A program made the translations under genes and the position numbers. A model generated the notes under the pieces. That model did no database searches. It was not told where the DNA came from and saw nothing but the letters and a program-made list of their open reading frames with translations. This document shows, piece by piece, positions 1 to 64,000 of a stretch of DNA of 64,000 nucleotides. The stretch comes from Longimicrobium sp. Lineage in GTDB: Bacteria > Gemmatimonadota > Gemmatimonadetes > Longimicrobiales > Longimicrobiaceae. Location of the stretch: positions 1 to 64,000 of the forward strand of contig NZ_DATIND010000107.1 in the NCBI RefSeq assembly GCF_035474595.1, read 5' to 3'. Positions within the stretch are counted from its first letter, which is position 1. Every line of letters starts with the position of its first letter.

Positions 1-1058
1 TCTTCCTCGACATGTCGGTGAACTCCAACAACAAGCGCACGCACCAGGTGTTCCTGAGCCAGAAGCGCGCGCAGTTCCAGGAGCTGCAGTCCGAGTGGAT
101 GACCGAGCACGAGGAGGGCGTGGACACCCTCTGGGACCGGGTACAGAGCTGGCTCGACAGCGAGTACGACGAAGCCAAGTGCGGCGTGGTGATCTATGCC
201 GAGGTGGGTGGCGAGTGGTTCCAGGCGCTGCAGACCCGCGCCTCGCTGCAGAACCGGCTGATCGTGGCGCCGCGGCCGGTGGTGGCCCCGCTGGCGCAGG
301 CGCTGGAGGGGTATCGCCACTACGGCGTGGTGCTGATCGACCGCGAGCACGTGCGGCTGCTGAGCGTGTACCAGGGAACGCTGCTGGACGAGGTGGAGCG
401 CCGCGGCGACCCGCTGCCGCCCCCGCACGACGTGCAGGCCGGCGGCTACGCCCAGAGCCGCTACCAGCGCCGCAAGCTCGAGGAGACCAAGCACTTCTTC
501 AAGGACTTCGCCGGCGAGGTGCAGGACTTCGTGGCCCGCTACGGCCCCGACGACCTGGTGCTGCTGGGCACCGAGGAGAACCTCTCCGCCTTCGCCGAGC
601 ACCTGCCGGACTCGGTGCTGCAGCGCGTGGTGCACACCGGGCCCATGTGGGTCGACGAGAACGCCGCCGAGGTGGCGCGCCAGCTGGAGCCGCTCCTGCG
701 CGGCGAGCTGGAGCGCGCCCAGCACGAGGTGGTGGAGCAGGTGCGCGACCGCGTGGTGCACGACTACATGGCCACCGCCGGCTTCCAGGGCACGCTCAGC
801 GCGCTGCAGGAAGGCCGCGTGGACACCCTGCTCCTGGCGCGCGACCAGCACCGCGACGGTGTGCGCTGCGCCCAGTGCGGCTTCGTCTTCGCGCGCGAGC
901 TGGAGGCGTGCCCGTACGACGGCTCCACCGCCATGACCGAGGTCGACGTGGTGGAGGAGATGGTGCGCATGGCCGAGGGGCAGGGCATTACCGTGGCCTT
1001 CGCCGACCCCGGCGAGGTGGCCGACATGAAGGGAGCGGGCGCGCTGCTCCGCTACTGA
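1..1058 (+). CDS. Bacterial archaeo-eukaryotic release factor (baeRF) family protein, 5' truncated
   Basis: The frame is open from base 3, before the first ATG at 12, and the residues FLDM just before or at that ATG resemble the 'LSLYLD' strand that opens eRF1-like domains, so the real start lies outside the window. About 350 residues are visible. A C-terminal zinc-ribbon-like motif, CAQC then CPYDG (around residues 285-305), follows a segment ending TLLLARDQHRDG that resembles the C-terminal part of archaeal and eukaryotic release factors. These bacterial homologues are thought to act on ribosomes or in stress responses, but their role is poorly defined. A hairpin follows the stop. The superfamily call is fairly safe; the precise function is unknown. 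Confidence 0.7.
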   Translation, partial: FLDMSVNSNNKRTHQVFLSQKRAQFQELQSEWMTEHEEGVDTLWDRVQSWLDSEYDEAKCGVVIYAEVGGEWFQALQTRASLQNRLIVAPRPVVAPLAQALEGYRHYGVVLIDREHVRLLSVYQGTLLDEVERRGDPLPPPHDVQAGGYAQSRYQRRKLEETKHFFKDFAGEVQDFVARYGPDDLVLLGTEENLSAFAEHLPDSVLQRVVHTGPMWVDENAAEVARQLEPLLRGELERAQHEVVEQVRDRVVHDYMATAGFQGTLSALQEGRVDTLLLARDQHRDGVRCAQCGFVFARELEACPYDGSTAMTEVDVVEEMVRMAEGQGITVAFADPGEVADMKGAGALLRY

Positions 1059-1089
1059 CGCGCCACGAATCGCACGCAGTGGCCCGCGA

Positions 1090-1117
1090 GGCCCGGAGAC
1101 CGGCGGGTTTCCGGGCC
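1090..1117 (+). terminator. Hairpin downstream of the baeRF gene
   Basis: GGCCCGGA (1090-1097) pairs with TCCGGGCC (1110-1117), 32 bases after the stop codon. The U-tract is poor (TTCGTGCTT), so this is a weak intrinsic terminator candidate. Confidence 0.45.
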
Positions 1118-1124
1118 TTCGTGC

Positions 1125-1153
1125 TTGACACGCCGTCGCGTACGCCGTTACCT
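1125..1153 (+). promoter_or_regulatory. Possible sigma-70-type promoter for the 213-aa gene
   Basis: A perfect TTGACA (1125-1130) is followed after 17 bases by TTACCT (1148-1153), a weak -10. It lies between the preceding hairpin and the ATG at 1197. Two other sites in the window show the clearer pattern TTGACG-N17-TAnnnT. Confidence 0.35.
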
Positions 1154-1196
1154 ATGTAAGCATCTCCCATAAACAAACGTCCCGCCCGCCACCGCC

Positions 1197-1838
1197 ATGC
1201 CAGCCGTCCTGGATTCCGCGGCGCTCGACAGCGCCCGCGCCGAACTGGAAGGGATCGAAGGCGTCCGCCGCGCCATCATCGACGGCCCGCCGTACACCGT
1301 CTGGGTCATCGCCGACGCGGCGCATTCGCCCGCCGAGATGCTGGTGCACACCGTCCTCACCCGCCACGGCCTGACCCCCGCCGACGCCACCGTGCAGGTG
1401 TGCCACGCGCACGCCCCCGAGCCGCGCCGCCGCGTGCGCTTCATCTCGGCGAAGATGGATGGGCTGCGCACTGGCCGCGTGACCGCGCGCGTGTCGCTGG
1501 AGTGGGCGGGCGAGACGCACGAGGGGCAGGTCGAGGGCGAGAGCGGCTACGCCCTGGAGATGCGCTCGGCCGCGCTGGCCACCATCGCCGCGCTCGACGG
1601 GGTGATCGGGAAGCGGGTGAAGTTCCAGCTGGTGGGGATCAAGCCCTTCCGCGCCTTCGATGCCGACGTGGTGGTGGCGCTGATGAAGAGCGACCTCGAC
1701 GGCAAGTCGCTGATCGGCGCCGCCCTCACCTCCGACGACCCGTACCGCGCCGCGGCCGTCGCCGTGCTGAACGCCACCAACCGCGTTCTCGGCAACTACC
1801 TGTCGAACGAGGAAGATCTTTCCGCGACCAGCTCGTAG
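1197..1838 (+). CDS. Conserved hypothetical protein (213 aa)
   Basis: I do not recognise this protein with confidence. It is soluble, with no signal peptide or membrane segment. The C-terminal half (residues about 120-200: paired strands, then DDPYRAAAVAVLNATNRVLG) has the look of the dimerisation/regulatory domain at the end of 2-isopropylmalate synthase, where a similar alanine-rich helix ends in 'LNALNR'. The catalytic TIM barrel of LeuA is absent, so at most this would be a stand-alone regulatory-type fold. It stands alone between a terminator-like hairpin and repeat DNA. The resemblance is an impression and needs profile searching. Confidence 0.6.
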   Translation: MPAVLDSAALDSARAELEGIEGVRRAIIDGPPYTVWVIADAAHSPAEMLVHTVLTRHGLTPADATVQVCHAHAPEPRRRVRFISAKMDGLRTGRVTARVSLEWAGETHEGQVEGESGYALEMRSAALATIAALDGVIGKRVKFQLVGIKPFRAFDADVVVALMKSDLDGKSLIGAALTSDDPYRAAAVAVLNATNRVLGNYLSNEEDLSATSS

Positions 1839-1870
1839 CGCCGCCGGCGGGCACCTCTGCGGCCGCAGCC

Positions 1871-1975
1871 GGGCGAATGAATTCGCGGCAACAACGGCCC
1901 AAAGTCCGCCTTCGCGGACTCGCGCGTCGCCATCCCCGCGTCGCGCGGAGTTCCGTGTTGCGATGAATTCTCCGG
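1871..1975. repeat. R1 palindromic intergenic element, copy A
   Basis: The left end contains GCGAATGAATTCGCGGCAAC followed by an AAAGTC block and a short inverted repeat (GTCCGCC TTC GCGGAC). The right end, TGTTGCGATGAATTC, is a degraded inverted copy of the left end. It is shorter than copies C and D. It starts about 30 bases after the stop of the 213-aa gene. Confidence 0.6.
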
Positions 1976-1982
1976 GGGAGGG

Positions 1983-2092
1983 GGCGAGCCAGGCGGGCAG
2001 GGTGCATCCCGCAGCCGCACCGATCTCGTCCAGCTACCTCTCCCGGTACGGGAGAGGTGGACGGCCTCGGCCGGCCGGAGAGGGCGCGATGC
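1983..2092. repeat. R2 repeat, copy 1 (with its upstream arm)
   Basis: Bases 2032-2092 are a 61-bp unit with CCTCTCCC-GGTAC-GGGAGAGG palindrome, then GGACGGCC, GGCCGGCCGGAGAGGGCGCG and GATGC. The arm at 1983-2031 (GCCAGGCGGGCAGGGTGCAT and CTCGTCC) recurs near 21.8 kb and partly near 5.5 kb. The rest of the 1839-2236 gap, 2093-2236, shows no gene. Confidence 0.75.
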
Positions 2093-2236
2093 TGCCCGGA
2101 GCGCGCCGCCGCCAATCTCGCGCCCCTCCAAACATCACCGCGCCCGGACCTCGTCATCGAGATCCGGGCGCGATTCGTCATCCCACCGCCTGCTTGTCGT
2201 CTGTCCGCCGCCGCGGACCATCCGCAGACGGCGAAT

Positions 2237-2917
2237 CTACCGCTTGCGCTTGCCCCAGTCGCGGAGGACGAGGCGGGCGTAGCCGTTGTCCGGGTCCTCA
2301 CCGGCGCGGAGGAGCGAGTCCACGCGGTCGGGGCCGCGGTTGTAGGCCAGCAGCGCCAGCTTCAGGTTCCCGTGGTACTTGTCGATCAGCGTCTTCAGGA
2401 AGCGGAAGCCCAGCCGCAGGTTGGTGTCGCGGTCGAACAGCGCCTCGCGCTCCAGGTCCGGGCGGAAGAACCGCGCGGTCGACGGCATCAGCTGCGTGTA
2501 GCCGACCGCGCCCACCGGGCTTACCGCGTGGCGGTTGAACTCGCTCTCGGTCGCCACCAGCCCGAACGCCACCTTCGGATCGATCCCCTCCGCGTTCGCG
2601 ATGTCCTCGATCCGCTCCGCCAGGTCGGCCGGGATCCCGTACAGCGAAGAGTTTGCCTGCACCCGCGTGAGCTTGTCGATCTGCGCCTTCTGCAGGTCCA
2701 CCAGCCCCATGGGCCGGGCGGGGAGGGCGGCCCCCAGGTGCTGCATCCACGCCCCACCCTCGTCCATCCGCCCCTCGGCGGCCCTAACTCCAAGCAGGAA
2801 CGCGATCAGCGCGAGGCTGATCCCCAAACTGGCGCTTTTGGCCGTGGCGAGCACGTCCCAGTGCCGACGTTTACGCGCTTCGATATCGGCCTGCAGCTTC
2901 AGGAGAAGCGACTGCAT
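2237..2917 (-). CDS. Membrane-anchored lytic transglycosylase (SLT domain)
   Basis: 226 aa. Residues about 27-46 form one hydrophobic segment, probably an uncleaved N-terminal anchor. The C-terminal half is a Slt-type lysozyme-like domain: ATESEFN carries the likely catalytic glutamate (around residue 124), followed by GAVGYTQLMP and LALLAYNRGP, the usual three SLT motifs. Such enzymes cleave the MurNAc-GlcNAc bond of peptidoglycan to give 1,6-anhydro ends, in the periplasm. It is monocistronic on the minus strand, with moaC upstream in the same orientation but 57 bases away. There is no LysM or other binding domain. Confidence 0.88.
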   Translation of the reverse strand: MQSLLLKLQADIEARKRRHWDVLATAKSASLGISLALIAFLLGVRAAEGRMDEGGAWMQHLGAALPARPMGLVDLQKAQIDKLTRVQANSSLYGIPADLAERIEDIANAEGIDPKVAFGLVATESEFNRHAVSPVGAVGYTQLMPSTARFFRPDLEREALFDRDTNLRLGFRFLKTLIDKYHGNLKLALLAYNRGPDRVDSLLRAGEDPDNGYARLVLRDWGKRKR

Positions 2918-2974
2918 TCCGGTTCCTCCGGGTCAAGGTTAGCCGAACCCCAGAGGGCAAGGGCCGTGCCCGGA

Positions 2975-3469
2975 TCACCCCTCCACCGTGCCCCCCGTCC
3001 ATGTGCCGGAGCGGCCTCCCGCCTTGCCGATCAGCCGGATTCCGGAGATCTCCATCCCCCGGTCGCGGGCCTTGCACATGTCGTAGATCGTGAGCAGCGA
3101 AACCGTTACGGCGGTCAGCGCCTCCATCTCCACCCCCGTCTTTCCCTCCACTTTCGCGGTCGCCGAAACGCGGATTCCGGGGAGCGAATCGTCCGCGGAA
3201 ATTTCGACTTCCACCGAGGTCAGCGGGAGGGGGTGGCAGAGGGGGATGAGGTCGGCGGTGCGCTTGGCGCCGGTGATGCCCGCAAGCTGTGCGACCAGGA
3301 GCACGTTCCCCTTCGGCGTCTCGCCGGCGGCGATAGCGGCCAGCGTCTCGGGCGACATGCGGATGCGCCCCTCCGCCACCGCCACGCGGCGGGTGACCTC
3401 CTTGCCGCCGACGTCCACCATCCGCGGCCGCCCGCTCTCGTCCAGGTGCGTGAACCCGCCGTCACTCAT
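2975..3469 (-). CDS. moaC: Cyclic pyranopterin monophosphate synthase MoaC
   Basis: 164 aa from the ATG at 3469, the usual length. I prefer this start to the in-frame ATG at 3475 because GGGAG sits six bases upstream of it, whereas it abuts the earlier ATG. Family motifs are clear: [38 protein letters not shown] (with the conserved His) and [12 protein letters not shown] before YDMCKA. MoaC converts the MoaA product 3',8-cyclo-GTP to cyclic pyranopterin monophosphate in molybdenum-cofactor synthesis. No other moa genes are in the window, so the pathway is scattered. An R3 inverted repeat lies just upstream. Confidence 0.95.
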
Positions 3470-3535
3470 CGCCATCTCCCGTGGAAGTGTCTCGCGGCAA
3501 GATCCGCTGTCCCGCCGCGCGCCACAAGGAAGGGC

Positions 3536-3610
3536 GATCTCACGCGGAGCCGCGGAGACGCGGAGGCGTCGGCCCAGCACCTCCGTGTCTCCGCGTCTCC
3601 GCGTGAGATC
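3536..3610. repeat. R3 inverted repeat, copy 1
   Basis: GATCTCACGCGGAG...GACGCGGAGG (3536-3566) is mirrored by CCTCCGTGTCTCC...CGTGAGATC (3580-3610), a stem of about 30 bp. Similar sequences occur near 35.0, 54.7 and 61.35 kb. It lies upstream of moaC, on the far side from its start. Confidence 0.7.
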
Positions 3611-3677
3611 CAGCGATGCGGGGAGACGCGGAAACGGCCCGATCCATCGCTGGACCGGGCCCAGGTTGCACGTGTGG

Positions 3678-3706
3678 TTGACGCTGCTGACTACGTTTGC
3701 TACCTT
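3678..3706 (+). promoter_or_regulatory. Promoter TTGACG-N17-TACCTT
   Basis: TTGACG (3678-3683), a 17-base spacer and TACCTT (3701-3706) match the same layout found at 24736-24764. It would start a transcript near 3713 that runs into a terminator 25-50 bases later. Confidence 0.6.
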
Positions 3707-3736
3707 ACTAGAGAATTGTCGACCCTGTGAACCATC

Positions 3737-3768
3737 AGGTCCGCACCCTTTGAGGGGCGGACCTTTTT
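3737..3768 (+). terminator. Intrinsic terminator in the leader of the 104-aa gene
   Basis: AGGTCCGC (3737-3744) pairs with GCGGACCT (3757-3764), followed by six T. It sits about 25 bases after the predicted transcription start and 25 bases before the ATG at 3794, so it is either an attenuator or the end of a roughly 55-nt small RNA. Confidence 0.7.
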
Positions 3769-3793
3769 TCGTCCCGCATCCAGGAGAACTTCG

Positions 3794-4108
3794 ATGCACC
3801 GGAACTACCGCGAGATTCGAACAGCGGATGGAAACGTGTGGCGAGTTTCAGAAAGTCGGTACCATCCCGTCGAGAGCTACATCGATCCGGAGGAATTCCG
3901 CGGATTTGGACTAGCAAAAACCCGGCTGGTGTGTGTCAGCGAAGCCGGAGAGAAGCGCGCAGTACATCCACGGGGGAGGGGACGGCTTTCAGACGCGGAG
4001 CTCGCCATTTCTATCGAAAATGCGCCGGTGGAGGAGAGAAGTTCTTTAACCAAGGAGATTTTCGCAGAGTTACGCGCGTCGTTGAGATGCCGTGCCTGCT
4101 CTAACTAA
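3794..4108 (+). CDS. Hypothetical protein (104 aa)
   Basis: Not recognised. The start is well supported: CAGGAGAAC lies 5-6 bases before the ATG. The protein is charged (His, Arg and Glu rich), with no signal or membrane segment, and ends in a CRAC motif. Codon use is less GC-biased than neighbours (AAA, ATT, TTT and GAA are common), which may mark recent acquisition or weak constraint. It is transcribed from a promoter with an internal terminator, so expression may depend on antitermination. It converges with holB and overlaps its stop by a few bases. Confidence 0.5.
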
Positions 4109-5256
4109 GCCGCGCGGACGAGGTCCTCGCGCATGCCGCGCAGCAGGTCGGTCAGGATGAGCTGCGGGTTCACGTTGCCGGCGGCCATCTCCATCGCCTC
4201 CTGCACGCGGAGGATGGCGGAGGCCACGCCTTCGGGGCGGACGCGCGCCTTCTTCGCGATCGAATTCAGCAGCGCGACGTCGTCCGTGTAGGCGATCTGC
4301 TCGGGGGCGCCGCTGGCGACCACCATCAGGTCGCGCAGCCAGAGCGACAGCGCCTGGAGGCCCGAGGTGAACTCGCCGCGCGCGCCGGCGGGGGCGATGC
4401 CGTTGGCCGCCGCCAGCCGGTCCGCCGCGCTCTGCGCGGTCGCGGCGACCAGCAGGCTGCGCGCCGTCTCGCGCTGGCGCTGCAGGACGCCGGAGCCGCC
4501 GCTGGTGGGCAGGAGCCGCAGCGCGCGCCCGATCGCCCCCTCGGAGACGGCGGCCAGCGACTCGGCCTCGGCGGGCTTCATCCCCTTCTCCTTGGCCAGG
4601 AACGCGGCGACCTCCGCCTGCGCCAGCCGCAGCACGCGCACCGGCAGCACCCGCGAGCGGATGGTGGGGAGCAGCGCGCCGGGGTTGGACGAGGTGAGGA
4701 TGAGGGTGGTGTCGGCGGGCGGCTCCTCGAGCAGCTTCAGGAAGGCGTTGGCGGCCTCGGGGCTGGACTCCTGCGGCACCATGGCCTCGGCGTCGCCAAC
4801 GACGAACACCTTGCGCGTTCCCATCGCCGGGCGGACGGAGGCGAAGCGCTGGAGGTTCTGCACCATCCCCATGAAGTACGCGGGCGCCTTGTCGAACGCG
4901 GGGATGTGGAACGGGTCCGCGCGGCGCGCCGCCAGCTCGGCGCCGCGCGACTCCTCGAGCTTCTCGCGAAGCTTCTCGGGCGTGGCCGCGTCGGGGCGGG
5001 GGAGGGGGAAGAACCAGTGGAGGTCGGGGTGCTCCAGGCGCTCCACGAAGCGGCAGGCGTGGCACCGCCCGCACGCCTCACCATCCTCCAGCGGCGAGTC
5101 GCAGAAGATGAGCTGCGCCAGCCAGAGGGCCAGCCGCTCCTTCCCCACGCCGGCGGGGCCGTGGATGAGCAGCGACTGCGGCAGGTTCCCTCCCCGCAGC
5201 GCCGACCGCAGCTTCCGCCGCACGTCGTCGTGGCCGTAAACCGGAGGCAGCGCCAT
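4105..5256 (-). CDS. holB: DNA polymerase III delta' subunit (clamp loader)
   Basis: 383 aa from the ATG at 5256, preceded by GGAGGG at about eight bases. Residues 10-60 hold GPAGVGKERL, a complete Walker A. A four-cysteine zinc module follows (FCDSP then CGRCHAC), typical of clamp-loader AAA+ subunits. Further motifs are KVFVVGDAEAM, ANAFLKLLEEPP and SNPGALLPTIRSR, the sensor 1/SRC region. The protein helps load the beta clamp at replication forks. E. coli delta' lacks a working P-loop, whereas this one looks intact, so a DnaX-like paralogue is an alternative, though length and start favour HolB. It is the only clamp-loader gene in the window. Confidence 0.85.
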   Translation of the reverse strand: MALPPVYGHDDVRRKLRSALRGGNLPQSLLIHGPAGVGKERLALWLAQLIFCDSPLEDGEACGRCHACRFVERLEHPDLHWFFPLPRPDAATPEKLREKLEESRGAELAARRADPFHIPAFDKAPAYFMGMVQNLQRFASVRPAMGTRKVFVVGDAEAMVPQESSPEAANAFLKLLEEPPADTTLILTSSNPGALLPTIRSRVLPVRVLRLAQAEVAAFLAKEKGMKPAEAESLAAVSEGAIGRALRLLPTSGGSGVLQRQRETARSLLVAATAQSAADRLAAANGIAPAGARGEFTSGLQALSLWLRDLMVVASGAPEQIAYTDDVALLNSIAKKARVRPEGVASAILRVQEAMEMAAGNVNPQLILTDLLRGMREDLVRAA

Positions 5257-5327
5257 CAGCGCATCCCTCCGATGCCGGGGCAGGGGAGCGACAGGTGGCG
5301 GAGGTGCCGCAGAAGGAGGTGCAGAAG

Positions 5328-5400
5328 GGCGAATGAATTCGCGGCAACAACGGCCCGAAGTCCGCCTTCGCGGACTCGCGCGTCGCCATCTCCGTGATCG
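5328..5400. repeat. R1 element, copy B (left end only)
   Basis: GGGCGAATGAATTCGCGGCA and the following block through GTCCGCCTTCGCGGAC and CGTCGCCAT are nearly identical to copy A. No right inverted end is visible, so this is a truncated copy. It lies upstream of holB, in the 5257-5620 gap. Confidence 0.6.
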
Positions 5401-5449
5401 ACCGGGATCCCCGTTTCCAAGCCGATCCCGGGAGCCAAGCACGCAGTGC

Positions 5450-5620
5450 TCCCCCTCTCCCGCGGAGCGGGGGAGGGGGTCGGGGGGAGGGGGCCAGCCA
5501 GGCGGGCAGGATGCATCTCCCCCCGCACGGCAATCGCCTCGCAAACCATCACCGTCTCTCGATCGATCCCTGTCTGCCGATCCATCACTGTCTCTCGACC
5601 CATCGATCCGGCGCGATCCA
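5450..5620. repeat. R2-like arm and ATCGATCC-rich direct repeats
   Basis: Bases 5450-5520 carry CCCCTCTCCC-GCGGAGCGGG-GGAGGGGG and GCCAGGCGGGCAGGATGCAT, the upstream arm of R2 without its 61-bp core. Bases 5540-5620 hold imperfect direct repeats built on CATCACYGTCTCTCGAYC and CGATCC. No gene is visible. Confidence 0.5.
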
Positions 5621-6904
5621 TCACCGCCCGCGCAGCCAGGCCAGCGGGTCCACCGCCTCGCCGCCGGGGGTGCGGATCTGGAACTCCACGTGGGCGCCCT
5701 CGGGGGTGCCTTCGCCGCCCACGGTGCCGACCACCTGGCCCTTGGCGACCGTGGCGCCGGGCTGCACCTGGATGTCCTTCAGGTAGAGATAGAGCGAGTA
5801 GTAGCCGCCGCCGTGGCTGATGACCACCGTGGGGCCGTATCCCTCGAACGGCGCCGCCATCTCCACCTTGCCGCCCTCCACCGCGCGCACCGGGCTCCCC
5901 GCCGCCGCGCCGATGCCGATGCCGTTGTAGCGGATCGCGGTCCCGTTCGTCTGCAGCGCGCGGCCGAAGCGGTACACCACGTTCCCCTGCACGGGCCACC
6001 CCAGGTTGCCCATGCTCGACGTGGTCATCGTCGGCGCGGCACGGGGAGCGACGGGCGTCGGAGTCGCGGGCGCGGGGCGGCCGGCGGCGCGCGCGGCCAC
6101 GCGGTCGCGCTCGGCGGCGGCCAGTCGGTCGCGCTCGCGGCGCTCGTCCTCGCGGCGGCGGGCCTCCAGCGTGGCCATCAGGCTGGTCAGCCGCCGCTCG
6201 TCGCGCAGCAGCTCGTCGATGCGCTGCACCGTGGTGCGCTCGTGCGAGCGCAGCGACGACAGCGTGCTGGTGCGCTGCGCCGCCATGTTCCCCAGCTGCG
6301 CGTTCTCCGTCTCCCGCTCGTTCTGCAGGTAGGTCAGGTCGGTGTAGCTCCGCCGCAGCTCCTGCTCGCGCAGCTCCAGCTGGTGCTGCAGCTCGCCCAC
6401 GTCGCCCACCAGCGTGCGGTCGCGCCGGGCGACCAGGTACAGGTACTTGTAGCGGTTCAGCAGGTCGGCGAACGAGTTCGCGGTCAGCAGCGCCTCCTCC
6501 GTCTGCATCGGCCCGCGCTTGTAGATGTCGCGCAGGCGCCGGTTCAGCAGCGCCTTCTTCTGCGCCAGCTCGTCCTGCGTGCGCAGCAGCTCCTCGGTCG
6601 TCTCCTCGATCTTCCGCTGCGTCTCGCCCATCTGGAAGCTGAGCTCGCGCAGCAGCGCCGCGCTCACCTCGCGCTGGCGCTGGATGTTGCGGATCTCGCT
6701 GGTCACGTCGTGCACGCGGCTGCGGATCCCCGACAGCTCGCCGCGCAGCTGCGAGCGCTCGGCGCGGATTTCCTGCAGCCGCCGCTGGCTCTCGGTGAGC
6801 TGCTGCGCCGCCGGCCGCGTGCGCCCGCCCTGCTGCGCGATGGCCGCCAGCGGCAGCGCCAGGGCCAGCCCGGCCGCGGCGAAGGTGCGGACCCGCCGGC
6901 GCAC
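5621..6904 (-). CDS. EnvC-like septal factor with coiled coil and degenerate LytM (M23) domain
   Basis: 427 aa from a GTG at 6904, three bases after the ftsX stop; this start gives a clean signal peptide (RRRVRTFAAAGLALALPLAAIAQ). Residues about 35-280 are predicted coiled coil, then a Pro/Ala linker, then a LytM fold from about residue 310 (VVYRFG, GSPVRAVEGGKV, TVVISHGGGYYSLYLYL, GAHVEFQIR). The zinc ligands appear incomplete: the usual NGxDI is NGIGI and the usual YGHL is YLYL, so it should activate a cell-wall amidase and not cut peptidoglycan itself. This matches EnvC, which FtsEX controls through the membrane. It is the third gene of ftsE-ftsX-envC. Confidence 0.82.
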   Translation of the reverse strand: MRRRVRTFAAAGLALALPLAAIAQQGGRTRPAAQQLTESQRRLQEIRAERSQLRGELSGIRSRVHDVTSEIRNIQRQREVSAALLRELSFQMGETQRKIEETTEELLRTQDELAQKKALLNRRLRDIYKRGPMQTEEALLTANSFADLLNRYKYLYLVARRDRTLVGDVGELQHQLELREQELRRSYTDLTYLQNERETENAQLGNMAAQRTSTLSSLRSHERTTVQRIDELLRDERRLTSLMATLEARRREDERRERDRLAAAERDRVAARAAGRPAPATPTPVAPRAAPTMTTSSMGNLGWPVQGNVVYRFGRALQTNGTAIRYNGIGIGAAAGSPVRAVEGGKVEMAAPFEGYGPTVVISHGGGYYSLYLYLKDIQVQPGATVAKGQVVGTVGGEGTPEGAHVEFQIRTPGGEAVDPLAWLRGR

Positions 6905-6906
6905 GG

Positions 6907-7764
6907 TCAGACCGCCTCCAGGTGGCGGCGCACCGCCACCATGCTGCTCAGGAAGCCGAACACGGTGCCGATCAGCACCACGCCGATCATCCACTGCGCG
7001 GGGATGAACTCGATGCGGAACATGGTCGCGCTGAGGATGCGGTAGGCGCCCCAGGTGAGCGCCGCGGCCAGCACGCCGCCCATCAGCCCCGTCATCAGCC
7101 CCTCCAGGATGAACGGGCGCTGCACGAAGCCGTCGGTGGCGCCCACCAGCCGCATGATGCTGATCTCCTCGCGCCGCGCGAACACGGCGATGCGCACCGC
7201 GGTGGCGATGATGATGGCGGCCACCAGGGCGAAGGCGATGCCGATCACCGACGCGGCGCCGCCCGCCAGGCGGCGGAGGAGGAAGATGCGGTCCAGCCAG
7301 TCGCGCCCGTAGCGCACGTCCTCCACGAACCCGTACGCCTGCACGCGGTCGGCGATGCGCTTCACCGCGTCGGGGTTGCGCGAGCCCGGCTTCATCCGGA
7401 TCTCCAGCGACGCCGGGAGCGGGTTGTTGTCCAGGTCGCTGAAGACGTCCTTGAACTCCTGCATGTCGGCCATGGCGTTGGCCAGCGCCTCGGTCTTGGA
7501 GACGTAGCGCAGCTCCATCACCCCCGGCAGCGCGCGGACTTCCTGCTGGGCGAGATCCAGCTGCGCGGGCGTGGTGCTGTCGTCCAGGTACGCCACGATC
7601 TCCACCTTCTCCTCCACCTTCTCGATCGCCCGCCCGATGTTCCAGGCGGTCAGTCCGAACAGGCCGATGACGAAGAGGGAGAAGCCGATGGCGACGACGG
7701 AAAGGAAGGCCAGCAGCGGGCTGCGGCGGAAGGCGGCCAGCGCCTCGCGAAGGGAGTACGGCAT
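6907..7764 (-). CDS. ftsX: Cell division protein FtsX
   Basis: 285 aa with the FtsX layout: cytoplasmic start (YSLREALAAFRRSPLL), first membrane helix at about 22-45, an extracytoplasmic loop of about 120 residues with the ALPGV and ...VSKTEAL region, then three C-terminal helices ending in a short tail. FtsX is the permease-like partner of FtsE and relays ATP-driven changes to periplasmic hydrolase activators. The gene starts three bases after ftsE stops and is followed three bases later by the EnvC-like gene, so the three are one operon. Confidence 0.93.
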   Translation of the reverse strand: MPYSLREALAAFRRSPLLAFLSVVAIGFSLFVIGLFGLTAWNIGRAIEKVEEKVEIVAYLDDSTTPAQLDLAQQEVRALPGVMELRYVSKTEALANAMADMQEFKDVFSDLDNNPLPASLEIRMKPGSRNPDAVKRIADRVQAYGFVEDVRYGRDWLDRIFLLRRLAGGAASVIGIAFALVAAIIIATAVRIAVFARREEISIMRLVGATDGFVQRPFILEGLMTGLMGGVLAAALTWGAYRILSATMFRIEFIPAQWMIGVVLIGTVFGFLSSMVAVRRHLEAV

Positions 7765-7767
7765 GGG

Positions 7768-8565
7768 TCAGCTCCCCCGCGGGTCGAAGATGTCGATGGC
7801 GATCTGCCCGTCACCCGACGCCGCGGTCGCCGGCGCGGCGGCGGGCGAGGCGGCGATCGGGGGCGGAGCGGCGGTCTCGCGCTGCGGGGCGGGCGCGGCG
7901 GCCTTGCTGTCGTACACGACCTGCCCCTGCGCCAGCTCGATCACCCGGTACTCGGGGTGCGCGCGGACCAGGTCCAGGTCGTGGGTGGCCATCAGCACCG
8001 TCATCCCCAGCGCGTTGATCTCGCGGAAGAGCTCGAAGATCCCCCGCGCGGCCCACTCGTCCAGGTTCCCGGTGGGCTCGTCGGCCAGCAGCACCAGCGG
8101 CTCGTTGGCCAGCGCGCGCGCGACCGCCACGCGCTGCCGCTCGCCGCCCGACAGCTCGTCGGGGAACGACTGCGCCTTGTGGCTCAGCCCCACCTGCGTG
8201 AGCACGCGGTTCACGCGCTGCGAGATGGCCGAGCGCTTCACGCCGGTGACCTCCAGCGCGAAGGCCACGTTCTCCTCGGCGGTGCGGTCGCGCAGCAGGC
8301 GGAAGTCCTGGAAGACGACGCCCAGCTTGCGGCGCAGGAAGGGGATCTCGCGGCGGCGGATGGTCTTCGACGAGAACCCCGAGACGCGCACCTCGCCCGA
8401 GTTGGGGACGTCGGCCATCTGGATCAGCCGCAGGATGGTGCTCTTCCCGGCGCCCGAATGCCCGGTGAGGAACACCAGCTCCCCCTTCTGGACGTGGAAC
8501 GACACGTCCTTGAGCGCCGCGCCGGAGCGGGGGTACTCCTTGTAGACCGACGTGAGCTTGATCAC
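7768..8565 (-). CDS. ftsE: Cell division ATP-binding protein FtsE
   Basis: 265 aa ABC ATPase. Walker A GHSGAGKST, signature LSGGERQRVAVARAL, Walker B LLADEPTGNLD and the H-loop MATHD are all present. The ABC domain ends near residue 225, the usual FtsE size. About 40 extra residues rich in Ala and Pro follow, ending in IAIDIFDPRGS, a tail not seen in standard FtsE and of unknown use. FtsE pairs with FtsX at the septum. It is the first gene of ftsE-ftsX-envC; the upstream gap contains repeats and no obvious promoter. Confidence 0.93.
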   Translation of the reverse strand: MIKLTSVYKEYPRSGAALKDVSFHVQKGELVFLTGHSGAGKSTILRLIQMADVPNSGEVRVSGFSSKTIRRREIPFLRRKLGVVFQDFRLLRDRTAEENVAFALEVTGVKRSAISQRVNRVLTQVGLSHKAQSFPDELSGGERQRVAVARALANEPLVLLADEPTGNLDEWAARGIFELFREINALGMTVLMATHDLDLVRAHPEYRVIELAQGQVVYDSKAAAPAPQRETAAPPPIAASPAAAPATAASGDGQIAIDIFDPRGS

Positions 8566-9019
8566 GCTGTGATACTGCGGGGGAGGGAACGGCCGATGTG
8601 GTGGAATGGGCGAAACTTAATGGCGTTCGCGCGGGGTGTCAAAGTGCGCGTGCGATATCACCGCCCAACTGCTACGATCGGATGGCGGAAGCCGGACACT
8701 ATCGCGGCAAGGTGAGTCTCGCGCCGCCCTCACCCCGCGCCGGAGGGCGCCACCCTCTCCCGTCCCGGGAGAGGGTGGCTTTCCAGCATCCGCGCGCCCT
8801 GCAAAGCCAGGTCGCACCGATGCTTTCTTACCGCGCCGATGCCCATCGAGCTACCTCTCCCGGTACGGGAGAGGTGGACGGCCTAAGCCGGCCGGAGAGG
8901 GCGCGATGCGGCGGACGAGCGCCGAACCGCGTCTCGCATCAGGAGAAGATGAAGACGGAGATAGAGATGGAGACTCGGAGATGGAGATTCGGAGCTGGAG
9001 ATGGAAGCGAGGGATCGCC
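8566..9019. repeat. Gene-free gap with R2 copy 2 and GGAGAT-like tract
   Basis: R2 copy 2 occupies 8849-8909 (CTACCTCTCCCGGTACGGGA through GATGC), 61 bp like copies 1 and 3. A CCCTCTCCCGTCCCGGGAGAGGG palindrome lies at about 8752-8776. Bases 8947-9015 are an imperfect GGAGAT/CGGAGAT purine tract. No credible reading frame is present. Confidence 0.6.
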
Positions 9020-9958
9020 TCAGCCGCCGCCGCGCATCCGCTCCGCGAGGGTGACGGCGAGGAGGATCGCTTCCTTCATCGACCCGGCGTCCGCGATCCC
9101 CCTGCCGGCGATGTCGAGCGCGGTGCCGTGGTCGGGCGAGGTGCGGGGGAAAGGAAGCCCCAGCGTCACGTTCACGCCGCTCCCGAAGGCGGCCGTCTTG
9201 AACGCCGCCATCCCCACGTCGTGGTACGGCGCGATCACCGCGTCGAACTCGCCGCGGACGGCGCGCGTGAACACGGTATCGGCGGGGATCGGCCCGGCCG
9301 CGTCCACCCCGGATTCGCGGAGACGCGCGAGCGCCGGCTCCACGATCCGCGCCTCCTCGTCGCCGAACAGCCCGCCGTCCGACGCATGCGGGTTCACCGC
9401 GCAGAGCGCCACGCGCGGCGAGGGGATGCGCCAGAGGTCGCGGAGCGCGCGCCAGGTGAGCGAGGCCTGGTCCACCAGGAGATCGGCGGAGAGGGCGGCG
9501 GGGACGTCGCGCAGCGCCAGGTGCGTGGTGGCCAGCACGACGCGGAGCGGGCCGCCCAGCGCGGTGCGCTCCGCCGCCATCATCATCACCACCCGCGGGA
9601 CGCCGGCCAGGTCCGCCAGCATCTCGGTGTGCCCGGGGTAGCGCCATCCCCCCGCATGGAAGGCGGACTTGTCGATCGGCGCGGTGACGATCGCGTCCAC
9701 CTCGCCCGCCATCGCCATCTCCACCGCCCGGCGGATGGCCTCGCCCGCGATGCGCCCGGCCGCCGCGGCGCCGTCCTCCGCCGTCCAGTCCCCCACGGAG
9801 ACGTCGTCCCCGGACCGGAGCAGGGACGCGGTGCCCACGCGGACGAACGAGGCCGCGCCGGCGACCTCGCGGTCGGCCAGCGCGGCCTCGCTCACCTCGG
9901 GGCCGATCCCCCGCGGGTCGCCCAGCGTCACGGCGACGCGGACGGGCCTCACGCCCAT
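9020..9958 (-). CDS. pdxA: 4-hydroxythreonine-4-phosphate dehydrogenase
   Basis: 312 aa from the ATG at 9958, which overlaps the end of the S4 gene by ten bases. Motifs fit PdxA: TLGDPRGIGPE, DAIVTAPIDK, the zinc-site segment YPGHTEMLAD, CAVNPHASDGGLFGDEE, YHDVGMAAFK and TSPDHGTALDIAG. The enzyme oxidises 4-phosphohydroxy-L-threonine with NAD(P)+ in the DXP-dependent pathway to pyridoxal 5'-phosphate. It is the distal gene of the SurA-S4-pdxA cluster, an arrangement reminiscent of the surA-pdxA pairing in E. coli. Confidence 0.95.
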   Translation of the reverse strand: MGVRPVRVAVTLGDPRGIGPEVSEAALADREVAGAASFVRVGTASLLRSGDDVSVGDWTAEDGAAAAGRIAGEAIRRAVEMAMAGEVDAIVTAPIDKSAFHAGGWRYPGHTEMLADLAGVPRVVMMMAAERTALGGPLRVVLATTHLALRDVPAALSADLLVDQASLTWRALRDLWRIPSPRVALCAVNPHASDGGLFGDEEARIVEPALARLRESGVDAAGPIPADTVFTRAVRGEFDAVIAPYHDVGMAAFKTAAFGSGVNVTLGLPFPRTSPDHGTALDIAGRGIADAGSMKEAILLAVTLAERMRGGG

Positions 9959-10239
9959 CCCTCGTCCGCCTGGCGCTCGTCCTTCAGCACGCGGTACAGC
10001 TCGCGCGCCTGCTTCTTCGAGGTGCTCTTCCCCGGCGTGGCCAGCAGCTCCACCTCCAGCGAGCGGCCGGGGTAGTCGATCGCGATCCGCCGGCCGGGGG
10101 GCACGGCGTCGCTGGGGCGCGCCGGCTTTCCGTCCACCCGCACCGCCCCCGCCTCGCACGCCGCCTTGGCCTCGCTCCGGCTCTTCGTCAGGCAGAGGCG
10201 GTGGAGGAGCACGTCCACCCGCAGGACCTCGTCGGTCAC
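9949..10239 (-). CDS. RNA-binding S4 domain protein (Hsp15-like)
   Basis: 96 aa from a GTG at 10239 that overlaps the SurA stop (CAGTGACC). Residues 5-65 form an S4 fold: RVDVLLHRLCLTKSRSEAKA, GAVRVDGKPARPSD, PGRRIAI. After it comes a basic tail containing KSTSKKQARELY, as in Hsp15/RlbA-type proteins that bind 23S rRNA on stalled or dissociated 50S subunits. Translational coupling with both surA-like and pdxA genes is evident from the overlaps. Specific ribosomal function is inferred from family only. Confidence 0.82.
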   Translation of the reverse strand: MTDEVLRVDVLLHRLCLTKSRSEAKAACEAGAVRVDGKPARPSDAVPPGRRIAIDYPGRSLEVELLATPGKSTSKKQARELYRVLKDERQADEGWA

Positions 10240-11540
10240 TGCATCACGGTGACGGCGGTCACCTGGCGCAGCTCGCCCAGCAGCCGGTCGACCTGGCGCT
10301 GCTGGATGATGCGGTCGCGGATCTGCTCGCGCACGTCGGCCAGCGTGTACTCGCCCCCCGTGCGGCGGTCCGTCACCTTGGCCACCACGAACGACGGCCC
10401 GCTGGGGTCGCCCAGCTGGAAAGGCCCGACCACCGTCCCCGGCGCCGCGTCGCCGATCGCCTGTCCGTACTCGGGCGGAAGGCGGTCGGGAAGGACGTCG
10501 CGCAGCGTGCGCTGGTCCGGCGGCGTGGTGGTGCGTGCCGCCAGCTGGGTGAGCGAGGCGCCGCCCCGCGCCGCGGTGGCGATCGAGTCGGCCAGGGTGC
10601 GCGCCCGCGCCACGTCGGCCTCGGTGATCTCGGGGCGGATGAGGATGTGGCGCGCCTGCCGCTCGCCGCCGCGCACCTTCTCCAGCTTGATGATGTGGTA
10701 GCCGAACTCGGTCTTCACCACGGGCGAGATGTCGCCCGGACGGAGCGCGAAGGCCATCTGCTCGAACTCGCGCACCATCTGCCCCGCGTGGAACCACCCC
10801 AGCATTCCGCCCTGCGGCGCGCTGGGGTCCTGCGAGTCGCGCCGGGCGATGGCCTCGAAGTCGCCGCCGCGGCGCAGCTCGGCCAGGATCGCCTCGGCCT
10901 TGCGCCGCGCCGTGGCGTCGGCCGAGTCGCCGGCCACCGGCTTCACCACCGCCTGCTGGAACGAGAGGGTGGCCGGGCGCTGCCCCAGGGACCCGCGCTG
11001 CTGCTCGAAGTACTGCTGGATCTCGGCGTCGGTAACCGGCGGCGCCGCCATCTTCGACAGCCGCTCGCGGATGTACCGCTGGATCATGGTCTGGTCGGTG
11101 TACTGCTGCGTGAGCGTGGCGCGGTACTGCTCCAGCGTGCGCCCGGTCTGCGCCAGCGCCTGCTCCATGGCCGCCTGCGAGCCGAAGTTCTGCTGCACGC
11201 GGTTGATCTGCGTCTCCACCTGCCCCGCGATCTCGGCCGCGTCGACGGTGAGCTTGTCGCGGCGCGCGGCCTCGAGCAGGAGCAGGTCGTCCACGCGGCG
11301 CTGCAGCACGTCGCGCTCCATCTGCCTGCGCGCGGTGGGGTCGGTGGGCACCTGCTGCCCCTGCGCCTGCATCGACTCGATCTCGAGGAGCACGTCGGAG
11401 TACAGCACCGAGGTGTCGCCCACCACGGCCACCACCCGGTCCCACACGCGGGTCCCGGGCTGGGCGGCGGGCTGCTGCGCCGCCAGGGCGGCGGGCGCGG
11501 CCAGGGCGGCGGCAAGGCAGAGCGCGGTCAGAGCACGCAT
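10236..11540 (-). CDS. SurA-like periplasmic peptidyl-prolyl isomerase / chaperone
   Basis: 434 aa from the ATG at 11540, which gives a typical signal peptide (RALTALCLAAALAAPAALAAQ). Residues 35-190 match the SurA N-terminal chaperone region (RVVAVVGDTSVLYSDV, then DLLLLEAAR). A parvulin-like segment at about 200-290 contains GGMLGWFHAGQMVREFEQMA and KTEFGYHIIKLEK. A second, degenerate PPIase region follows from RQARHILIRPE onward, so the SurA plan N-P1-P2 is kept. SurA escorts outer-membrane proteins through the periplasm. It lies downstream of a parvulin lipoprotein and mfd, and overlaps the S4 gene. Confidence 0.87.
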   Translation of the reverse strand: MRALTALCLAAALAAPAALAAQQPAAQPGTRVWDRVVAVVGDTSVLYSDVLLEIESMQAQGQQVPTDPTARRQMERDVLQRRVDDLLLLEAARRDKLTVDAAEIAGQVETQINRVQQNFGSQAAMEQALAQTGRTLEQYRATLTQQYTDQTMIQRYIRERLSKMAAPPVTDAEIQQYFEQQRGSLGQRPATLSFQQAVVKPVAGDSADATARRKAEAILAELRRGGDFEAIARRDSQDPSAPQGGMLGWFHAGQMVREFEQMAFALRPGDISPVVKTEFGYHIIKLEKVRGGERQARHILIRPEITEADVARARTLADSIATAARGGASLTQLAARTTTPPDQRTLRDVLPDRLPPEYGQAIGDAAPGTVVGPFQLGDPSGPSFVVAKVTDRRTGGEYTLADVREQIRDRIIQQRQVDRLLGELRQVTAVTVMQ

Positions 11541-11697
11541 ATCCGAACGGCTAGTTGCTGGAGGAAGAAAGAGCGAGCGGCCCGCCGGGCGGGCCGCGTT
11601 CCGGCGCGCGCGCACGCGCGTCCGGACCGGCTTATATGCCGCGAGGCGCGGCGGAGTTCCCGCCGCGCCTCGCGTCCTGCCCGTCACCGGGTGACGG

Positions 11698-13221
11698 TCA
11701 CTTCTTCCCCGTGTCGGCCGGCGCGGGGGCCGGGGCCGGCTGCGGGGTGGGGGCGGGCTGCTGCCCCTGCTGCGGCGGCGGGCCCTGCGGCATGGGCTGC
11801 TGCCCCTGCGGCATCCCCGGCATCTGCGCCGGCGGCGCTACCTGCGGCTGCGTGGCGCGGATCTGCTTCACCTTGTCGACCACGCGCTGGAACGACGCCT
11901 CGTTCACGTTGTAGCCGTAGACGTTGCGCAGCTGCGTGCCCAGCACGCCCAGCGGCGGAAGCTGGCGCTGGCCGCTGACGGCCTGGGCCAGCCACTCGCG
12001 CACCTGCTGCTCGATCACCGCGTTGCCGGCCGAGCCCTTGGGCGCGTGCAGCTCGGCCACGCCGGTCACGGTCAGCAGCTGGCGGATGGCGGCGCGCGCC
12101 TGGTCGCGCATCTGCGCCGTCTCCTGCGCCGAGAGCCCCACGTTGCGGCGGCGGGCCTCGGCCAGCAGCATGCGCTCGGTGGCGGCGCTCTTCACCATCT
12201 GCACGATGGAGCTGTCGGGCGCGTCGGTGATCTGCTTCAGCGCCTCGTCGGGGGCGCCCACCATCTGCGCCTGGATGTCGCTGGCCGAGAGCTGGCCGCC
12301 GCGGAAGGTGGCCAGGGCGCGCTCGCCGGCGCGGCCGCGCAGCGGCTTGTCGTTGTTCTTGGCCATCTCCTTCACCTGCTGCGCGGCGCCGGTCTCCACG
12401 TGCAGGTTGTTGGCCTTGCTCAGCGAGTCGGCGAAGTGCTCCACCGCGGTCTGGCGGTTCTTGCCCACCAGGTACTGGCGGAACTGCTCCTTGCGCTCGC
12501 CCAGCGGCTCCTGGCGGCGCTCCTCCACCTTGATCACGTGGAAGCCGAAGGGGCTTTCCACCACCGGGCTCACCTGCCCGGCCTGCAGCCGGAACGCGGC
12601 CTCCTCGAAGGTGGGCGTCATCTGCCCGCGCCCGAAGAAGCCCAGGTCGCCGCCCTGGTCCTTGCTGGTGTCCTGGCTGTACTGCCTGGCCAACGCGGCG
12701 AAGTCGGCGCCGCCGGCGGCCTGCCGCTGGATGGTCTCGGCCAGCCGCTTCACGCTGTCGCGCTGCGCGGGGGTGGCGTCTGCGGGCGGGCGCAGCAGGA
12801 TGTGCCGGGCGTGCACCTGCTGCCCGGGGCCCTGTGTCTGCCACGCCTGCTCCAGCTGCGCGTCGGTGAACGCGGTGTCGGTCTTCACGGTGGTCTGGAA
12901 GAGCCGGTTCAGCGTTTCCTGGTCGCGCTGCTGCTGCGTCATCTTGTCCAGGTCCAGCACCGCCAGCGAGGTGTCCTCGGCATAGGCGGTGGCCAGCAGG
13001 GTGTAGTCCACCCAGCGCTCGGCCACGGCCCGGACCACGTCGGCGGTGGGGGGAACCTGCGGGCTGGCCGCGATGAGGTTGGCGGCCTCGTCGACCTTCA
13101 GCTCCTTGCCGGCCGCCGAGGCGACCTCGTCCTTATGGGCGTTCACGGCCTGCTTCAGGCTGTTGCAGCCTGCCGCCATCGGTACGGCGGCCACGAGCAG
13201 GGCCCAGCGGGACAGCTTCAT
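11698..13221 (-). CDS. Parvulin-type PPIase lipoprotein
   Basis: 507 aa from the ATG at 13221. A lipobox (VPMAAGC) places the lipidated cysteine near residue 19. Residues about 25-130 are a helical SurA/PrsA-like N-domain; the parvulin domain (about 135-235) shows VHARHILLRPP, GGDLGFFGRGQMTPTFEEAAF and SPFGFHVIKVEER. A long helical region follows, and the last 50 residues are Pro/Gln/Ala rich. It resembles PrsA/PpiD folding factors held at a membrane. It is followed 157 bases later by the SurA-like gene, so this locus encodes two parvulin chaperones in a row. Confidence 0.85.
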   Translation of the reverse strand: MKLSRWALLVAAVPMAAGCNSLKQAVNAHKDEVASAAGKELKVDEAANLIAASPQVPPTADVVRAVAERWVDYTLLATAYAEDTSLAVLDLDKMTQQQRDQETLNRLFQTTVKTDTAFTDAQLEQAWQTQGPGQQVHARHILLRPPADATPAQRDSVKRLAETIQRQAAGGADFAALARQYSQDTSKDQGGDLGFFGRGQMTPTFEEAAFRLQAGQVSPVVESPFGFHVIKVEERRQEPLGERKEQFRQYLVGKNRQTAVEHFADSLSKANNLHVETGAAQQVKEMAKNNDKPLRGRAGERALATFRGGQLSASDIQAQMVGAPDEALKQITDAPDSSIVQMVKSAATERMLLAEARRRNVGLSAQETAQMRDQARAAIRQLLTVTGVAELHAPKGSAGNAVIEQQVREWLAQAVSGQRQLPPLGVLGTQLRNVYGYNVNEASFQRVVDKVKQIRATQPQVAPPAQMPGMPQGQQPMPQGPPPQQGQQPAPTPQPAPAPAPADTGKK

Positions 13222-13354
13222 CGAGAATCTCCAGCCCGGGTGGATGTGAAACGGCGCGGGACCCCGGGGAGCGTCCCGTCGCGCGGCGAAAAACTTCGAC
13301 AAACGGAAGTGCGAGGTACGGAGTGCCGGAAGCGCCCGGCCAGACTCCGACAGT

Positions 13355-13475
13355 CCTAAGTCCTAAGTCCTAAGTCCTAAGTCCTAAGTCCTAAGTAACT
13401 GCGTCTCCTGCTCTCCGTGCGCACTCGGCACTCAGCACCCACTTGGGACTTAGGACTTGGCACTTAGGACTTCTT
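13355..13475. repeat. Heptamer array (AGTCCTA)n with inverted partner
   Basis: Bases 13355-13398 contain about six units of AGTCCTA; bases 13441-13475 hold inverted units (ACTTGGGACTTAGGACTTGG), so the two arms could pair as a long stem. It separates mfd from the PPIase lipoprotein gene. The gap 13222-13486 has no gene. Confidence 0.8.
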
Positions 13476-13486
13476 TTCTTCTTTCC

Positions 13487-16400
13487 CTACGCCGTCAGGC
13501 TCGAATCCGCCGCCAGGTCCTTCATCGCCGCCACGATCGTGGTGACGATGGGCTCGGTGCCATGGCGGGTGAGCGTGAGCGACAGCGGCAGCGGGCGGCG
13601 CACGTCCACCGCGAACTGGTACTGCGTCAGCGTCTTCTGCAGCGGCGCCATCCGCGGGACCACGCCGGTGCGGAAGTTCACCCGCACGTCCCACGGGCGG
13701 ACGAGGATGCGCTCGACGCCCAGCTCGCCGCCGATCAGGCGCAGCGCCTGCGTGGCCAGCAGCGTCTCCACCTCGTCGGGGAGCGGGCCGTAGCGGTCAC
13801 GCAGCTCGCGGCGGATGGCGTCGACCCCGTCGACCTTCTCCTCGCGCGCCAGGCGGCGGTAGAAGTGCAGCTTCTGCGGCTCGTCGGGCACATAGTGGTC
13901 GGGGATCAGCGCGGCGCCGTCGACCGACACCTCGGCGAGCCCCTTCTGCGGCCGCTTCCCGTCGCCCTTCAGCTGCTTGATGGTGTCTTCCAGCAGCCGG
14001 AGATAGGTGTCGAGCCCCACGGCGTGCACGAATCCGCTCTGCTCGGCGCCCAGGATGTTACCCGCCCCGCGGAGCTCCAGGTCCTTGAGGGCGATGCGGT
14101 ATCCGCTCCCCAGCTCGGTGTAGTGCTCCAGCACCCTGAGCCGCCGCTCGGCGTCCTCCTGCACCTCGTCGGGGATGAGGAGATAGCAGAAGGCGCGGTG
14201 GTGGCTTCGGCCCACGCGGCCGCGGATCTGGTACAGCTGGCTCAGGCCGAACTGGTCCGCGCGGTTCACGATCAGCGTGTTGGCGCGGGGCACGTCCAGC
14301 CCGCTCTCGATGATCGCCGTGGCCACCAGGATGTCGAGGTCGCCGTCGAGGAAGCGCGTCATCACCTCCTCCAGCTCCTTCTCGCGCATCTGCCCGTGCG
14401 CCACGCCGATCCCCGCTTCGGGGACCAGGCGCTGCACCTTCTGCGCGACGGCGCCGATCGTCTCCACCCGGTTGTGCACGAAGAACACCTGGCCGCCACG
14501 GTCCAGCTCGCGCCGGATGGCGTCCTCGATGATCGCGTCGGTCCACGGGAGGACGTGCGTGATCACCGGCTGCCGGTCGCGCGGCGGGGTCTGGATCAGG
14601 GTCATGTCCCTGAGCCCCAGCAGCGAGAAGTGCAGCGTCCGCGGGATGGGCGTGGCGGTCAGCGTCAGCACGTCCACCGTTTTCCGCAGCTGCTTCAGGA
14701 TCTCCTTGTGCTTCACCCCGAAGCGCTGCTCCTCGTCGATCACCAGCATCCCCAGCTCGCGGAACCTCACGTCGGGCGACAGGAGGCGGTGCGTGCCGAT
14801 GATGATGTCGACCGTGCCCTCTTCCAGCCGCTTCAGCACCTCCAGCTGCTCCTTCGCGGTGCGGAAGCGGCTCAATGCCTCGATGCGCACGGGGAAGTCG
14901 GCCAGCCGCTCGCTGAAGGTGTGCAGGTGCTGCTCGGCCAGGATCGTCGTCGGGACGAGCACCGCCACCTGCCGCCCGTCCTGCACCGCCTTGAAGGCAC
15001 CGCGGATGGCGATCTCCGTCTTCCCGTACCCCACGTCGCCGCAGATCAGGCGGTCCATGGGGCGGGGCGACTCCATGTCGCGCTTGACGTCTTCCGTGGC
15101 CTGGCGCTGGTCGGGCGTGTCCTCGAAGAGGAAGGCGCTCTCCATCTCGCGCTGCCAGCGGGTGTCGGCGGAGAAGGCGTAGCCCTTCTCGGCGCTGCGG
15201 GCGGCGTACAGCTCCAGCAGCTCGGCCGTCATCTCCTGGATGGCCTTCTGCGTCTTCTGCTTGGCCCGCGACCACTCCTTGCCGCCAATGCGGTGCACCT
15301 TGGGCGCGGCGGACTCCTCGTCGGAATCCGATACCCAGCGCTCGATCAGGTCCACCCGGTGCACGGGCACGCGCAGCAGCTCGCCGCCGGCGTACTCGAT
15401 GACGAGGGTCTCGAACTCCTCCTCGCCCACCCGCACCCGCTCCATCCGCCGGAACTGCCCGATCCCGTGGTCCATGTGCACCACGTAGTCGCCCGGCTTC
15501 AGCGCCGCCACGCTCTCCAGCGCCGCCCCGCCGCGGAACCTGCGCCGTCTGCGCAGCCGGCGCGTGCGGCGGAAGATCTCGTGGTCGGTCAGCAGCCTGA
15601 GCGGCGGCTGGGCGTCGGCCAGCACGAACCCGCCGGCCAGCGACCCGATCCCCAGCTCGGTGTAGCGCGCGACCTTGAACTCGTCGAGCAGCTCCTGCAG
15701 GCGCTCCAGCTGCCCCTGGTTGTCGCAGAGGATCAGCGTCTGCTCGCCGCGCCCGGCCGCCCCGCGCAGGATCTCGCCCAGCCGCGGCATGTCGCGGTCG
15801 ATGGGCTCGGGCGGGAGGGCGCGGAAGCGGAAGGTGGCCCGCACCGGCGCGCCGGCCGCCTCCTCGATGAAGAGCTGCGGGAGCTTCGCGAGCCGGTTCC
15901 CCGCCTCGTGCGCGGGAAGGAAGAGCCGCTCCGGGCGCTCGGGGCGCGTTCCCCGCGTGGCCTCGGCCTCGTGCAGCCGCAGCACCTCGCTCCAGGTGCG
16001 CTCCAGCTCCGGCCGCGTCCCGCTTCCCTCCAGGTGGACCACCACCGTCTCGGAGGGGAGGTAGTCGAGCAGCGACTTCCGCTCCGGCTCGCCGCCGTTG
16101 GACGACGGCGCCGCTGTCGCCGTGGACGAGGCGGCCGCGGTGTGCGACGAGGTGCCGCCGCCCTCGGCCGCGGGGCGCAGGTCCACCGGGAGCAGCTCCA
16201 GCGCGTTGACCGCGCGCACCGAGAGCTGCGTAAGGATGTCGAAGAAGCGGATCGACTCGATCTCGTCGCCCAGGAACTCGATCCGCGCGGGCTCGGGGGC
16301 GCCGAAGCCGAACACGTCCACGATGCCGCCGCGCAGCGCGAACTGGCCCACCTCCTCGACCGTGGCCGCGCGGTCGAACCCCATCCCCTCCAGCGTCGCG

Positions 16401-16870
16401 GCCAGCTCGGCCAGGCGGATGGTCTGGCCCACGCGCAGCTCCAGCCGCAGGTCGTCCAGCCCGTGCACCGCGGGCGAGAGCTCCTGCATGGCCCGCGCGG
16501 TGGTCACCAGGATGCTGGCGCGCCCGCTGAGCAGCGCCTCCAGCGCCTCGACCCGCGCGCCGCCGATCTCCAGGTGCGGCTCGGCCTCCTCGTACGGCAG
16601 CGACTCGCGCTGCGGGTAGAGGTACACCGAGCCCTCGCCCAGGAGGGCTTCCAGGTCGGCGGTGGCCTGCTCGGCGTCTTCCGGGCGCGTGGCCACCAGC
16701 GCCCACAGGCGCTCGCGCCGGGCGCGGTGAAGCGCCGCGGCCAGCACCATGGGCGACGATCCCGCCAGCCCCGCGGCCACCACGCTCTCGCCCGCGCGGG
16801 GCAGCGCATCGGCCAGCTCGCGGAAGGCGGGAACGGTCCGGAAGGAGTCGATCAGCAGCGGGTGCGGCAC
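13487..16870 (-). CDS. mfd: Transcription-repair coupling factor Mfd
   Basis: 1127 aa, a normal Mfd length. The N-terminal third is the UvrB-homology region. A linker rich in Ser/Ala/Thr near residue 250 precedes the RNA-polymerase interaction domain, where GDYVVHMDHGIGQF is diagnostic. The RecG-like translocase follows, with Walker A GDVGYGKTE, motif IDEEQRFG, TATPIPRTLHFSL and GRVGRSHHRAFCYLL, then the C-terminal D7 domain. Mfd pushes stalled RNA polymerase off lesions and recruits UvrA. It is the first gene of a minus-strand series with the two parvulins. Upstream hairpins at about 16906-16976 could belong to its leader. Confidence 0.96.
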   Translation of the reverse strand: MPHPLLIDSFRTVPAFRELADALPRAGESVVAAGLAGSSPMVLAAALHRARRERLWALVATRPEDAEQATADLEALLGEGSVYLYPQRESLPYEEAEPHLEIGGARVEALEALLSGRASILVTTARAMQELSPAVHGLDDLRLELRVGQTIRLAELAATLEGMGFDRAATVEEVGQFALRGGIVDVFGFGAPEPARIEFLGDEIESIRFFDILTQLSVRAVNALELLPVDLRPAAEGGGTSSHTAAASSTATAAPSSNGGEPERKSLLDYLPSETVVVHLEGSGTRPELERTWSEVLRLHEAEATRGTRPERPERLFLPAHEAGNRLAKLPQLFIEEAAGAPVRATFRFRALPPEPIDRDMPRLGEILRGAAGRGEQTLILCDNQGQLERLQELLDEFKVARYTELGIGSLAGGFVLADAQPPLRLLTDHEIFRRTRRLRRRRRFRGGAALESVAALKPGDYVVHMDHGIGQFRRMERVRVGEEEFETLVIEYAGGELLRVPVHRVDLIERWVSDSDEESAAPKVHRIGGKEWSRAKQKTQKAIQEMTAELLELYAARSAEKGYAFSADTRWQREMESAFLFEDTPDQRQATEDVKRDMESPRPMDRLICGDVGYGKTEIAIRGAFKAVQDGRQVAVLVPTTILAEQHLHTFSERLADFPVRIEALSRFRTAKEQLEVLKRLEEGTVDIIIGTHRLLSPDVRFRELGMLVIDEEQRFGVKHKEILKQLRKTVDVLTLTATPIPRTLHFSLLGLRDMTLIQTPPRDRQPVITHVLPWTDAIIEDAIRRELDRGGQVFFVHNRVETIGAVAQKVQRLVPEAGIGVAHGQMREKELEEVMTRFLDGDLDILVATAIIESGLDVPRANTLIVNRADQFGLSQLYQIRGRVGRSHHRAFCYLLIPDEVQEDAERRLRVLEHYTELGSGYRIALKDLELRGAGNILGAEQSGFVHAVGLDTYLRLLEDTIKQLKGDGKRPQKGLAEVSVDGAALIPDHYVPDEPQKLHFYRRLAREEKVDGVDAIRRELRDRYGPLPDEVETLLATQALRLIGGELGVERILVRPWDVRVNFRTGVVPRMAPLQKTLTQYQFAVDVRRPLPLSLTLTRHGTEPIVTTIVAAMKDLAADSSLTA

Positions 16871-17152
16871 AGCCTTTCAGCTTCGGGAGCCCGCGGGAAC
16901 GCACGAACGCCCGCCGCCCGGCCGGGGCGGCGGGTCGCGCGCCGGTGGACCGTGGGGAATCCCGGCTCCACGGTCGCGGGAATAATCCTTTAAGCTACCG
17001 CCGCATGCGAGCCCGCGTCAACCGGCGGCGGCCGGGTTCATCCACCTCTCATGCGACGCCGACGCGCGCGCGGGATTCGACGCGGCATGAGGAGATCTCG
17101 GGAGATGGGGATCACATTCGTAAGATGAGGATTGGCGGGGCGGCGCCAGGCT

Positions 17153-17377
17153 TCACCGCTCGTACGAAGCGAAGTCATCGAGCGGCGCATCGAAATCTTC
17201 CGACATCGTGAAGAGCCCGCGCGCGCTGCCGAAGCGAGGGCGGCTCAGCGGCTCGACCGGCACCAGCCGGACCGCGGTTCCATCCTCGTCGGTGATCACG
17301 ATGTGCTCGCCTGCGATCGCCGCATGGATCAGCTCCGAGAGGCGCACCTGAGCTTCGGCAACATCCAGTGGTGACAT
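17153..17377 (-). CDS. Phd/YefM-like antitoxin, apparently orphan
   Basis: 74 aa from the ATG at 17377, preceded by GGGAGCGG. The N-terminal part (SPLDVAEAQVRLSELIHAAIAGEHIVITDEDGT, broken here as VRLSELIHAAIAGE and HIVITDEDG) fits the Phd/YefM fold that binds DNA and neutralises a PIN or RelE toxin through its C-terminal tail (here ending FASYER). The segment VRLVPVEPL and then RPRFGSARG is also typical of VapB-type partners of PIN toxins. A toxin is expected just downstream, but only about 160 bases remain before the mfd upstream region, and none is visible. The function as an antitoxin is inferred. Confidence 0.75.
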   Translation of the reverse strand: MSPLDVAEAQVRLSELIHAAIAGEHIVITDEDGTAVRLVPVEPLSRPRFGSARGLFTMSEDFDAPLDDFASYER

Positions 17378-17516
17378 CAGCCGCTCCCGTAATCGTTTTT
17401 TCAAGATACATTCATCTGGAGAAATCGCACAAAGTCGCAGCGTCCAGCCGCGCACCACCGCGTTCGAACAGAAGCGCGTATCTGATCGACCTGTACCTGG
17501 AGCAGGGAGGCGGGGC

Positions 17517-18020
17517 ATGACGAAACCGACCCTGTATGCGGAGTGGGCGCGGATCGGCGGCGGCTTCCCGGACGAGCCGGCATCCACACCCGTCGATCTG
17601 GAGGATCTGATCGTCCGCACGGCGGCCGCGGCGCCGGGCGATGCGCGGCTGTTCTGGGTGGCGGCGAGCTGGCTGGCCGTGCACCACAACCTGGTGAACA
17701 CCCGCCGCCTCTCCGATCGTCTCCGCGTGGCGCCCGCGCTGGATCTCGCCGTCGCGGGGGCGATGCTGGCGGTGGCGCGTGACGCGGCGGGGTCCGCGAC
17801 GCAGCTGGATTCTGCGCTGAAGCACTGCCGTCCGCTCGCAGCGCCGCGTCCGCTCTTCGACGTGATCGCTGCGAGCCCATTGTTTACGGCGAAGGCGAGG
17901 GATGGAACGCTGGACGTGTTCAGCGCGTGGGGACTCTGGCAGGACGACCTGTCGCTCCGGCTGGACGCGATCCGGCCCGTGCAGTGGGTGCTGGCGCACT
18001 GCCCCGAGCTCCAACCGTAG
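17517..18020 (+). CDS. Hypothetical protein (167 aa)
   Basis: Not recognised. The start is supported by GGGAGGCGGGGC before the ATG. The protein is mostly helical and alanine-rich, with no signal peptide or transmembrane helix (RLFWVAASWLAVHHNLV is amphipathic). It is divergent from the antitoxin gene, 139 bases away, so a shared regulatory region is possible, but there is nothing to connect their functions. It is not a toxin family I know. Confidence 0.55.
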   Translation: MTKPTLYAEWARIGGGFPDEPASTPVDLEDLIVRTAAAAPGDARLFWVAASWLAVHHNLVNTRRLSDRLRVAPALDLAVAGAMLAVARDAAGSATQLDSALKHCRPLAAPRPLFDVIAASPLFTAKARDGTLDVFSAWGLWQDDLSLRLDAIRPVQWVLAHCPELQP

Positions 18021-18102
18021 AATCCGCTTGACTTCGCCCGGCGGCGGATTAAGGTGCGGCGGAGGGCCTGGGCCACGCTCACACCCGTACGGGAGGTGCT
18101 GG

Positions 18103-18561
18103 ATGTGGGGGATCGACACGCGCTTCGTCTGCGCGCGCCGCGGCGAGCTGTGGTGGGTGACGCTCTACGGAGACTTCGAGCTGGAGGCGGCGAAGCAGGC
18201 GTACCGGGGGATCCTGGAGGCGTGCACCGACGGCGGCCCCTGCCGGGCGCTGCTCGACTGCCGCATGATGGACGGCAGCCCCACCACGCTGGAACGCTAC
18301 GAGTTCGGCGAGTTCGTGGCGCGCGAGAACGCCGCGCTGCAGGAGCGCGGCCGCGCCACCCTGCTGCAGGTGGCGCTGCTCTGCGAGGTTCCGCTGCTCG
18401 ACGAGCGCAGGTTCGGCCAGACGGTGGCCACCAACCGCGGCGCGTACGTGAAGGCCAGCAGCGAGGTGGACGAGGCGCTGCGCTGGCTGGGCTTCTCGCC
18501 GGCCGGCGAGCTCGTGGCGGCCGGCGCGGGATCCGGCGAAGATCTCCCAGTGTCGTCCTGA
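18103..18561 (+). CDS. STAS/SpoIIAA-like small protein
   Basis: 152 aa from the ATG at 18103 with GGGAGG six bases upstream. The order strand-helix-strand-helix (GELWWVTLYGDF, LEAAKQAYRGILEA, CRALLDCRMMDG, then VDEALRWLGF at the end) resembles the SpoIIAA/SEC14-like STAS fold often found in small stand-alone bacterial proteins. No phosphorylatable Ser of a true anti-anti-sigma factor can be identified with confidence. It stands 82 bases after the 167-aa gene and could be co-transcribed with it. Confidence 0.55.
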   Translation: MWGIDTRFVCARRGELWWVTLYGDFELEAAKQAYRGILEACTDGGPCRALLDCRMMDGSPTTLERYEFGEFVARENAALQERGRATLLQVALLCEVPLLDERRFGQTVATNRGAYVKASSEVDEALRWLGFSPAGELVAAGAGSGEDLPVSS

Positions 18562-18743
18562 GACATTCCGCGCTGTCCCCTCGCGTCCGCACGCTCGTCC
18601 CCGCGCGGGGACACGGACGGAGGGGGAAGATGCGTCGCCCGCCGGTAAATCCATATCCCCCAATACCTTGCGATCGTATACAGGTTCGGAACGCGGATTG
18701 CTCCCGGATCGGGGCAGCTTCCTGCCACACCCGGAGACACACC

Positions 18744-20066
18744 ATGCACAGACACACCGCCGCCGCCCTGCTCCTGCTGACGATGGGGGCAGCCGCGCCC
18801 GCCCGCCCGGCGGGGGCGCAGGACGGCGCGCTCTTTCGTACGGATATGGCCGCCGCGCCGCTCTCGCCGTCCGCCGCCTTCCAGGACGGGTACGGCGCCC
18901 CCCGCGACGACCGCCGGGGCGGCCTCCAGGAGGACGGCCAGCGCGGCCCCAGCGTGCGCGTGTGGCTGGACGGCGACCGCGACCTGTTCAGCCCCGGCGC
19001 CCAGACGCGCGCGGTGGTGCGCGCGAGCGAGGACGCGTACGTGGCGGTGGTCCACATCACCCCCGACGGCGACGTGGACTTCCTGTGGCCGCGCAACTAC
19101 TACGACGACGGCTTCCTGGACGGCGGCCGCTCGCTGACGCTGGGCACCCGCACGGGCAGCTCCATGCGCGTGGGGTACGGCTACGGCATCGGCTACGTGT
19201 TCGCCGTGGCGAGCGACGAGCCGCTGGACCTGCGCCGCGTGCGCGACTACTACTACCGCCGCGGCAGCGCGTGGGACGCGGGGCTGAACGTGGTGGGCGA
19301 CCCGTTCCACGCCATGGACCGCATCGCCCGGCTGCTGGTGCCGGACTTCGACCAGGGGTACGGGTTCCTGGACTGGTACAGCTACCACGTGGGCAGCAAC
19401 CGCTACACCTTCCCGCGCTACGCCTGCTACAGCAGCTACGGCTCGTGGTACGGCAGCCGCAGCCCCTACTACGACGGGTGCGACCGGGTGCGGGTGTTGC
19501 TGCGCGAGCAGCCGTACTATTATGACACCCGCTACTACCGGGGCGACCGCATCCGCTACTGGGGCCGCTACTACCCGTCGGACCGGTACGTGCGCCGCGA
19601 GCCGCAGCACCGCTACAAGGAGTCCGACGGCGCGCGCGGCTACCGCTCGCCCAACAACCGGTCCACCCGCGAGGTGCCGCCGCCGAGCTCGGGAAGCACC
19701 CGCCGCGGCAACGACGACGGGCAGGAGGGGCGCGGGGGCGGAGGCACGCAGCAGCCCAGCCGCGAGCGGCCCACGCTGCAGCGCCGCCCCGCCGAGTCCG
19801 ACCCGGTGCGCGCCCAGCAGCCCCGCGCCGAGCCGCAGCGGCGCCGCGACGAGCCGCGGGACGACGGGTCGCGCGGCGAGAGCCGCCGCGAGGCGCCGCG
19901 CAGCGAGCCGCGTTCGGAGCCGCGGCGCGAGTCTCCGCCGCCGCGCTCGGAGCCGCGCAGCGAACAGCCGCGGCGCGAGTCGCCGCCGCCGTCGCGGGAG
20001 CCGTCGTCCGGCGGGCGGTCGGCGCCCAGCGGAAATTCGCCGGCCCGGGTGCGGCCCAGCTCCTGA
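18744..20066 (+). CDS. Secreted DUF4384-like protein with basic/acidic disordered tail
   Basis: 440 aa from the ATG at 18744, which begins a signal peptide (AAALLLLTMGAAAPARPAGAQ). Residues about 75-190 (VRVWLDGDRDLFSPGAQTRA, VAVVHITPDGDVDFLWPRN) match the DUF4384 beta-sandwich that occurs in secreted and regulatory proteins. The middle is very rich in Tyr (repeated YYY and YRG), and the last 140 residues are Arg/Ser/Pro/Glu repeats such as SEPRSEPRRESPPP, surely disordered. The family function is unknown. It precedes the M28 peptidase gene by 43 bases and may be co-expressed with it. Confidence 0.7.
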   Translation: MHRHTAAALLLLTMGAAAPARPAGAQDGALFRTDMAAAPLSPSAAFQDGYGAPRDDRRGGLQEDGQRGPSVRVWLDGDRDLFSPGAQTRAVVRASEDAYVAVVHITPDGDVDFLWPRNYYDDGFLDGGRSLTLGTRTGSSMRVGYGYGIGYVFAVASDEPLDLRRVRDYYYRRGSAWDAGLNVVGDPFHAMDRIARLLVPDFDQGYGFLDWYSYHVGSNRYTFPRYACYSSYGSWYGSRSPYYDGCDRVRVLLREQPYYYDTRYYRGDRIRYWGRYYPSDRYVRREPQHRYKESDGARGYRSPNNRSTREVPPPSSGSTRRGNDDGQEGRGGGGTQQPSRERPTLQRRPAESDPVRAQQPRAEPQRRRDEPRDDGSRGESRREAPRSEPRSEPRRESPPPRSEPRSEQPRRESPPPSREPSSGGRSAPSGNSPARVRPSS

Positions 20067-20109
20067 AGCGGGGGCTCCCGGGTCACCCAACCCCCAGGAG
20101 CCCAGCCCG

Positions 20110-21663
20110 ATGACCCGAGGTCCGTCCGCATTCCTTCCGGCCGCGCTGGCGATGTTCGCCGGCGCGGCCTCGCTGCGTGCCCAGTCCGCCGCGCCGCTGC
20201 CGCCCGAGGTGGCGGCCGCCGCGAACACCATCACCATCACCGACGCGCGGGCGCGGCTGGAGTTCATCTCCAGCGACCTGATGCGCGGCCGCGACACGCC
20301 CAGCCCCGAGCTGAACATCGTCGCCAGCTACCTGGCCTCCAACTACCAGGCGATGGGCTTCCAGCCCGGCGGCGAGGGCACGACGTTCTTCCAGTGGTAT
20401 CCGTACGGGATGCGCCGCCTCGATCCCACCGCGGCGCGGCTGCAGGTGACCGGCGGCGCAGCGCCCGTGGCCTTCACCGCGGGGCGCGACTTCTGGACGG
20501 CGGGGGGGACGGCGCAGGACGTCTCGGGGAGCCTGGTCTACATCGGCCGTGCACCGGACGCGCTGACCGCGCCGGGGTCGCTCACCGGCCGCATCGCCGT
20601 CGCCGCGATTCCCGGCGGCCCCACGCGCGACTGGCGGCTGGAGCGCAACCGCATCCGCACTGCCGCCCGGCGCGCCGGCGCGGTCGCCGTCGCCTACGTG
20701 CTGGGGCCGGAGTGGACGGCGGACTCGGTCGCGAAGTACGCGGCCACCGCGGCGCGCCCCACGCGCTCGGTGGGAACGGAGCCCGCGTACCCGCAGTTCT
20801 TCCTGAGCCAGGAGGCGGCCGGGCGCCTCTTCCGCGCGGCGAACCTGGACCTGGCCCAGCAGTGGACGGCGGGCGCGGGGAACAACTTCCACGCGGTGCC
20901 GCTGGCCTCGCTGACGGCGACCGGCGCGCTGCCGATGGAGCAGGTGGACCAGGCGCGCGCCCCGAACGTGATCGCCATCTGGCCGGGGAGCGACCCGGTG
21001 CTGAAGAACGAGTACGTCGTGCTCTCCGCCCACATGGACCACGTGGGGGTGGGCCAGGCGGTGAACGGCGACTCGATCTACAACGGCGCCGACGACGACG
21101 GGTCGGGGACCACGGGGATCCTGGAGGTGGCGCGCGCCTTCCAGTCGATGGGGCTGCGGCCGAAGCGCTCGATCGTGATCCTGCACGTGAGCGGCGAGGA
21201 GAAGGGGCTGCTGGGCTCGGAGTGGTTCTCGGAGCACCCCACGCTGCCGCTCGCCCAGATCGTGGCCGACATCAACATCGACATGATCGGGCGCAACAAC
21301 CCCGACAGCGTGGTGGTGATCGGGAAGAACTACTCCACGCTGGGCGCCACGGTGAACGCGGTGCAGCGCGCGCATGGCGATCTCCATCTCACGCTGGCCG
21401 ACGACATCTGGCCGCAGGAGCGCTTCTTCTTCCGCAGCGACCACTTCAACTTCGCGCGCAAGGAGATCCCGGCGATCTTCTTCTTCAGCGGCGTGCACGC
21501 GGACTACCACCGCCCCAGCGACGAGGTGAGCAAGATCGACTTCGACAAGCTGACGCGGATCGCGCGGATGGCGTTCTTCACCGCGTGGGAGGTGGCCAAC
21601 GCGCCCCAGCGCCCGCAGTGGGACCCGCGGGGGCTGGCGGAGGTGCGGGGGATGACGCGGTGA
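20110..21663 (+). CDS. Secreted M28-family zinc aminopeptidase
   Basis: 517 aa. The ATG at 20110 starts a signal peptide (GPSAFLPAALAMFAGAASLRAQ). The C-terminal half carries all M28 metal ligands: SAHMDHVG, GADDDGSGTTG, SGEEKGLLGS (catalytic and ligand Glu), NIDMIGR and the final His in ADYHRPSDE. A PA-type domain is inserted at about residues 110-270, as in many exported M28 enzymes. It would cleave N-terminal residues from peptides outside the cytoplasm. The start has AGGAG ten bases upstream. It lies in a likely two-gene unit after the DUF4384-like gene. Confidence 0.9.
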   Translation: MTRGPSAFLPAALAMFAGAASLRAQSAAPLPPEVAAAANTITITDARARLEFISSDLMRGRDTPSPELNIVASYLASNYQAMGFQPGGEGTTFFQWYPYGMRRLDPTAARLQVTGGAAPVAFTAGRDFWTAGGTAQDVSGSLVYIGRAPDALTAPGSLTGRIAVAAIPGGPTRDWRLERNRIRTAARRAGAVAVAYVLGPEWTADSVAKYAATAARPTRSVGTEPAYPQFFLSQEAAGRLFRAANLDLAQQWTAGAGNNFHAVPLASLTATGALPMEQVDQARAPNVIAIWPGSDPVLKNEYVVLSAHMDHVGVGQAVNGDSIYNGADDDGSGTTGILEVARAFQSMGLRPKRSIVILHVSGEEKGLLGSEWFSEHPTLPLAQIVADINIDMIGRNNPDSVVVIGKNYSTLGATVNAVQRAHGDLHLTLADDIWPQERFFFRSDHFNFARKEIPAIFFFSGVHADYHRPSDEVSKIDFDKLTRIARMAFFTAWEVANAPQRPQWDPRGLAEVRGMTR

Positions 21664-22179
21664 CGGTACGAAGTACGAGAGTACGTGAGTACGGAAGTAC
21701 GATAGGTCGCTGAGTGCTGATATGAGTGCTGAAATGCGACGGAATCGCGGGGCTCGCCGGGATGACGGGGCCCCGCGATGCATTCCTGGACCTGCGGGGT
21801 GGGGGAGGGGCCAGCCAGGCGGGCAGGGTGCCATCGCGAGCCGCGCTAATCTCGTCCAGCTACCTCTCCCGGTACGGGAGAGGTGGACGGCCTTGGCCGG
21901 CCGGAGAGGGCGCGATGCGGCGGACGCGCGGCGGAACCCGATCGCGCGCGCCCGTATCCCGCCACGTCTCGCACACATCTCCGCAACCGTGTGCATCCCG
22001 GTGTCGCTGCTCGCGATTCCGTCATCTTTACGCCATACCGCTCTGTACATCTTCCTCTCAGCGTTGTATTCTATCCTCCTCATCAATTGCACGGAGAACA
22101 CGACGGCGGCAGAACCGTATCCCGGCACGTGGGTACGGGGGCGCGCCGATCCCGATCCACGCACCGCCCATCATCCGCC
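21664..22179. repeat. Gap with heptamers and R2 copy 3
   Basis: Bases 21665-21722 hold AGTACGN heptamers (AGTACGAGAGTACGTGAGTA) followed by GAGTGCTG units. R2 with its arm lies at 21810-21918, the 61-bp core at 21858-21918. The last 150 bases before recQ, about 22005-22100, are less GC-rich and probably contain its promoter, but I cannot assign boxes. Confidence 0.65.
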
Positions 22180-24600
22180 GTGACCGATACCGCCCTGGAC
22201 GCCGCGTCCACCGACACCGCCTTCGAGGCCGCGCGCGAGGTGCTGCGCCGGTACTGGGGGTACGCGGATTTTCGCCCCGGGCAGGACCAGGCCATCCGCA
22301 ACGTCCTTTACGGCGGCGACTGCCTGACGGTGATGCCCACCGGCGGCGGCAAGAGCATCTGCTACCAGGTGCCGGCCATGATGCGCCCGGGGGTGACGCT
22401 GGTCGTATCGCCCCTCATCTCCCTGATGAAGGACCAGATCGACGCGCTGGAGGCGCTGGGCGTCCCCGGCACCTTCATCAACTCGTCGCTCTCCGGCTCG
22501 GAGATGAACGCGCGGCTGGACGCCGCCGAGCGGGGCGAATACAAGCTCGTCTACGTGGCCCCCGAGCGCTTCGACTCCGACGCCTTCCAGCACCGCCTGG
22601 CCCGCCTCGACGTCTCGCTGCTCGCGGTGGACGAGGCGCACTGCGTGTCCGAGTGGGGGCACGACTTCCGCCCGTCGTACCTGCGCCTCGGCCGCGCGCG
22701 CAAGCTGCTGGGGAACCCGCCGGTCGCCGCGCTGACGGCCACCGCGACGGAGGAGGTGCGGCGCGACATCGTGCGCCAGCTGGGGCTGCGCGACCCGCAC
22801 GTGCTGGTGACCGGGTTCGACCGGCGCAACCTGATCTGGCACGTGCTGCGGGCGAAGAACGACTCGGAGAAGGACCGGATCCTCCTCAAGCTCCTGCGCG
22901 GGCGCGAGGGGTCGTCCATCGTCTACGCCTCCACGCGCAAGAGCGTGGACGCGCTGACCGGGCTGCTGAACGGGAGCGGCGTGCCGTGCGTGGGCTACCA
23001 CGCGGGGCTGATGGACCGCGACCGCAAGCAGATCCAGGAGCGCTTCATGACCGGCGACGCGCGGGTCGTGGTGGCGACCAACGCGTTCGGAATGGGGATC
23101 GACAAGAGCGACGTCCGCATCGTCGTCCACTACAACATGCCCGGCAACCTGGAGGCGTACTACCAGGAGGCCGGGCGCGCGGGGCGCGACGGCGGCCCGT
23201 CGGACTGCGTGCTCCTGCACGCCTATCCCGACCGCTTCATCCACGAGTTCTTCGCCGACGTGGCCAACCCGCCGCGCGAGGCGGTGGAGCAGGTGCTGCG
23301 CGTGCTGCGCCGCGATGCCGACGCGCGCGGCATCTGCACCACCCCGGCCGACGAGATCGCGCGGCAGCTGAAGAAGCACCTGAAGGCCGACAAGCAGGTG
23401 GCCAGCGCCGTCCGCGTGCTGGAGCAGTTCGGGCTGGCCAAGGCGGCGGCGTCCGGCGGGCAGGCGGTGCGGCTGCGGCTCCTGGCCACCCCCTCCCGCA
23501 TCTCCGGCGAGCTGGCCGAGCGCCCGGCGGAGCTGGAGTTCCTGCGTGCGCTCTGGAAGGCGGGCGGGGGCGAGAAGGTGTACCGCGGCGCCGAGGTGGA
23601 GTGGCGCGTCCTGTCCCGCGCCTCGCCCGGCGAGTCGCCCGTGGACCTGCTGGACCGGCTGCAGGACGAGGGGTTCCTCGAATGGCAGCAGGGCAGTGAA
23701 GGCGTGTGGGTGATCGATCGCAAGACGCCCGTCAACCGCCTGCCGATCGACTGGCAGGCGCTGGACGACAAGCGCGAGCGCGACCACCGCAAGCTGCAGA
23801 AGATGCAGATCTACGCGTACACCAGGGACTGCCGGCGCGGGTTCGTGCTGCAGTACTTCGGCGACAGCGCGGCGATGAAGCACTGCGGCGCCTGCGACAA
23901 CTGCCTGCAGGAGGCCGACGGGCTCGCGGCCAGGCACGGGATCGAGACGGATGGCTCCGAGGGCCCGCGCGAGCGCCCGAAGCGGGAGCGGCTCCCGCTC
24001 GACTTCCGCCGCGATCGCCGCGCCGCGCGCCGCGAGGGGTACGACCTCTCCACCGACGGCGTGGTCTCGGTCCGCTCCGGCCCCGACCTGCTGCGCGACC
24101 ATCTCCGCCGCGTGCGCAAGGAGCTGGCGCGCCGCCACGACACGCCGCCGTTCATGGTGATGTCGGAAGAGGTGCTGAACGCCATCGCCGCCGCGCAGCC
24201 CGACTCGCCGGAGTCGCTGCTGGCCGTCCAGGGCGTGACCCCCGCGCTCCTGAACCGCTACGGCGCGCCGCTGATGGAGCTCCTGCGCGCCCACGCCGAC
24301 GGCGCCACGCAGCCCGGCGCGGCGAGCGAGCCGCGCCCCCGCGCGCGCCGCGAGCCCGCGCCGGCCGGCGACCCCACGCCCGAGCAGGCGATCCTCTACG
24401 GGAGGCTGAAGAAGCTGCGCTGGGAACTGGCGAAGGAGCTGAGCCAGCCCGCGTTCTGCGTCTTCTCCGACCGCGTGCTGATCGAGATCGCGCGCGAGCA
24501 CCCGAGGACGGAGCGCGAGATGCTCTCCATCAGCGGCGTGGGCCCCGCGAAGATGGAGAAGTTCGGCGAGGCGTTCCTGCGCGTGCTGAACGACGCGTGA
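22180..24600 (+). CDS. recQ: ATP-dependent DNA helicase RecQ with two HRDC domains
   Basis: 806 aa from a GTG at 22180; longer starts would run through repeat DNA. Helicase motifs are complete: TGGGKSICYQ (Walker A), VDEAHC, ALTATAT, and QEAGRAGRDG. The RecQ zinc site is CRRGF then CGACDNC. A winged-helix region follows. The C-terminus has two HRDC modules, at about residues 640-705 (RVRKELARRH...VQGVTPALLNRYG) and 740-806 (LRWELAKELSQ...SGVGPAKMEKFG), where E. coli RecQ has one. The enzyme unwinds forks and recombination intermediates 3'-5'. No operon partners are visible. Confidence 0.95.
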   Translation: MTDTALDAASTDTAFEAAREVLRRYWGYADFRPGQDQAIRNVLYGGDCLTVMPTGGGKSICYQVPAMMRPGVTLVVSPLISLMKDQIDALEALGVPGTFINSSLSGSEMNARLDAAERGEYKLVYVAPERFDSDAFQHRLARLDVSLLAVDEAHCVSEWGHDFRPSYLRLGRARKLLGNPPVAALTATATEEVRRDIVRQLGLRDPHVLVTGFDRRNLIWHVLRAKNDSEKDRILLKLLRGREGSSIVYASTRKSVDALTGLLNGSGVPCVGYHAGLMDRDRKQIQERFMTGDARVVVATNAFGMGIDKSDVRIVVHYNMPGNLEAYYQEAGRAGRDGGPSDCVLLHAYPDRFIHEFFADVANPPREAVEQVLRVLRRDADARGICTTPADEIARQLKKHLKADKQVASAVRVLEQFGLAKAAASGGQAVRLRLLATPSRISGELAERPAELEFLRALWKAGGGEKVYRGAEVEWRVLSRASPGESPVDLLDRLQDEGFLEWQQGSEGVWVIDRKTPVNRLPIDWQALDDKRERDHRKLQKMQIYAYTRDCRRGFVLQYFGDSAAMKHCGACDNCLQEADGLAARHGIETDGSEGPRERPKRERLPLDFRRDRRAARREGYDLSTDGVVSVRSGPDLLRDHLRRVRKELARRHDTPPFMVMSEEVLNAIAAAQPDSPESLLAVQGVTPALLNRYGAPLMELLRAHADGATQPGAASEPRPRARREPAPAGDPTPEQAILYGRLKKLRWELAKELSQPAFCVFSDRVLIEIAREHPRTEREMLSISGVGPAKMEKFGEAFLRVLNDA

Positions 24601-24735
24601 GCGGCGCCCGCGGATGCGCATTGCGGCGGGTTCCGGGTCGGACGCGCGGCGGATCACCCGCGGTTTATGATAAGGCACGTCTATTCCCGCAGTTTGGGCG
24701 GAAATGGAAGAGGGAGCAGATCGGCCGATTAGGGG

Positions 24736-24764
24736 TTGACGGGTCCGGGATGATCTGCTAATCT
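24736..24764 (+). promoter_or_regulatory. Promoter TTGACG-N17-TAATCT
   Basis: TTGACG at 24736-24741 and TAATCT at 24759-24764 with a 17-base spacer: the same layout as at 3678-3706. The predicted transcript starts near 24771 and meets a terminator about 65 bases on, upstream of the haloperoxidase genes. Confidence 0.65.
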
Positions 24765-24791
24765 ATGGGCAACATTTGAATACAGGGCTTG

Positions 24792-24840
24792 AACGCTCCC
24801 GCCCGGCACCCGCCGGGAAGGAGCGTTTTTCGTTGGGATG
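24792..24840 (+). terminator. Intrinsic terminator in the haloperoxidase leader
   Basis: AACGCTCC (24792-24799) pairs with GGAGCGTT (24830-24837) around an inner CCCGGC/GCCGGG stem, followed by five T. It would end a transcript of about 65 nt begun at the promoter just upstream, so it is an attenuator or the end of a small RNA. Confidence 0.75.
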
Positions 24841-24887
24841 CGGCGCCCCGCCGCCGCGCAGCAAAGATAGAGATCCGGGACCGTGAG

Positions 24888-24921
24888 GCCCCCGTCCGGC
24901 AGAGCGCCGGGCGGGGGCTTT
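24888..24921 (+). terminator. Second terminator-like hairpin in the leader
   Basis: GCCCCCGTCCGGC (24888-24900) pairs with GCCGGGCGGGGGC (24906-24918) over 13 positions, followed by TTTCT. It stands about 200 bases before the ATG of the first haloperoxidase gene. Confidence 0.5.
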
Positions 24922-25122
24922 CTCGTTCCGGGCGAGAAGGGAGATGGAGACGGGCCAGCCAGGCCCTTCCCGGCAGAGCGCCGGGCGGGAGGAGCCCGCA
25001 CGGGCGGGCTCGCAGCAGCGATCCCGGACCACCGACGGCGGATGCCGGTCCGGGCGCGCGGTCGGCTCGCGGCGCGGCAGCGCGCGCCGCGAGGGCAAGG
25101 AACCCTGGCAGGAGCTGGAACG

Positions 25123-27393
25123 ATGGCAAGAGCACACACCCTGACCGACGACTTCCGGGACGGGGTCATCGACACCGCCAAGTGGTCCACCTTCGGCGGC
25201 GCGCTGGTGGCCGAGCGGAGCGGAACCATCCAGGTGCGCCCGAAGGTGGCCAACGACTACGCGGGCATCACCTCCATCGACGCGTACGACCTCCGCGATT
25301 CGGAGGTGAAGGTGCGGCTGCGGCGTACGCTGCGGCAGACGAATGGCACCGACAACTACCTCGACGTGGCCGTGGACTCGGACAACCGCGTGACCATGGG
25401 CATCGACTCGGGGCTGCTGTACATCGTCCTCACCGTGGCCGCGGGGAAGACGACGCTCACCGGGCTGGGCGTGCCGTACGACCCCGACGCCCACCGGTGG
25501 CTGCGCTTCCGCGAGAAGGGCGGCACGCTCTTCTGCGAGACCTCGGGCGACGACGAGACGTGGACGGTGCAGGCCAGCCTTCCCGACCCGTTCGACCTCT
25601 CGGCCATGATCCTGGAGATCGGCGCGGGGATCTGGGACCCGGTGGCCTCGCCCGGCGTGGCCGTCTTCGACTCGTTCAACCTTCGCCAGCAGCCCGCGCG
25701 CACCGTGGACGAGCGGCGCCTGGGCGCGCTGGGCACGCGCGAGAAGGCGGCGCGGCTGGCGGCGTCGAAGCCGCACCCCGAGCACCTGAACAACGACGAC
25801 GAGGTGAGCTACCTCGCCACGCCCTTTGCGGGGAACTTCTCCAAGGGGCTGAAGCACGACTCGGTGGGCGATCCGGACCCGGCGACGTACGCCATCCTCC
25901 TGCGCGCGCTGGAGAGCCGCGAGCCCGACGACTTCGAGGAGATCGTCCTCGGCGGGGCCAAGAAGCTCACCAACCCGCAGTCGGGGCTGAGCTTCGACGT
26001 GATCGGGCCCGACGCGCAGGCGGTGACCATGCCGCCGGCGCCGCGCTTCGACAGCGTCGTCGCCGCGCACGAGGAGGGCGAGCTGTACTGGATGGCCGTC
26101 GCGCGCGACGTGCCGTTCATCAACTACGGCAGCAACGCCATCATCACCGCCGCCGTGAATTCGCTGAACTCCGAGTTCCCGCGCTTCGGCGGCACCACGC
26201 CGGTGACCGCGCAGAACGTCTTCCGCGGCGTCTACCCCGGCGAGCAGGTGGGGCCGTACGTCAGCCAGTTCCTGTGGAAGGGGAACGCCGACCCGCGCAA
26301 GCCCGACGGCGCCGGGCGCGACGCCGACGAGGGGTACATCACCTACGGCATCCAGTTCATCGACCAGCGGCTGCAGGCGGTGGCGCAGAACGTGGACTAC
26401 CTGACCGACGTCACCGGCTGGCTGGCGGTGCAGAACGGCGCCGACCGCCGCGGGCAGGACCAGTTCGAGACCACGCGCCGCTTCATCCGAAGCCTGCGCG
26501 ACGGCACCAACTTTGTGCACTTCGACCAGGTGGTGAACGCCTGGTGGAACGCCGCGTTCATCCTCCTTTCCGAGCCCACCGGGAACCAGCTCACCGGCGT
26601 GGGCGCCGGGCGGCCGCAGGTGGACATGGAGTTCCCGTTCGACCAGGGGAACGCCTACGACCGGCCGGGGACGGCGATGGACAGCAAGACGCAGGTCGGC
26701 TTCGGCACCTTCGGCCCCCTGCACCTGCTGGAGCTGCTGATCGAGGTCTCCACCCGCGCCGCGCGCGCCGTCTGGTTCCAGAAGTGGTTCGTCCACCGCC
26801 GCCTGCGCCCCGAGGAGTACGGCGGGCGGGTGGACAACCAGATCGCCGGGCGGCGCAGCTACGGCGGGGCGATCGACGCCAGCCTCATCACCTCGCTGCA
26901 GACCGGCGGGCTGTCGGCCTACTACGGGGCGGGGAAGAAGTTCACCACGCGCCTCCTCCCGCAGGCGTACCCCGAGGGCGCGCCCACGCACCCCGCGTAC
27001 GGCGCGGGGCACGCGACGATCTCGGGCGCCTGCGCGACCATCCTGAAGGCGTTCTTCGACGAGGGCGCGGCCATCGAGAACCCGGTGCAGGCCGCGGCCG
27101 ACGGGCTGTCGCTGGTCGCCTACACCGGCCCCGGCGCGGCGCAGATGACGGTGGGCGGCGAGATCAACAAGCTGGCCGGCAACATCGCGCTCTTCCGCAA
27201 CGCGGCCGGCGTGCACTGGCGCAGCGACTACACCTTCTCGCTCCTGCTGGGCGAGGAGGTGGCCATCCGCATGCTGCAGGAGCTCTCGCTGACGTACAAC
27301 GAGGACTACGCCTTCTTCCAGCTCACGCGCTTCGACGGCACCACCGTCGTTATCCGCAAGGGCAGGGTCGACCTCTTCCCGCCTGAGGAGTAA
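25123..27393 (+). CDS. Vanadium-haloperoxidase-like protein 1, with N-terminal beta-sandwich
   Basis: 756 aa from the ATG at 25123 (AGGAG ten bases upstream); no signal peptide is apparent. Residues 1-190 look like a LamG/DUF1349-type beta-sandwich. The rest is a PAP2-superfamily haloperoxidase of the algal bromoperoxidase type: KWFVHRRLRP near 550 (Lys then Arg eight residues on), HPAYGAGHAT near 622 and RNAAGVHWRSD near 691 (Arg-x5-His). The active-site PSGH motif reads GAGH, so the serine that touches vanadate is missing. Such enzymes oxidise halide with peroxide; activity here is unproven. The next gene is a close paralogue. Confidence 0.85.
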   Translation: MARAHTLTDDFRDGVIDTAKWSTFGGALVAERSGTIQVRPKVANDYAGITSIDAYDLRDSEVKVRLRRTLRQTNGTDNYLDVAVDSDNRVTMGIDSGLLYIVLTVAAGKTTLTGLGVPYDPDAHRWLRFREKGGTLFCETSGDDETWTVQASLPDPFDLSAMILEIGAGIWDPVASPGVAVFDSFNLRQQPARTVDERRLGALGTREKAARLAASKPHPEHLNNDDEVSYLATPFAGNFSKGLKHDSVGDPDPATYAILLRALESREPDDFEEIVLGGAKKLTNPQSGLSFDVIGPDAQAVTMPPAPRFDSVVAAHEEGELYWMAVARDVPFINYGSNAIITAAVNSLNSEFPRFGGTTPVTAQNVFRGVYPGEQVGPYVSQFLWKGNADPRKPDGAGRDADEGYITYGIQFIDQRLQAVAQNVDYLTDVTGWLAVQNGADRRGQDQFETTRRFIRSLRDGTNFVHFDQVVNAWWNAAFILLSEPTGNQLTGVGAGRPQVDMEFPFDQGNAYDRPGTAMDSKTQVGFGTFGPLHLLELLIEVSTRAARAVWFQKWFVHRRLRPEEYGGRVDNQIAGRRSYGGAIDASLITSLQTGGLSAYYGAGKKFTTRLLPQAYPEGAPTHPAYGAGHATISGACATILKAFFDEGAAIENPVQAAADGLSLVAYTGPGAAQMTVGGEINKLAGNIALFRNAAGVHWRSDYTFSLLLGEEVAIRMLQELSLTYNEDYAFFQLTRFDGTTVVIRKGRVDLFPPEE

Positions 27394-27810
27394 GCAGGAG
27401 GTGAGATGGCGTCCCTTGACCCCGTAGATCGAAGCGGGGATCGGGGGATTGGGATGAGATAGGAAGATGCGGGGCCGCCGACGCCCCCGCCCGCCACAGC
27501 GGCGGGCGGGGGCGTCGTGCGTCCGCGGTTCGGGATGGAGATGGAGATGGAGATGGAGATGGAGATGGAGATGGAGATGGAGATGGAGATGGAGATGGAG
27601 GAACCGAGATCGTGGCCGCCGCAGGCCCGCCACCCGGCACAGCGCCCGGGCTCACGGCTCCGTCACCGCGACGGAGCGACACGCGGTCTTCCCCGCGCGA
27701 GCGGACGCGCCTCCGGCGCGCCGCCCCGGGGATGTGGGCCGCACGGGAAACGGCCGCCGCGCATTCCGGCGCGGCGGCGGGCAGCCACGCACGCGGATGG
27801 AGAGATCACC
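27394..27810 (+). promoter_or_regulatory. GC-rich structured leader of haloperoxidase 2, with (GGAGAT)n tract
   Basis: No gene. A strong hairpin GACGCCCCCGCCCGCC/GGCGGGCGGGGGCGTC lies at 27480-27516. Bases 27533-27600 are a perfect hexamer microsatellite of GGAGAT units (about 11). The segment from 27466 (GAAGATGCGGGGCCGCCGAC) recurs upstream of the third copy near 30182, so the leader was duplicated with the gene. Confidence 0.6.
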
Positions 27811-30108
27811 ATGCCGAAAGCCGTGACCCTCGTCGACAACTTCGGCGACAACACGACCGACACCACGAAGTGGAACAGCTTCGGACCGGTCCAGGAGGTG
27901 AACCAGCGGCTGGAGATCCGGCCGCCCAGCAGCGGCAGCAACGTGTACGGCGGCTACGTCTCCGCCGGCAGCTACGACCTCACCGGCTCGCAGATCGTAG
28001 TGGAGCTGGTGCGGGCGCTGCGCAGCAACCTCGACGGCGCGGAAACCTATCTGCACGTGAAGAACAGCGCGGGGGACCACCTGTTCTTCAAGGTGCAGGA
28101 CGCACTCTTCTACTGCACGAAGCTGGCGGCGTCCGCCACCTCGTCCACGCACCTGGCCGAGGCGCCGTACGACCCGGCGCGCCACCGCTGGATGCGCATC
28201 CGCGAGCAGCTGGGCACGCTGTTCTTCGAGTACTCGGCCGACGGGTGCGAGTGGGAGCTGTTCGTCGCCATTCCCACCCCGTGGAGCCTGACCTCGGTGG
28301 TCATCGAGCTGGCCGCCGGCACCTTCACCCCGGGCGCGTCGCCGGGCGTGGCCATCTTCGACAACGTGAACACGCCCGAGACCTCGCGGGCGCGGCGCGT
28401 GGAGGAGCGGCGCCTGTCCGCGCGCGACGTGCGCGTCGAGGCCGCCGAGCTGATGGCCGAGCGGCGCCACGACGAGCACCACAACAACAACGACGAGGTG
28501 AACTACCCGCAGGCGCCGCTGGTGGGGAGCTTCTCCAAGAGCCTGAAGCACGACGCGGTGGGCGACCCGGACCCGGCGAGCTACGCCACGCTGCTGCGCG
28601 CGCTGGAGAGCCGCGACCCGGCGGACTTCGAGGAGATCCAGCTGGCGTCGCCCACCGCGCTGAAGCTCACCAACCCGCAGACCGGGCTCACCTTCGACCT
28701 GGAGGGGCCCGACGCGCAGGAGATCACCCAGCCGCCGGCGCCGCGCTTCGACAGCCGCGTCGCCGCGAACGAGGCGGGCGAGCTGTACTGGATGGCGGTG
28801 GCGCGCGACATCCCCTTCATCAGCTACGCCTCCGACAGCACCATCAACACCGCGCTCAACTCGCTGAGCGGCGAGTTCCCGGAGTTCGGCGGCACCACGC
28901 CGGTGACGACGCAGAACATCTTCCGCGGCATCTACCCGGGCGAGCAGGTGGGGCCGTACGTGAGCCAGTTCCTGCTGAAGGGGAACGTGGACCCGCGCAA
29001 GCTGCCGGGCCTGGGCCGCGATGCCAGCGACGGATACGTGTCGTACGGCGCCAAGATCATCGACCAGCGCGTGGTGCCGCAGAAGCCCGGGGTGGACTAC
29101 CTGACCGTCTTCAGCGACTGGCTGGCCGTGCAGAACGGCACCGACAAGCGCGGCAACGACCAGTTCGGCGCCACGCGCGTGTTCATCCACACGCTGCGCG
29201 ACGGCGCCACGCTGGTGCACTTCGACCAGGTGCTGAACGCGTACTACGACACCGCCTGGATCCTGATGACGGAGCCGACGGGGAACCAGCTCACGGCCGC
29301 GGCCGCCACCGGGCGGCCGCAGATCGACCTGGAGTTCCCCAAGGACCAGGGGAACCCGTACGACCCGCCGGGCACGGCGATGGACAGCCGGACGCAGGTG
29401 GGCTTCAACACCTTCGGCCCCACGCACCTGCTGCAGGTGCTGGGCGAGGTGCTGGGCCGCGCGCTGCGGGCGGTGTGGTACCAGAAGTGGTTCGTGCACC
29501 GCCGCCTGCGCCCCGAGGAGTACGGCGGGCGCGTGGACAACCACATCACCGGCCGGCGCACGTACCTCACCAGCAGCAGCACGCCGCTGATCCACCCCAG
29601 CATCCTGAACTCGCTGCAGACGGGGCTGCTGGCGCCGTACTACGGCGGGCAGGCGGGCGACAAGTTCCCGAGCTACCTGCTGCCGCAGGCATACCCCGAG
29701 GGCGCGCCCACGCACCCGGCGTACGGCGCGGGGCACGCCACGGGCTCGGGGGCGATGGCCACGATCCTGAAGGCGTTCTTCGACGAGAGCACGCCCATCG
29801 AGAACCCGGTGCAGGCCGATGCGACCGGCACGTCGCTGGTGCCCTACACCGGCGCCGACGCCACCCAGATGACCGTGGGCGGCGAGCTGAACAAGCTGGC
29901 CGGCAACATCGCGCTCTTCCGCAACGCGGCGGGCGTGCACTGGCGTACCGACTACTCCGAGTCGCTGGTGCTGGGCGAGGCCATCGCCATCGGCCTGCTG
30001 CAGGAGCAGAGCCTGGGCTTCAACGAGGACGACGCATACTTCCAGCTCACCAAGTTCGACGGGACCACGATCCGCATCTTCGACGGGAAGGTAGTCCCCG
30101 TCACGTGA
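27811..30108 (+). CDS. Vanadium-haloperoxidase-like protein 2, with N-terminal beta-sandwich
   Basis: 765 aa, a clear paralogue of the gene at 25123 over its whole length (shared runs such as YWMAVARD, YVSQFLLKGN and YPEGAPTHPAYG). The N-terminal sandwich (1-195) is more diverged than the enzyme domain. Active-site motifs are at about 558 (KWFVHRRLRPEEYGG), 636 (HPAYGAGHATGSGA) and 703 (RNAAGVHWRTD). As in copy 1 the serine of PSGH is alanine. There is no signal peptide. The C-terminus ends with a strand motif FDGTTIRIFDGK, also kept in the broken third copy. Substrate unknown. Confidence 0.85.
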   Translation: MPKAVTLVDNFGDNTTDTTKWNSFGPVQEVNQRLEIRPPSSGSNVYGGYVSAGSYDLTGSQIVVELVRALRSNLDGAETYLHVKNSAGDHLFFKVQDALFYCTKLAASATSSTHLAEAPYDPARHRWMRIREQLGTLFFEYSADGCEWELFVAIPTPWSLTSVVIELAAGTFTPGASPGVAIFDNVNTPETSRARRVEERRLSARDVRVEAAELMAERRHDEHHNNNDEVNYPQAPLVGSFSKSLKHDAVGDPDPASYATLLRALESRDPADFEEIQLASPTALKLTNPQTGLTFDLEGPDAQEITQPPAPRFDSRVAANEAGELYWMAVARDIPFISYASDSTINTALNSLSGEFPEFGGTTPVTTQNIFRGIYPGEQVGPYVSQFLLKGNVDPRKLPGLGRDASDGYVSYGAKIIDQRVVPQKPGVDYLTVFSDWLAVQNGTDKRGNDQFGATRVFIHTLRDGATLVHFDQVLNAYYDTAWILMTEPTGNQLTAAAATGRPQIDLEFPKDQGNPYDPPGTAMDSRTQVGFNTFGPTHLLQVLGEVLGRALRAVWYQKWFVHRRLRPEEYGGRVDNHITGRRTYLTSSSTPLIHPSILNSLQTGLLAPYYGGQAGDKFPSYLLPQAYPEGAPTHPAYGAGHATGSGAMATILKAFFDESTPIENPVQADATGTSLVPYTGADATQMTVGGELNKLAGNIALFRNAAGVHWRTDYSESLVLGEAIAIGLLQEQSLGFNEDDAYFQLTKFDGTTIRIFDGKVVPVT

Positions 30109-30465
30109 GGTGATCGGAAGTCGAAGGGATCGGAAGAGCAGGGTAGGTCGGTAGAACGATCGGGCAGGGAAGATCGATCGGGAAGATGCGGGGCCGCCGA
30201 CGCCCCCGCCCGTCACAGCGACGGGCGGGGGCGCCGTGCGTCCATGCGGATGGTGATGGAGAGAGATGGTGGCTGCCACAGGCCTCCTCCCGGCAGAGCG
30301 CCCGGGCACACGGCTCTGGCAGCACCAGAGCGACAATCGGTAGCCCCGCAGGAGAGCGGACGCGCAGGACGCGCGCGCCGCGGGCGGGGCCGCACCGCGC
30401 GGAGACGGGCCGCCGCGCACCCCGGCGCGGCGGCGGCAAGTGACGCATGAAGTGGAGAAACCATC
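30109..30465 (+). promoter_or_regulatory. Structured leader of the third, broken haloperoxidase copy
   Basis: No gene. It repeats the leader of copy 2: GAAGATGCGGGGCCGCCGAC, a hairpin CGCCCCCGCCCGTC/GACGGGCGGGGGCG at about 30199-30234, a shortened GGATGGTGATGGAGAGAGAT instead of the hexamer tract, then GCCGCCGCGCACCCCGGCG before the ATG. Confidence 0.55.
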
Positions 30466-30967
30466 ATGGCAAAGGCAATCACCCTCGTCGACAACTTCGG
30501 CGACAACGTGACGGACGCCACGAAGTGGAGCGCGTTCGGTCCGGTCCAGGAAGTCAATCAGCGGCTGGAGATCCGGCCCGTCAGCGGGGCGAGCAACAGC
30601 TTCGGGGGATACAACTCCGTCTCGGCCTTCGACCTCACCGACTCGCAGGTTTCGGTTGAGGTGGTGCGGGCGCTGCGCGGTGTCAAAGGCTGTGAGATGT
30701 ACCTGCACGTGCAGAACGCCGCGGGCGACCACCTCTTCTTCAAGGTCGAGGCCGGAACGCTTTCCTGCAGCACGCAGCCGGCGTCGGCCACCGCGGACAC
30801 GGGCCTGGCCCAGCTCCCGTACGATCCCACGCGCCATCGGTGGATGCGCATCCGCGAGCAGTTTGGAATCGTGTACTTCGAGTACTCGGCCCGCCTACTT
30901 CGAGCTCACGAAGTTCGACGGCATCACCATCCGCATCTTCGACGGCAAGGTGGTTCCGGCGCTGTAA
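30466..30967 (+). pseudogene. Third haloperoxidase copy, catalytic domain deleted
   Basis: The first 142 codons match the N-terminal sandwich of copy 2 (AITLVDNFGDNVTDATKW, RHRWMRIREQFG, YFEYSA). Directly after that, in another frame, comes AYFELTKFDGITIRIFDGK, the last 25 residues of copy 2, ending at the TAA at 30965. About 1.8 kb coding the whole enzyme domain has been removed, and the join (near 30889) changes frame. The words TACTTCGAG occur on both sides of the join, which suggests deletion between short repeats. Read through in the first frame the ORF would end at 31080 with an unrelated basic tail. Confidence 0.85.
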
Positions 30968-31178
30968 AGGATCGAGCGGCGAATGACGGGGGCCGGCGAA
31001 AGGAATCCGTCGGCCCTTCTCGCGGCCCACTCTGTTCGGTCGGGCCAGCCGGAGCTTTCAGGAGGGAACCGCCTACGTAAATTAAAGGCATAATAGATGC
31101 GGTCCTATTTGCATGCTATTGGATGGTAGGCCCGATGGGCCTGCCGCGTGATGATCACCTGGACGAGGGGAGGCGCTC

Positions 31179-31625
31179 ATGAGGCGAATCACCAGGGGGA
31201 TTTCCGGCGTGTTGTGCGCGGGGCTGCTGCTCGGCGCGGGTCCTCCCGCACCGCATGCCGCCGCACCCGTGATCATCATGGTCAACCCGTACACCAACGG
31301 GCAGGTGGTCACGTCGCTGCGGAACTCCCAGAGCAGTCCGATCCTGGGCTCGGTGAACGCCGTCAGCATGAACCGCTGCGACGTGGAGATCAAGCGTCTG
31401 AGCGACGGCTTCTACTGGACCGGAACGACGTGGACGTCCACCGTGCAGAACTTCCCGGCCACCGTATCGAATCGGAACCCGTCGCCCCCGTGGTACGACT
31501 TCCGGTACGACGCGGGGCCCGGCTCGGCGAACATGACGTCCGGCACGCAGTACCTGGTCTGGGTCTACTGCGCGGACCTCTCGGGCGGGACCACCATCGC
31601 AACGGTCACCGTCACCAAGGCGTAG
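31179..31625 (+). CDS. Small secreted protein (148 aa), unknown
   Basis: Signal peptide at residues 1-28 (RGISGVLCAGLLLGAGPPAPHAA), start supported by GGGGAGGCGCTC. The mature part is a beta-rich domain with many Asn, Ser and Thr (NPYTNGQ, SRNPSPPW-like strands) and two cysteines (RCDVEI and VYCADL) that could form a disulfide. No family recognised. A less GC-rich patch at 31073-31125 upstream probably holds its promoter. It ends in a strong terminator. Probably its own transcript. Confidence 0.6.
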   Translation: MRRITRGISGVLCAGLLLGAGPPAPHAAAPVIIMVNPYTNGQVVTSLRNSQSSPILGSVNAVSMNRCDVEIKRLSDGFYWTGTTWTSTVQNFPATVSNRNPSPPWYDFRYDAGPGSANMTSGTQYLVWVYCADLSGGTTIATVTVTKA

Positions 31626-31656
31626 GCTACGCCCGCGCTTGCGCCGGGCTCACGAT

Positions 31657-31692
31657 GTCCCCGCACCCCCACGACGAGGGTGCGGGGACTCT
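31657..31692 (+). terminator. Terminator after the 148-aa secreted protein
   Basis: GTCCCCGCACCC (31657-31668) pairs perfectly with GGGTGCGGGGAC (31678-31689), followed by TCTTC. Confidence 0.7.
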
Positions 31693-31907
31693 TCATACCG
31701 ACACCCGGTACGGCGCGTCTTCAACGATGCTGCACGGGCGGGGACGCGGCATCCGCGAGCGAGCGCACCGTCCCGCTTCCTCCGCATTCTTGTTACTTCT
31801 CGTCCCGCTGGCCCGATCCTTTCGGTTTCCTTGCGTGCCGAGTAGATTCCCGCGGTTTCGGGAGATTCCGTACGTGCGCCCCGGGCGCCTGCACTGCATA
31901 GCGAGCG

Positions 31908-33125
31908 ATGGACCGGTACTTCGACGAGAACCACCTGATGATCCGCGACATGGTGCGCGATTTCGCCGAAAACGAGATCGCGCCCGTGGCCGGCGAACTC
32001 GATCGGAGCGGCGAGTTCCCGTGGGAGAACGTGAAGAAGATGGGCGAGCTGGGCCTGTTCGGCATCCCCTGGCCCGAGGAGCTGGGCGGCGCGGGGATGG
32101 ACGGCATCGCCTACATGATCGTGATCCACGAGCTGGCCAGGGTCGACGCCAGCCACGCCATCACCGTCTCGGCCCATACCACGCTGGGCTCCTCGCCCAT
32201 CGTGAACTTCGGCACGCCGGAGCAGAAGGAGCGCTTCATCCCGCTCCTGGCCAGCGGCACGGTGCTGGGCGGCTTCGGGCTCACCGAGCCGGGGGCGGGC
32301 TCCGACGCGGGCGGCACGCAGACCACCGCCACGAAGGTGGACGGCGGGTGGATCCTGAACGGGAGCAAGATCTTCATCACCCACGCCGGCGTGGGCGAGA
32401 TCTTCGTGGTCACCGCACAGACGGACAAGGAAAAGGGTACGAAGGGGATCACCTCGTTCATCGTCTCCAAGCCCACCACGGACCTGGAGAAGGCGCGCGA
32501 GATCGGCATCGGCCACGCGCAGGACGGGCAGCTCTGCTACACCGAGGGTGTCCGCGCGGGGAAGAAGGAAGACAAGATGGGGTGGCGCGCCAGCGACACC
32601 CGCGAACTGGTGCTGGAGAACGCGTTCGTTCCCGACAAGAACGTGCTGGGCGAGGTGGGGATGGGCTTCGTCAACTTCATGAAGACCCTCGACGCCGGCC
32701 GCATCGGCATCGGCGCGCTCTCGCTGGGGCTGGCGGAGGGCGCGTTCGAGCAGGCCCGCGCCTACGCGCTGGAGCGGCAGCAGTTCGGGAAGCCGATCGC
32801 CGACTTCCAGGGGATCCAGTTCATGCTGGCCGACATGGCCACCGAGATCGAGGCCGCCAAGCACCTCGTCTACCACGCCGCGTGGCTGAAGGAGCAGGGG
32901 AGGCCGTATACCCGGGAAGCGTCGATGGCCAAGCTGTTCGCCAGCGAGACGGCCATGCGCGTGACCACCAGGGCCGTGCAGGTGCACGGCGGCTACGGCT
33001 ACACCCGCGAATACCCGGTGGAGCGCATGATGCGCGACGCCAAGATCTGCGAGATCGGGGAGGGGACCAGCGAGATCCAGCGCCTGGTGATCGCCCGCAG
33101 CCTTCTCCGCGAGCTCGCCCACTGA
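31908..33125 (+). CDS. Acyl-CoA dehydrogenase
   Basis: 405 aa. Family features: [14 protein letters not shown] (FAD contact), [28 protein letters not shown], then the C-terminal helix bundle with [29 protein letters not shown] and [13 protein letters not shown], where the Glu before GTS is the catalytic base. It catalyses alpha,beta-dehydrogenation of acyl-CoA with electron transfer to ETF. Between [10 protein letters not shown] and KKEDKMG there is an insertion of about 20 residues compared with the short-chain family norm. Substrate length cannot be told. It stands alone; beta-oxidation partners lie 20 kb away on the other strand. Confidence 0.92.
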
Positions 33126-33279
33126 ACGCCGCCGCGCCGCGGGCCACGCTCCGCCGGGCGGCCAACACGGGCAGTCTGAACATGGTTCGATCCGCTTTGC
33201 GCGGGGCTTGCGACGCCCCGCGGGGTCGGCCCGTACCCTCCAGGGGCCTCGCCCCGTCTCCCGCACGCCAGGAGGCGGA

Positions 33280-34848
33280 TTGAAGCGCGAGATCCTGATG
33301 AACACCACCGCCCGCGAGACGCGCGTCGCCATCCTCGAGGACGACGTGCTGGTCGAGCTCATGGTCGACCGGCCGGACGCGGCGCGGATGGTGGGTGACA
33401 TCTACAAGGGACGGGTCGAAGCCGTCCTCCCCGGCATCCAGGCCGCCTTCGTGGACATCGGCACCGAGAAGGCGGCCTTCCTGCACGTCAGCGACGTGGC
33501 CGTGGATGACGACGACGAGGACGAGGAGCCCGGCGCGGCCTCCGCCGCGGCCGACGACGACGACGCCCCGGCCAACGGCGGGGGCGGGCGCCGCGCCCAG
33601 CGCTTTCCCCCCATCCAGGACATCGTCAAGAAGGGGCAGGAGATGCTGGTGCAGGTGAGCAAGGAGCCCATCAGCACCAAGGGCCCCCGCGTCACCGCGC
33701 ACATCTCCCTCCCCGGCCGCTTCCTGGTGTACATGCCGGGAAGCGACCACGTGGGCGTGTCGCGCAAGATCGAGGACCGCGAGGAGCGCTCCCGTCTCCG
33801 CGCCCTCGCCCGCGAGATCCTTCCCGCGAAGGCGGGCGGGGTCATCGTGCGCACCGTGGGCGAGGAGCTCACGCGCGAAACCTTCGAGCGCGAGCTGAAG
33901 GCGCTGATGCAGCTCTGGAAGCAGATCCAGAAGAAGGCGTCCAAGTCGCGCGCCCCCGCCGCGGTGCACCGGGAAGCCAAGCTCGTCGCCGGCATCATCC
34001 GCGACCTGTTCAGCCAGAAGGTCGACTCGCTGATCGTCGACTCGCAGCCGGTGTTCGACGACGTGAAGGCGTACCTGGAGCAGGTGGACCCGTCGCTCAT
34101 CGAGCGGGTGCGGATGTACACCGACCCCAGGCCGCTCTTCGACGCCTACGACATCGAGAGCGAGATCCGCGACGCCTTCCAGCGCCGGGTGAACCTCCCG
34201 TCGGGCGGCTACATCATCGTGGAGCCCACCGAGGCGCTCGTCTCCATCGACGTGAACACCGGGCGCTACACGGGGAAGAAGGACCCCGAGAAGACGATCC
34301 TGAAGACCAACGTCGACGCGGCGCGCGAGATCGCGCGGCAGGTGCGGCTGCGCGACGTGGGCGGGATCATCGTGTGCGACTTCATCGACATGGAGACCAA
34401 GCAGAACCGGGAAAAGGTGCTGCAGGAGCTCCGCCAGCACCTGTCCCGCGACCGGGCGCGCACCAAGGCGTTCCAGGTCAGCGAGCTGGGGCTGATCGAG
34501 ATGACGCGCCAGCGGGTGCGCCCCTCGCTCTACCACACGCAGACGGAAGCCTGCCCCACCTGCTCGGGAACGGGGCGCATCTTCACCCCCGAGACGGTGG
34601 TGCGCCGGATCGAGCGCGCCATCCGCCGCGCCTGGGCCGCCGGGACGGAGAAGAACCTGGTCGTGCGCGTGCACCCCGAGGTCGCGCTCTACGTGCTGGA
34701 GCAGGAGCCCGCGTGGATCCGGGGGATGGAGAAGAGCCTGGGGATGAAGATCGCCCTGCGCGACGACCCGCTGATCGCGCAGGACGATTTCCGCCTCCTC
34801 TCCGCCGTCAGCCACCAGGACGTCTCGGGAAAGTTCAACCTCGGCTGA
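33280..34848 (+). CDS. rng: Ribonuclease E/G family endoribonuclease
   Basis: 522 aa from a TTG at 33280 (AGGAGG four bases upstream); the sequence KREILMNTTARETRVA fits the usual family start better than the later ATG. S1 domain at about 30-130 (GDIYKGRVEAVLPGIQAAFVDIG, then FLHVSD), interrupted by an acidic, Asp/Ala-rich insertion at about 70-100. The DNase-I-like catalytic region has SIDVNTGRYTGK and IVCDFIDM with the metal-binding aspartates. The zinc-link CPTCSGTG follows. It processes rRNA and mRNA. The large RNase E C-terminal scaffold is absent. It precedes rplU-rpmA, a conserved neighbourhood. Confidence 0.93.
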   Translation: MKREILMNTTARETRVAILEDDVLVELMVDRPDAARMVGDIYKGRVEAVLPGIQAAFVDIGTEKAAFLHVSDVAVDDDDEDEEPGAASAAADDDDAPANGGGGRRAQRFPPIQDIVKKGQEMLVQVSKEPISTKGPRVTAHISLPGRFLVYMPGSDHVGVSRKIEDREERSRLRALAREILPAKAGGVIVRTVGEELTRETFERELKALMQLWKQIQKKASKSRAPAAVHREAKLVAGIIRDLFSQKVDSLIVDSQPVFDDVKAYLEQVDPSLIERVRMYTDPRPLFDAYDIESEIRDAFQRRVNLPSGGYIIVEPTEALVSIDVNTGRYTGKKDPEKTILKTNVDAAREIARQVRLRDVGGIIVCDFIDMETKQNREKVLQELRQHLSRDRARTKAFQVSELGLIEMTRQRVRPSLYHTQTEACPTCSGTGRIFTPETVVRRIERAIRRAWAAGTEKNLVVRVHPEVALYVLEQEPAWIRGMEKSLGMKIALRDDPLIAQDDFRLLSAVSHQDVSGKFNLG

Positions 34849-34854
34849 CGAACG

Positions 34855-34888
34855 GCAGTACGAAAGTACGGAAGTACGAGAGTACGGA
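34855..34888. repeat. Heptamer array (AGTACGR)n
   Basis: Four units, AGTACGAAAGTACGGAAGTA then CGAGAGTACGG, directly after the rng stop and before its terminator. Confidence 0.75.
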
Positions 34889-34893
34889 ACAAC

Positions 34894-34927
34894 GAAGCCC
34901 CCGCGCCGGAGACGGTGCGGGGGCTTC
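34894..34927 (+). terminator. Terminator after rng
   Basis: GAAGCCCCCGC (34894-34904) pairs with GCGGGGGCTTC (34917-34927). The downstream bases are not a clear U-tract on either strand. Confidence 0.65.
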
Positions 34928-35037
34928 GCTGCTGTGGACGGCTTCCTTGCTCATTGTCGATGTCCACGCTATCCATTGCCGCCCGCCCGGTTCGCGGGTG
35001 CTGACGATCTGAGCCGATCCGAAACAGAAATACATAA

Positions 35038-35160
35038 GACGGAGACGCGGACACGCAGGGGCGGCTGCCATGCACCTCCGCGCCTCCGCGTGAGATCCCG
35101 CGATGCGTGGAGACGCAGGGATGCGCATCGCACTTCCACACTTCCGCACTCCTCGTACTT
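35038..35160. repeat. R3-type repeat copy 2 and inverted heptamers
   Basis: GGAGACGCGGACACGCAGGG and CACCTCCGCGCCTCCGCG-TGAGATCCC-GCGATGC at 35038-35108 match R3 (compare 3536 and 54712). Bases 35125-35155 hold inverted heptamer units (GCACTTCCACACTTCCGCAC). No gene in 34849-35377. Confidence 0.6.
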
Positions 35161-35288
35161 CCCGGGGGTACACGGTTCGGGTGCGTGCCGTTACATTGTT
35201 CGGCACGACGCCGCCTCTGGAGCCACGGACGGACGCCCGGGAGGCGAGAAATACTTGCGTCGGCGCTGGATTTCGCCGCCCGCCGGGG

Positions 35289-35317
35289 TTGACTTTCCCG
35301 GCTGGCCGGGCGATATT
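35289..35317 (+). promoter_or_regulatory. Promoter of rplU-rpmA
   Basis: TTGACT (35289-35294), 17 bases, GATATT (35312-35317); the ATG of rplU is 61 bases on. A sound sigma-70-type match placed where a ribosomal operon promoter is expected. Confidence 0.6.
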
Positions 35318-35377
35318 CCGCGTCTTGTTTTCTTTTCGGGCAAGTTCCGTCCGCTATCTCTGGAGTCTCGGAACCAC

Positions 35378-35692
35378 ATGTACGCCATCATCCGCATCGG
35401 CGGCCACCAGTATCGCGCCGAGCCCGGCAAGACCATCCGCGTCCAGTCCCTCGAGACCGAGGCGGGGCAGACGGTCCAGTTCGGCGAGGTGCTCCTGGGC
35501 GCCGACGGCGACACCATCAAGGTGGGCACGCCGGTCCTGAGTGGCGCTTCGGTTTCGGCCGAGGTGGTGCGCCACGGCCGCGGCGAGAAGATCATCATCT
35601 TCAAGCACAAGCGCCGCAAGAACTACCGCCGCAAGCAGGGGCACCGGCAGGGGTTCACCGAGGTGCGCGTGAACGACATCAACCTCGGCTGA
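35378..35692 (+). CDS. rplU: 50S ribosomal protein L21
   Basis: 104 aa, normal L21 length. [17 protein letters not shown] opens the family pattern; [23 protein letters not shown] is the conserved basic block that binds 23S rRNA. Followed 13 bases later by rpmA, the almost universal L21-L27 pair. The ATG is preceded by TGGAG rather far upstream (about 12 bases). Expression likely comes from the promoter at 35289. Confidence 0.98.
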
Positions 35693-35705
35693 AGGAGCAT
35701 CAGCA

Positions 35706-36008
35706 ATGGCACATAAGAAGGGTGGCGGTTCTACCCGCAACGGCCGCGATTCGAACGCCCAGCGCCTGGGCGTGAAGAAGTACGGCGGCGAGCGCGTGCT
35801 GGCCGGCAACATCCTGGTCCGCCAGCGCGGCACCAAGTTCCACGCGGGCGAGAACGTCCGCCGCGCGAACGACGACACGCTCTTCGCGATCGTCGACGGC
35901 GTGGTCCAGTTCGGCCGCAAGGACAAGACGCGCAAGAAGGTTTCCGTGATCCCGTTCGAGGCGCTCGCCGCGGACGAGGCGCAGGCCCCCGAGGCCAACG
36001 CGGACTGA
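35706..36008 (+). CDS. rpmA: 50S ribosomal protein L27
   Basis: 100 aa, with AAGGAG before the ATG. The start [20 protein letters not shown] is the L27 N-terminus that reaches the peptidyl-transferase centre; there is no Firmicutes-type cleaved leader. The protein is about 12-15 residues longer than usual, the excess being an acidic, Ala-rich tail ([13 protein letters not shown]). It ends the rplU operon; obgE, often next in other bacteria, is absent here. Confidence 0.98.
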
Positions 36009-36028
36009 CCCGGGCGCGAGCTCGCAAG

Positions 36029-36076
36029 ACAGAACGCCGCCCCGGCACCTGCTGCCGGGGCGGCGTTCTGTCTTCG
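36029..36076 (+). terminator. Terminator of rplU-rpmA
   Basis: ACAGAACGCCGCCCCGGCA (36029-36047) pairs over 19 bases with TGCCGGGGCGGCGTTCTGT (36053-36071), then CTTCG. Very stable. Confidence 0.85.
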
Positions 36077-36307
36077 TGCCCCATCAGTCCGCCGTCGGGG
36101 TGGGAACTGCGGGCGAAATCCTGTGCGCCGCGCGTGGCGGAGTAGCATCCGGCCGCGTCTCCTGACGCGCGCGGCGACGCGGGCGGCGGCCGGAATCCTG
36201 CAGGACGGCATCCCACGAATCCGACGAGATCGGAACCGCACCGACCCGGCCGACGCGGCATGATCGACCGGGTCGGCCGTTCCTTGCACCCTTGCCAGAC
36301 CGCTGAC

Positions 36308-37552
36308 ATGTCCGACATCTCCCCCGAAGCCCCCTGGCCGCCGCGCAGCGCCGCCGACTTCCCGCGCCTCAGCGGGCTTCCCGCCTACGTCTTCGCGCAG
36401 GTGAACGCCGAGAAGGCCGAGCGCATCGCCGCCGGCGAGGACGTGATCGACCTAGGGATGGGAAACCCCGACCTGGGCACCCCCGGCCACATCGTCGACG
36501 AGATGGTGGCCCACGCCGCCGACCCCCGGCACCACCGCTACAGCGCCAGCCGCGGCATCCACGGGCTGCGCGAGGCCATGGCCGAGCACTATGCCGAACG
36601 CTACGGCGTGACGCTCGATCCGGAGACGCAGGTCGTCGTCACCATCGGCGCCAAGGAGGGGATCGCGCACCTGATGCTGGCGCTGCTGGAGAACGGCGAC
36701 ACCGTCATCGTCCCCTCGCCCGCGTACCCCATCCACTACTACTCCGTGGTCTTCGCCGGCGGGCACGTGCACTCCATCCCCCTGGTGGGCGACGAGGACG
36801 GCTACGTGGTGGGCGACGCGCTCCTCTCGGCCGTCGAGGCGGCGTGCGCCTCCACCTGGCCGCGGCCGAAGGCGCTCGTGCTCTCCTTTCCCAACAACCC
36901 CACCACGCTCAGCGCCACCCCGGAGCTGCTGGAGCGCGCGGTGGAGCTGTGCAGGCGCGAGCGGCTGCTGCTGATCCACGACTTCGCTTACGCCGACTTC
37001 TCGTTCGGCGACAGCGAGCCGCCCAGCCTTCTCCAGGTTCCCGGCGCCATGGACGTGGGCGTGGAGTTCTTCTCCATGTCCAAGAGCTACTGCATGGCCG
37101 GGTGGCGCGTGGGCTTCTGCGTGGGCAACACGGCCATGGTGCAGGCGCTCACCAAGATCAAGAGCTACCTGGACTACGGCATCTTCCAGCCCATCCAGAT
37201 CGCCGCCGCGCACGCGCTGCGCTCGCCGCAGGAGTGCGTGGGCGAGACGCGCGAGGTCTACCGCCGCCGCGCCGAGGCGCTGGTCGGCGCGCTGCACGCC
37301 GCGGGGTGGGCCGTCCCCGAGCCGCGCGCCACGATGTTCGTCTGGGCGCCCATCCCCGGCGAGTACGTGCACATGGGAAGCATGGAGTTCGCGCGCCACC
37401 TGCTGCGCGAGGCGGGGGTGGTCGTCTCCCCCGGCGTCGGCTTCGGCCGCGAAGGCGAGGGCCACGTGCGCTTCGCCCTCATCGAGCCCGAGGACCGCCT
37501 CCGCGAAGCCGGCCAGCGGATCGCGAAGGCGCTGATGCGGAAGGCGGCGTAG
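36308..37552 (+). CDS. PLP-dependent class I aminotransferase (AlaC/LL-DAP aminotransferase type)
   Basis: 414 aa from the ATG at 36308. Fold type I signatures: [52 protein letters not shown], and the PLP lysine in [15 protein letters not shown]; the C-terminal Arg region reads [13 protein letters not shown]. The sequence closest in feel is the alanine aminotransferase AlaC or LL-diaminopimelate aminotransferase group, which cannot be separated by eye. It begins 230 bases after the ribosomal terminator, in its own unit, and is followed by a repeat-rich gap. Confidence 0.88.
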
Positions 37553-38215
37553 CGGTGGAAGTGCGTGAGTGCGTGGAGTGCGTGGGATTCGCGCGGATCC
37601 AAAGCACTTCCGCACTCACGCACTTCCGCACTTCCGCACTTCCGTTCTTGGGCGTGTTCCGCGCCCGAGGCGCGGAACCGGGCTGCGCGCGCGGTAGGCA
37701 ACGTTACCATTGTTGCCAACCGCGCCGGGCCACCGCCGCGCCCGACATTCTCGCGTCTCCCTCGTTTCTGCTCGCGCGCGGCGCCGTCCCGGCCCTTCGG
37801 GCGCGCATCCCTCACGCAACCGCGAGGTCGCTCTCCGGGTTGGGACATCCTTGTCCCGATCGCGTCCCGCGGAGCTCGACCCAGGCCCGCGTCGGGGCGC
37901 CTCGCGTGCGTCCGAGGCCCGCGGTAGACGAATCTTCCGCCCATGCGAGAATGGCCGAATCCGTTCTGCTACACGAATCTCTCCACGCTGAAACGGCGCA
38001 ACGGTTGTATCGATTCGTAGCAGGCCGATGCGCCCCGGCTGCACCCGCCCGAGCGATAACCTGCCATGAGGCCGTCAGTTGCGCGGAATCGCCGGGCGTG
38101 GCTCGCCCCGTGCCCTGTCCGGCGTGCCGTCAGGAACCGCGCGGGAATAACGAGCGGCAGAGGTGAGCGGCCGCCCCAGCGACTTGCGCCCATTCGTGCG
38201 ATCTGCACCCGTGAC
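37553..38215. repeat. Long gene-free gap with heptamer stem and two inverted repeats
   Basis: Bases 37557-37650 hold AGTGCGT units followed by their inverted form (CACTTCCGCACTCACGCACT), a potential long stem after the aminotransferase gene. CGCGGT-A-GGCAAC pairs with GTTGCCAACCGCG at 37690-37724. CTGCTACACGAATC (37966-37979) pairs with GATTCGTAGCAG (38012-38023). I see no gene; a structured RNA is possible but unsupported. Confidence 0.55.
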
Positions 38216-38244
38216 TTGTGGCAGATGACAAACGTAGGTATAAT
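38216..38244 (+). promoter_or_regulatory. Strong promoter TTGTGG-N17-TATAAT
   Basis: TTGTGG (38216-38221), exactly 17 bases, and a perfect TATAAT (38239-38244), the best promoter in the window. It would make a leader of about 225 nt before the cohesin-like lipoprotein gene. Confidence 0.7.
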
Positions 38245-38475
38245 GTTGTGGTCACGTCCCTTGCGGTGCCCGCCCACGGCACCGCGCAGCCCTTCCTTGC
38301 GGCTGCGAACAGGGCGAATCGCCACCGGAAAAGGGTGCGCGAGCAGGCCAACCGACTCGCGGGTCCGGGAGAAGTCCTCCGGATCTCGCCCCTTTGTCTT
38401 TCCGGCGGTCCCCACACGGCTCCCTTCCCGGTGCGCGCAACCGGGGACGCATCCACTCTTGCAGTGAGAAGTTCA

Positions 38476-38985
38476 ATGGGCAACAAGCGAAGCCGCATCC
38501 GCCTGCTGGTGACCGCGGCCGCCGTCGTGGCGTTCGCCGGCGCCTGCAAGGATGCCAAGGATCCCAATGGCGGCGGGCTTCCCACCGACAGCGGCGCGGG
38601 GCTGTACCCGTCGATCGCGGTTTCCACCAGCCACGGCACCACGAGCGCCGACCTGTCGCTGCGCCAGGTGCCCGGCGGGCTGAGCTTCGCCAGCTACCAG
38701 GGCGAGGTGGTGTTCAACCCCGAGACGCTCACGCTGAAGAGCGCCACGCTCCCCGAGGGGGTCGACGGCGCCGCCAACGAGGTGAGCCCGGGGCACGTGC
38801 GCTTCATGGGCACGGCGCTCGACGGCACCGCCGGCGCGTCGATGCTGCGGCTGCAGTTCACCGCCAAGGGGGCGGTCACCCGCGAGGCGTTCAACGTCAC
38901 CTTCGAGGAAGTCACCGAGGCGGCCGAGTTCGCCGACGTGACCGCGCAGGTGAAGAACGGGACTCTCCTCTTCCAGCAGCGGTAG
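38476..38985 (+). CDS. Cohesin-like domain lipoprotein
   Basis: 169 aa from the ATG at 38476. Signal peptide with lipobox FAGAC (Cys near residue 25). Residues about 40-165 have the cohesin strand pattern: ADLSLRQVPGGLSFASYQGE, VVFNPETLTLKSATLPEG, NEVSPGHVRFMGTAL, ASMLRLQFTAKG, ending in VTAQVKNGTLLF. Cohesins bind dockerins, and the very next gene starts with a dockerin pair. Lipidation would hold the cohesin on the outer or inner membrane. Other cohesin-fold beta-sandwiches cannot be excluded. It has its own promoter and long leader; the next gene is 67 bases downstream. Confidence 0.68.
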   Translation: MGNKRSRIRLLVTAAAVVAFAGACKDAKDPNGGGLPTDSGAGLYPSIAVSTSHGTTSADLSLRQVPGGLSFASYQGEVVFNPETLTLKSATLPEGVDGAANEVSPGHVRFMGTALDGTAGASMLRLQFTAKGAVTREAFNVTFEEVTEAAEFADVTAQVKNGTLLFQQR

Positions 38986-39052
38986 CTCCTTCGCCTTCCT
39001 TCAGCGCGTGGCCTCACGGGCCGCGCGCCACCCATAGCGGACAAGTACTCCC

Positions 39053-42000
39053 ATGCTTCGCAACCTGAGCAGATTCCTGCTGGTCCTGGGCGCGGCCGTT
39101 CTGGCCACCGCCCCGGGCCTTTCCGCGCAGACCGGCGGCCAGCCGGTGCGCGGCGACGTGGACGGCGACGGCCGCGTGACCGCGGCCGACGCCCGCATCG
39201 TCGCCGACTACCTGGTGGGCCGCACGGTCCCCGCCGGCATCGACGTGGCCGCGCGCGGCGACGTGAACGGCGACGGCCGCGTGACCGCGGCCGACGCCGC
39301 GATCATCAACGCCTACGCCGCCGGCCGCGAAAACGCGAAGCGCTTCCCGGTGGGCACGCCCATAACCACGGTGCCGAACCCCGACGGGCTCGCCGCCTTC
39401 GTCTGCGGCGCCGACGTCCGCGCCCGCACCGTCACCTGCGAGGCTCCGAAAAACGGCAACGTGCGCGGAGCGACCATCGGCGGCCAGCACGAGAACGTGG
39501 AGATCGCCTCGTCGAACATCGCCTCGACGCTCAACGGCTCGACCTACGACTTCAGCTTCGACGTCACGCTGAAGAACCTCGTCCCGCAGAAGCTGGGGAC
39601 GGAGGACGGGCTGACCGCGGACTCGATCCACGTCTTCTTCTTCACGCCCCCCACCGCCGACGCCGGGACCGGGCAGATCACGGTCGACAGCGCCGGGATC
39701 GGCACCTTCACGGCGAGCAACCAGACGTACTACAGCTATCCCGGGCTCCTGGCCGACTCGGCCACCACGCCGGTGCGGCGCTGGTTCTTCAAGATCCCGG
39801 ATTCGGTCACGCACTTCCAGTTCCTGCTCTACGTAGACGCGAAGCTGCAGTTCCCGTCGGGGTGGGTCGACATCTACCCGCCCACGCACGCGCCGAGCCC
39901 CTACCTGGTTCCCACGAACACGCTCGCGGCGGGGGCCACGCTCCAGCTCGAGGACACCGTTCGCAACCACCTCGGGCACGTGGTGACCGGCCAGGCCGTG
40001 ACCTGGTCCATCACCGGCCACGGCGCCGCCACGGTGAACGCGTCCACCGGGCTGGTGACCGCCGGTGCTCCGGGCGTGGACACCGTCACCGCCACCAGCG
40101 GGTCGCGCACGGGCCGCGTGGAGATCGTCGTGACCGCGGGCGCGCCGGCCAGCATGATCAAGAAGCCCGGCCATGACAGCACCACCGTCGTCGCAGGGAA
40201 CAACGTCCCGGCGGACTCCCTTCCCACTGTCAAGGTCACGGACAGCGGAGGGCACCCCGTACCGAACGTAGCGGTTACCTTCACGCTTTCGCCCGACAGC
40301 GGGTCCCTTGCCAATGGATCCAGCACGGGGTCGTTTGTGATCGACAGCACCGATGCCGCGGGCGAAGCGTCGGTTACGGGGTGGACGCTCGTGCATACCG
40401 CGGGCGTGTATAATGTGATCGCATCGTCACCCGGGCTCACGGACGTGACCTTCACTTCCACCGTGAAGCATGGTGCGCCGGCCAGCATGGCCAAGGTGCC
40501 CGGGCACGACAACGCGAGCGCGGTCGTGAACACCGGCGTGCACGCCGATTCGCTCCCCTCGGTGCTGGTCACCGATACCTACGGCAATCCTGTGCCCGGT
40601 GTGGGCGTCACCTTCGCGGTGGCTTCGGGTGGCGGGAGCGTGACGGGCGGCAGCCAGACCACGAACGCCTCCGGTATCGCAACGGTGGGGAGCTGGACCG
40701 TCGGCACTACCGCCGGAGCCAACACGGTGAATGCCACGTCGGCGGGCCTCAGCACGCTGACCTTTACGGCAACCGGGCGGCCAGGCGATCCGGCGAACAT
40801 CGAGAAGACCGCGGGCGACTTGCAGACCGGCACCGCAGGCTCGCCGGTGGCGATTCCGCCGGCGGTGCACGTGACCGACGCATTCAACAACGATGTTCCG
40901 GGCGCCACCATCAACTTCACCGTAATCGGCGGAGGTGGAAGCACCACGGTAGCTTCTCCCACGACTGATGCCTTCGGGAAAGCAGCGGTGGGGAGCTGGA
41001 CGCTGGGCTCCGGGCCCACGACGAACCAGCTCCAGGCCGCTGCGGCGGTGGGCACCGCTGCGCCGGACACCTTCACGGCGTATATCCCGCCGGTTGCCGC
41101 CACGGACCTGTCACAGGCGATGGGGAACCAGTTGCTGCCCAGCAGCTTCGTTCCAAACGTTCTTGCGAACGACGTCACGATCAACGGCGGCTCGCTGACG
41201 GTCACGACGCTGGACTCACTGACCACTGCCCGTAACGGGCGTGTGATCATCACCGCGGCGGGCGCGGCGACTTTCGTCCCCGCTGCCGGCGTGACCGGCC
41301 GCGACAGCGTGCAGTACACGATCAACGACGGGCACGTGTCTGCCAGCGGCTGGCTGAAGTTCGCCTTCATCGGCAAGGTGTGGCACGTCGACCAGTCGTA
41401 CGCGGGGGCGGCGGGCGCCGCCGACGGCCGCGACTTCCGTCCGTTCACTTCGATCTCGGCCGCCGAGGCGGTGGCGGGGTTGAACGACACGATCCTGGTG
41501 CACACCGGCGGCGGCCTGACCACGGGCGGCACGCTCAAGAACGGCCAGACACTGCGTGGCCAAGGGCACACGGCCCCCTTCACGGCCACGATCAACGGCC
41601 AGTCGCTGACGCTTCTGCCGATGGGCGTGGCGCCGCAGGTAGGCGGGCTGACGCTCGGGAACGGCAACACGCTGCGTGGCTTCCGCGTGGTGAACGCGTC
41701 CGGCTTCGGCCTTACCGGTGCCAGTATCGGCACGCTCTCGCTGGGCGAACTGGCGATCAACGCAACCGGCGGCCCAGCGCTCGACATCACCGGCGGCACC
41801 GTGGTGGGAATCGGCGGTACCGGTGCGGCCGTGCTGGACTCGGTGAGATCGACCAACAGCACGAGCAGCGGTATCGCGCTGACGAACGTCGGCGGCACGC
41901 TGACGATCAACGGCGGGACGGCGAGCGCGATCACCAACCCGACGGGCGCGGCGGTGAGCATCAGCGGAAGCAACCCGACGTTCAACTTCCCCGGCGCGAT

Positions 42001-43711
42001 CTCGAAGACGAACGGGGCCGGGACGGGGATCAACCTGAGCGGGATGACGGGCGGATCGGCGAGCTTCACGGGCCCGAGCATCGCGCTGACGACGGGGTCG
42101 GGGACCGCGATCAACCTGTCGAGCGTGAGCGGGCCGGTGACGTTCAGCAGCCCGAGCGTGGTGCTGAGCACCGGGTCCGGCGCGGGCGTCAACATGTCGA
42201 GCGTGACGGGCACGGTGAGCTTCGTGGACTCGGTGAAGGTCACTACCGGCAGCGGCAACGGCATCAGCGCGACTGGCGGCGGGACCCTGACGATCGCCGG
42301 GACGCACAACTCGATCAGCTCCACGGGCGGCATCGCGCTGAACGTGAGCGGCACCACGATCGGCGGCACGGGTCTGAACTTCCGCAGCATCAGCGCGAAC
42401 GGCGGCAGCAACGGGATCGTGCTGAGCAGCACCGGCGCGGGCGGGCTGACGGTGAGCGGGAGCGGCACCACGGGTTCGGGCGGAACGATCTCCAACACCA
42501 CGGGCGCCGACGGCGCGGTGGCGGGGAACGGGATCTACCTGAGCAACGCGCAGAACGTGAGCCTGAGCTGGATGGCGCTGAACAATCACGGCAACCACGC
42601 GATCTATGGTTCGTCGGTGACGGGCTTCACGATGAACAAGACGCGGATCACCGGCACGAACGGGTCGAGCACGGCGACGGACGACGGGAGCGTGTCGTTC
42701 GACAACCTGCTGGGCTCGGCCTCGATCACGAACAGCTACGTGGACGGCGGGTTCGAGGACAACGTGCGGGTGGTGAACAACACCGGGACGCTGAACCGCC
42801 TTGTCATGACGAGCGACACCGTGGGGTTCAACGGGACGAGCGGTAACGACGGGGTGAACATCGCCGGGTTCAGCTCGGCGGTGGTGAACGCCACGGTGCA
42901 GAACAGCCGGTTCACCGGGTCTCGGGCGAACAACATCTCGTACGTGATGAACGAGAGCTCGTCGGGCGACGTGCTGATCAGCGGGAACACGCTGACGAAC
43001 ACGCACCCGAACAAGCTGGGAAGCGACTTCGGGATCTACGTGGCGCACGCGAGCACCGGCGCGGTGACCTACTCGGTGACGGCCAACTCCGTAAACGGCG
43101 CTGGCGGGTCGGGGATCGAGGTGGACCGCGGCGCGGGCGGCACGGGCGCGATGACGGGCAGCATCACGAACAATACCGTGGGCACCGCAGGCGTGTCGAA
43201 CTCGGGCTCATCGGGGGGCTCGGCGATCTTCGTGGGGCTGGTGAGCACCACCGAGACGGCGACGCACACGACGACGATCACCGGGAACACGGTCCGGCAG
43301 TTCACGAACTACGGGCTGCGGATCGTGAACCGCGGGGCGACGGCGAGCTACCTGAACGCGTCGGTGAAGAGCAACAATGTGGCGGAGCCGTCGCCGAACG
43401 CGGCGACGGGCCTCTTCCCGACGAGCGGGATCCGGTTCGAACTGGGCAACGTGACGGGTGACACCGGGAAGAGCTGCCTGGACGTGGCCTCCAACGTGAT
43501 CAACCAGACGGGCACCAACGGTGGCGTCGAATTGCGGATCTTCGGACGCTTCCTTACCAAGACGGCGCTTCCGGGCTTGGGGCTCGCCGGCGCGTCGAGC
43601 GACCCCAACACCTTCCTGAACAGCAAGAACACGATCACCGTGCCTGCGGGTGGAACCGCGGTGAACGCCACCAGCACCAACGCCTTCCAGAGCACCTGCC
43701 CGCCTGCGTGA
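39053..43711 (+). CDS. Secreted dockerin / Ig-like / beta-helix surface protein (1552 aa)
   Basis: Signal peptide 1-25. Two dockerin F-hand repeats at 34-56 and 69-91 (GDVDGDGRVTAADARIV and GDVNGDGRVTAADAAII), with the calcium-binding Asp/Asn pattern. A Big_2-like domain is at about 288-362, three Big_1 (invasin/intimin-like) domains at about 363-670 (each opening APASM or DPANI and containing VTD.GNPVP), and a cadherin-like VLANDV domain at about 680-770. From about 775 to the end is a Gly/Asn/Ser-rich parallel beta-helix (many SGNTL and NNTV turns). It looks like a surface or extracellular adhesin or scaffold protein docking to the cohesin-like lipoprotein encoded just before it. Confidence 0.82.
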   Translation: MLRNLSRFLLVLGAAVLATAPGLSAQTGGQPVRGDVDGDGRVTAADARIVADYLVGRTVPAGIDVAARGDVNGDGRVTAADAAIINAYAAGRENAKRFPVGTPITTVPNPDGLAAFVCGADVRARTVTCEAPKNGNVRGATIGGQHENVEIASSNIASTLNGSTYDFSFDVTLKNLVPQKLGTEDGLTADSIHVFFFTPPTADAGTGQITVDSAGIGTFTASNQTYYSYPGLLADSATTPVRRWFFKIPDSVTHFQFLLYVDAKLQFPSGWVDIYPPTHAPSPYLVPTNTLAAGATLQLEDTVRNHLGHVVTGQAVTWSITGHGAATVNASTGLVTAGAPGVDTVTATSGSRTGRVEIVVTAGAPASMIKKPGHDSTTVVAGNNVPADSLPTVKVTDSGGHPVPNVAVTFTLSPDSGSLANGSSTGSFVIDSTDAAGEASVTGWTLVHTAGVYNVIASSPGLTDVTFTSTVKHGAPASMAKVPGHDNASAVVNTGVHADSLPSVLVTDTYGNPVPGVGVTFAVASGGGSVTGGSQTTNASGIATVGSWTVGTTAGANTVNATSAGLSTLTFTATGRPGDPANIEKTAGDLQTGTAGSPVAIPPAVHVTDAFNNDVPGATINFTVIGGGGSTTVASPTTDAFGKAAVGSWTLGSGPTTNQLQAAAAVGTAAPDTFTAYIPPVAATDLSQAMGNQLLPSSFVPNVLANDVTINGGSLTVTTLDSLTTARNGRVIITAAGAATFVPAAGVTGRDSVQYTINDGHVSASGWLKFAFIGKVWHVDQSYAGAAGAADGRDFRPFTSISAAEAVAGLNDTILVHTGGGLTTGGTLKNGQTLRGQGHTAPFTATINGQSLTLLPMGVAPQVGGLTLGNGNTLRGFRVVNASGFGLTGASIGTLSLGELAINATGGPALDITGGTVVGIGGTGAAVLDSVRSTNSTSSGIALTNVGGTLTINGGTASAITNPTGAAVSISGSNPTFNFPGAISKTNGAGTGINLSGMTGGSASFTGPSIALTTGSGTAINLSSVSGPVTFSSPSVVLSTGSGAGVNMSSVTGTVSFVDSVKVTTGSGNGISATGGGTLTIAGTHNSISSTGGIALNVSGTTIGGTGLNFRSISANGGSNGIVLSSTGAGGLTVSGSGTTGSGGTISNTTGADGAVAGNGIYLSNAQNVSLSWMALNNHGNHAIYGSSVTGFTMNKTRITGTNGSSTATDDGSVSFDNLLGSASITNSYVDGGFEDNVRVVNNTGTLNRLVMTSDTVGFNGTSGNDGVNIAGFSSAVVNATVQNSRFTGSRANNISYVMNESSSGDVLISGNTLTNTHPNKLGSDFGIYVAHASTGAVTYSVTANSVNGAGGSGIEVDRGAGGTGAMTGSITNNTVGTAGVSNSGSSGGSAIFVGLVSTTETATHTTTITGNTVRQFTNYGLRIVNRGATASYLNASVKSNNVAEPSPNAATGLFPTSGIRFELGNVTGDTGKSCLDVASNVINQTGTNGGVELRIFGRFLTKTALPGLGLAGASSDPNTFLNSKNTITVPAGGTAVNATSTNAFQSTCPPA

Positions 43712-43722
43712 CGCGGGCAGAT

Positions 43723-43763
43723 CCGGACGCCCACTCCCCCCCCCCGGGAGTGGGCGTCCGGTT
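43723..43763 (+). terminator. Terminator after the 1552-aa gene
   Basis: CCGGACGCCCACTCCC (43723-43738) pairs perfectly with GGGAGTGGGCGTCCGG (43746-43761), then TTG. It separates the cohesin-dockerin genes from the tail-collar genes. Confidence 0.8.
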
Positions 43764-43819
43764 GCTGGGCCCGCAGGATCTCGATGTAGTACCTCCATCC
43801 ACCCCACGCAGGAGGCGTC

Positions 43820-44317
43820 ATGTCGGAACCCTTCCTGAGCGAGATCAAGATCGTCTCGTTCAACTTTCCACCCAAGGGATGGGCGCTCTGTAACGGCCAG
43901 TTTTTGCCGATCAATCAGAACCAGGCGCTGTTCGCCCTCCTCGGGACCACGTACGGCGGCAACGGACAGACAACGTTCGCGTTGCCCAATCTGCGGGGAA
44001 GGCTTCCCATCCACATGGGTAGCGGCCACACGCTGGGAGAAGCCGCGGGGAGCACCAGCGTCACGGTCAACATCCAGCAGCTCGCCACGCACATGCACGC
44101 CCTGATGGCCACGGATCAGAACGGGGCGATCGCGAACCCGACGAATGCCTACCTCGGGGCGGTCAACAACATGTACGGCCAAGCCACGAGCCTCACGACC
44201 ATGAACCAGGGCTCGGTCACCAGCGTGGGCGGGAGCCAGCCCCACAACAACATGATGCCGTACCTGGTGCTGAACTTCATCATCGCGCTCCAGGGCATCT
44301 TCCCCTCCCAGAACTGA
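43820..44317 (+). CDS. Tail-collar (microcystin-dependent-protein-like) protein 1
   Basis: 165 aa, start with AGGAGG seven to ten bases upstream. Residues 5-65 are the phage tail collar domain: PFLSEIKIVSFNFPPKGWAL, LPINQNQALFALLGTTYGG, TTFALPNLRGR. The rest is a His/Asn-rich region (ATHMHALMAT, GGSQPHNNMMPYL) that occurs in tail fibres and related bacterial proteins, and ends GIFPSQN. No signal peptide. First of three tandem homologues with 16-base gaps, clearly one operon. True phage structural genes are missing nearby, so a bacterial function is more likely than a prophage. Confidence 0.88.
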   Translation: MSEPFLSEIKIVSFNFPPKGWALCNGQFLPINQNQALFALLGTTYGGNGQTTFALPNLRGRLPIHMGSGHTLGEAAGSTSVTVNIQQLATHMHALMATDQNGAIANPTNAYLGAVNNMYGQATSLTTMNQGSVTSVGGSQPHNNMMPYLVLNFIIALQGIFPSQN

Positions 44318-44333
44318 CCGGAGACAAACCCCA

Positions 44334-44855
44334 ATGGCACAGCCTTACGTGGGCGAGATCCGGATGTTCGCCGGAACCTTCGCGCCCGTCGGATGGATGT
44401 TCTGCGAGGGCCAGCAGCTGCCCATATCGGAGAACGACGTTCTGTTCCAGTTGATCGGCACTACCTACGGCGGGGATGGCGAGGAGACGTTCAATCTTCC
44501 CAACCTGGCCAGCCGCGCGCCCATGCACATGGGTACCGGCCCCGACGGCACGACATACCAGATCGGCGAGATGGCGGGGACCGAGCAGGAGACGCTGACC
44601 GTTCAGCAGATCCCCAATCACACGCACCCGCTGACCGCGAGCACCGCTCTCGGCAACCAGCCGAATCCGAGCGGCGCGGTGCTGGCCCAGACCCCCGCCA
44701 GCATCAACCCCTATATCGAAGACACGCCGGCGGTGAACATGGCGGCCGGGGCCATCTCACCGGCGGGTGGAAGCCAGCCGCACGAGAACATGCAGCCCTA
44801 CCTCGGCATGAACTTCATCATCTCCCTGTTCGGGGTCTTCCCGAGCCAGACCTGA
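44334..44855 (+). CDS. Tail-collar (microcystin-dependent-protein-like) protein 2
   Basis: 173 aa. Same plan as the first copy: PYVGEIRMFAGTFAPVGWMF, QQLPISENDVLFQLIGTTYGG, ETFNLPNLASR, then QQIPNHTHPLTAST and GGSQPHENMQPYLGMNF, ending GVFPSQT. Starts 16 bases after copy 1. The variable middle (QPNPSGAVLAQTPAS) differs most from its neighbours, as in tail-fibre tips. No catalytic motif. The three proteins may assemble together, as collar-domain proteins often do; this is inference. Confidence 0.88.
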   Translation: MAQPYVGEIRMFAGTFAPVGWMFCEGQQLPISENDVLFQLIGTTYGGDGEETFNLPNLASRAPMHMGTGPDGTTYQIGEMAGTEQETLTVQQIPNHTHPLTASTALGNQPNPSGAVLAQTPASINPYIEDTPAVNMAAGAISPAGGSQPHENMQPYLGMNFIISLFGVFPSQT

Positions 44856-44871
44856 GAGGAGCGGAATCCCC

Positions 44872-45396
44872 ATGTCCGACCAGTTCGTTGCGGAGATCCG
44901 CATCTTTCCGTTCAACTTCCCGCCGACGGGGTGGGCGTTCTGCGATGGGCAGCTGATGCCCATCTCGCAGAACACCGCGCTCTTCTCCCTCCTTGGCACG
45001 GTATACGGGGGCGACGGGAAGTCGACCTTCGCGCTTCCCGACCTGCAGGGCTCTACGCCGGTGCAGCCCGGCCAGGGCCAGGGCCTTTCGGAGCGTATCC
45101 TGGGTGAGCAGTCGGGTGTCGAGTCGATCACCCTGCTGGTGTCGGAGATCCCGGTCCACACGCACTCGCTGCGTGCCTCGATCGAGCCGGGCGACAACAG
45201 CGTTCCGGGCCCGAACATCGCGCTCTGCACCTCGACGGGTGCGTTCGCCTACGTGGGAGGAAGCCCGGCCACCGCCCCCATGGCGTTCCAGGCGCTGCCG
45301 CCCGCGGGCGGGGGGCTGCCGCACAACAACATGCAGCCGTACCTGACGCTGAACTTCTGCATTGCACTGCAGGGAATCTTCCCGCAGCGTCCGTAG
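44872..45396 (+). CDS. Tail-collar (microcystin-dependent-protein-like) protein 3
   Basis: 174 aa with GAGAGGAGCGG upstream. Collar domain: QFVAEIRIFPFNFPPTGWAF, GQLMPISQNTALFSLLGTVY, KSTFALPDLQGS. C-terminal region has PVHTHSLRASIE and GGGLPHNNMQPYLTLNFCIA, ending GIFPQRP. Starts 16 bases after copy 2, closing the trio. It is followed by a hairpin at 45422-45443 and then by a GNAT acetyltransferase gene, an association seen beside other collar-domain genes as far as I recall. Confidence 0.88.
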   Translation: MSDQFVAEIRIFPFNFPPTGWAFCDGQLMPISQNTALFSLLGTVYGGDGKSTFALPDLQGSTPVQPGQGQGLSERILGEQSGVESITLLVSEIPVHTHSLRASIEPGDNSVPGPNIALCTSTGAFAYVGGSPATAPMAFQALPPAGGGLPHNNMQPYLTLNFCIALQGIFPQRP

Positions 45397-45421
45397 CACC
45401 CAGGTGCAGGGATCGTGGAGC

Positions 45422-45446
45422 GGGGCGGCCTCCGGGCCGCCCCCTT
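45422..45446 (+). terminator. Hairpin after the tail-collar trio
   Basis: GGGGCGGCC (45422-45430) pairs with GGCCGCCCC (45435-45443), followed by CCTTC; weak U-tract. Confidence 0.55.
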
Positions 45447-45511
45447 CACGCCGCCGCGCGCACACTTTGTCTGCAATTGTAAGTCTCTCCGCCCCACTCC
45501 ACATCCCCGAC

Positions 45512-46018
45512 ATGATGCCAATCGACGTGGGATCGGTGACGCTCCGGCCGATCACCGAAGACGACCTTTCGTTCCTCTTCCTTCTGTACGCCAGCACGCG
45601 CGTGGAGGAACTGGCGCAGGTGCCCTGGACGGACGAGCAGAAGGTGGCGTTCCTGCGCCAGCAGTTCGGGGCGCAGCACAGCTGGTGGCAGGAGCATTAC
45701 TCGGGGGCGCGCTTCGACCTCGTCCTGGTGGACCGGGTTCCCGTCGGGCGCCTGTACGTGGACGTGTGGGAGCGCGAGATCCGCATCGTCGACATCGCCC
45801 TGGTGCCGGAGTACCGGGGCGGCGGGATCGGGACAATGCTGCTGCGCCGCGTGTTCGACGAGGGCGATGCGGCGGGGAAGCCGGTGAGCATTCACGTGGA
45901 GGTGTTCAACCCCGCGCGGCGCCTGTACGAGCGCCTGGGCTTCGTGGAGAAGGGGAAGCACGGGGACGTGTACGTCCTGATGGAGCGTCCTGCCGCCCCC
46001 GCCGCGGCCCCGGCCTGA
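45512..46018 (+). CDS. GNAT-family N-acetyltransferase
   Basis: 168 aa from ATG 45512 (a second ATG at 45515 is equally possible; no clear ribosome-binding site). GNAT motif A reads IVDIALVPEYRGGGIGTMLL, the acetyl-CoA pyrophosphate-binding Q/RxxGxG/A loop, and motif B follows with SIHVEVFNPARRLYERLGF. The substrate is unknown. Its place right behind three tail-collar genes suggests it might modify those proteins, an untested idea. The C-terminus is a short Ala/Pro tail. Confidence 0.88.
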   Translation: MMPIDVGSVTLRPITEDDLSFLFLLYASTRVEELAQVPWTDEQKVAFLRQQFGAQHSWWQEHYSGARFDLVLVDRVPVGRLYVDVWEREIRIVDIALVPEYRGGGIGTMLLRRVFDEGDAAGKPVSIHVEVFNPARRLYERLGFVEKGKHGDVYVLMERPAAPAAAPA

Positions 46019-46650
46019 TCCCGGATCCGCTCGAACCTGGGCGGACTCAACATCGGGAAAGATGGAATCACGAAGAGCAGCGGAGGGAGCAGAAAGGCGG
46101 ACTCCCTGTTTCTCTTCTCTTCTGCGTGATGCAAGTCCTTTCGCGGATTCGTACGGGGGTCCGCCCGTACACGCCCCCCGGATGTGGTGGTGGGCTGCTG
46201 GCCTCGAGAGGATGCGGCAGTCACAGGTCGTGGGTGGTGTGTGCGACAGCACAGCGCCGTTCGGGCCGCAAGACAGATGTTTTGTAACGAAGTGCCGCCG
46301 TGGTGCAACACTACGTGACATCGAAGCCCCGATTTGAACGCCGGGAACGGCGTGCCCCCCGTGCACGATTCCCGTGCAAGTCGTTGTCGCGAAGGCAACT
46401 CCGCGGGCCCTGCCTCCGGTGCGCCGTGAACGGTCTATTTCCTGCCGCGAAGGCGCCGCGCGGAGAACGTCCCCGGTTGTAACTCTTCACGATCCTGCCG
46501 CCTCTCTGGCGGCACCGACCGGCCCGCAGCACAACCTCTCCCGGCCACGTCCGGGCATCGTCGCCGCCCCGCCGCGCCTCTCCCGGTGCGGGGTGCGGAA
46601 GGGGCGTTCTCGCCCCGGATCCGTCCCATCCAGTGAAGGAGACTCCACCC
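46019..46650. other. Gene-free gap between GNAT and lipoprotein genes
   Basis: 632 bases without a credible gene. A small hairpin TGCCGCC-TCTCT-GGCGGCA is at about 46497-46515, and the region 46250-46350 is less GC-rich. A promoter for the lipoprotein gene must lie here but I cannot assign it. Confidence 0.5.
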
Positions 46651-49600
46651 ATGCTACGACTGAAGCGCGCCGCCACCCTGGCGGCGATCCTGGCGGTCGC
46701 GGCCTGCACCGCCGATTCCAAGTCGCCCACCGCGCCCGAGGCCGGGCCGCGCAAGACGATCTCGGACGCGGCGCACGCGGGGCAGGTGCCCGGCTTCTAC
46801 TTCCTTCCCCCGATGGTCTCGCAGCCGTCGTACAGCGGCACCTTCGACGCCGCCCTGCAGCCGCGCGTGGAGATCTGCGAGCTGAGCGGCACGGTATGCG
46901 CCACCACCATCGCCACCTTCACCTTCGGCACCGGCTCCGACAACGTGCGGCTGGACGCGGCGGGGCAGAGCTACAACGTCAACTGGCACACCGCGCAGTC
47001 CAACCTGGACCCGGCGAAGTTCTACCGCATCAGCGTGTACGTGGGCACCGTGCAGCTGGGCTATGCCGACGTGGACGTGGTGGGCGCGGCCAAGGACCTG
47101 CGCAACGTCGACACGGGGCAGTACATCGCGCTGCTGGACGACCGCACGCTGCCGATCAAGTTCCGCATCGAGACGGGGATCGTGGGGCAGGTGGTGGTGT
47201 CGCCCGCGTCCGACTCGGTGAACGTGGGCGAGACGAAGCAGTTCACCGCCACGCTCCTGGACCTGCACGGGAACCCGGTGACCGGGCCGACCGTGACCTG
47301 GACCAGCTCCAACCCGGCGGTCGCGACGATCGACGCGACCGGCCTGGCAACGGGGGTGGACGCAGGGACGGTGACGATCACCGCCAGCATCGGCTACGCC
47401 TCGGGCACGGCCACGCTGAAGGTGATCCAGCCCAACACGCCACCCGTCGCGAACGCCGACACCTTCCAGGCGATCGGAAACGTGACCATCCCCGTCTCCG
47501 CGCCGGGCGTGCTGGCGAACGACACCGACACCGAGACCCCGTCCGGGCTGAGCGTGGTCGCGGGGACCGTGGCGACGGCGAACGGCGGGACGGCGACGCT
47601 GGCGGCGGACGGCAGCTTCACCTACCTGAGCGCCGCCGGCTTCACGGGCACGGACTCGTTCAGCTACACGGTGACGGACGGGTCGCTCACGGCGACGGGG
47701 ACGGTCACGATGAGCGTGCCGAACCGCGTGTGGTACGTGAGCGCCGGGGCGGCGGCGGGGGACGGACGCGACGCGTCGCCGTTCGCCACCCTGACGGCGG
47801 CCGAGGGTGCCTCCGCCGCGGGCGAGACGATCTTCCTGCTCTACGGTGACGGCTCCGGGCTCGATACGGGCTTCACCTTCAAGAACGGGCAGTCGCTGAC
47901 CGGGCAGGGCGTCGCCGCGAACGTGACCGCGACGGTGAACGGCGGGACGGTGGTGCTGCTGGCGGCCGGGAGCGCGCCGACGGTGACCAACGCGTCGGCG
48001 GGCGCCACGCTGCAGCTCGCGCAGAACAACACCGCGCAGGGGTTCAACGTCAACTCGACGAGCGGGGCGGGGATCGCCGGCAGCGGCTTCGGCACCTTCA
48101 CGGCCGGGACGATGAACGTCGCGGCGATGGGCGGGCCGTCGCTGGACCTGCAGAACGGGACGGTCGCGGCGTCCTTCGCCACGCTCTCGTCCTCCAACAG
48201 CGCGGGTGCCGGGCTCCGGCTAAGCGGCGTCGGCGGGACGCTGGCGGCTCCGGCGGGGGTGGTGTCGAATGCGGCTGGCGCGGGCGTGGACGTAACCGGC
48301 GGTAACGCGGACGTGACGTACGGCGGCTCGATCAGCGGGAGCGGCACGCGCGCGGCGTCGGTGACCGGGCGCACGGGCGGCACGCTGGCGCTGTCGGGCG
48401 ACATCACCGACGCGAGCGGCGGCATCCTGGTGCAGAACAACACCGGGGGGACGATCAGCTTCACCGGCGGCTCCAAGTCGCTGTCGACCGGCGCGAGCAA
48501 TGGCGTGACGCTGGCGAGCAACACCGGCGCGACGATCGCCTTCGGCGGCGGCGGGCTGGCGATCTCGACCACGTCGGGCACGGGCTTCAGCGCGACCGGC
48601 GGCGGGACGGTGACGGTGACCGGCGCGGGGAACACCGTGGCGGCGAGCTCGGGGACGGCGGTTCGCGTGGCGAACACCACCATCGGTGCGAGCGGGATCA
48701 CCTTCCGCAGCGTGTCGGCCGCGAACGACGCGAACGGCATCGTGCTGGACAACACCGGCTCGAACGGGTTCCAGGTGACGGGCTCCGGCTCGGCGGGCTC
48801 GGGCGGGACCATCGCCAACATGACGGGCGCGGACGGCTCGACCGCCGGGATCGGCGTCTACCTCAACGACACGCGCAACGTGACGCTGAGCTGGATGCAG
48901 ATCAACGACGCGTCGAACTTCGCGATCCGCGGCGTGGATGTGCAGGGCTTCACCCTGGCGAACTCCGTCATCAACGGCGTAAGCGGTAGCAACGCCGTGC
49001 TGCACGAGGCGGCGGTCGCGTTCGACGGGCTCACGGGGTCGGCGAGCGTGACGGGGACCAGCGTGGCGGGAGGCGTAGAAGACAACTTCCGCGTCACCAA
49101 CACCTCGGGTGTGCTGAACCGCATCACGTTCACGAACGCCACCTTCGGGGGGAACGCCGCGGCGACGGGGCGTGATGGGCTGTCGATCAACGCGAGCGGC
49201 GGCGCAGTGGTGAACGTAACCGTGCAGAACAGCGCATTCACCTCGTCGCGCGCCGATCACTTCCGCCTCACGCTGGCGGGCGGGGGCTCGGACCTGGTTT
49301 TCACCTCCAACACGCTCGGCAACGCACATCCCAACCCGCTGAGCGGCGGCGTGGCGGTGGACGTCAGCGGCGCGGGTGCGGGTACCGGTCTCACCTACTA
49401 CATCAACGGGAACTCCATCCGCGACGCCTCGGGTACGGCGATCTCGGTGAGCAAGGGCGTGGGTGCGCCGACGTTCACGGGGACGGTCTCCGGGAACACG
49501 ATCGGCTTGGCCGCCGTCGCTAACTCGGGCTCGGCACAGGGCTCGGGAATCGACGTGCGGTCGCTGGACGGCGGGACGCACACGGTCCTGATCACCGGGA

Positions 49601-50028
49601 ATCAGGTTCGCCAGTACAACAACTTCGGGATCTCGCTGACGGCCGGGAACGCCTCCGTCGGCGGGAGCGGGACGCTGAATGCGACGGTGACGGGGAACAC
49701 GGTGGCGAATCCGGGCACCTCCGGCTTCCCGATGAACGGCGTCATGCTGAATGCCGGGACGAGCACGGGTGATGCCCACCTGGTGTGTCTTGAGATGAGC
49801 GGAAACTCGCTCGTGGGCTCGGGTGCCTTCGGGGGGACGGACTTCCGTCTGCGGCAGCGCATGGCTACCACCGTGAGGCTCCCCGGGTACGCGGGTGCGA
49901 ACAACGACAACGCGGCAGTCGTTGCCTTCGAGCAGGCGAACAACGCGGGTGGCCCGAGCGGCGGTGCGGCCAACACTGTGCCGACCGGCGGCGGGTTCGT
50001 GGGCGGCGCGGGGTGCCCGACTCCGTGA
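46651..50028 (+). CDS. Lipoprotein with Ig-like, cadherin-like and beta-helix domains (1125 aa)
   Basis: Start at ATG 46651 (GAAGGAG nine bases upstream); lipobox AVAAC near residue 19. Residues about 45-175 form an N-terminal beta domain (TLPIKFRIETG at its end). A Big_2 domain is at about 180-260 (VVVSPASDSVNVGETKQFTA), a VLANDTD cadherin-like domain at about 264-355, and a beta-helix from about 357 to the end. The last two parts align with the 1552-aa protein (compare NRVWYVSAGAAAGDGRDASP with KVWHVDQSYAGAAGAADGRD), so the two genes share ancestry, but this one has a lipid anchor in place of the dockerin and Big_1 repeats. Confidence 0.85.
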   Translation: MLRLKRAATLAAILAVAACTADSKSPTAPEAGPRKTISDAAHAGQVPGFYFLPPMVSQPSYSGTFDAALQPRVEICELSGTVCATTIATFTFGTGSDNVRLDAAGQSYNVNWHTAQSNLDPAKFYRISVYVGTVQLGYADVDVVGAAKDLRNVDTGQYIALLDDRTLPIKFRIETGIVGQVVVSPASDSVNVGETKQFTATLLDLHGNPVTGPTVTWTSSNPAVATIDATGLATGVDAGTVTITASIGYASGTATLKVIQPNTPPVANADTFQAIGNVTIPVSAPGVLANDTDTETPSGLSVVAGTVATANGGTATLAADGSFTYLSAAGFTGTDSFSYTVTDGSLTATGTVTMSVPNRVWYVSAGAAAGDGRDASPFATLTAAEGASAAGETIFLLYGDGSGLDTGFTFKNGQSLTGQGVAANVTATVNGGTVVLLAAGSAPTVTNASAGATLQLAQNNTAQGFNVNSTSGAGIAGSGFGTFTAGTMNVAAMGGPSLDLQNGTVAASFATLSSSNSAGAGLRLSGVGGTLAAPAGVVSNAAGAGVDVTGGNADVTYGGSISGSGTRAASVTGRTGGTLALSGDITDASGGILVQNNTGGTISFTGGSKSLSTGASNGVTLASNTGATIAFGGGGLAISTTSGTGFSATGGGTVTVTGAGNTVAASSGTAVRVANTTIGASGITFRSVSAANDANGIVLDNTGSNGFQVTGSGSAGSGGTIANMTGADGSTAGIGVYLNDTRNVTLSWMQINDASNFAIRGVDVQGFTLANSVINGVSGSNAVLHEAAVAFDGLTGSASVTGTSVAGGVEDNFRVTNTSGVLNRITFTNATFGGNAAATGRDGLSINASGGAVVNVTVQNSAFTSSRADHFRLTLAGGGSDLVFTSNTLGNAHPNPLSGGVAVDVSGAGAGTGLTYYINGNSIRDASGTAISVSKGVGAPTFTGTVSGNTIGLAAVANSGSAQGSGIDVRSLDGGTHTVLITGNQVRQYNNFGISLTAGNASVGGSGTLNATVTGNTVANPGTSGFPMNGVMLNAGTSTGDAHLVCLEMSGNSLVGSGAFGGTDFRLRQRMATTVRLPGYAGANNDNAAVVAFEQANNAGGPSGGAANTVPTGGGFVGGAGCPTP

Positions 50029-50037
50029 CGCGGCGCT

Positions 50038-50120
50038 TGAGCCCGGTTTCGGCCGGGCTCACGTGAGGGTGGCAGGGTACGAACGAAAGCCGGGCGGCGC
50101 TCCACAGCGCCGCCCGGCTT
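50038..50120. terminator. Bidirectional terminators between convergent genes
   Basis: Two hairpins: GAGCCCGG/CCGGGCTC at about 50038-50060 and AAGCCGGGCGGCGCT/AGCGCCGCCCGGCTT at 50087-50120, the second with T on one side and A on the other. They separate the lipoprotein gene from the DUF6916-like gene. Confidence 0.75.
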
Positions 50121-50147
50121 CGTCTCTTCCGCGTCACCGCAGGACGA

Positions 50148-50447
50148 TCAGGTGAACACGGCCTCGTAGCGCATGCCGGCGGCGTCGGGGCCGATGGGAA
50201 CGAGGAAGCAGTCGAACGCCTCCATGTTCGCGTTCTCGACGCGGTAGATCTGCTGCGGGATCACGGCGTTGGGCGCGGCGTGGAACACGAGCGAGAACGG
50301 ATGCCGCTTGCGGGTGGCGGCCTCTTCGTGGCCCCACGGGCTGACCTCGGAGAGGCGGGTCTGCATCTCCTGCTTCTCGTCCACGATCACGCGGAAGAGC
50401 TCTCCGACGCGCGGCTGGAAGGTCTCGATGGTGAACGGGTCTGACAT
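50148..50447 (-). CDS. DUF6916-like small protein
   Basis: 99 aa from the ATG at 50447. TFQPRVGELFRVIVDE opens it, RHPFSLVFHAAPNAVIPQQI follows, and it ends with FLVPIGPDAAGMRYEAVFT, the pattern I associate with the DUF6916 family. No signal peptide or enzyme motif. In other genomes, as I recall, relatives sit beside tail-collar proteins; here the trio is 5 kb away, separated by the beta-helix lipoprotein. It converges with that gene. Function unknown; the family name is from memory. Confidence 0.65.
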   Translation of the reverse strand: MSDPFTIETFQPRVGELFRVIVDEKQEMQTRLSEVSPWGHEEAATRKRHPFSLVFHAAPNAVIPQQIYRVENANMEAFDCFLVPIGPDAAGMRYEAVFT

Positions 50448-50590
50448 GTCGGGATTCCGGGGGTGGCGGGGTGGGGCAGGGTGGGCGTGCTCGGCACGTT
50501 GGATGGAAGGGCGCCGGCGCGGAAAAGCTCGGCGCTGCGGACCGTCTACGCAAGGCCGGGAATCCGTACCCCGGGTGATCCTCGTCCTGG

Positions 50591-52117
50591 TCACTCCGCG
50601 GGGAGGCGGAGGGTGAAGGTGGTGCCGCGGCCGACGGTGCTCTCGACCGTGACGTCGCCGCCGAGGAGGGCGGAGTAGCGGCGGCTGACGGTGAGCCCCA
50701 GGCCGGAGCCGCCCTCGCGCCGCGTGCGCGACTGGTCGACCTGCGTGAACGGGGCGAAGATCGTTTCCCAGTGCTCCGGCGCGATCCCCGGGCCGGTGTC
50801 GCTCACGGCGAAGAGCACGGCGCCGTCCTCGCGCCGGGCGCGGAGCGCGACGCGGCCACGGTCGGTGAACTTCACCGCGTTGGAGAGCAGGTTCAGCAGG
50901 ATCTGGCGCAGCTTGCCGCCGTCGGTGCGCGCGGTGCCGATGCCGGGGCGCACGTCCACCTCCAGCGCCAGCTCCTTCCGCTCGGCCAGCGGGCGCATCA
51001 GCGAAACGACGTCGCCCGCGAGCGCGGCCAGGTCCACGTCGCGCGCGGCGATCTCCTCGCGGCCGGACTCGATGCGCGAAAGGGCGAGCACCTGGTCGAT
51101 CAGCTCCAGCAGGTACCCGGCGCTGGCGGTGATGCGGCCCAGGTGGTGGTGCTGCGTGGGGTTGAGGCCGCCCACCACCTCGCCGTCGAGCAGGTCGCCG
51201 TAGCCGATGATGGCGTTCAGCGGGGTGCGCAGCTCGTGCGACATCATGGCCAGGAAGTCGCTCTTGGCGCGGCTGGCGCGCTCGGCCTCGTCCTTCAGCC
51301 GCCGCATCTCTTCCTCGGCGCGGCGGCGCTCGGTGACGTCGCGGGTGAGGCAGCGGGTGTGCAGGAAGCGCCCGTCGCCGTCGAAGCGCACGTTGGAGCT
51401 GATCACCACGTGGCGGAGCGAGCCGTCGCGGCGCTTCAGCCGCGCCTCGTAGTCCAGCAGCGTCTCGCCGCGGGTGAGGCGCGCCAGGATGTCGGCGATC
51501 ACCTCGGGGTCGGCGTGGAAGTCGGCGATGGGGCGGCCGATGTACTCTTCCGCCGGATAGCCCAGCATCTCCAGCTCGGCGCGGTTGGCGCGCAGGATGG
51601 TGCCGTCGTGGCCCACCCAGTGCATTCCCAGGCTGGCGTTCTCGAAGAAGTCTTCCAGGTCCTCGGCCTGCCGCCGCAGCTCCTCCTCGGCGTCGCGCCG
51701 CACGGTGAGGTCGTACGAGACGCCGACGATGCCGCTCAGCTCGCCGGCCGCGTCGAACACCGGGGTATCGGTGACGTGCACCGCGAAGGTGACACCGTCG
51801 CGCCGGCGCACGGCGTAGTCGCCGGACCAGGTTTCGCCCGCCCGGAGCCGCGCCATGATCTCGGCGCCCTCCTCGCGCGAGGCGCTGGTGGGGGTCACGT
51901 CGAGGATGTTGCGGCCCATCACCTCGGCGGCGCGCCAGCCGTAGAGGGTTTCGGCGTAGCGGTTCCACGAGCGGATGGTGCCGTCGGGGTCGGTGACGAT
52001 CACCGCCTGCTCCACCACGTCGAGCAGGCGGCGGTCCCACCCCGCCGGGCCGGCCGCGGGAGGCGGGTCCGGCTGGGCGGAAGGGAGAATCACCGTGCGT
52101 TCGGCTTCGGTCGCCAC
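50591..52117 (-). CDS. Soluble PAS-PAS sensor histidine kinase
   Basis: 508 aa from a GTG at 52117 (weak ribosome-binding site; earlier starts would run into the gap before the enoyl-CoA hydratase gene). PAS 1 at about 25-140 (VIVTDPDGTIRSWN, WRAAEVMGRN), PAS 2 at about 150-265 (FFENASLGMHWVGHDG), then coiled coil. The kinase core has the H-box MSHELRTPLNAIIGY, N-box NLLSNAVKFT, DTGPGI and GGSGLGLTVS. No membrane helix, so it senses a cytoplasmic signal. No response regulator is adjacent, so the partner is elsewhere. Confidence 0.92.
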   Translation of the reverse strand: MATEAERTVILPSAQPDPPPAAGPAGWDRRLLDVVEQAVIVTDPDGTIRSWNRYAETLYGWRAAEVMGRNILDVTPTSASREEGAEIMARLRAGETWSGDYAVRRRDGVTFAVHVTDTPVFDAAGELSGIVGVSYDLTVRRDAEEELRRQAEDLEDFFENASLGMHWVGHDGTILRANRAELEMLGYPAEEYIGRPIADFHADPEVIADILARLTRGETLLDYEARLKRRDGSLRHVVISSNVRFDGDGRFLHTRCLTRDVTERRRAEEEMRRLKDEAERASRAKSDFLAMMSHELRTPLNAIIGYGDLLDGEVVGGLNPTQHHHLGRITASAGYLLELIDQVLALSRIESGREEIAARDVDLAALAGDVVSLMRPLAERKELALEVDVRPGIGTARTDGGKLRQILLNLLSNAVKFTDRGRVALRARREDGAVLFAVSDTGPGIAPEHWETIFAPFTQVDQSRTRREGGSGLGLTVSRRYSALLGGDVTVESTVGRGTTFTLRLPAE

Positions 52118-52269
52118 GTCGGTTCGCTGCTTCGGTGCGGGCGCGCTCCCACGCGCCAGGGAGGATCTCCGGCGCCTCCAGCGAGGCCAAGTGGATGCGC
52201 CGCCCGCATTTTCCACACCCCCGCGTGCGCGGATGTTTCCGCGCCGCGCCCGGGTGACACGCCGGACGG

Positions 52270-53052
52270 TCAGCGCCCGGTGAAGCTCGCGGGGCGCTTC
52301 TCCATGAACGCGGCCACCCCCTCGCGCCTGTCGTCGCTGCCGAAGCAGGTGATGAAGAGCTCGGTTTCGTACGCGTCGCCGGCCGAGAGCGGCATCTCGG
52401 CGGCGGCGCGGATGGCGGACTTGGCCATGCGCAGCGCGACCGGCGACTTCTCCGCCATCTTCCGCGCGAACTCCAGCGTGCGCTCGCGCAGCTCCGCGGC
52501 GGGGTGGACGACGTCGACCAGGCCGATGCGGAGCGCCTCGGCGGCGTCGATCAGCTCGCCGGAGAGGACCAGGCGCATGGCCTGGCCGGTGCCGACCACG
52601 CGCGGGAGCCGCTGCGTGCCGCCGCCGCCGGGGATGATGCCGAGGTTGATCTCCGGCTGGCCGAGCTTCGCCGCGTCCGACGCGATGCGGATGTCGCACG
52701 CCAGCGCCAGCTCGCACCCGCCGCCCAGGCAGAAGCCGTTGATCATCGCGATCACCGGCTTGGGATGGGCGGCGATCTCGGCGAAGACGGTCCGCCCCGC
52801 CATCGCGGCGCGCTGCTCCAGCGGCGTGCGCTGCGCGAACTCGGCGATGTCGGCGCCGGCGACGAAGGCTTTGTCGCCCGCGCCGGTGATGACGATCACG
52901 CGCACGCCGTCGTCGCCGCGCAGCTGGTCGAGCGCGGCGATGAGCTCCGCGCGGACGGCGGAGCTGAGCGCGTTGCGCTTCTCCGGGCGGTCGATGGTCA
53001 GGATGGCGACGGCGGCGTCGCGGTCCAGGCGGATGGTTTCGAAGTCGGGCAT
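52270..53052 (-). CDS. Enoyl-CoA hydratase/isomerase family protein
   Basis: 260 aa crotonase. AFVAGADIAEF and NGFCLGGGCELALACDIR form the oxyanion hole, and the two catalytic glutamates expected for a hydratase are represented in the GGCELA... and GQPEINLGIIPGGGGTQRLPR segments. It hydrates trans-2-enoyl-CoA in fatty-acid or butyrate-type metabolism. It lies 154 bases downstream of the 3-hydroxyacyl-CoA dehydrogenase gene on the same strand; a heptamer array sits between them. Confidence 0.93.
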   Translation of the reverse strand: MPDFETIRLDRDAAVAILTIDRPEKRNALSSAVRAELIAALDQLRGDDGVRVIVITGAGDKAFVAGADIAEFAQRTPLEQRAAMAGRTVFAEIAAHPKPVIAMINGFCLGGGCELALACDIRIASDAAKLGQPEINLGIIPGGGGTQRLPRVVGTGQAMRLVLSGELIDAAEALRIGLVDVVHPAAELRERTLEFARKMAEKSPVALRMAKSAIRAAAEMPLSAGDAYETELFITCFGSDDRREGVAAFMEKRPASFTGR

Positions 53053-53100
53053 CGAACGAAGTGCGGAAGTGCGTGAGTGCGAAAGTGCGAAAGTGCGTGC
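53052..53100. repeat. Heptamer array (AGTGCGN)n
   Basis: Five or six units, AAGTGCGGAAGTGCGTGAGT then GCGAAAGTGCGAAAGTGCGT, immediately upstream of the enoyl-CoA hydratase start. Confidence 0.75.
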
Positions 53101-53206
53101 GTTGCCAGGCTCGTCACGCCACGCGACGTCATCGGATGTGGGGGACGGGTTCGGTTCGATGCATCTTCATCCCCCCTTCCCTGTCCCCCATCCCCATCTT
53201 CCCGAA

Positions 53207-54067
53207 TCACCAGTCGTAGAAGCCCTGGCCGGACTTCTTGCCCAGCTTGCCCTCGGCGACCATGCGGCGGAGGAGCTCGGGGGGGCGGTACTGCTCGCCG
53301 CCGAGCTCGCGGTGCAGGTACTCGGCGATGCCCAGGCGCACGTCCAGGCCCACCACGTCGGTGAGCTTCAGCGGGCCCATGGGGTGGTTGTAGCCCAGCT
53401 CCATCGCCCGGTCGATGTCCTGCGGCGTGGCGACGCCCTGCTCGACCATGCGCATGGCCTCGAGGCCCAGGACCACGCCCAGGCGGCTGCTGGCGAACCC
53501 CGGCGTGTCGGTGACCACGATCGGCTCCTTGCCGATGCGGCGGGCGTACTCCAGCGCCGCGTCCACCACGGGCTGCGAGGTCTCGCTCCCGCGCACCACC
53601 TCCAGCAGCTTCATGATGTGCACGGGGTTGAAGAAGTGCAGCCCGATCACCCGCTCCGGCGCACCCGTGGCCGCGGCGATGCGCGTGACCGAGAGCGACG
53701 AGGTGTTGCTGGCCAGGATCGCCCCCTCCGGAGCCAGCCCGTACACGTCGGCGAAGACGCGCTCCTTGATCTCCATCTGCTCCGGCGCGGCCTCGATCAC
53801 CAGCCACGCATCGGCCACGGCGTCCTTCAGCGCGTCCGCGGGCTTCAGGCGCGCGCGGCAGGCGTCGGCATCGCCCTCGGCGACCTTTCCGCGCTCCACG
53901 CCCCTGGCGAGGTTGTCGCCGATCTTCGCCAGCCCCTTCTCCACGGCGAGCGGCTGCGGATCGTAGAGGACCACGTCGTAGCCCGCCATCGCGCTGACCT
54001 GCGCGATCCCGTGGCCCATGGTGCCCGCGCCGATGACGGCGACGGTTCCGGTGCGTTCGTCGGACAA
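53207..54067 (-). CDS. 3-hydroxybutyryl-CoA dehydrogenase type enzyme
   Basis: 286 aa from a TTG at 54067 with GGGAG nine bases upstream. Rossmann motif VIGAGTMGHGIAQ, catalytic region HFFNPVHIMKLLEVV, SNTSSLSVT, and the C-terminal domain with DTPGFASSRLG and NHPMGPLKLTDVVGLD. It oxidises (S)-3-hydroxyacyl-CoA with NAD(P). With the enoyl-CoA hydratase it could form two steps of a short-chain beta-oxidation or butyryl-CoA route; the acyl-CoA dehydrogenase at 31.9 kb might supply the other step. Confidence 0.93.
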   Translation of the reverse strand: MSDERTGTVAVIGAGTMGHGIAQVSAMAGYDVVLYDPQPLAVEKGLAKIGDNLARGVERGKVAEGDADACRARLKPADALKDAVADAWLVIEAAPEQMEIKERVFADVYGLAPEGAILASNTSSLSVTRIAAATGAPERVIGLHFFNPVHIMKLLEVVRGSETSQPVVDAALEYARRIGKEPIVVTDTPGFASSRLGVVLGLEAMRMVEQGVATPQDIDRAMELGYNHPMGPLKLTDVVGLDVRLGIAEYLHRELGGEQYRPPELLRRMVAEGKLGKKSGQGFYDW

Positions 54068-54172
54068 GGGGATGTGCTCCCGGGGTTTGATCGGTCTGCG
54101 GTGAAGCTCGCCCGGCCGCCGCTCTGGCCGGGCGAATGGATTCGGATTCGCCTTCCCGAGGCGGGCCGCCGG

Positions 54173-54652
54173 CTAATCCCCGCTCGCCTCCACCGCGCGC
54201 TTGATCCCCGCCAGGGTGCGCGAGGCGACGGCGGAGATGAAGACGGGGCCGATCACGAGACTGGCGATCAGGCGGCGCAGGAAGCGGGGAAGGGGCCAGC
54301 GCGGGCCGTCCTCCCACTCGTGCACGATGCGCACGAACGTGGTCCCGTCGCCGCGGTCCTCGAAGCTCCAGACGACGTCCATCCCCGTGGTGATCCCCCG
54401 CACGTGGCGGTAGAGCACGGCGGGGCGGCGCTCGTCGATCGTCATCTCCGAAACCCACCAGACGGGATACGACAGCGGGCCGAACATCCGCCGCGCCGCC
54501 ATCTCCACCAGCCCGGTGCCGAAGCCGTCCCTGCGCTGGAAGCGCACCCAGCGGTAGTGGGGCAGCCACTCCGGCCAGCGCTCCACGTCCGCCCCGAAGC
54601 GGAAGCAGCGCTCCGGCGGGCCGCGCATCACGATCTCGTCAACCGTTCTCAT
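54173..54652 (-). CDS. SRPBCC-family protein (polyketide cyclase-like)
   Basis: 159 aa. TVDEIVMRGPPERCFRFGAD and VERWPEWLPHYR begin the START/SRPBCC helix-grip fold; DGTTFVRIVHEWEDGPRWP is the usual later strand pair. The last 30 residues form an amphipathic helix (IASLVIGPVFISAVASRTLA is quite hydrophobic and may touch the membrane). Ligand unknown. It is upstream of the 3-hydroxyacyl-CoA dehydrogenase gene on the same strand, 105 bases away, so co-transcription is possible. Confidence 0.8.
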   Translation of the reverse strand: MRTVDEIVMRGPPERCFRFGADVERWPEWLPHYRWVRFQRRDGFGTGLVEMAARRMFGPLSYPVWWVSEMTIDERRPAVLYRHVRGITTGMDVVWSFEDRGDGTTFVRIVHEWEDGPRWPLPRFLRRLIASLVIGPVFISAVASRTLAGIKRAVEASGD

Positions 54653-54711
54653 GGCGCCCGAAGCTAGAGTCGCCGCGCGCCCGCGGCAATCGCGTGCTCC
54701 AATCCCAAAGG

Positions 54712-54796
54712 CTCAGCCACGCGAAAGACGCGGAAACGCGGAGAGCTCACCGAAGTCCTCCGCGCCTCCGCGTCTCCGCGTGAGATCCCGCGATGC
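54712..54796. repeat. R3 inverted repeat, copy 3
   Basis: CAGCCACGCGAAAGACGCGG with CGCGGAGAG, mirrored by CTCCGCGCCTCCGCGTCTCC-GCGTGAGATCCCGCGATGC. It ends nine bases before the M42 stop codon, so it is a candidate terminator-like stem for that gene. Confidence 0.65.
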
Positions 54797-54804
54797 TGGG
54801 AAAA

Positions 54805-55872
54805 CTACCGGGGGATGAAGTCGTCGCCCTCGCCCAGGCCGCGGCAGAAGGCGGCCAGCAGGCGGATGGTGGCGTCGATGTCTTCGGTCGACACGACCTC
54901 GTTGGGCGAGTGCATGTAGCGGTTGGGGATGGAGACCACCGCCGTGGCCACGCCGCTGCGCTGCAGGTAGATGGCGTCGGCGTCGGTGGAGGTGAAGCGC
55001 GGGCTGGCCTGGATGGTGTAGGGGATCCCCTCGCGCTCCGCCGTCTCGGCGAGGCGCTCGAACACCAGCGGGTGGATGGCCGAGCCGCGGGAGAGGACGG
55101 GGCCGCTCCCCAGCTTGTGCTCGCCCACCTGCTTCTTCTCGATCCCCGGCGCGTCGGAGCTGAAGGTGAGGTCCACCGCGATGCCGATCTGCGGGTCCAG
55201 CGCGAAGGCCCGGGCACGCGCGCCGCCGCCGTGATAGCCGATCTCCTCCTGCGTGGTGGCCACCGCGATCACCTCGGCCGCGGGGCGCTCCTGCGACAGC
55301 GCGCGCAGCACCTCCAGCACCACGAAGGCGCCGATGCGGTTGTCCACCGCGCGCGAGGCGAAGAGCCCGCCGCCCAGCTCCAGGAAGGCGCAGTCCACCA
55401 CGCCGGGGTCGCCCACGCGGATGCCGCGCTCCAGCGCCGCCGCGCGGTCGGCCGCGCCCACGTCCACCCACAGGTCCTGCAGCTTGGCCGCCTTCTCCTT
55501 CTCTTCCGGCTTCATCAGGTGGATCGGCTTCTTCCCCACGACACCGACGACGTGGCCCTTGCGGGTGAGGAAGCGGATGCGCTGCCCGATCAGCACCTGC
55601 GGGTCCCATCCCCCGATGCCGTCCACGTACAGGAAGCCGTCGTCGTCCACGTGCGTGACCATCACGCCGATCTCGTCGATGTGGCCGGCCAGCATCACGC
55701 GCGGCGCGCCGCCGCCCAGCGAGGCGGCGCTGTTGCCGGCCACGTCCACGTCCACCGAGTCGGCGAACTGCTCGGCCTCGCCGCGCCAGACGCGGGCGGC
55801 CGCGGTCTCGAACCCCGATGGGCCGGGGGCGTCCAGAAGGCGCTTCAGGAACTCGTACGAGCTGGTCTGCAT
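54805..55872 (-). CDS. M42-family metallo-aminopeptidase
   Basis: 355 aa from the ATG at 55872. Metal-ligand motifs are complete: GHIDEIGVMV, SRAVDNRIGAFV, TTQEEIGYHGG (catalytic and bridging Glu), AVDLTFSSD and the final His of NRYMHSPNE. The family forms large cytosolic tetrahedral aminopeptidases or hydrolyses N-acylated peptides or glucanase-like substrates. The small 62-aa gene lies just upstream on the same strand, with 34 bases between. No signal peptide. Confidence 0.92.
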   Translation of the reverse strand: MQTSSYEFLKRLLDAPGPSGFETAAARVWRGEAEQFADSVDVDVAGNSAASLGGGAPRVMLAGHIDEIGVMVTHVDDDGFLYVDGIGGWDPQVLIGQRIRFLTRKGHVVGVVGKKPIHLMKPEEKEKAAKLQDLWVDVGAADRAAALERGIRVGDPGVVDCAFLELGGGLFASRAVDNRIGAFVVLEVLRALSQERPAAEVIAVATTQEEIGYHGGGARARAFALDPQIGIAVDLTFSSDAPGIEKKQVGEHKLGSGPVLSRGSAIHPLVFERLAETAEREGIPYTIQASPRFTSTDADAIYLQRSGVATAVVSIPNRYMHSPNEVVSTEDIDATIRLLAAFCRGLGEGDDFIPR

Positions 55873-55906
55873 CGGATGAAACGGTGAGGGATGAAGGCCG
55901 GGGCGC

Positions 55907-56095
55907 TCACGCCGGGCCGGCCGGGGGGAGCCCGGCGGCGCGCGCGGCAACCTGTGGAGTGTACGCGTGATAGAGATGCTTCACCAGCACCTCGGCGGCG
56001 TAGACTTCGGGCGGCAGCTCCTCGAGCGCCGCCAGCGCGCGCAGCGCCTCGGCCTGGCGCGCGGTGAGCTTCAGGGTAACGGCTTCCGTGGCCAT
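55907..56095 (-). CDS. Small hypothetical protein (62 aa)
   Basis: Start chosen at the ATG at 56095; an upstream in-frame TTG at 56110 is also possible. The frame encodes a helical protein (TEAVTLKLTARQAEALRAL, then VKHLYHAYTPQVAARAA). The first part looks like a ribbon-helix-helix or small DNA-binding strand-helix, but the match is weak. It lies upstream of and in line with the M42 gene, so coordinated expression is plausible. Confidence 0.45.
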   Translation of the reverse strand: MATEAVTLKLTARQAEALRALAALEELPPEVYAAEVLVKHLYHAYTPQVAARAAGLPPAGPA

Positions 56096-56307
56096 CGGTT
56101 CCAGCGGCAAGGCTCAAGGGAGAGGAACGGCGCCCGAACGGTGTCCGGCGCGCGTCCATGCATCATTCCGGCCCGCCGGGGCAACGGGCTGGCGGTGGAG
56201 AAGCTGCCATTTACTGCATGTACTTCGCGGCGTCCGCAATGTCCCACCTGGACGTCGTCCGCGCAACCCACCGGCCGAAATACGCCAGCGTCCGCTCGCC
56301 TGATGCC

Positions 56308-56907
56308 TTACGGTGTCACCGCCTGGGCGTACAGCTCCAGAAAACCGGTGAGGATGCGGTGCGTCATCCCCCACACCACGTACCCGCGCGCGTCGAACGC
56401 GGGGAAGGCCAGCGTGCTCCCCTCGGCCAGCTCGTGCAGGTACTCCGTGGCCGCGCCCGGGTGCAGCAGCTCGTCCACGGCCACCCACACCGCCTCCTGC
56501 ACTTCGTGGTTCGGGTGCGCCTGCGCGCCGGAGGGGACGTGGAAGACGAAGGGGGAGACGACGATGCTGGGGATGCGCGCCGAGCGGGGCGCCAGCTCGT
56601 CCAGCTCGCCCAGCAGCCGCCCGCCGCCGGCGACGTCGATGGCCACCTCCTCGAGCGTCTCGCGCGCGGCGGTGGCCCGCATGTCGGCGTCGCCGGCCTG
56701 GTGGCGGCCGCCGGGGAGCGCCATGTGGCCGGACCAGGGGTCGCCCTCGCGCTCGGCGCGGCGGATGAGCAGCAGCTCCAGCCCGCCGCCTGCGACCCGC
56801 AGCAGCAGCGCCACGGCCGCCCGCGACGAGGCCGCGTCCGGCGGCGCGCGGAAGGGCGGGTGCGAGGCCAGGGCGGCTTCCAGCGCCTGGATGCGGGGGT
56901 CGGTCAC
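56308..56907 (-). CDS. Nudix hydrolase (CoA pyrophosphatase-like)
   Basis: 199 aa from a GTG at 56907; the frame also has an ATG at 57021, but that would overlap the ilvA start on the other strand. VALLLRVAGGGLELLLIRRA and WSGHMALPGGRHQAGDADM precede ARETLEEVAID, the Nudix helix. Compared with the standard box, the first Glu is Asp and the Gly near the end is Ala, so metal binding may be altered, though the RE..EE core is intact. The preceding SGHMALPGG resembles the UPF0035 part of CoA-ase. Divergent from ilvA. Confidence 0.78.
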   Translation of the reverse strand: MTDPRIQALEAALASHPPFRAPPDAASSRAAVALLLRVAGGGLELLLIRRAEREGDPWSGHMALPGGRHQAGDADMRATAARETLEEVAIDVAGGGRLLGELDELAPRSARIPSIVVSPFVFHVPSGAQAHPNHEVQEAVWVAVDELLHPGAATEYLHELAEGSTLAFPAFDARGYVVWGMTHRILTGFLELYAQAVTP

Positions 56908-57020
56908 GGCACGTGCGGATGGCGTCGTCCACTCCCGCGGCGGCTTGCCCGCGGCGAGCGGAGAGGTTATCACCTCACGTACGATCCGGCAACTTTCCGC
57001 CACCCGTTTTTTCCGCGCCA

Positions 57021-58229
57021 ATGCTGCGACTGGACGACATCCGCGCCGCCCGCGAACGCATCGCGGGGCGCCTGGTGCTGACCCCCTGCACGCCCAGCGA
57101 GGCGTTCGGCGAGATGTTCGGGGGGAAGGCGTTCTTCAAGTTCGAGAACCTGCAGCGCACCGGCTCGTTCAAGGAGCGCGGCGCGCTGAACACCATGCTC
57201 TCGCTGCCGCCCGACGAGATGCGGCGCGGGGTGATCGCCGCCAGCGCCGGGAACCACGCGCAGGGAGTGGCCTTCCACGCGCGGCGGCTGGGGATCCCCG
57301 CCACCATCGTGATGCCCGAGCGCACGCCGCTGATCAAGGTGTCGAACACCGAGCGCTACGGCGCGCGCGTGGTGCTGCACGGCAGCGTGTACGACGAGGC
57401 GATGGCCATGGCGATGGAGATCCGCGCGCGCGAGGGGCAGGCGCTGATCCACCCCTTCGACATGGACCCGGTGATCGCGGGGCAGGGAACGATCGGGCTG
57501 GAGCTGCTGGAGCAGTGCCCGGAGATGGACGTGGTGGTGGTGCCCGTGGGCGGCGGCGGGCTGATCTCGGGAATCGCGATGGCGATCAAGGAGATGCGCC
57601 CCGGGGTGCGCGTGGTGGGCGTGGAGTCGGCCGTGCTCCCGGCGGCGCTCCGGGCGCGCGAGGCGCACGCGCGGGTGACCATTCCGCCGGCGGAGACGAT
57701 CGCCGACGGGATCGCGGTGCGCATCGTGGGCGAGAACACCTTCGGGCTGATCGAGAAGTACGTGGACGAGCTGGTGGCGGTGGACGAGGAGGAGATCGCC
57801 TCGGCGGTGCTGCTGCTGCTGGAGCGCGAGAAGACGGTGGCCGAGCCCGCGGCGGCGGCGTCCGTCGCCGCCGCGGTGTACGGGCACCTGGGCGGGCTGG
57901 TGGGGAAGAACGTGGTGATGCTCCTTTCCGGCGGGAACGTGGACGTGACGCTGATCTCGCGCATCATCGAGCGCGGGCTGGTGAAGGACGGGCGGATGGC
58001 GCGGATGAACGTGCGCGTGAAGGACCGCCCGGGAACGCTGGCCACGCTGACCGCGTGCCTGGCCGAGAGCGGCGCGAACATCGTCTCGCTGGAGCACCGC
58101 CGCGGCCACGGCGAGATCTGGGTGACCGAGGCCGAGGTCGCGCTCACGCTGGAAACGCGCGGCCCGGACCACGTCGAGGACATCGCGCGGAAGCTGGGGG
58201 AGGCGGGGTATGTGGTGGAGCGGGAATGA
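57021..58229 (+). CDS. ilvA: Threonine ammonia-lyase with ACT domain
   Basis: 402 aa from the ATG at 57021. Fold type II PLP enzyme: FENLQRTGSFKERGA holds the PLP lysine, SAGNHAQGVA and PVGGGGLISGIA bind cofactor, and the region near residue 320 closes the catalytic domain. A short ACT-type domain (MNVRVKDRPGTLATLTACLA, VTEAEVALTLETRG) ends the protein, as in the shorter one-ACT type. It makes 2-oxobutyrate from threonine, the first step to isoleucine or a catabolic step. Its stop codon TGA is the first base triplet of a heptamer array. Confidence 0.93.
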   Translation: MLRLDDIRAARERIAGRLVLTPCTPSEAFGEMFGGKAFFKFENLQRTGSFKERGALNTMLSLPPDEMRRGVIAASAGNHAQGVAFHARRLGIPATIVMPERTPLIKVSNTERYGARVVLHGSVYDEAMAMAMEIRAREGQALIHPFDMDPVIAGQGTIGLELLEQCPEMDVVVVPVGGGGLISGIAMAIKEMRPGVRVVGVESAVLPAALRAREAHARVTIPPAETIADGIAVRIVGENTFGLIEKYVDELVAVDEEEIASAVLLLLEREKTVAEPAAAASVAAAVYGHLGGLVGKNVVMLLSGGNVDVTLISRIIERGLVKDGRMARMNVRVKDRPGTLATLTACLAESGANIVSLEHRRGHGEIWVTEAEVALTLETRGPDHVEDIARKLGEAGYVVERE

Positions 58230-58360
58230 GTGCTGAGTGCTGAGTGCTGAGTGCTGAGTGCTGAGTGCTGAGTGCTGAGTGCTGAGTGCTGAGTGCTGAG
58301 TGCTGAGTCCTAAGTCCTAAGTCCTAAGTCCTAAGTCCTAAGTCCTAAGTCCTAAGTGCT
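58227..58360. repeat. Double heptamer array: (TGAGTGC)n then (TAAGTCC)n
   Basis: About 11 perfect units of TGAGTGC (58227-58304), then about seven of TAAGTCC, in direct tandem, the longest heptamer tract in the window. It begins inside the ilvA stop codon. Confidence 0.9.
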
Positions 58361-58552
58361 CGGGGATGACTGAATTCTTCGCGCGAGAGAGGCTTTGAAG
58401 GCGAATGAATTCGCGGCAACAACTGCACAAAGTCGCTGCGCGACTGCGGCCGCGGCATTGGTGTGGCGAGACGAAGCCCATGCGGCTGGAGTTATTCGGG
58501 CGACGGCGCCAGCCGGATTGCGAGGATGGTTCCGTGGGAGTCCGCGAAGGCG

Positions 58553-59998
58553 CAATACCGTTCAGTTAAGGATCAGCAGCACGGGCGCTTCTACCTTCCT
58601 GGACGGCTCAGTTCGCCTCCGGACTGGATACGGGCTCTGCTTGCGCTTCACCCCACGCTTGGCTGTCCGGTGCCGCCTTTCGCCGACGTCCACCTCCAGG
58701 ATCTCCCGCACCACGGCCGCGTGTGCCCTTCGCCATGCCCGAGGGGGGAAGGGCCGCGAATCGCGGCAGGGTCCGGCGGACCACGTTCACCGTGTGGGTG
58801 AAGGAGATCCGGTCCGGGTCCCGGCCGGCCGCCAGCGCCGCCTCGTGCATCAGCCCGCGCAGCGCGAAGTGGGCCAGGAGCAGACCATAGACCTCCTGCT
58901 TCAGCAGGTCCGGCGTCTGGCTGCGCAGCACCGTGCGCGCGCCGCGCAGGTGCGTCTTGAACTCGTCCAGCGCGGTCTCGAACTCCCACCGCTCATGATA
59001 CAGCGCCGCGAGCTCCGCCGCGGGGGCCGCCTGCCAGTCGAGGATCGTGGTGACCAGGCGGACCCGCTCCTCGCTGCCCAGCACCTCGTATTCGAGCACC
59101 CGCACCGGGATGCCTTCGCCCTGCGGCTTCCCCCGGTTCCACTTCGGGTAGAGGCGGCTCAGGTACGAGCCGTCGGGCAGCATCTCCTCGATCGGGAAGC
59201 GGATCTTCTCCCGCACCCGCCACACCAGCTGGGCGCCCGTCTTCACCGCCTGCTCCCAGAGCGCGTAGCCGGGGAAGTAGCGGTCGGCCAGGCAGAGCAT
59301 CCCGGGACGCAGGTGCGGCACCACCTCGCGCGCCAGCGTGATCTCGCCCTTCTCGTAGCTGTCCAGCGCTGCTCCGAAGAGCACGTGCGTTCCCACCTCC
59401 ACCAGCCCCACCCCGCGCAGGCGCGGGTACGCCGCCTCTCCGCCCGAGGGCGACTCCGGCCGTGCGAACGCGGCCCGGTTCGCCTCCGTGTCCGGCACTT
59501 CCAGCGTGAACCCGTCCAGCGCCACCACCCGCCAGTCCCGGTAGAAGGCGCCCCGGGTCTGCTCCGTCGCTACCGGTTTCACCACCCGCTCGTAGAGCTG
59601 CTTCATCGGCTCCATGCCCAGGCGGCTGCGCGCCTGCGAGATCGCGGCCTTGCCCGCCGTCCGGATCTCGCGCCGCCCGCCGAAGATCGCCTTCAGCCCC
59701 TCCTGCAGCACACGCAGCACCTCGCGCGTGTCCTGCGGGCGGAAGAGCCCCAGCGCGATCACGTAGTACATCAGCACGTGCGCCGGCAGCGCGCGCTCCC
59801 GCTGGCTCTCGCGTCCCGTCTCCTTCAGCACCTCGCGCACGACCTCCAGCGGGAACCGCGTCGTCAGCACCCCGATGTTCATCAGGTCTGTCAGGCGGTC
59901 GCCTTCCTGCCGTACTTTCTTCGAGCGTGCCATGGCGTCTCCTCGGCTCGGGGTCGGAGACAATATAGCACGCGTGGAGATCTAAGTGAACGGTATTG
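58553..59998 (-). mobile_element. IS4-family insertion sequence, 1446 bp
   Basis: Terminal inverted repeats CAATACCGTTCAGTTA (58553 onward) and the complement of TAAGTGAACGGTATTG (ending 59998), one mismatch over 16 bases. Flanked by a perfect 10-bp direct repeat CGCGAAGGCG (58543-58552 and 59999-60008). Left end continues AGGATCAG, like the ends of IS4 itself. The only large gene inside is the transposase. Confidence 0.9.
58608..59933 (-). CDS. IS4-family transposase with frameshifted C-terminus
   Basis: 441 aa from the ATG at 59933 (GAGGAG five bases upstream; an ATG at 59963 is less likely). The DDE triad is D140 (VALDG), D217 (LADRYF) and E319, inside the Y-(2)-R-(3)-E-(6)-K signature Y312, R315, E319, K326 of IS4. 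Near 58751 (+ strand GGG) an extra base shifts the frame: the last 55 residues become GTRGRGAGDPGGG-type sequence, while the other frame encodes AFPPRAWRRAHAAVVREI and a basic tail that would end at 58562, inside the terminal repeat. The copy is thus probably disabled or affected by a sequence error. Confidence 0.88.
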   Translation of the reverse strand: MARSKKVRQEGDRLTDLMNIGVLTTRFPLEVVREVLKETGRESQRERALPAHVLMYYVIALGLFRPQDTREVLRVLQEGLKAIFGGRREIRTAGKAAISQARSRLGMEPMKQLYERVVKPVATEQTRGAFYRDWRVVALDGFTLEVPDTEANRAAFARPESPSGGEAAYPRLRGVGLVEVGTHVLFGAALDSYEKGEITLAREVVPHLRPGMLCLADRYFPGYALWEQAVKTGAQLVWRVREKIRFPIEEMLPDGSYLSRLYPKWNRGKPQGEGIPVRVLEYEVLGSEERVRLVTTILDWQAAPAAELAALYHERWEFETALDEFKTHLRGARTVLRSQTPDLLKQEVYGLLLAHFALRGLMHEAALAAGRDPDRISFTHTVNVVRRTLPRFAALPPSGMAKGTRGRGAGDPGGGRRRKAAPDSQAWGEAQAEPVSSPEAN

Positions 59999-60111
59999 CG
60001 CGAAGGCGGACTTTGTGCAGTTGTTGCCGCGAATTTATTCGCCCGGTATGGTGAGGGCGAGCCGATGCCTCGGCAGATGGATGATGAAGCAGGCGTGATG
60101 GAGCAACCGTG

Positions 60112-60426
60112 ATGGACGCGGCCGATCTTTCGCTGCGGGACCGGATCTTCGCGCGCGACGAGTACCGGTGCGTGTACTGCGCGGGCCTGTATCCGCCGGA
60201 GCAGCTGTCGCTGGACCACGTGCAGCCCCGCATGCGCGGCGGCGACAACTCCGAGGGGAACCTCGTCACCGCCTGCAAGGCGTGCAACACGCGCAAGGGC
60301 TCGCTCGCCGCGTGGGCGTGGCTCGCCGACCTCCCCCCCGAGCGCGCCAACTTCCTCCGCTTCGCCACCGCCGTCTGGCCACGCCACCGCCGCGCCGTCG
60401 AGGAGGCGGCCCGGCGGAAGGGGTGA
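60112..60426 (+). CDS. HNH endonuclease
   Basis: 104 aa from ATG 60112 (a GTG at 60109 is the alternative). A compact HNH zinc fold: RDEYRCVYCAGL, LSLDHVQPRMRGGDNSEGNL and TACKACNTRKGS, with the CxxC pairs and the catalytic DH, N and the final N/H-type position. Stand-alone HNH proteins of this size act as nicking or homing nucleases, or as restriction-like enzymes; no partner genes are visible. It starts 69 bases after the R1/IS complex, a place where such genes often land, but I see no target motif. Confidence 0.85.
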   Translation: MDAADLSLRDRIFARDEYRCVYCAGLYPPEQLSLDHVQPRMRGGDNSEGNLVTACKACNTRKGSLAAWAWLADLPPERANFLRFATAVWPRHRRAVEEAARRKG

Positions 60427-60741
60427 TCGTTCCGCATCGCCCATCCCATCTTCTTCCCCTGATCGCGGGTGCCGCACGGCGCCCGATCCTCCCCGGCTGG
60501 GTTCCGACATCTGTTTCGCAACGCCGAACGTTGTCGGAGGAAAACTGCAGTTTGCCTCGAATCTCCCTAAATCATTGAGGATGATGCGTGTATCCCGACG
60601 GAAACGTTTGGGAACGATGCGTGCATGGCGCGGTGAGCGAGCGCTCATGGCCGCCGATATGCATACCTCCGCACCGGGCCGGGGGATCGGCAGGCCGCAT
60701 CCGCGGCGGGCCGAATCCGCCACGGCGTGCATGGGGCAGGG
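60427..60741. other. Gap before the 169-aa gene
   Basis: 315 bases without a gene. Bases 60505-60625 are less GC-rich and may carry the promoter. No repeat of the R1-R3 families is seen. Confidence 0.4.
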
Positions 60742-61251
60742 ATGCAGGGAGAAGACGCAGTGCCGCGAAGCAGGATCCACCAGATGGAGCGCGTGCTGGC
60801 GTTCGCCACGCGCTTTCTGGACGAAGTCCGCGAAGACATCGCCCGCGCCCGAATGGACGACTCGGACACGCCCCCGAGGATCCGCAGCGTCCACGAGCGG
60901 CCGGGGCACGCCACCCCGGAGTTCCGCACCCTCACCATCCCCATCCCCGACGGCTTCGGGGGCATGTCGCCCGAGGTGCTCTCGGGGGCGATCGCCAGGT
61001 TCGCCGCCAGCAAGAAGCCGGACTGCCTGCTCCTGGCCTTCGACGCCGAGAACGGGGACGGCCCGGTGCTGATCGCCGAGGCGCGCTGCCGCTACGGGAC
61101 GCGGCTGTTCTGGATGCAGCCGTACACGGTGGGCGGGTCGCACGGCGTGGAGTGGGGCGAGCCGGTGGGCGGCGGCTGGAACGACCCCGGCGAGGAGGAG
61201 ATGATCCTCGACGGCGCGTTCTCGGGGGTGAAGGTGGCGGCGACCGTCTGA
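60742..61251 (+). CDS. Hypothetical protein (169 aa)
   Basis: Not recognised. The start is uncertain: ATG 60742, GTG 60727 or GTG 60760 (the last has GGGAG nine bases upstream). The C-terminal 110 residues form a mixed alpha/beta domain (TLTIPIPDGFGGMSPEVLSG, CLLLAFDAENGDGPVLIAEA, GTRLFWMQPY), acidic at the end. No signal peptide or enzyme motif. A short bidirectional terminator separates it from hisIE on the other strand. Confidence 0.6.
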   Translation: MQGEDAVPRSRIHQMERVLAFATRFLDEVREDIARARMDDSDTPPRIRSVHERPGHATPEFRTLTIPIPDGFGGMSPEVLSGAIARFAASKKPDCLLLAFDAENGDGPVLIAEARCRYGTRLFWMQPYTVGGSHGVEWGEPVGGGWNDPGEEEMILDGAFSGVKVAATV

Positions 61252-61255
61252 ACGA

Positions 61256-61315
61256 AGTACAAAAGTACGGAGTACTGAAGTACGAAACGACCCTCGTCCG
61301 GTCTTGGCGAGGGTC
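61256..61315. terminator. Heptamers and bidirectional terminator
   Basis: AGTACAAAAGTACGGAGTAC heptamers (61256-61285) are followed by GACCCTCG (61289-61296) pairing with CGAGGGTC (61308-61315), between convergent genes. Confidence 0.65.
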
Positions 61316-61345
61316 ATCCGTATTTTCGCGGGACCGACGACCCCA

Positions 61346-61378
61346 GATCTCACGCCGCGTGAGATTCAGGGATGCCGG
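61346..61378. repeat. R3 repeat, short copy 4
   Basis: AGATCTCACGCCGCGTGAGA-TTCAGGGATGC, a collapsed form of R3 keeping the CTCACGC/GCGTGAG palindrome and the GATGC end. Confidence 0.45.
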
Positions 61379-61381
61379 GGC

Positions 61382-62065
61382 TCAGCCGACTTCGGAAGAT
61401 CTGCGCGATGCCGGGTCGGCCGATCCCTCGCGCGGCTGCTGGCCGAAGCGGCGGTCGAACTCGGACCACAGGTCGTCGAGGGGGAGGCCCTTCGCGCGCC
61501 AGAGCACCAGGAGATGGTAGAGCAGGTCGGCGGACTCGCTGCGCAGCTGCTCGGTGCCGTCGTTCTTGGCGGCGATGATGGTTTCGGTGGCCTCTTCGCC
61601 CACTTTCTTCAGGATCTTGTCGATCCCCTGCGCGAACAGGTAAGTGGTGTACGATCCCTCCGGCCGCTCCACGTCCCGCGCGGCCACGATCTCCTCGACG
61701 CGGGCGAGCACCGGGCGCGAATCATCCCCCTGCCGCAGCTCCTCTCCGTCCACCGCGCGGAAGAAGCAGCTGCGCTCGCCGGTGTGGCAGGCGGGGCCCG
61801 TCTGCCGGACGCGGTAGAGCACGGCGTCGGCGTCGCAGTCCACGCGCACCTCGTCCACCTCCTGGGCGTTTCCGCTCGTCTCGCCCTTCTTCCACAGCTC
61901 GCCGCGCGACCGGCTCCAGTAGTGCGCGCGGCCGGTCTCGCGCGTCAGCCGCAGCGCCTCGGCGTTGGCCCAGGCGAGCATCAGCACCTCGCCGGTGCGC
62001 GCGTCCTGCGCCACCACGGGCACCAGGCCGCGGTCGTCGAAGCGGATGGAGTCGAGCCAGGACAT
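61382..62065 (-). CDS. hisI: Bifunctional phosphoribosyl-AMP cyclohydrolase / phosphoribosyl-ATP pyrophosphatase HisIE
   Basis: 227 aa. HisI half (1-115): [39 protein letters not shown], and the zinc/magnesium motifs [14 protein letters not shown] and [13 protein letters not shown]. HisE half (about 125-215): [20 protein letters not shown] and [14 protein letters not shown]. It catalyses steps 2 and 3 of histidine synthesis. It stands apart from the other his genes except hisZ, whose start is at 63633 on the other strand. The last 25 residues are a poorly conserved tail. Confidence 0.96.
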
Positions 62066-62077
62066 CAGGAACCGGGT

Positions 62078-62112
62078 GCGAAAGTACGAAGGTGCGAGAC
62101 TGCGAAAGTGTT
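62078..62112. repeat. Short heptamer array upstream of hisIE
   Basis: Units such as GTGCGAAAGTACGAAGGTGC and GAAAGTG, a degraded AGTNCNN array just before the hisIE start. Confidence 0.5.
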
Positions 62113-62217
62113 GGGGGATGCGGCTCCGGGGCCGATCCCCTACCTTCGGCGCGGAACGTACCGGCGGGCGCGGCGGGGGGCAACCGGCCGCGCGATCTCC
62201 ATCTCCCGATTCGCTGG

Positions 62218-63015
62218 ATGACGATGCTTCCTCATGCGCTGGAGCGGGTCGCGGGGTGGGCCGAGGCGTGGCGCCGCACCGGCAGGCTGGTGCTGCTGCT
62301 GGACTTCGACGGCACGCTGGCGCCGATCGTGGACCGCCCCGAGCTGGCGGCGATGCCGGACTTCACGCGCCGCGCGCTGGAGCGGCTGATGGCCATGCCG
62401 GGCGTGGAGGTGGCCGTGGTCAGCGGGCGCGGGGAGGCGGACGTGCGCGAGCGTGCGGCCATCCCCGGCATCGCCTACGCGGGAAACCACGGCATGGAGA
62501 TCCACGGCCCGGGGATCGACCGCATCCACCCCGAAGCGGCCGCCGCTCGCCCGGTTCTGGAGCGCGCCGCCCGCGAGCTGCGCGACGCCATCGCCGGCAT
62601 CCCCGGCGCATTCGTGGAGGACAAGGAGCTGACGCTGTCGGTGCACTTCCGCCTGGCCCCGCGCGAGCGGCTGGGGGAGCTGCACGAGATCATCCGCCGC
62701 GTGGTGGACCCCCTCCCCGGCGTGCACCTGACGGAAGGAAAGCAGGTGATCGAGGTGCGGCCGAACGTGGATTGGAACAAGGGAAAGGCTGTGCTTTTCC
62801 TGCTGGAGCAGATGCACCCCCCCGCCGGCGCGCCCGTCCTCTACTTCGGCGACGACCGCACCGACGAGGATGCCTTCCGCGCCTTGCGAGACGCCGATGC
62901 CGGCGAGGGCGTCCTCATCGCCGAGCAGGTGCCGGAAGAGAGCGCCGCGTCGTCGTATCTCCACGCGCCAGCGGAGGTTGGGGAGGTGTTCGCGCGGCTG
63001 GCGGAGGCGGGATGA
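62218..63015 (+). CDS. otsB: Trehalose-6-phosphate phosphatase
   Basis: 265 aa from ATG 62218. HAD-family motifs: [13 protein letters not shown] (nucleophile Asp), VVSGR, the Lys region [15 protein letters not shown], and [12 protein letters not shown]. The cap domain lies between. It removes phosphate from trehalose 6-phosphate made by OtsA, which is not in the window. Trehalose would serve against osmotic or drying stress. The gene is followed by R1 copy D. No clear ribosome-binding site; a second ATG two codons on is possible. Confidence 0.93.
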
Positions 63016-63025
63016 TCCCCGGCAA

Positions 63026-63223
63026 CCCCCAATGGAATTGGGGGGCTACAAAAGCACAAAGTCCCTGCGGGACTGCTGGGCAGCATTGGTGTGCGGGGGA
63101 TGGCTTGGCTCGGGCCTTGGTGTTCTTGCGATCTGGATGCAGAGATGCTTCCCCCTAGCGGGGATGCCCGCCAGCAGTCGCGCAGCGACTTTGTGCGGTT
63201 GTAGCCCCCCAATTCATTGGGGG
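63026..63223. repeat. R1-related element, copy D (198 bp)
   Basis: Ends are CCCCCAATGGAATTGGGGG and CCCCCCAATTCATTGGGGG. Inside each end lies the R1 core GCACAAAGTC-CCTGC-GGGACTGC, with GCATTGGTGTG also as in copy C. Overall an inverted-repeat element of the same size as C but with different terminal palindrome bases. Confidence 0.75.
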
Positions 63224-63262
63224 TAAGCGAGGTGGCATGCACCGGACGGGGGATAAACACAC

Positions 63263-63290
63263 CGCGGGGGCCCCGGTTGGGGCCCCCGCG
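63263..63290. terminator. Terminator hairpin of the small membrane protein gene
   Basis: CGCGGGGGCCCC (63263-63274) pairs perfectly with GGGGCCCCCGCG (63279-63290), downstream of the minus-strand gene at 63319-63480. Confidence 0.6.
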
Positions 63291-63318
63291 AGTGTCTGCT
63301 GATCGGTCCGGCCCGTGC

Positions 63319-63480
63319 TTACGCGACGGGGCGGCGGCCGGCGATGATGCGCCAGGCGATCACGATCACGGCGATGATCAGCAGGATCCAGGCAACGCTC
63401 TTCAGCGCCGCGATCACGCCGCCGACGCCAAGCAGGCCGAGCAGCAGCAGCACGATGGCGATGATCAGGATGATGTCCAC
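63319..63480 (-). CDS. Tiny membrane protein (DUF1328-like, 53 aa)
   Basis: GTG start at 63480, with GGGGAGGCACTT upstream. The 53 residues are almost wholly hydrophobic: two helices (about 2-23: IILIIAIVLLLLGLLGVGGV, and 30-46: AWILLIIAVIVIAWRI) split by a short AALKS turn, ending in a basic RRPVA. This matches the size and layout of small DUF1328/YtjA-like proteins, often linked to envelope stress. The gene converges with nothing and ends in a hairpin. The family name is an impression; the reading frame and start are solid. Confidence 0.7.
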   Translation of the reverse strand: MDIILIIAIVLLLLGLLGVGGVIAALKSVAWILLIIAVIVIAWRIIAGRRPVA

Positions 63481-63632
63481 AAGTGCCTCCCCTCAAGGGT
63501 GAATTCGGGTACTGCACCTTCTCGCCGGGGGATAAAGCAAGCGTTGTGCCGAAACCGTAAATTCGGTGCCGATCCGGATTTGCGCCGAACCCGCGTTGCC
63601 CCCTCCGCGGGGCGCCGATATCTTCCGCCGCC

Positions 63633-64000
63633 ATGCCGACTTCCCTTCTCGCCCAGGTGCCGCCGGGCTCGCTGGATCTGCTCGCCGGCGACGTGCGCCG
63701 CCGCCGCCACGTGCAGCGCGAGTGGTTCGCGCTGGCCGAGGCACACGGCTACCAGGAGGTCATCCCCCCGACCTTCGAGTACGAGGAGGTGTTCACCCGC
63801 AGCGCCGGCCCCGAGCTGGCGTCGCGGCTGATCCGCTTCGTGGACCGCGACGGGCGCCTGGTGGCACTCCGCGCGGACTTCACCTCGGCGATCGCCCGCG
63901 TGGTCGCCACGCGGCTGGCGGACGCGCCGCTCCCGCTGCGGCTGGCGTATGCGGGGAAGGTGTACCGCCAGGAGCCCGAGGCCGTCGGACGGCGGCGCGA
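63633..64000 (+). CDS. hisZ: ATP phosphoribosyltransferase regulatory subunit HisZ, 3' truncated by the window
   Basis: The first 122 residues are visible. They begin like a class II synthetase: LAQVPPGSLDLLAGDVRRRR, GYQEVIPPTFEYEEVFTR, RFVDRDGRLVALRADFTSAI and ARVVATRL, then LRLAYAGKVYRQEPE. This is the histidyl-tRNA synthetase-like subunit that activates short-form HisG at the first step of histidine synthesis. HisRS itself is the alternative, but VDRDGRLVALRADFT is more typical of HisZ. hisIE lies 1.6 kb upstream on the other strand. The gene continues past the window. Confidence 0.82.
   Translation, partial: MPTSLLAQVPPGSLDLLAGDVRRRRHVQREWFALAEAHGYQEVIPPTFEYEEVFTRSAGPELASRLIRFVDRDGRLVALRADFTSAIARVVATRLADAPLPLRLAYAGKVYRQEPEAVGRRR

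Follow-up and report, generated by a model that had tools for sequence, protein, structure and literature searches.

Two adjacent genes of Longimicrobium sp. (Gemmatimonadota) encode proteins, here termed P1 and P2, that resemble algal-type vanadium bromoperoxidases, lack the serine of the vanadate site and carry about 190 extra residues at the N-terminus. Are such proteins still haloperoxidases, and what might the additional head be for? We analysed the pair within a window of 64,000 nucleotides (contig NZ_DATIND010000107.1, positions 1 to 64,000), in which the following features were delineated.

25123..27393, forward strand: P1, predicted concanavalin-like N-terminal domain (residues 1-189) and haloperoxidase homologue (residues ~195-756)
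25123..25689, forward strand: N-terminal beta-sandwich of P1, predicted by AlphaFold2, fold matches and phrog_14065
27394..27810, forward strand: P1-P2 spacer with a GC-rich inverted repeat (GCCCCCGCCCG/CGGGCGGGGGC) and a GATGGA repeat (27534-27600)
27811..30108, forward strand: P2, paralogue of P1 with the same two domains (61% identity)
27811..28386, forward strand: predicted N-terminal beta-sandwich of P2
30109..30465, forward strand: spacer between P2 and a third copy, homologous to the P1-P2 spacer
30466..30966, forward strand: broken third copy, N-terminal domain to about residue 143, then the last ~22 enzyme codons in another frame

Organization of the gene pair

P1 and P2 comprise 756 and 765 residues, respectively, and are most likely translated from the ATG codons at 25123 and 27811. 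These starts are preferred over longer GTG frames (24883 and 27517) because a purine-rich, ribosome-binding-like site precedes each ATG and the N-terminal MA/PKAxTL of both proteins is kept in fused relatives. The longer frames were rejected as upstream read-through; the MEMEMEM run in the second is merely the translated spacer repeat. This repeat, 11.2 perfect units of GATGGA in the P2 leader, could differ in length between cells and change P2 expression. Perfect or near-perfect heptamer arrays also occur elsewhere in the window, at 13352-13396 (AGTCCTA, 6.4 units) and 58227-58360 (TGAGTGC, 19 units).

The enzyme part is of algal-type haloperoxidase descent

Comparison of P1 with solved structures returned the Corallina, Acaryochloris and Ascophyllum bromoperoxidases (1qhb, 7qvw, 1up8, 5lpc and 1qi9) at E values of about 4e-89 (1qhb) to 8e-67, which as sequence matches are far beyond chance. 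A full-length AlphaFold2 model of P1 (mean pLDDT 83, alignment of 36 rows) recovered the same PDB entries in Foldseek, with 1qhb at E 4e-38 and a TM score of 0.81 on the target. Both fold and sequence descent are therefore shared with the algal/cyanobacterial-type vanadium haloperoxidases. Together with the mutual identity of 61%, these matches bear out the original prediction that P1 and P2 are paralogous homologues of such enzymes.

Lys-x7-Arg, Arg-x5-His and GAGH, the motifs singled out in that prediction, are present in both proteins, which thus have the motif 1 Lys and Arg and the motif 3 Arg and axial His of the vanadium haloperoxidases. In the alignment, P1 Lys554, Arg562, His623, Gly629, His630, Arg692 and His698 are the counterparts of Corallina Lys398, Arg406, His478, Gly484, His485, Arg545 and His551; this Corallina site numbering, which is general background on the family, agrees with the alignment. 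Ala628, within HPAYGAGH, occupies the place of Ser483, so that six of the seven vanadate-site residues are kept. Motif 2 accordingly reads Ala-Gly-His rather than Ser-Gly-His in P1 and P2, and we therefore call them homologues with a Ser-less site, not members proven by function.

The vanadium bromoperoxidases of Corallina officinalis and C. pilulifera (1qhb, 1up8 and 7qwi) share the enzyme fold and the Lys, two Arg, Gly and three His residues with P1 and P2, which differ from them by Ala for Ser483, Trp for Arg395 and the 190-residue head. The bacterial enzyme of Acaryochloris marina, AmVHPO (5lpc and 8q21), also has the algal-type fold, but lacks the sandwich head and has Arg425 where P1 and P2 have Trp. 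The Ascophyllum nodosum enzyme (1qi9) shares the fold, is more distant (E 8e-67) and likewise lacks a fused head. The Trp lies three residues before the motif 1 Lys and is found in all 62 relatives compared, whereas Corallina and Acaryochloris have Arg. Trp at this position has been reported for the Curvularia and Ascophyllum enzymes (PMC11871015), and is also present in the C. pilulifera mutant 7qvw. By sequence, it hints at a wider halide range. It is not decisive for chloride use, because Trp or Phe at the Arg395 site increased chlorination in C. pilulifera and barely altered it in A. marina (PMC11871015).

Alanine at the motif 2 serine recurs among relatives

The variation at Ser483 was followed in 63 aligned sequences, namely 1qhb and 62 relatives, some of which are paralogues from one genome. 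The relatives were chosen by the pattern [HN]P.[YF][GP].GH, which fixes Gly484 and His485, nearly fixes His478, and leaves Ser483, Lys398, Arg406, Arg545 and His551 free. Ala was the commonest state at the Ser483 site (44 sequences), followed by Ser (15), Gln (3) and Thr (1). The equivalents of Lys398, Arg406, His478, Gly484 and His485 were invariant, the last two because the pattern fixes them, and those of Arg545 and His551 nearly so. GAGH occurs in Nostoc, Acidobacteria, Planctomycetota, Verrucomicrobiota, Azospirillum and Prauserella, and some of the Ala-bearing relatives have a Tat-type export motif. On a tree that omits the two variable motif columns, at least nine changes were counted at the Ser483 site with the neighbouring positions fixed, a figure that is approximate given the quick method, several open forks and long branches.

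These comparisons count against the suggestion that GAGH marks an altered enzyme, and a special loss in P1 and P2 was rejected, as Ala is common among relatives. Judged from the alignment, Ala at the Ser483 site looks like a tolerated natural variant rather than a sign of changed chemistry. As background that carries no weight in this reading, the S402A mutant of Curvularia chloroperoxidase reportedly retains part of its bromoperoxidase activity. The alignment with known bromoperoxidases that had been proposed as a check was carried out as described, and agreed with the expectation of no serine at the motif 2 site, the other six vanadate residues being intact. Streptomyces NapH1 and Mcl24 are active although they lack the motif 2 His (PMC13198595). 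At this vanadate-contacting position, the repeated swap between Ser and Ala in nature offers a ready set of variants for probing the role of the serine.

The N-terminal head is a predicted concanavalin-A-like sandwich

When P1 is aligned with Corallina 1qhb, the N-terminal ~190 residues lie ahead of residue 4 of the latter. Modelled alone, residues 1-189 of P1 gave a confident fold (AlphaFold2, 28 rows; pLDDT 94.9, pTM 0.90), and when the whole protein was modelled, a few residues of low confidence (188-191) separated the head from the enzyme. The possibility that the head is a piece of the enzyme fold was rejected on the basis of this alignment and separate folding; as modelled, it is a genuine additional domain with a concanavalin-A-like sandwich fold, in keeping with the fused sandwich originally proposed. 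Its nearest folds are the C-terminal sandwich of GH43 xylosidases, GH16 glucanases and ERGIC-53, and VIA Z scores of 15.9-18.6 over 158-179 residues place it in the concanavalin-A-like lectin/glucanase fold. The GH16 catalytic motif E-x-D-x(1,2)-E is absent from all 17 N-terminal domains inspected, and a glucanase was rejected on this ground. Comparison with solved structures gave no convincing sequence match, so no ligand of the head can be named.

Outside the bacterial family of the window, the head relatives found were phage or viral-contig proteins, several of them tail proteins, together with a single protein from a Streptomyces genome (L076) that resembles the phage proteins in size and layout. 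The heads are related to phrog_14065, a phage tail-protein domain (E 1.4e-15 and 5.9e-27, the latter for P1), and the best viral fold match was a protein of Streptomyces phage BRock (TM 0.84 on the query). The domain shared with phrog_14065, phrog_5313, Kromp gp22 and Ponzi gp58 is about 27-31% identical. In Streptomyces phage Kromp, gp22 is encoded between tail and lysis genes, and in Streptomyces phage Ponzi the relative (gp58) stands behind a family 46 glycoside hydrolase domain; unlike P1 and P2, these tail-region proteins have no haloperoxidase. Head relatives were detected at 27 loci of viral contigs, and of five viral-contig proteins scanned, three matched phrog_5313 (function not assigned) and one a minor tail family. 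We infer that the head was transferred from phage to bacterium.

Fused and unfused forms in Gemmatimonadota

Among 298 genomes drawn from Gemmatimonadota, enzyme and head occurred in the same seven, all belonging to the family of the window. Every head in the 298 genomes belonged to an enzyme frame, to a frame truncated by a contig end but containing enzyme sequence, or to the broken third copy. The nearest named records to the proteins are Gemmatimonadota MAGs. The same genomes also contain unfused enzyme copies (L003, L020-L022 and L026, and L004 with GSGH). The fused state changed three times on the tree; the fusion was therefore gained or lost more than once. Unfused relatives elsewhere (Nostoc, Acidobacteria, Planctomycetota, Verrucomicrobiota and Saccharothrix) mostly show 40-48% identity, and many have HPAYGAGH.

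Several other arrangements were observed. One haloperoxidase homologue (L036:2077-4698) has a different N-terminal extension of ~300 residues, beta-helix-like by eye and without a Pfam or PHROGs match. In three genomes a beta-helix protein lacking an evident signal peptide directly follows a haloperoxidase gene (L130:14255-15430, L133:10756-11898 and L143:4949-6031); one of these proteins matches Pfam Beta_helix at E 2e-9. At G000:C152:77275-80310 (L138, L144), an unfused GAGH paralogue adjoins an ATP-grasp-like gene, assigned by eye with no Pfam match, and a short Cys-rich peptide whose leader, MRKLxLNxxELVVQSFPT, is conserved, a layout like that of ribosomal-peptide clusters. The same arrangement occurs at G008:C173 (L142, L145), where the ATP-grasp-like protein is 73% identical, and seven further copies of that gene in the genus sit elsewhere. 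Homologues with HPSYPAGH (L123-L126) were found on four long contigs (95-619 kb) of a viral collection, their viral origin being putative.

Tandem copies and divergence of head and enzyme

The third copy in the window, with its spacer, matches P2 and its spacer at 77% over 491 bases (blastn, beginning in the spacer), followed without a gap by 66 bases at 86% to P2 in another frame. The two P2 segments are ~1.8 kb apart in P2 and contiguous in the third copy, which is an internally deleted and frameshifted pseudogene. As both spacers are homologous and each has a GC-rich inverted repeat, the duplicated unit was spacer plus gene. Three fused copies in tandem were also found in other species (genomes G008, G004 and G009). 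The G008 array has the same position as P1 and P2, between recQ and an acyl-CoA dehydrogenase gene, both flanking names being assigned by eye.

The neighbouring G009 copies L019 and L025 are 94% identical in the enzyme part and 47% in the head, and identity drops abruptly close to the domain border, which points to domain exchange or gene conversion. Their four-fold sites differ at 0.11 in the enzyme versus 0.52 in the head (p 2e-10), a gap that faster evolution of the head protein does not explain. L017 and L024 of G008 showed the same direction (p 0.008). For P1 and P2 the corresponding values, 0.30 and 0.42, were not significantly different (p 0.12), and in the orthologue-like pairs L014/L015, L010/L014 and P2/L008 head and enzyme were about equally different. 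The difference between same-genome and between-genome pairs had a p of 0.13; permutation of labels on whole-nucleotide distances yielded 2 of 5000, but with the mean carried by a single G009 pair. Heads evolve faster in most pairs, and faster evolution therefore accounts for much of the pattern. A general rule of constant enzyme and variable head was rejected, clear support being confined to G009 (p 2e-10 and 3.5e-4) and G008 (p 0.008).

Cellular location

Consistent with the original prediction of no signal peptide, the first 75 residues of P1 and P2 contain no hydrophobic stretch, the highest 15-residue mean hydropathies being 0.79 and 0.89. That this should be odd was not upheld: a Tat-type motif is present in 15 of the 62 relatives, all unfused bacterial proteins of other phyla, and in none of the Gemmatimonadota set. 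A contractile tail or injection system was rejected as the export route, as the phage sheath family PF04984 (Pfam) had no match in the genome itself and was detected in three control genomes. With neither signal peptide nor sheath, the proteins would be cytoplasmic, freed by lysis, or exported by another route. The window also encodes, at 39053-45396, a protein of 1552 residues that has dockerin and Ig-like domains and, after it, three phage-tail-collar proteins. A link between this collar triplet (43820-45396) and the haloperoxidases was rejected because in other genomes of the genus the triplet and the fused enzyme lie on different contigs (for instance C73 versus C121 in G001, C1 versus C3 in G009). 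Most genomes of the genus have such a collar triplet.

Proposed function and alternatives

Taken as a whole, we consider it probable that P1 and P2 are functional haloperoxidases with a diversifying binding head. Given their descent and site residues, an active haloperoxidase is likely, and in closely related pairs the enzyme part has dN/dS values of 0.2-0.5; the replacement of Ser483 counts against this reading. Vanadate would be held by Lys554, Arg562, His630, Arg692 and His698 and, with H2O2, would oxidize bromide or iodide, possibly also chloride, to hypohalous acid. The concanavalin-like head, kin to phage tail-protein domains, would anchor the enzyme to a glycan or another surface; such binding is likely by analogy with the phage relatives, whose function is itself putative. 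Lacking a signal peptide, the protein may, however, remain cytoplasmic, which would leave a surface-binding head without a target outside. In tandem arrays the head would diversify while the enzyme part is kept or homogenized.

An attractive extension is modular halogenation, in which a constant haloperoxidase is combined with exchangeable phage-derived heads in tandem arrays, so that a single oxidant-producing enzyme would have several addresses in one cell, such as the surfaces of rival cells or phages. One case backs this extension strongly and another moderately; we regard it as doubtful. Rather unlikely is an ordinary haloperoxidase whose N-terminal domain is purely structural or serves oligomerization and binds no ligand. 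The missing signal peptide and GH16 motif would suit such a domain, as would its constant company with the enzyme in the sampled Gemmatimonadota; against it, the head folds separately and confidently, with a low-confidence joint to the enzyme, the unfused paralogues L020-L022 and L026 manage without it, and its relatives are located in phage tail genes.

We think it unlikely that halide oxidation is lost or shifted in the Ala variant and that the proteins are phosphatases or other PAP2-type acid-base enzymes. Residues 602-716 of P1 match Pfam PAP2 weakly (E 0.017), the scores of 15.3 and 13.5 bits lying below the curated cut-off of 27.2, and site residues are sometimes tied to function in Streptomyces, where K324 and S427 of NapH1 have been named as markers of selective enzymes (PMC12871659). 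Every vanadate residue but this one is nevertheless retained, as is the counterpart of the algal-type His478, the Ala/Ser exchange recurs across the tree, and NapH1 and Mcl24 are active without the motif 2 His. That the paralogues are functionless relics drifting after duplication is very improbable: the third copy is a pseudogene and dN/dS between P1 and P2 reaches 0.72 in the enzyme part and 1.1 in the head (a crude Nei-Gojobori estimate), but the P1 and P2 frames are open with site residues intact, related pairs in other species have dN/dS values of 0.1-0.5, and the array position is the same in a second species.

The preferred reading, haloperoxidases with a binding head, connects an enzyme class described chiefly in seaweeds and marine microorganisms with a binding module that phages also have, here within Gemmatimonadota; the literature searched held no paper combining 'Longimicrobi' with haloperoxidase. 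The head is what sets these proteins apart; their enzyme part, one widespread natural substitution aside, looks ordinary. Should the heads bind defined glycans, these proteins would be natural examples of halide oxidation placed on a chosen surface.
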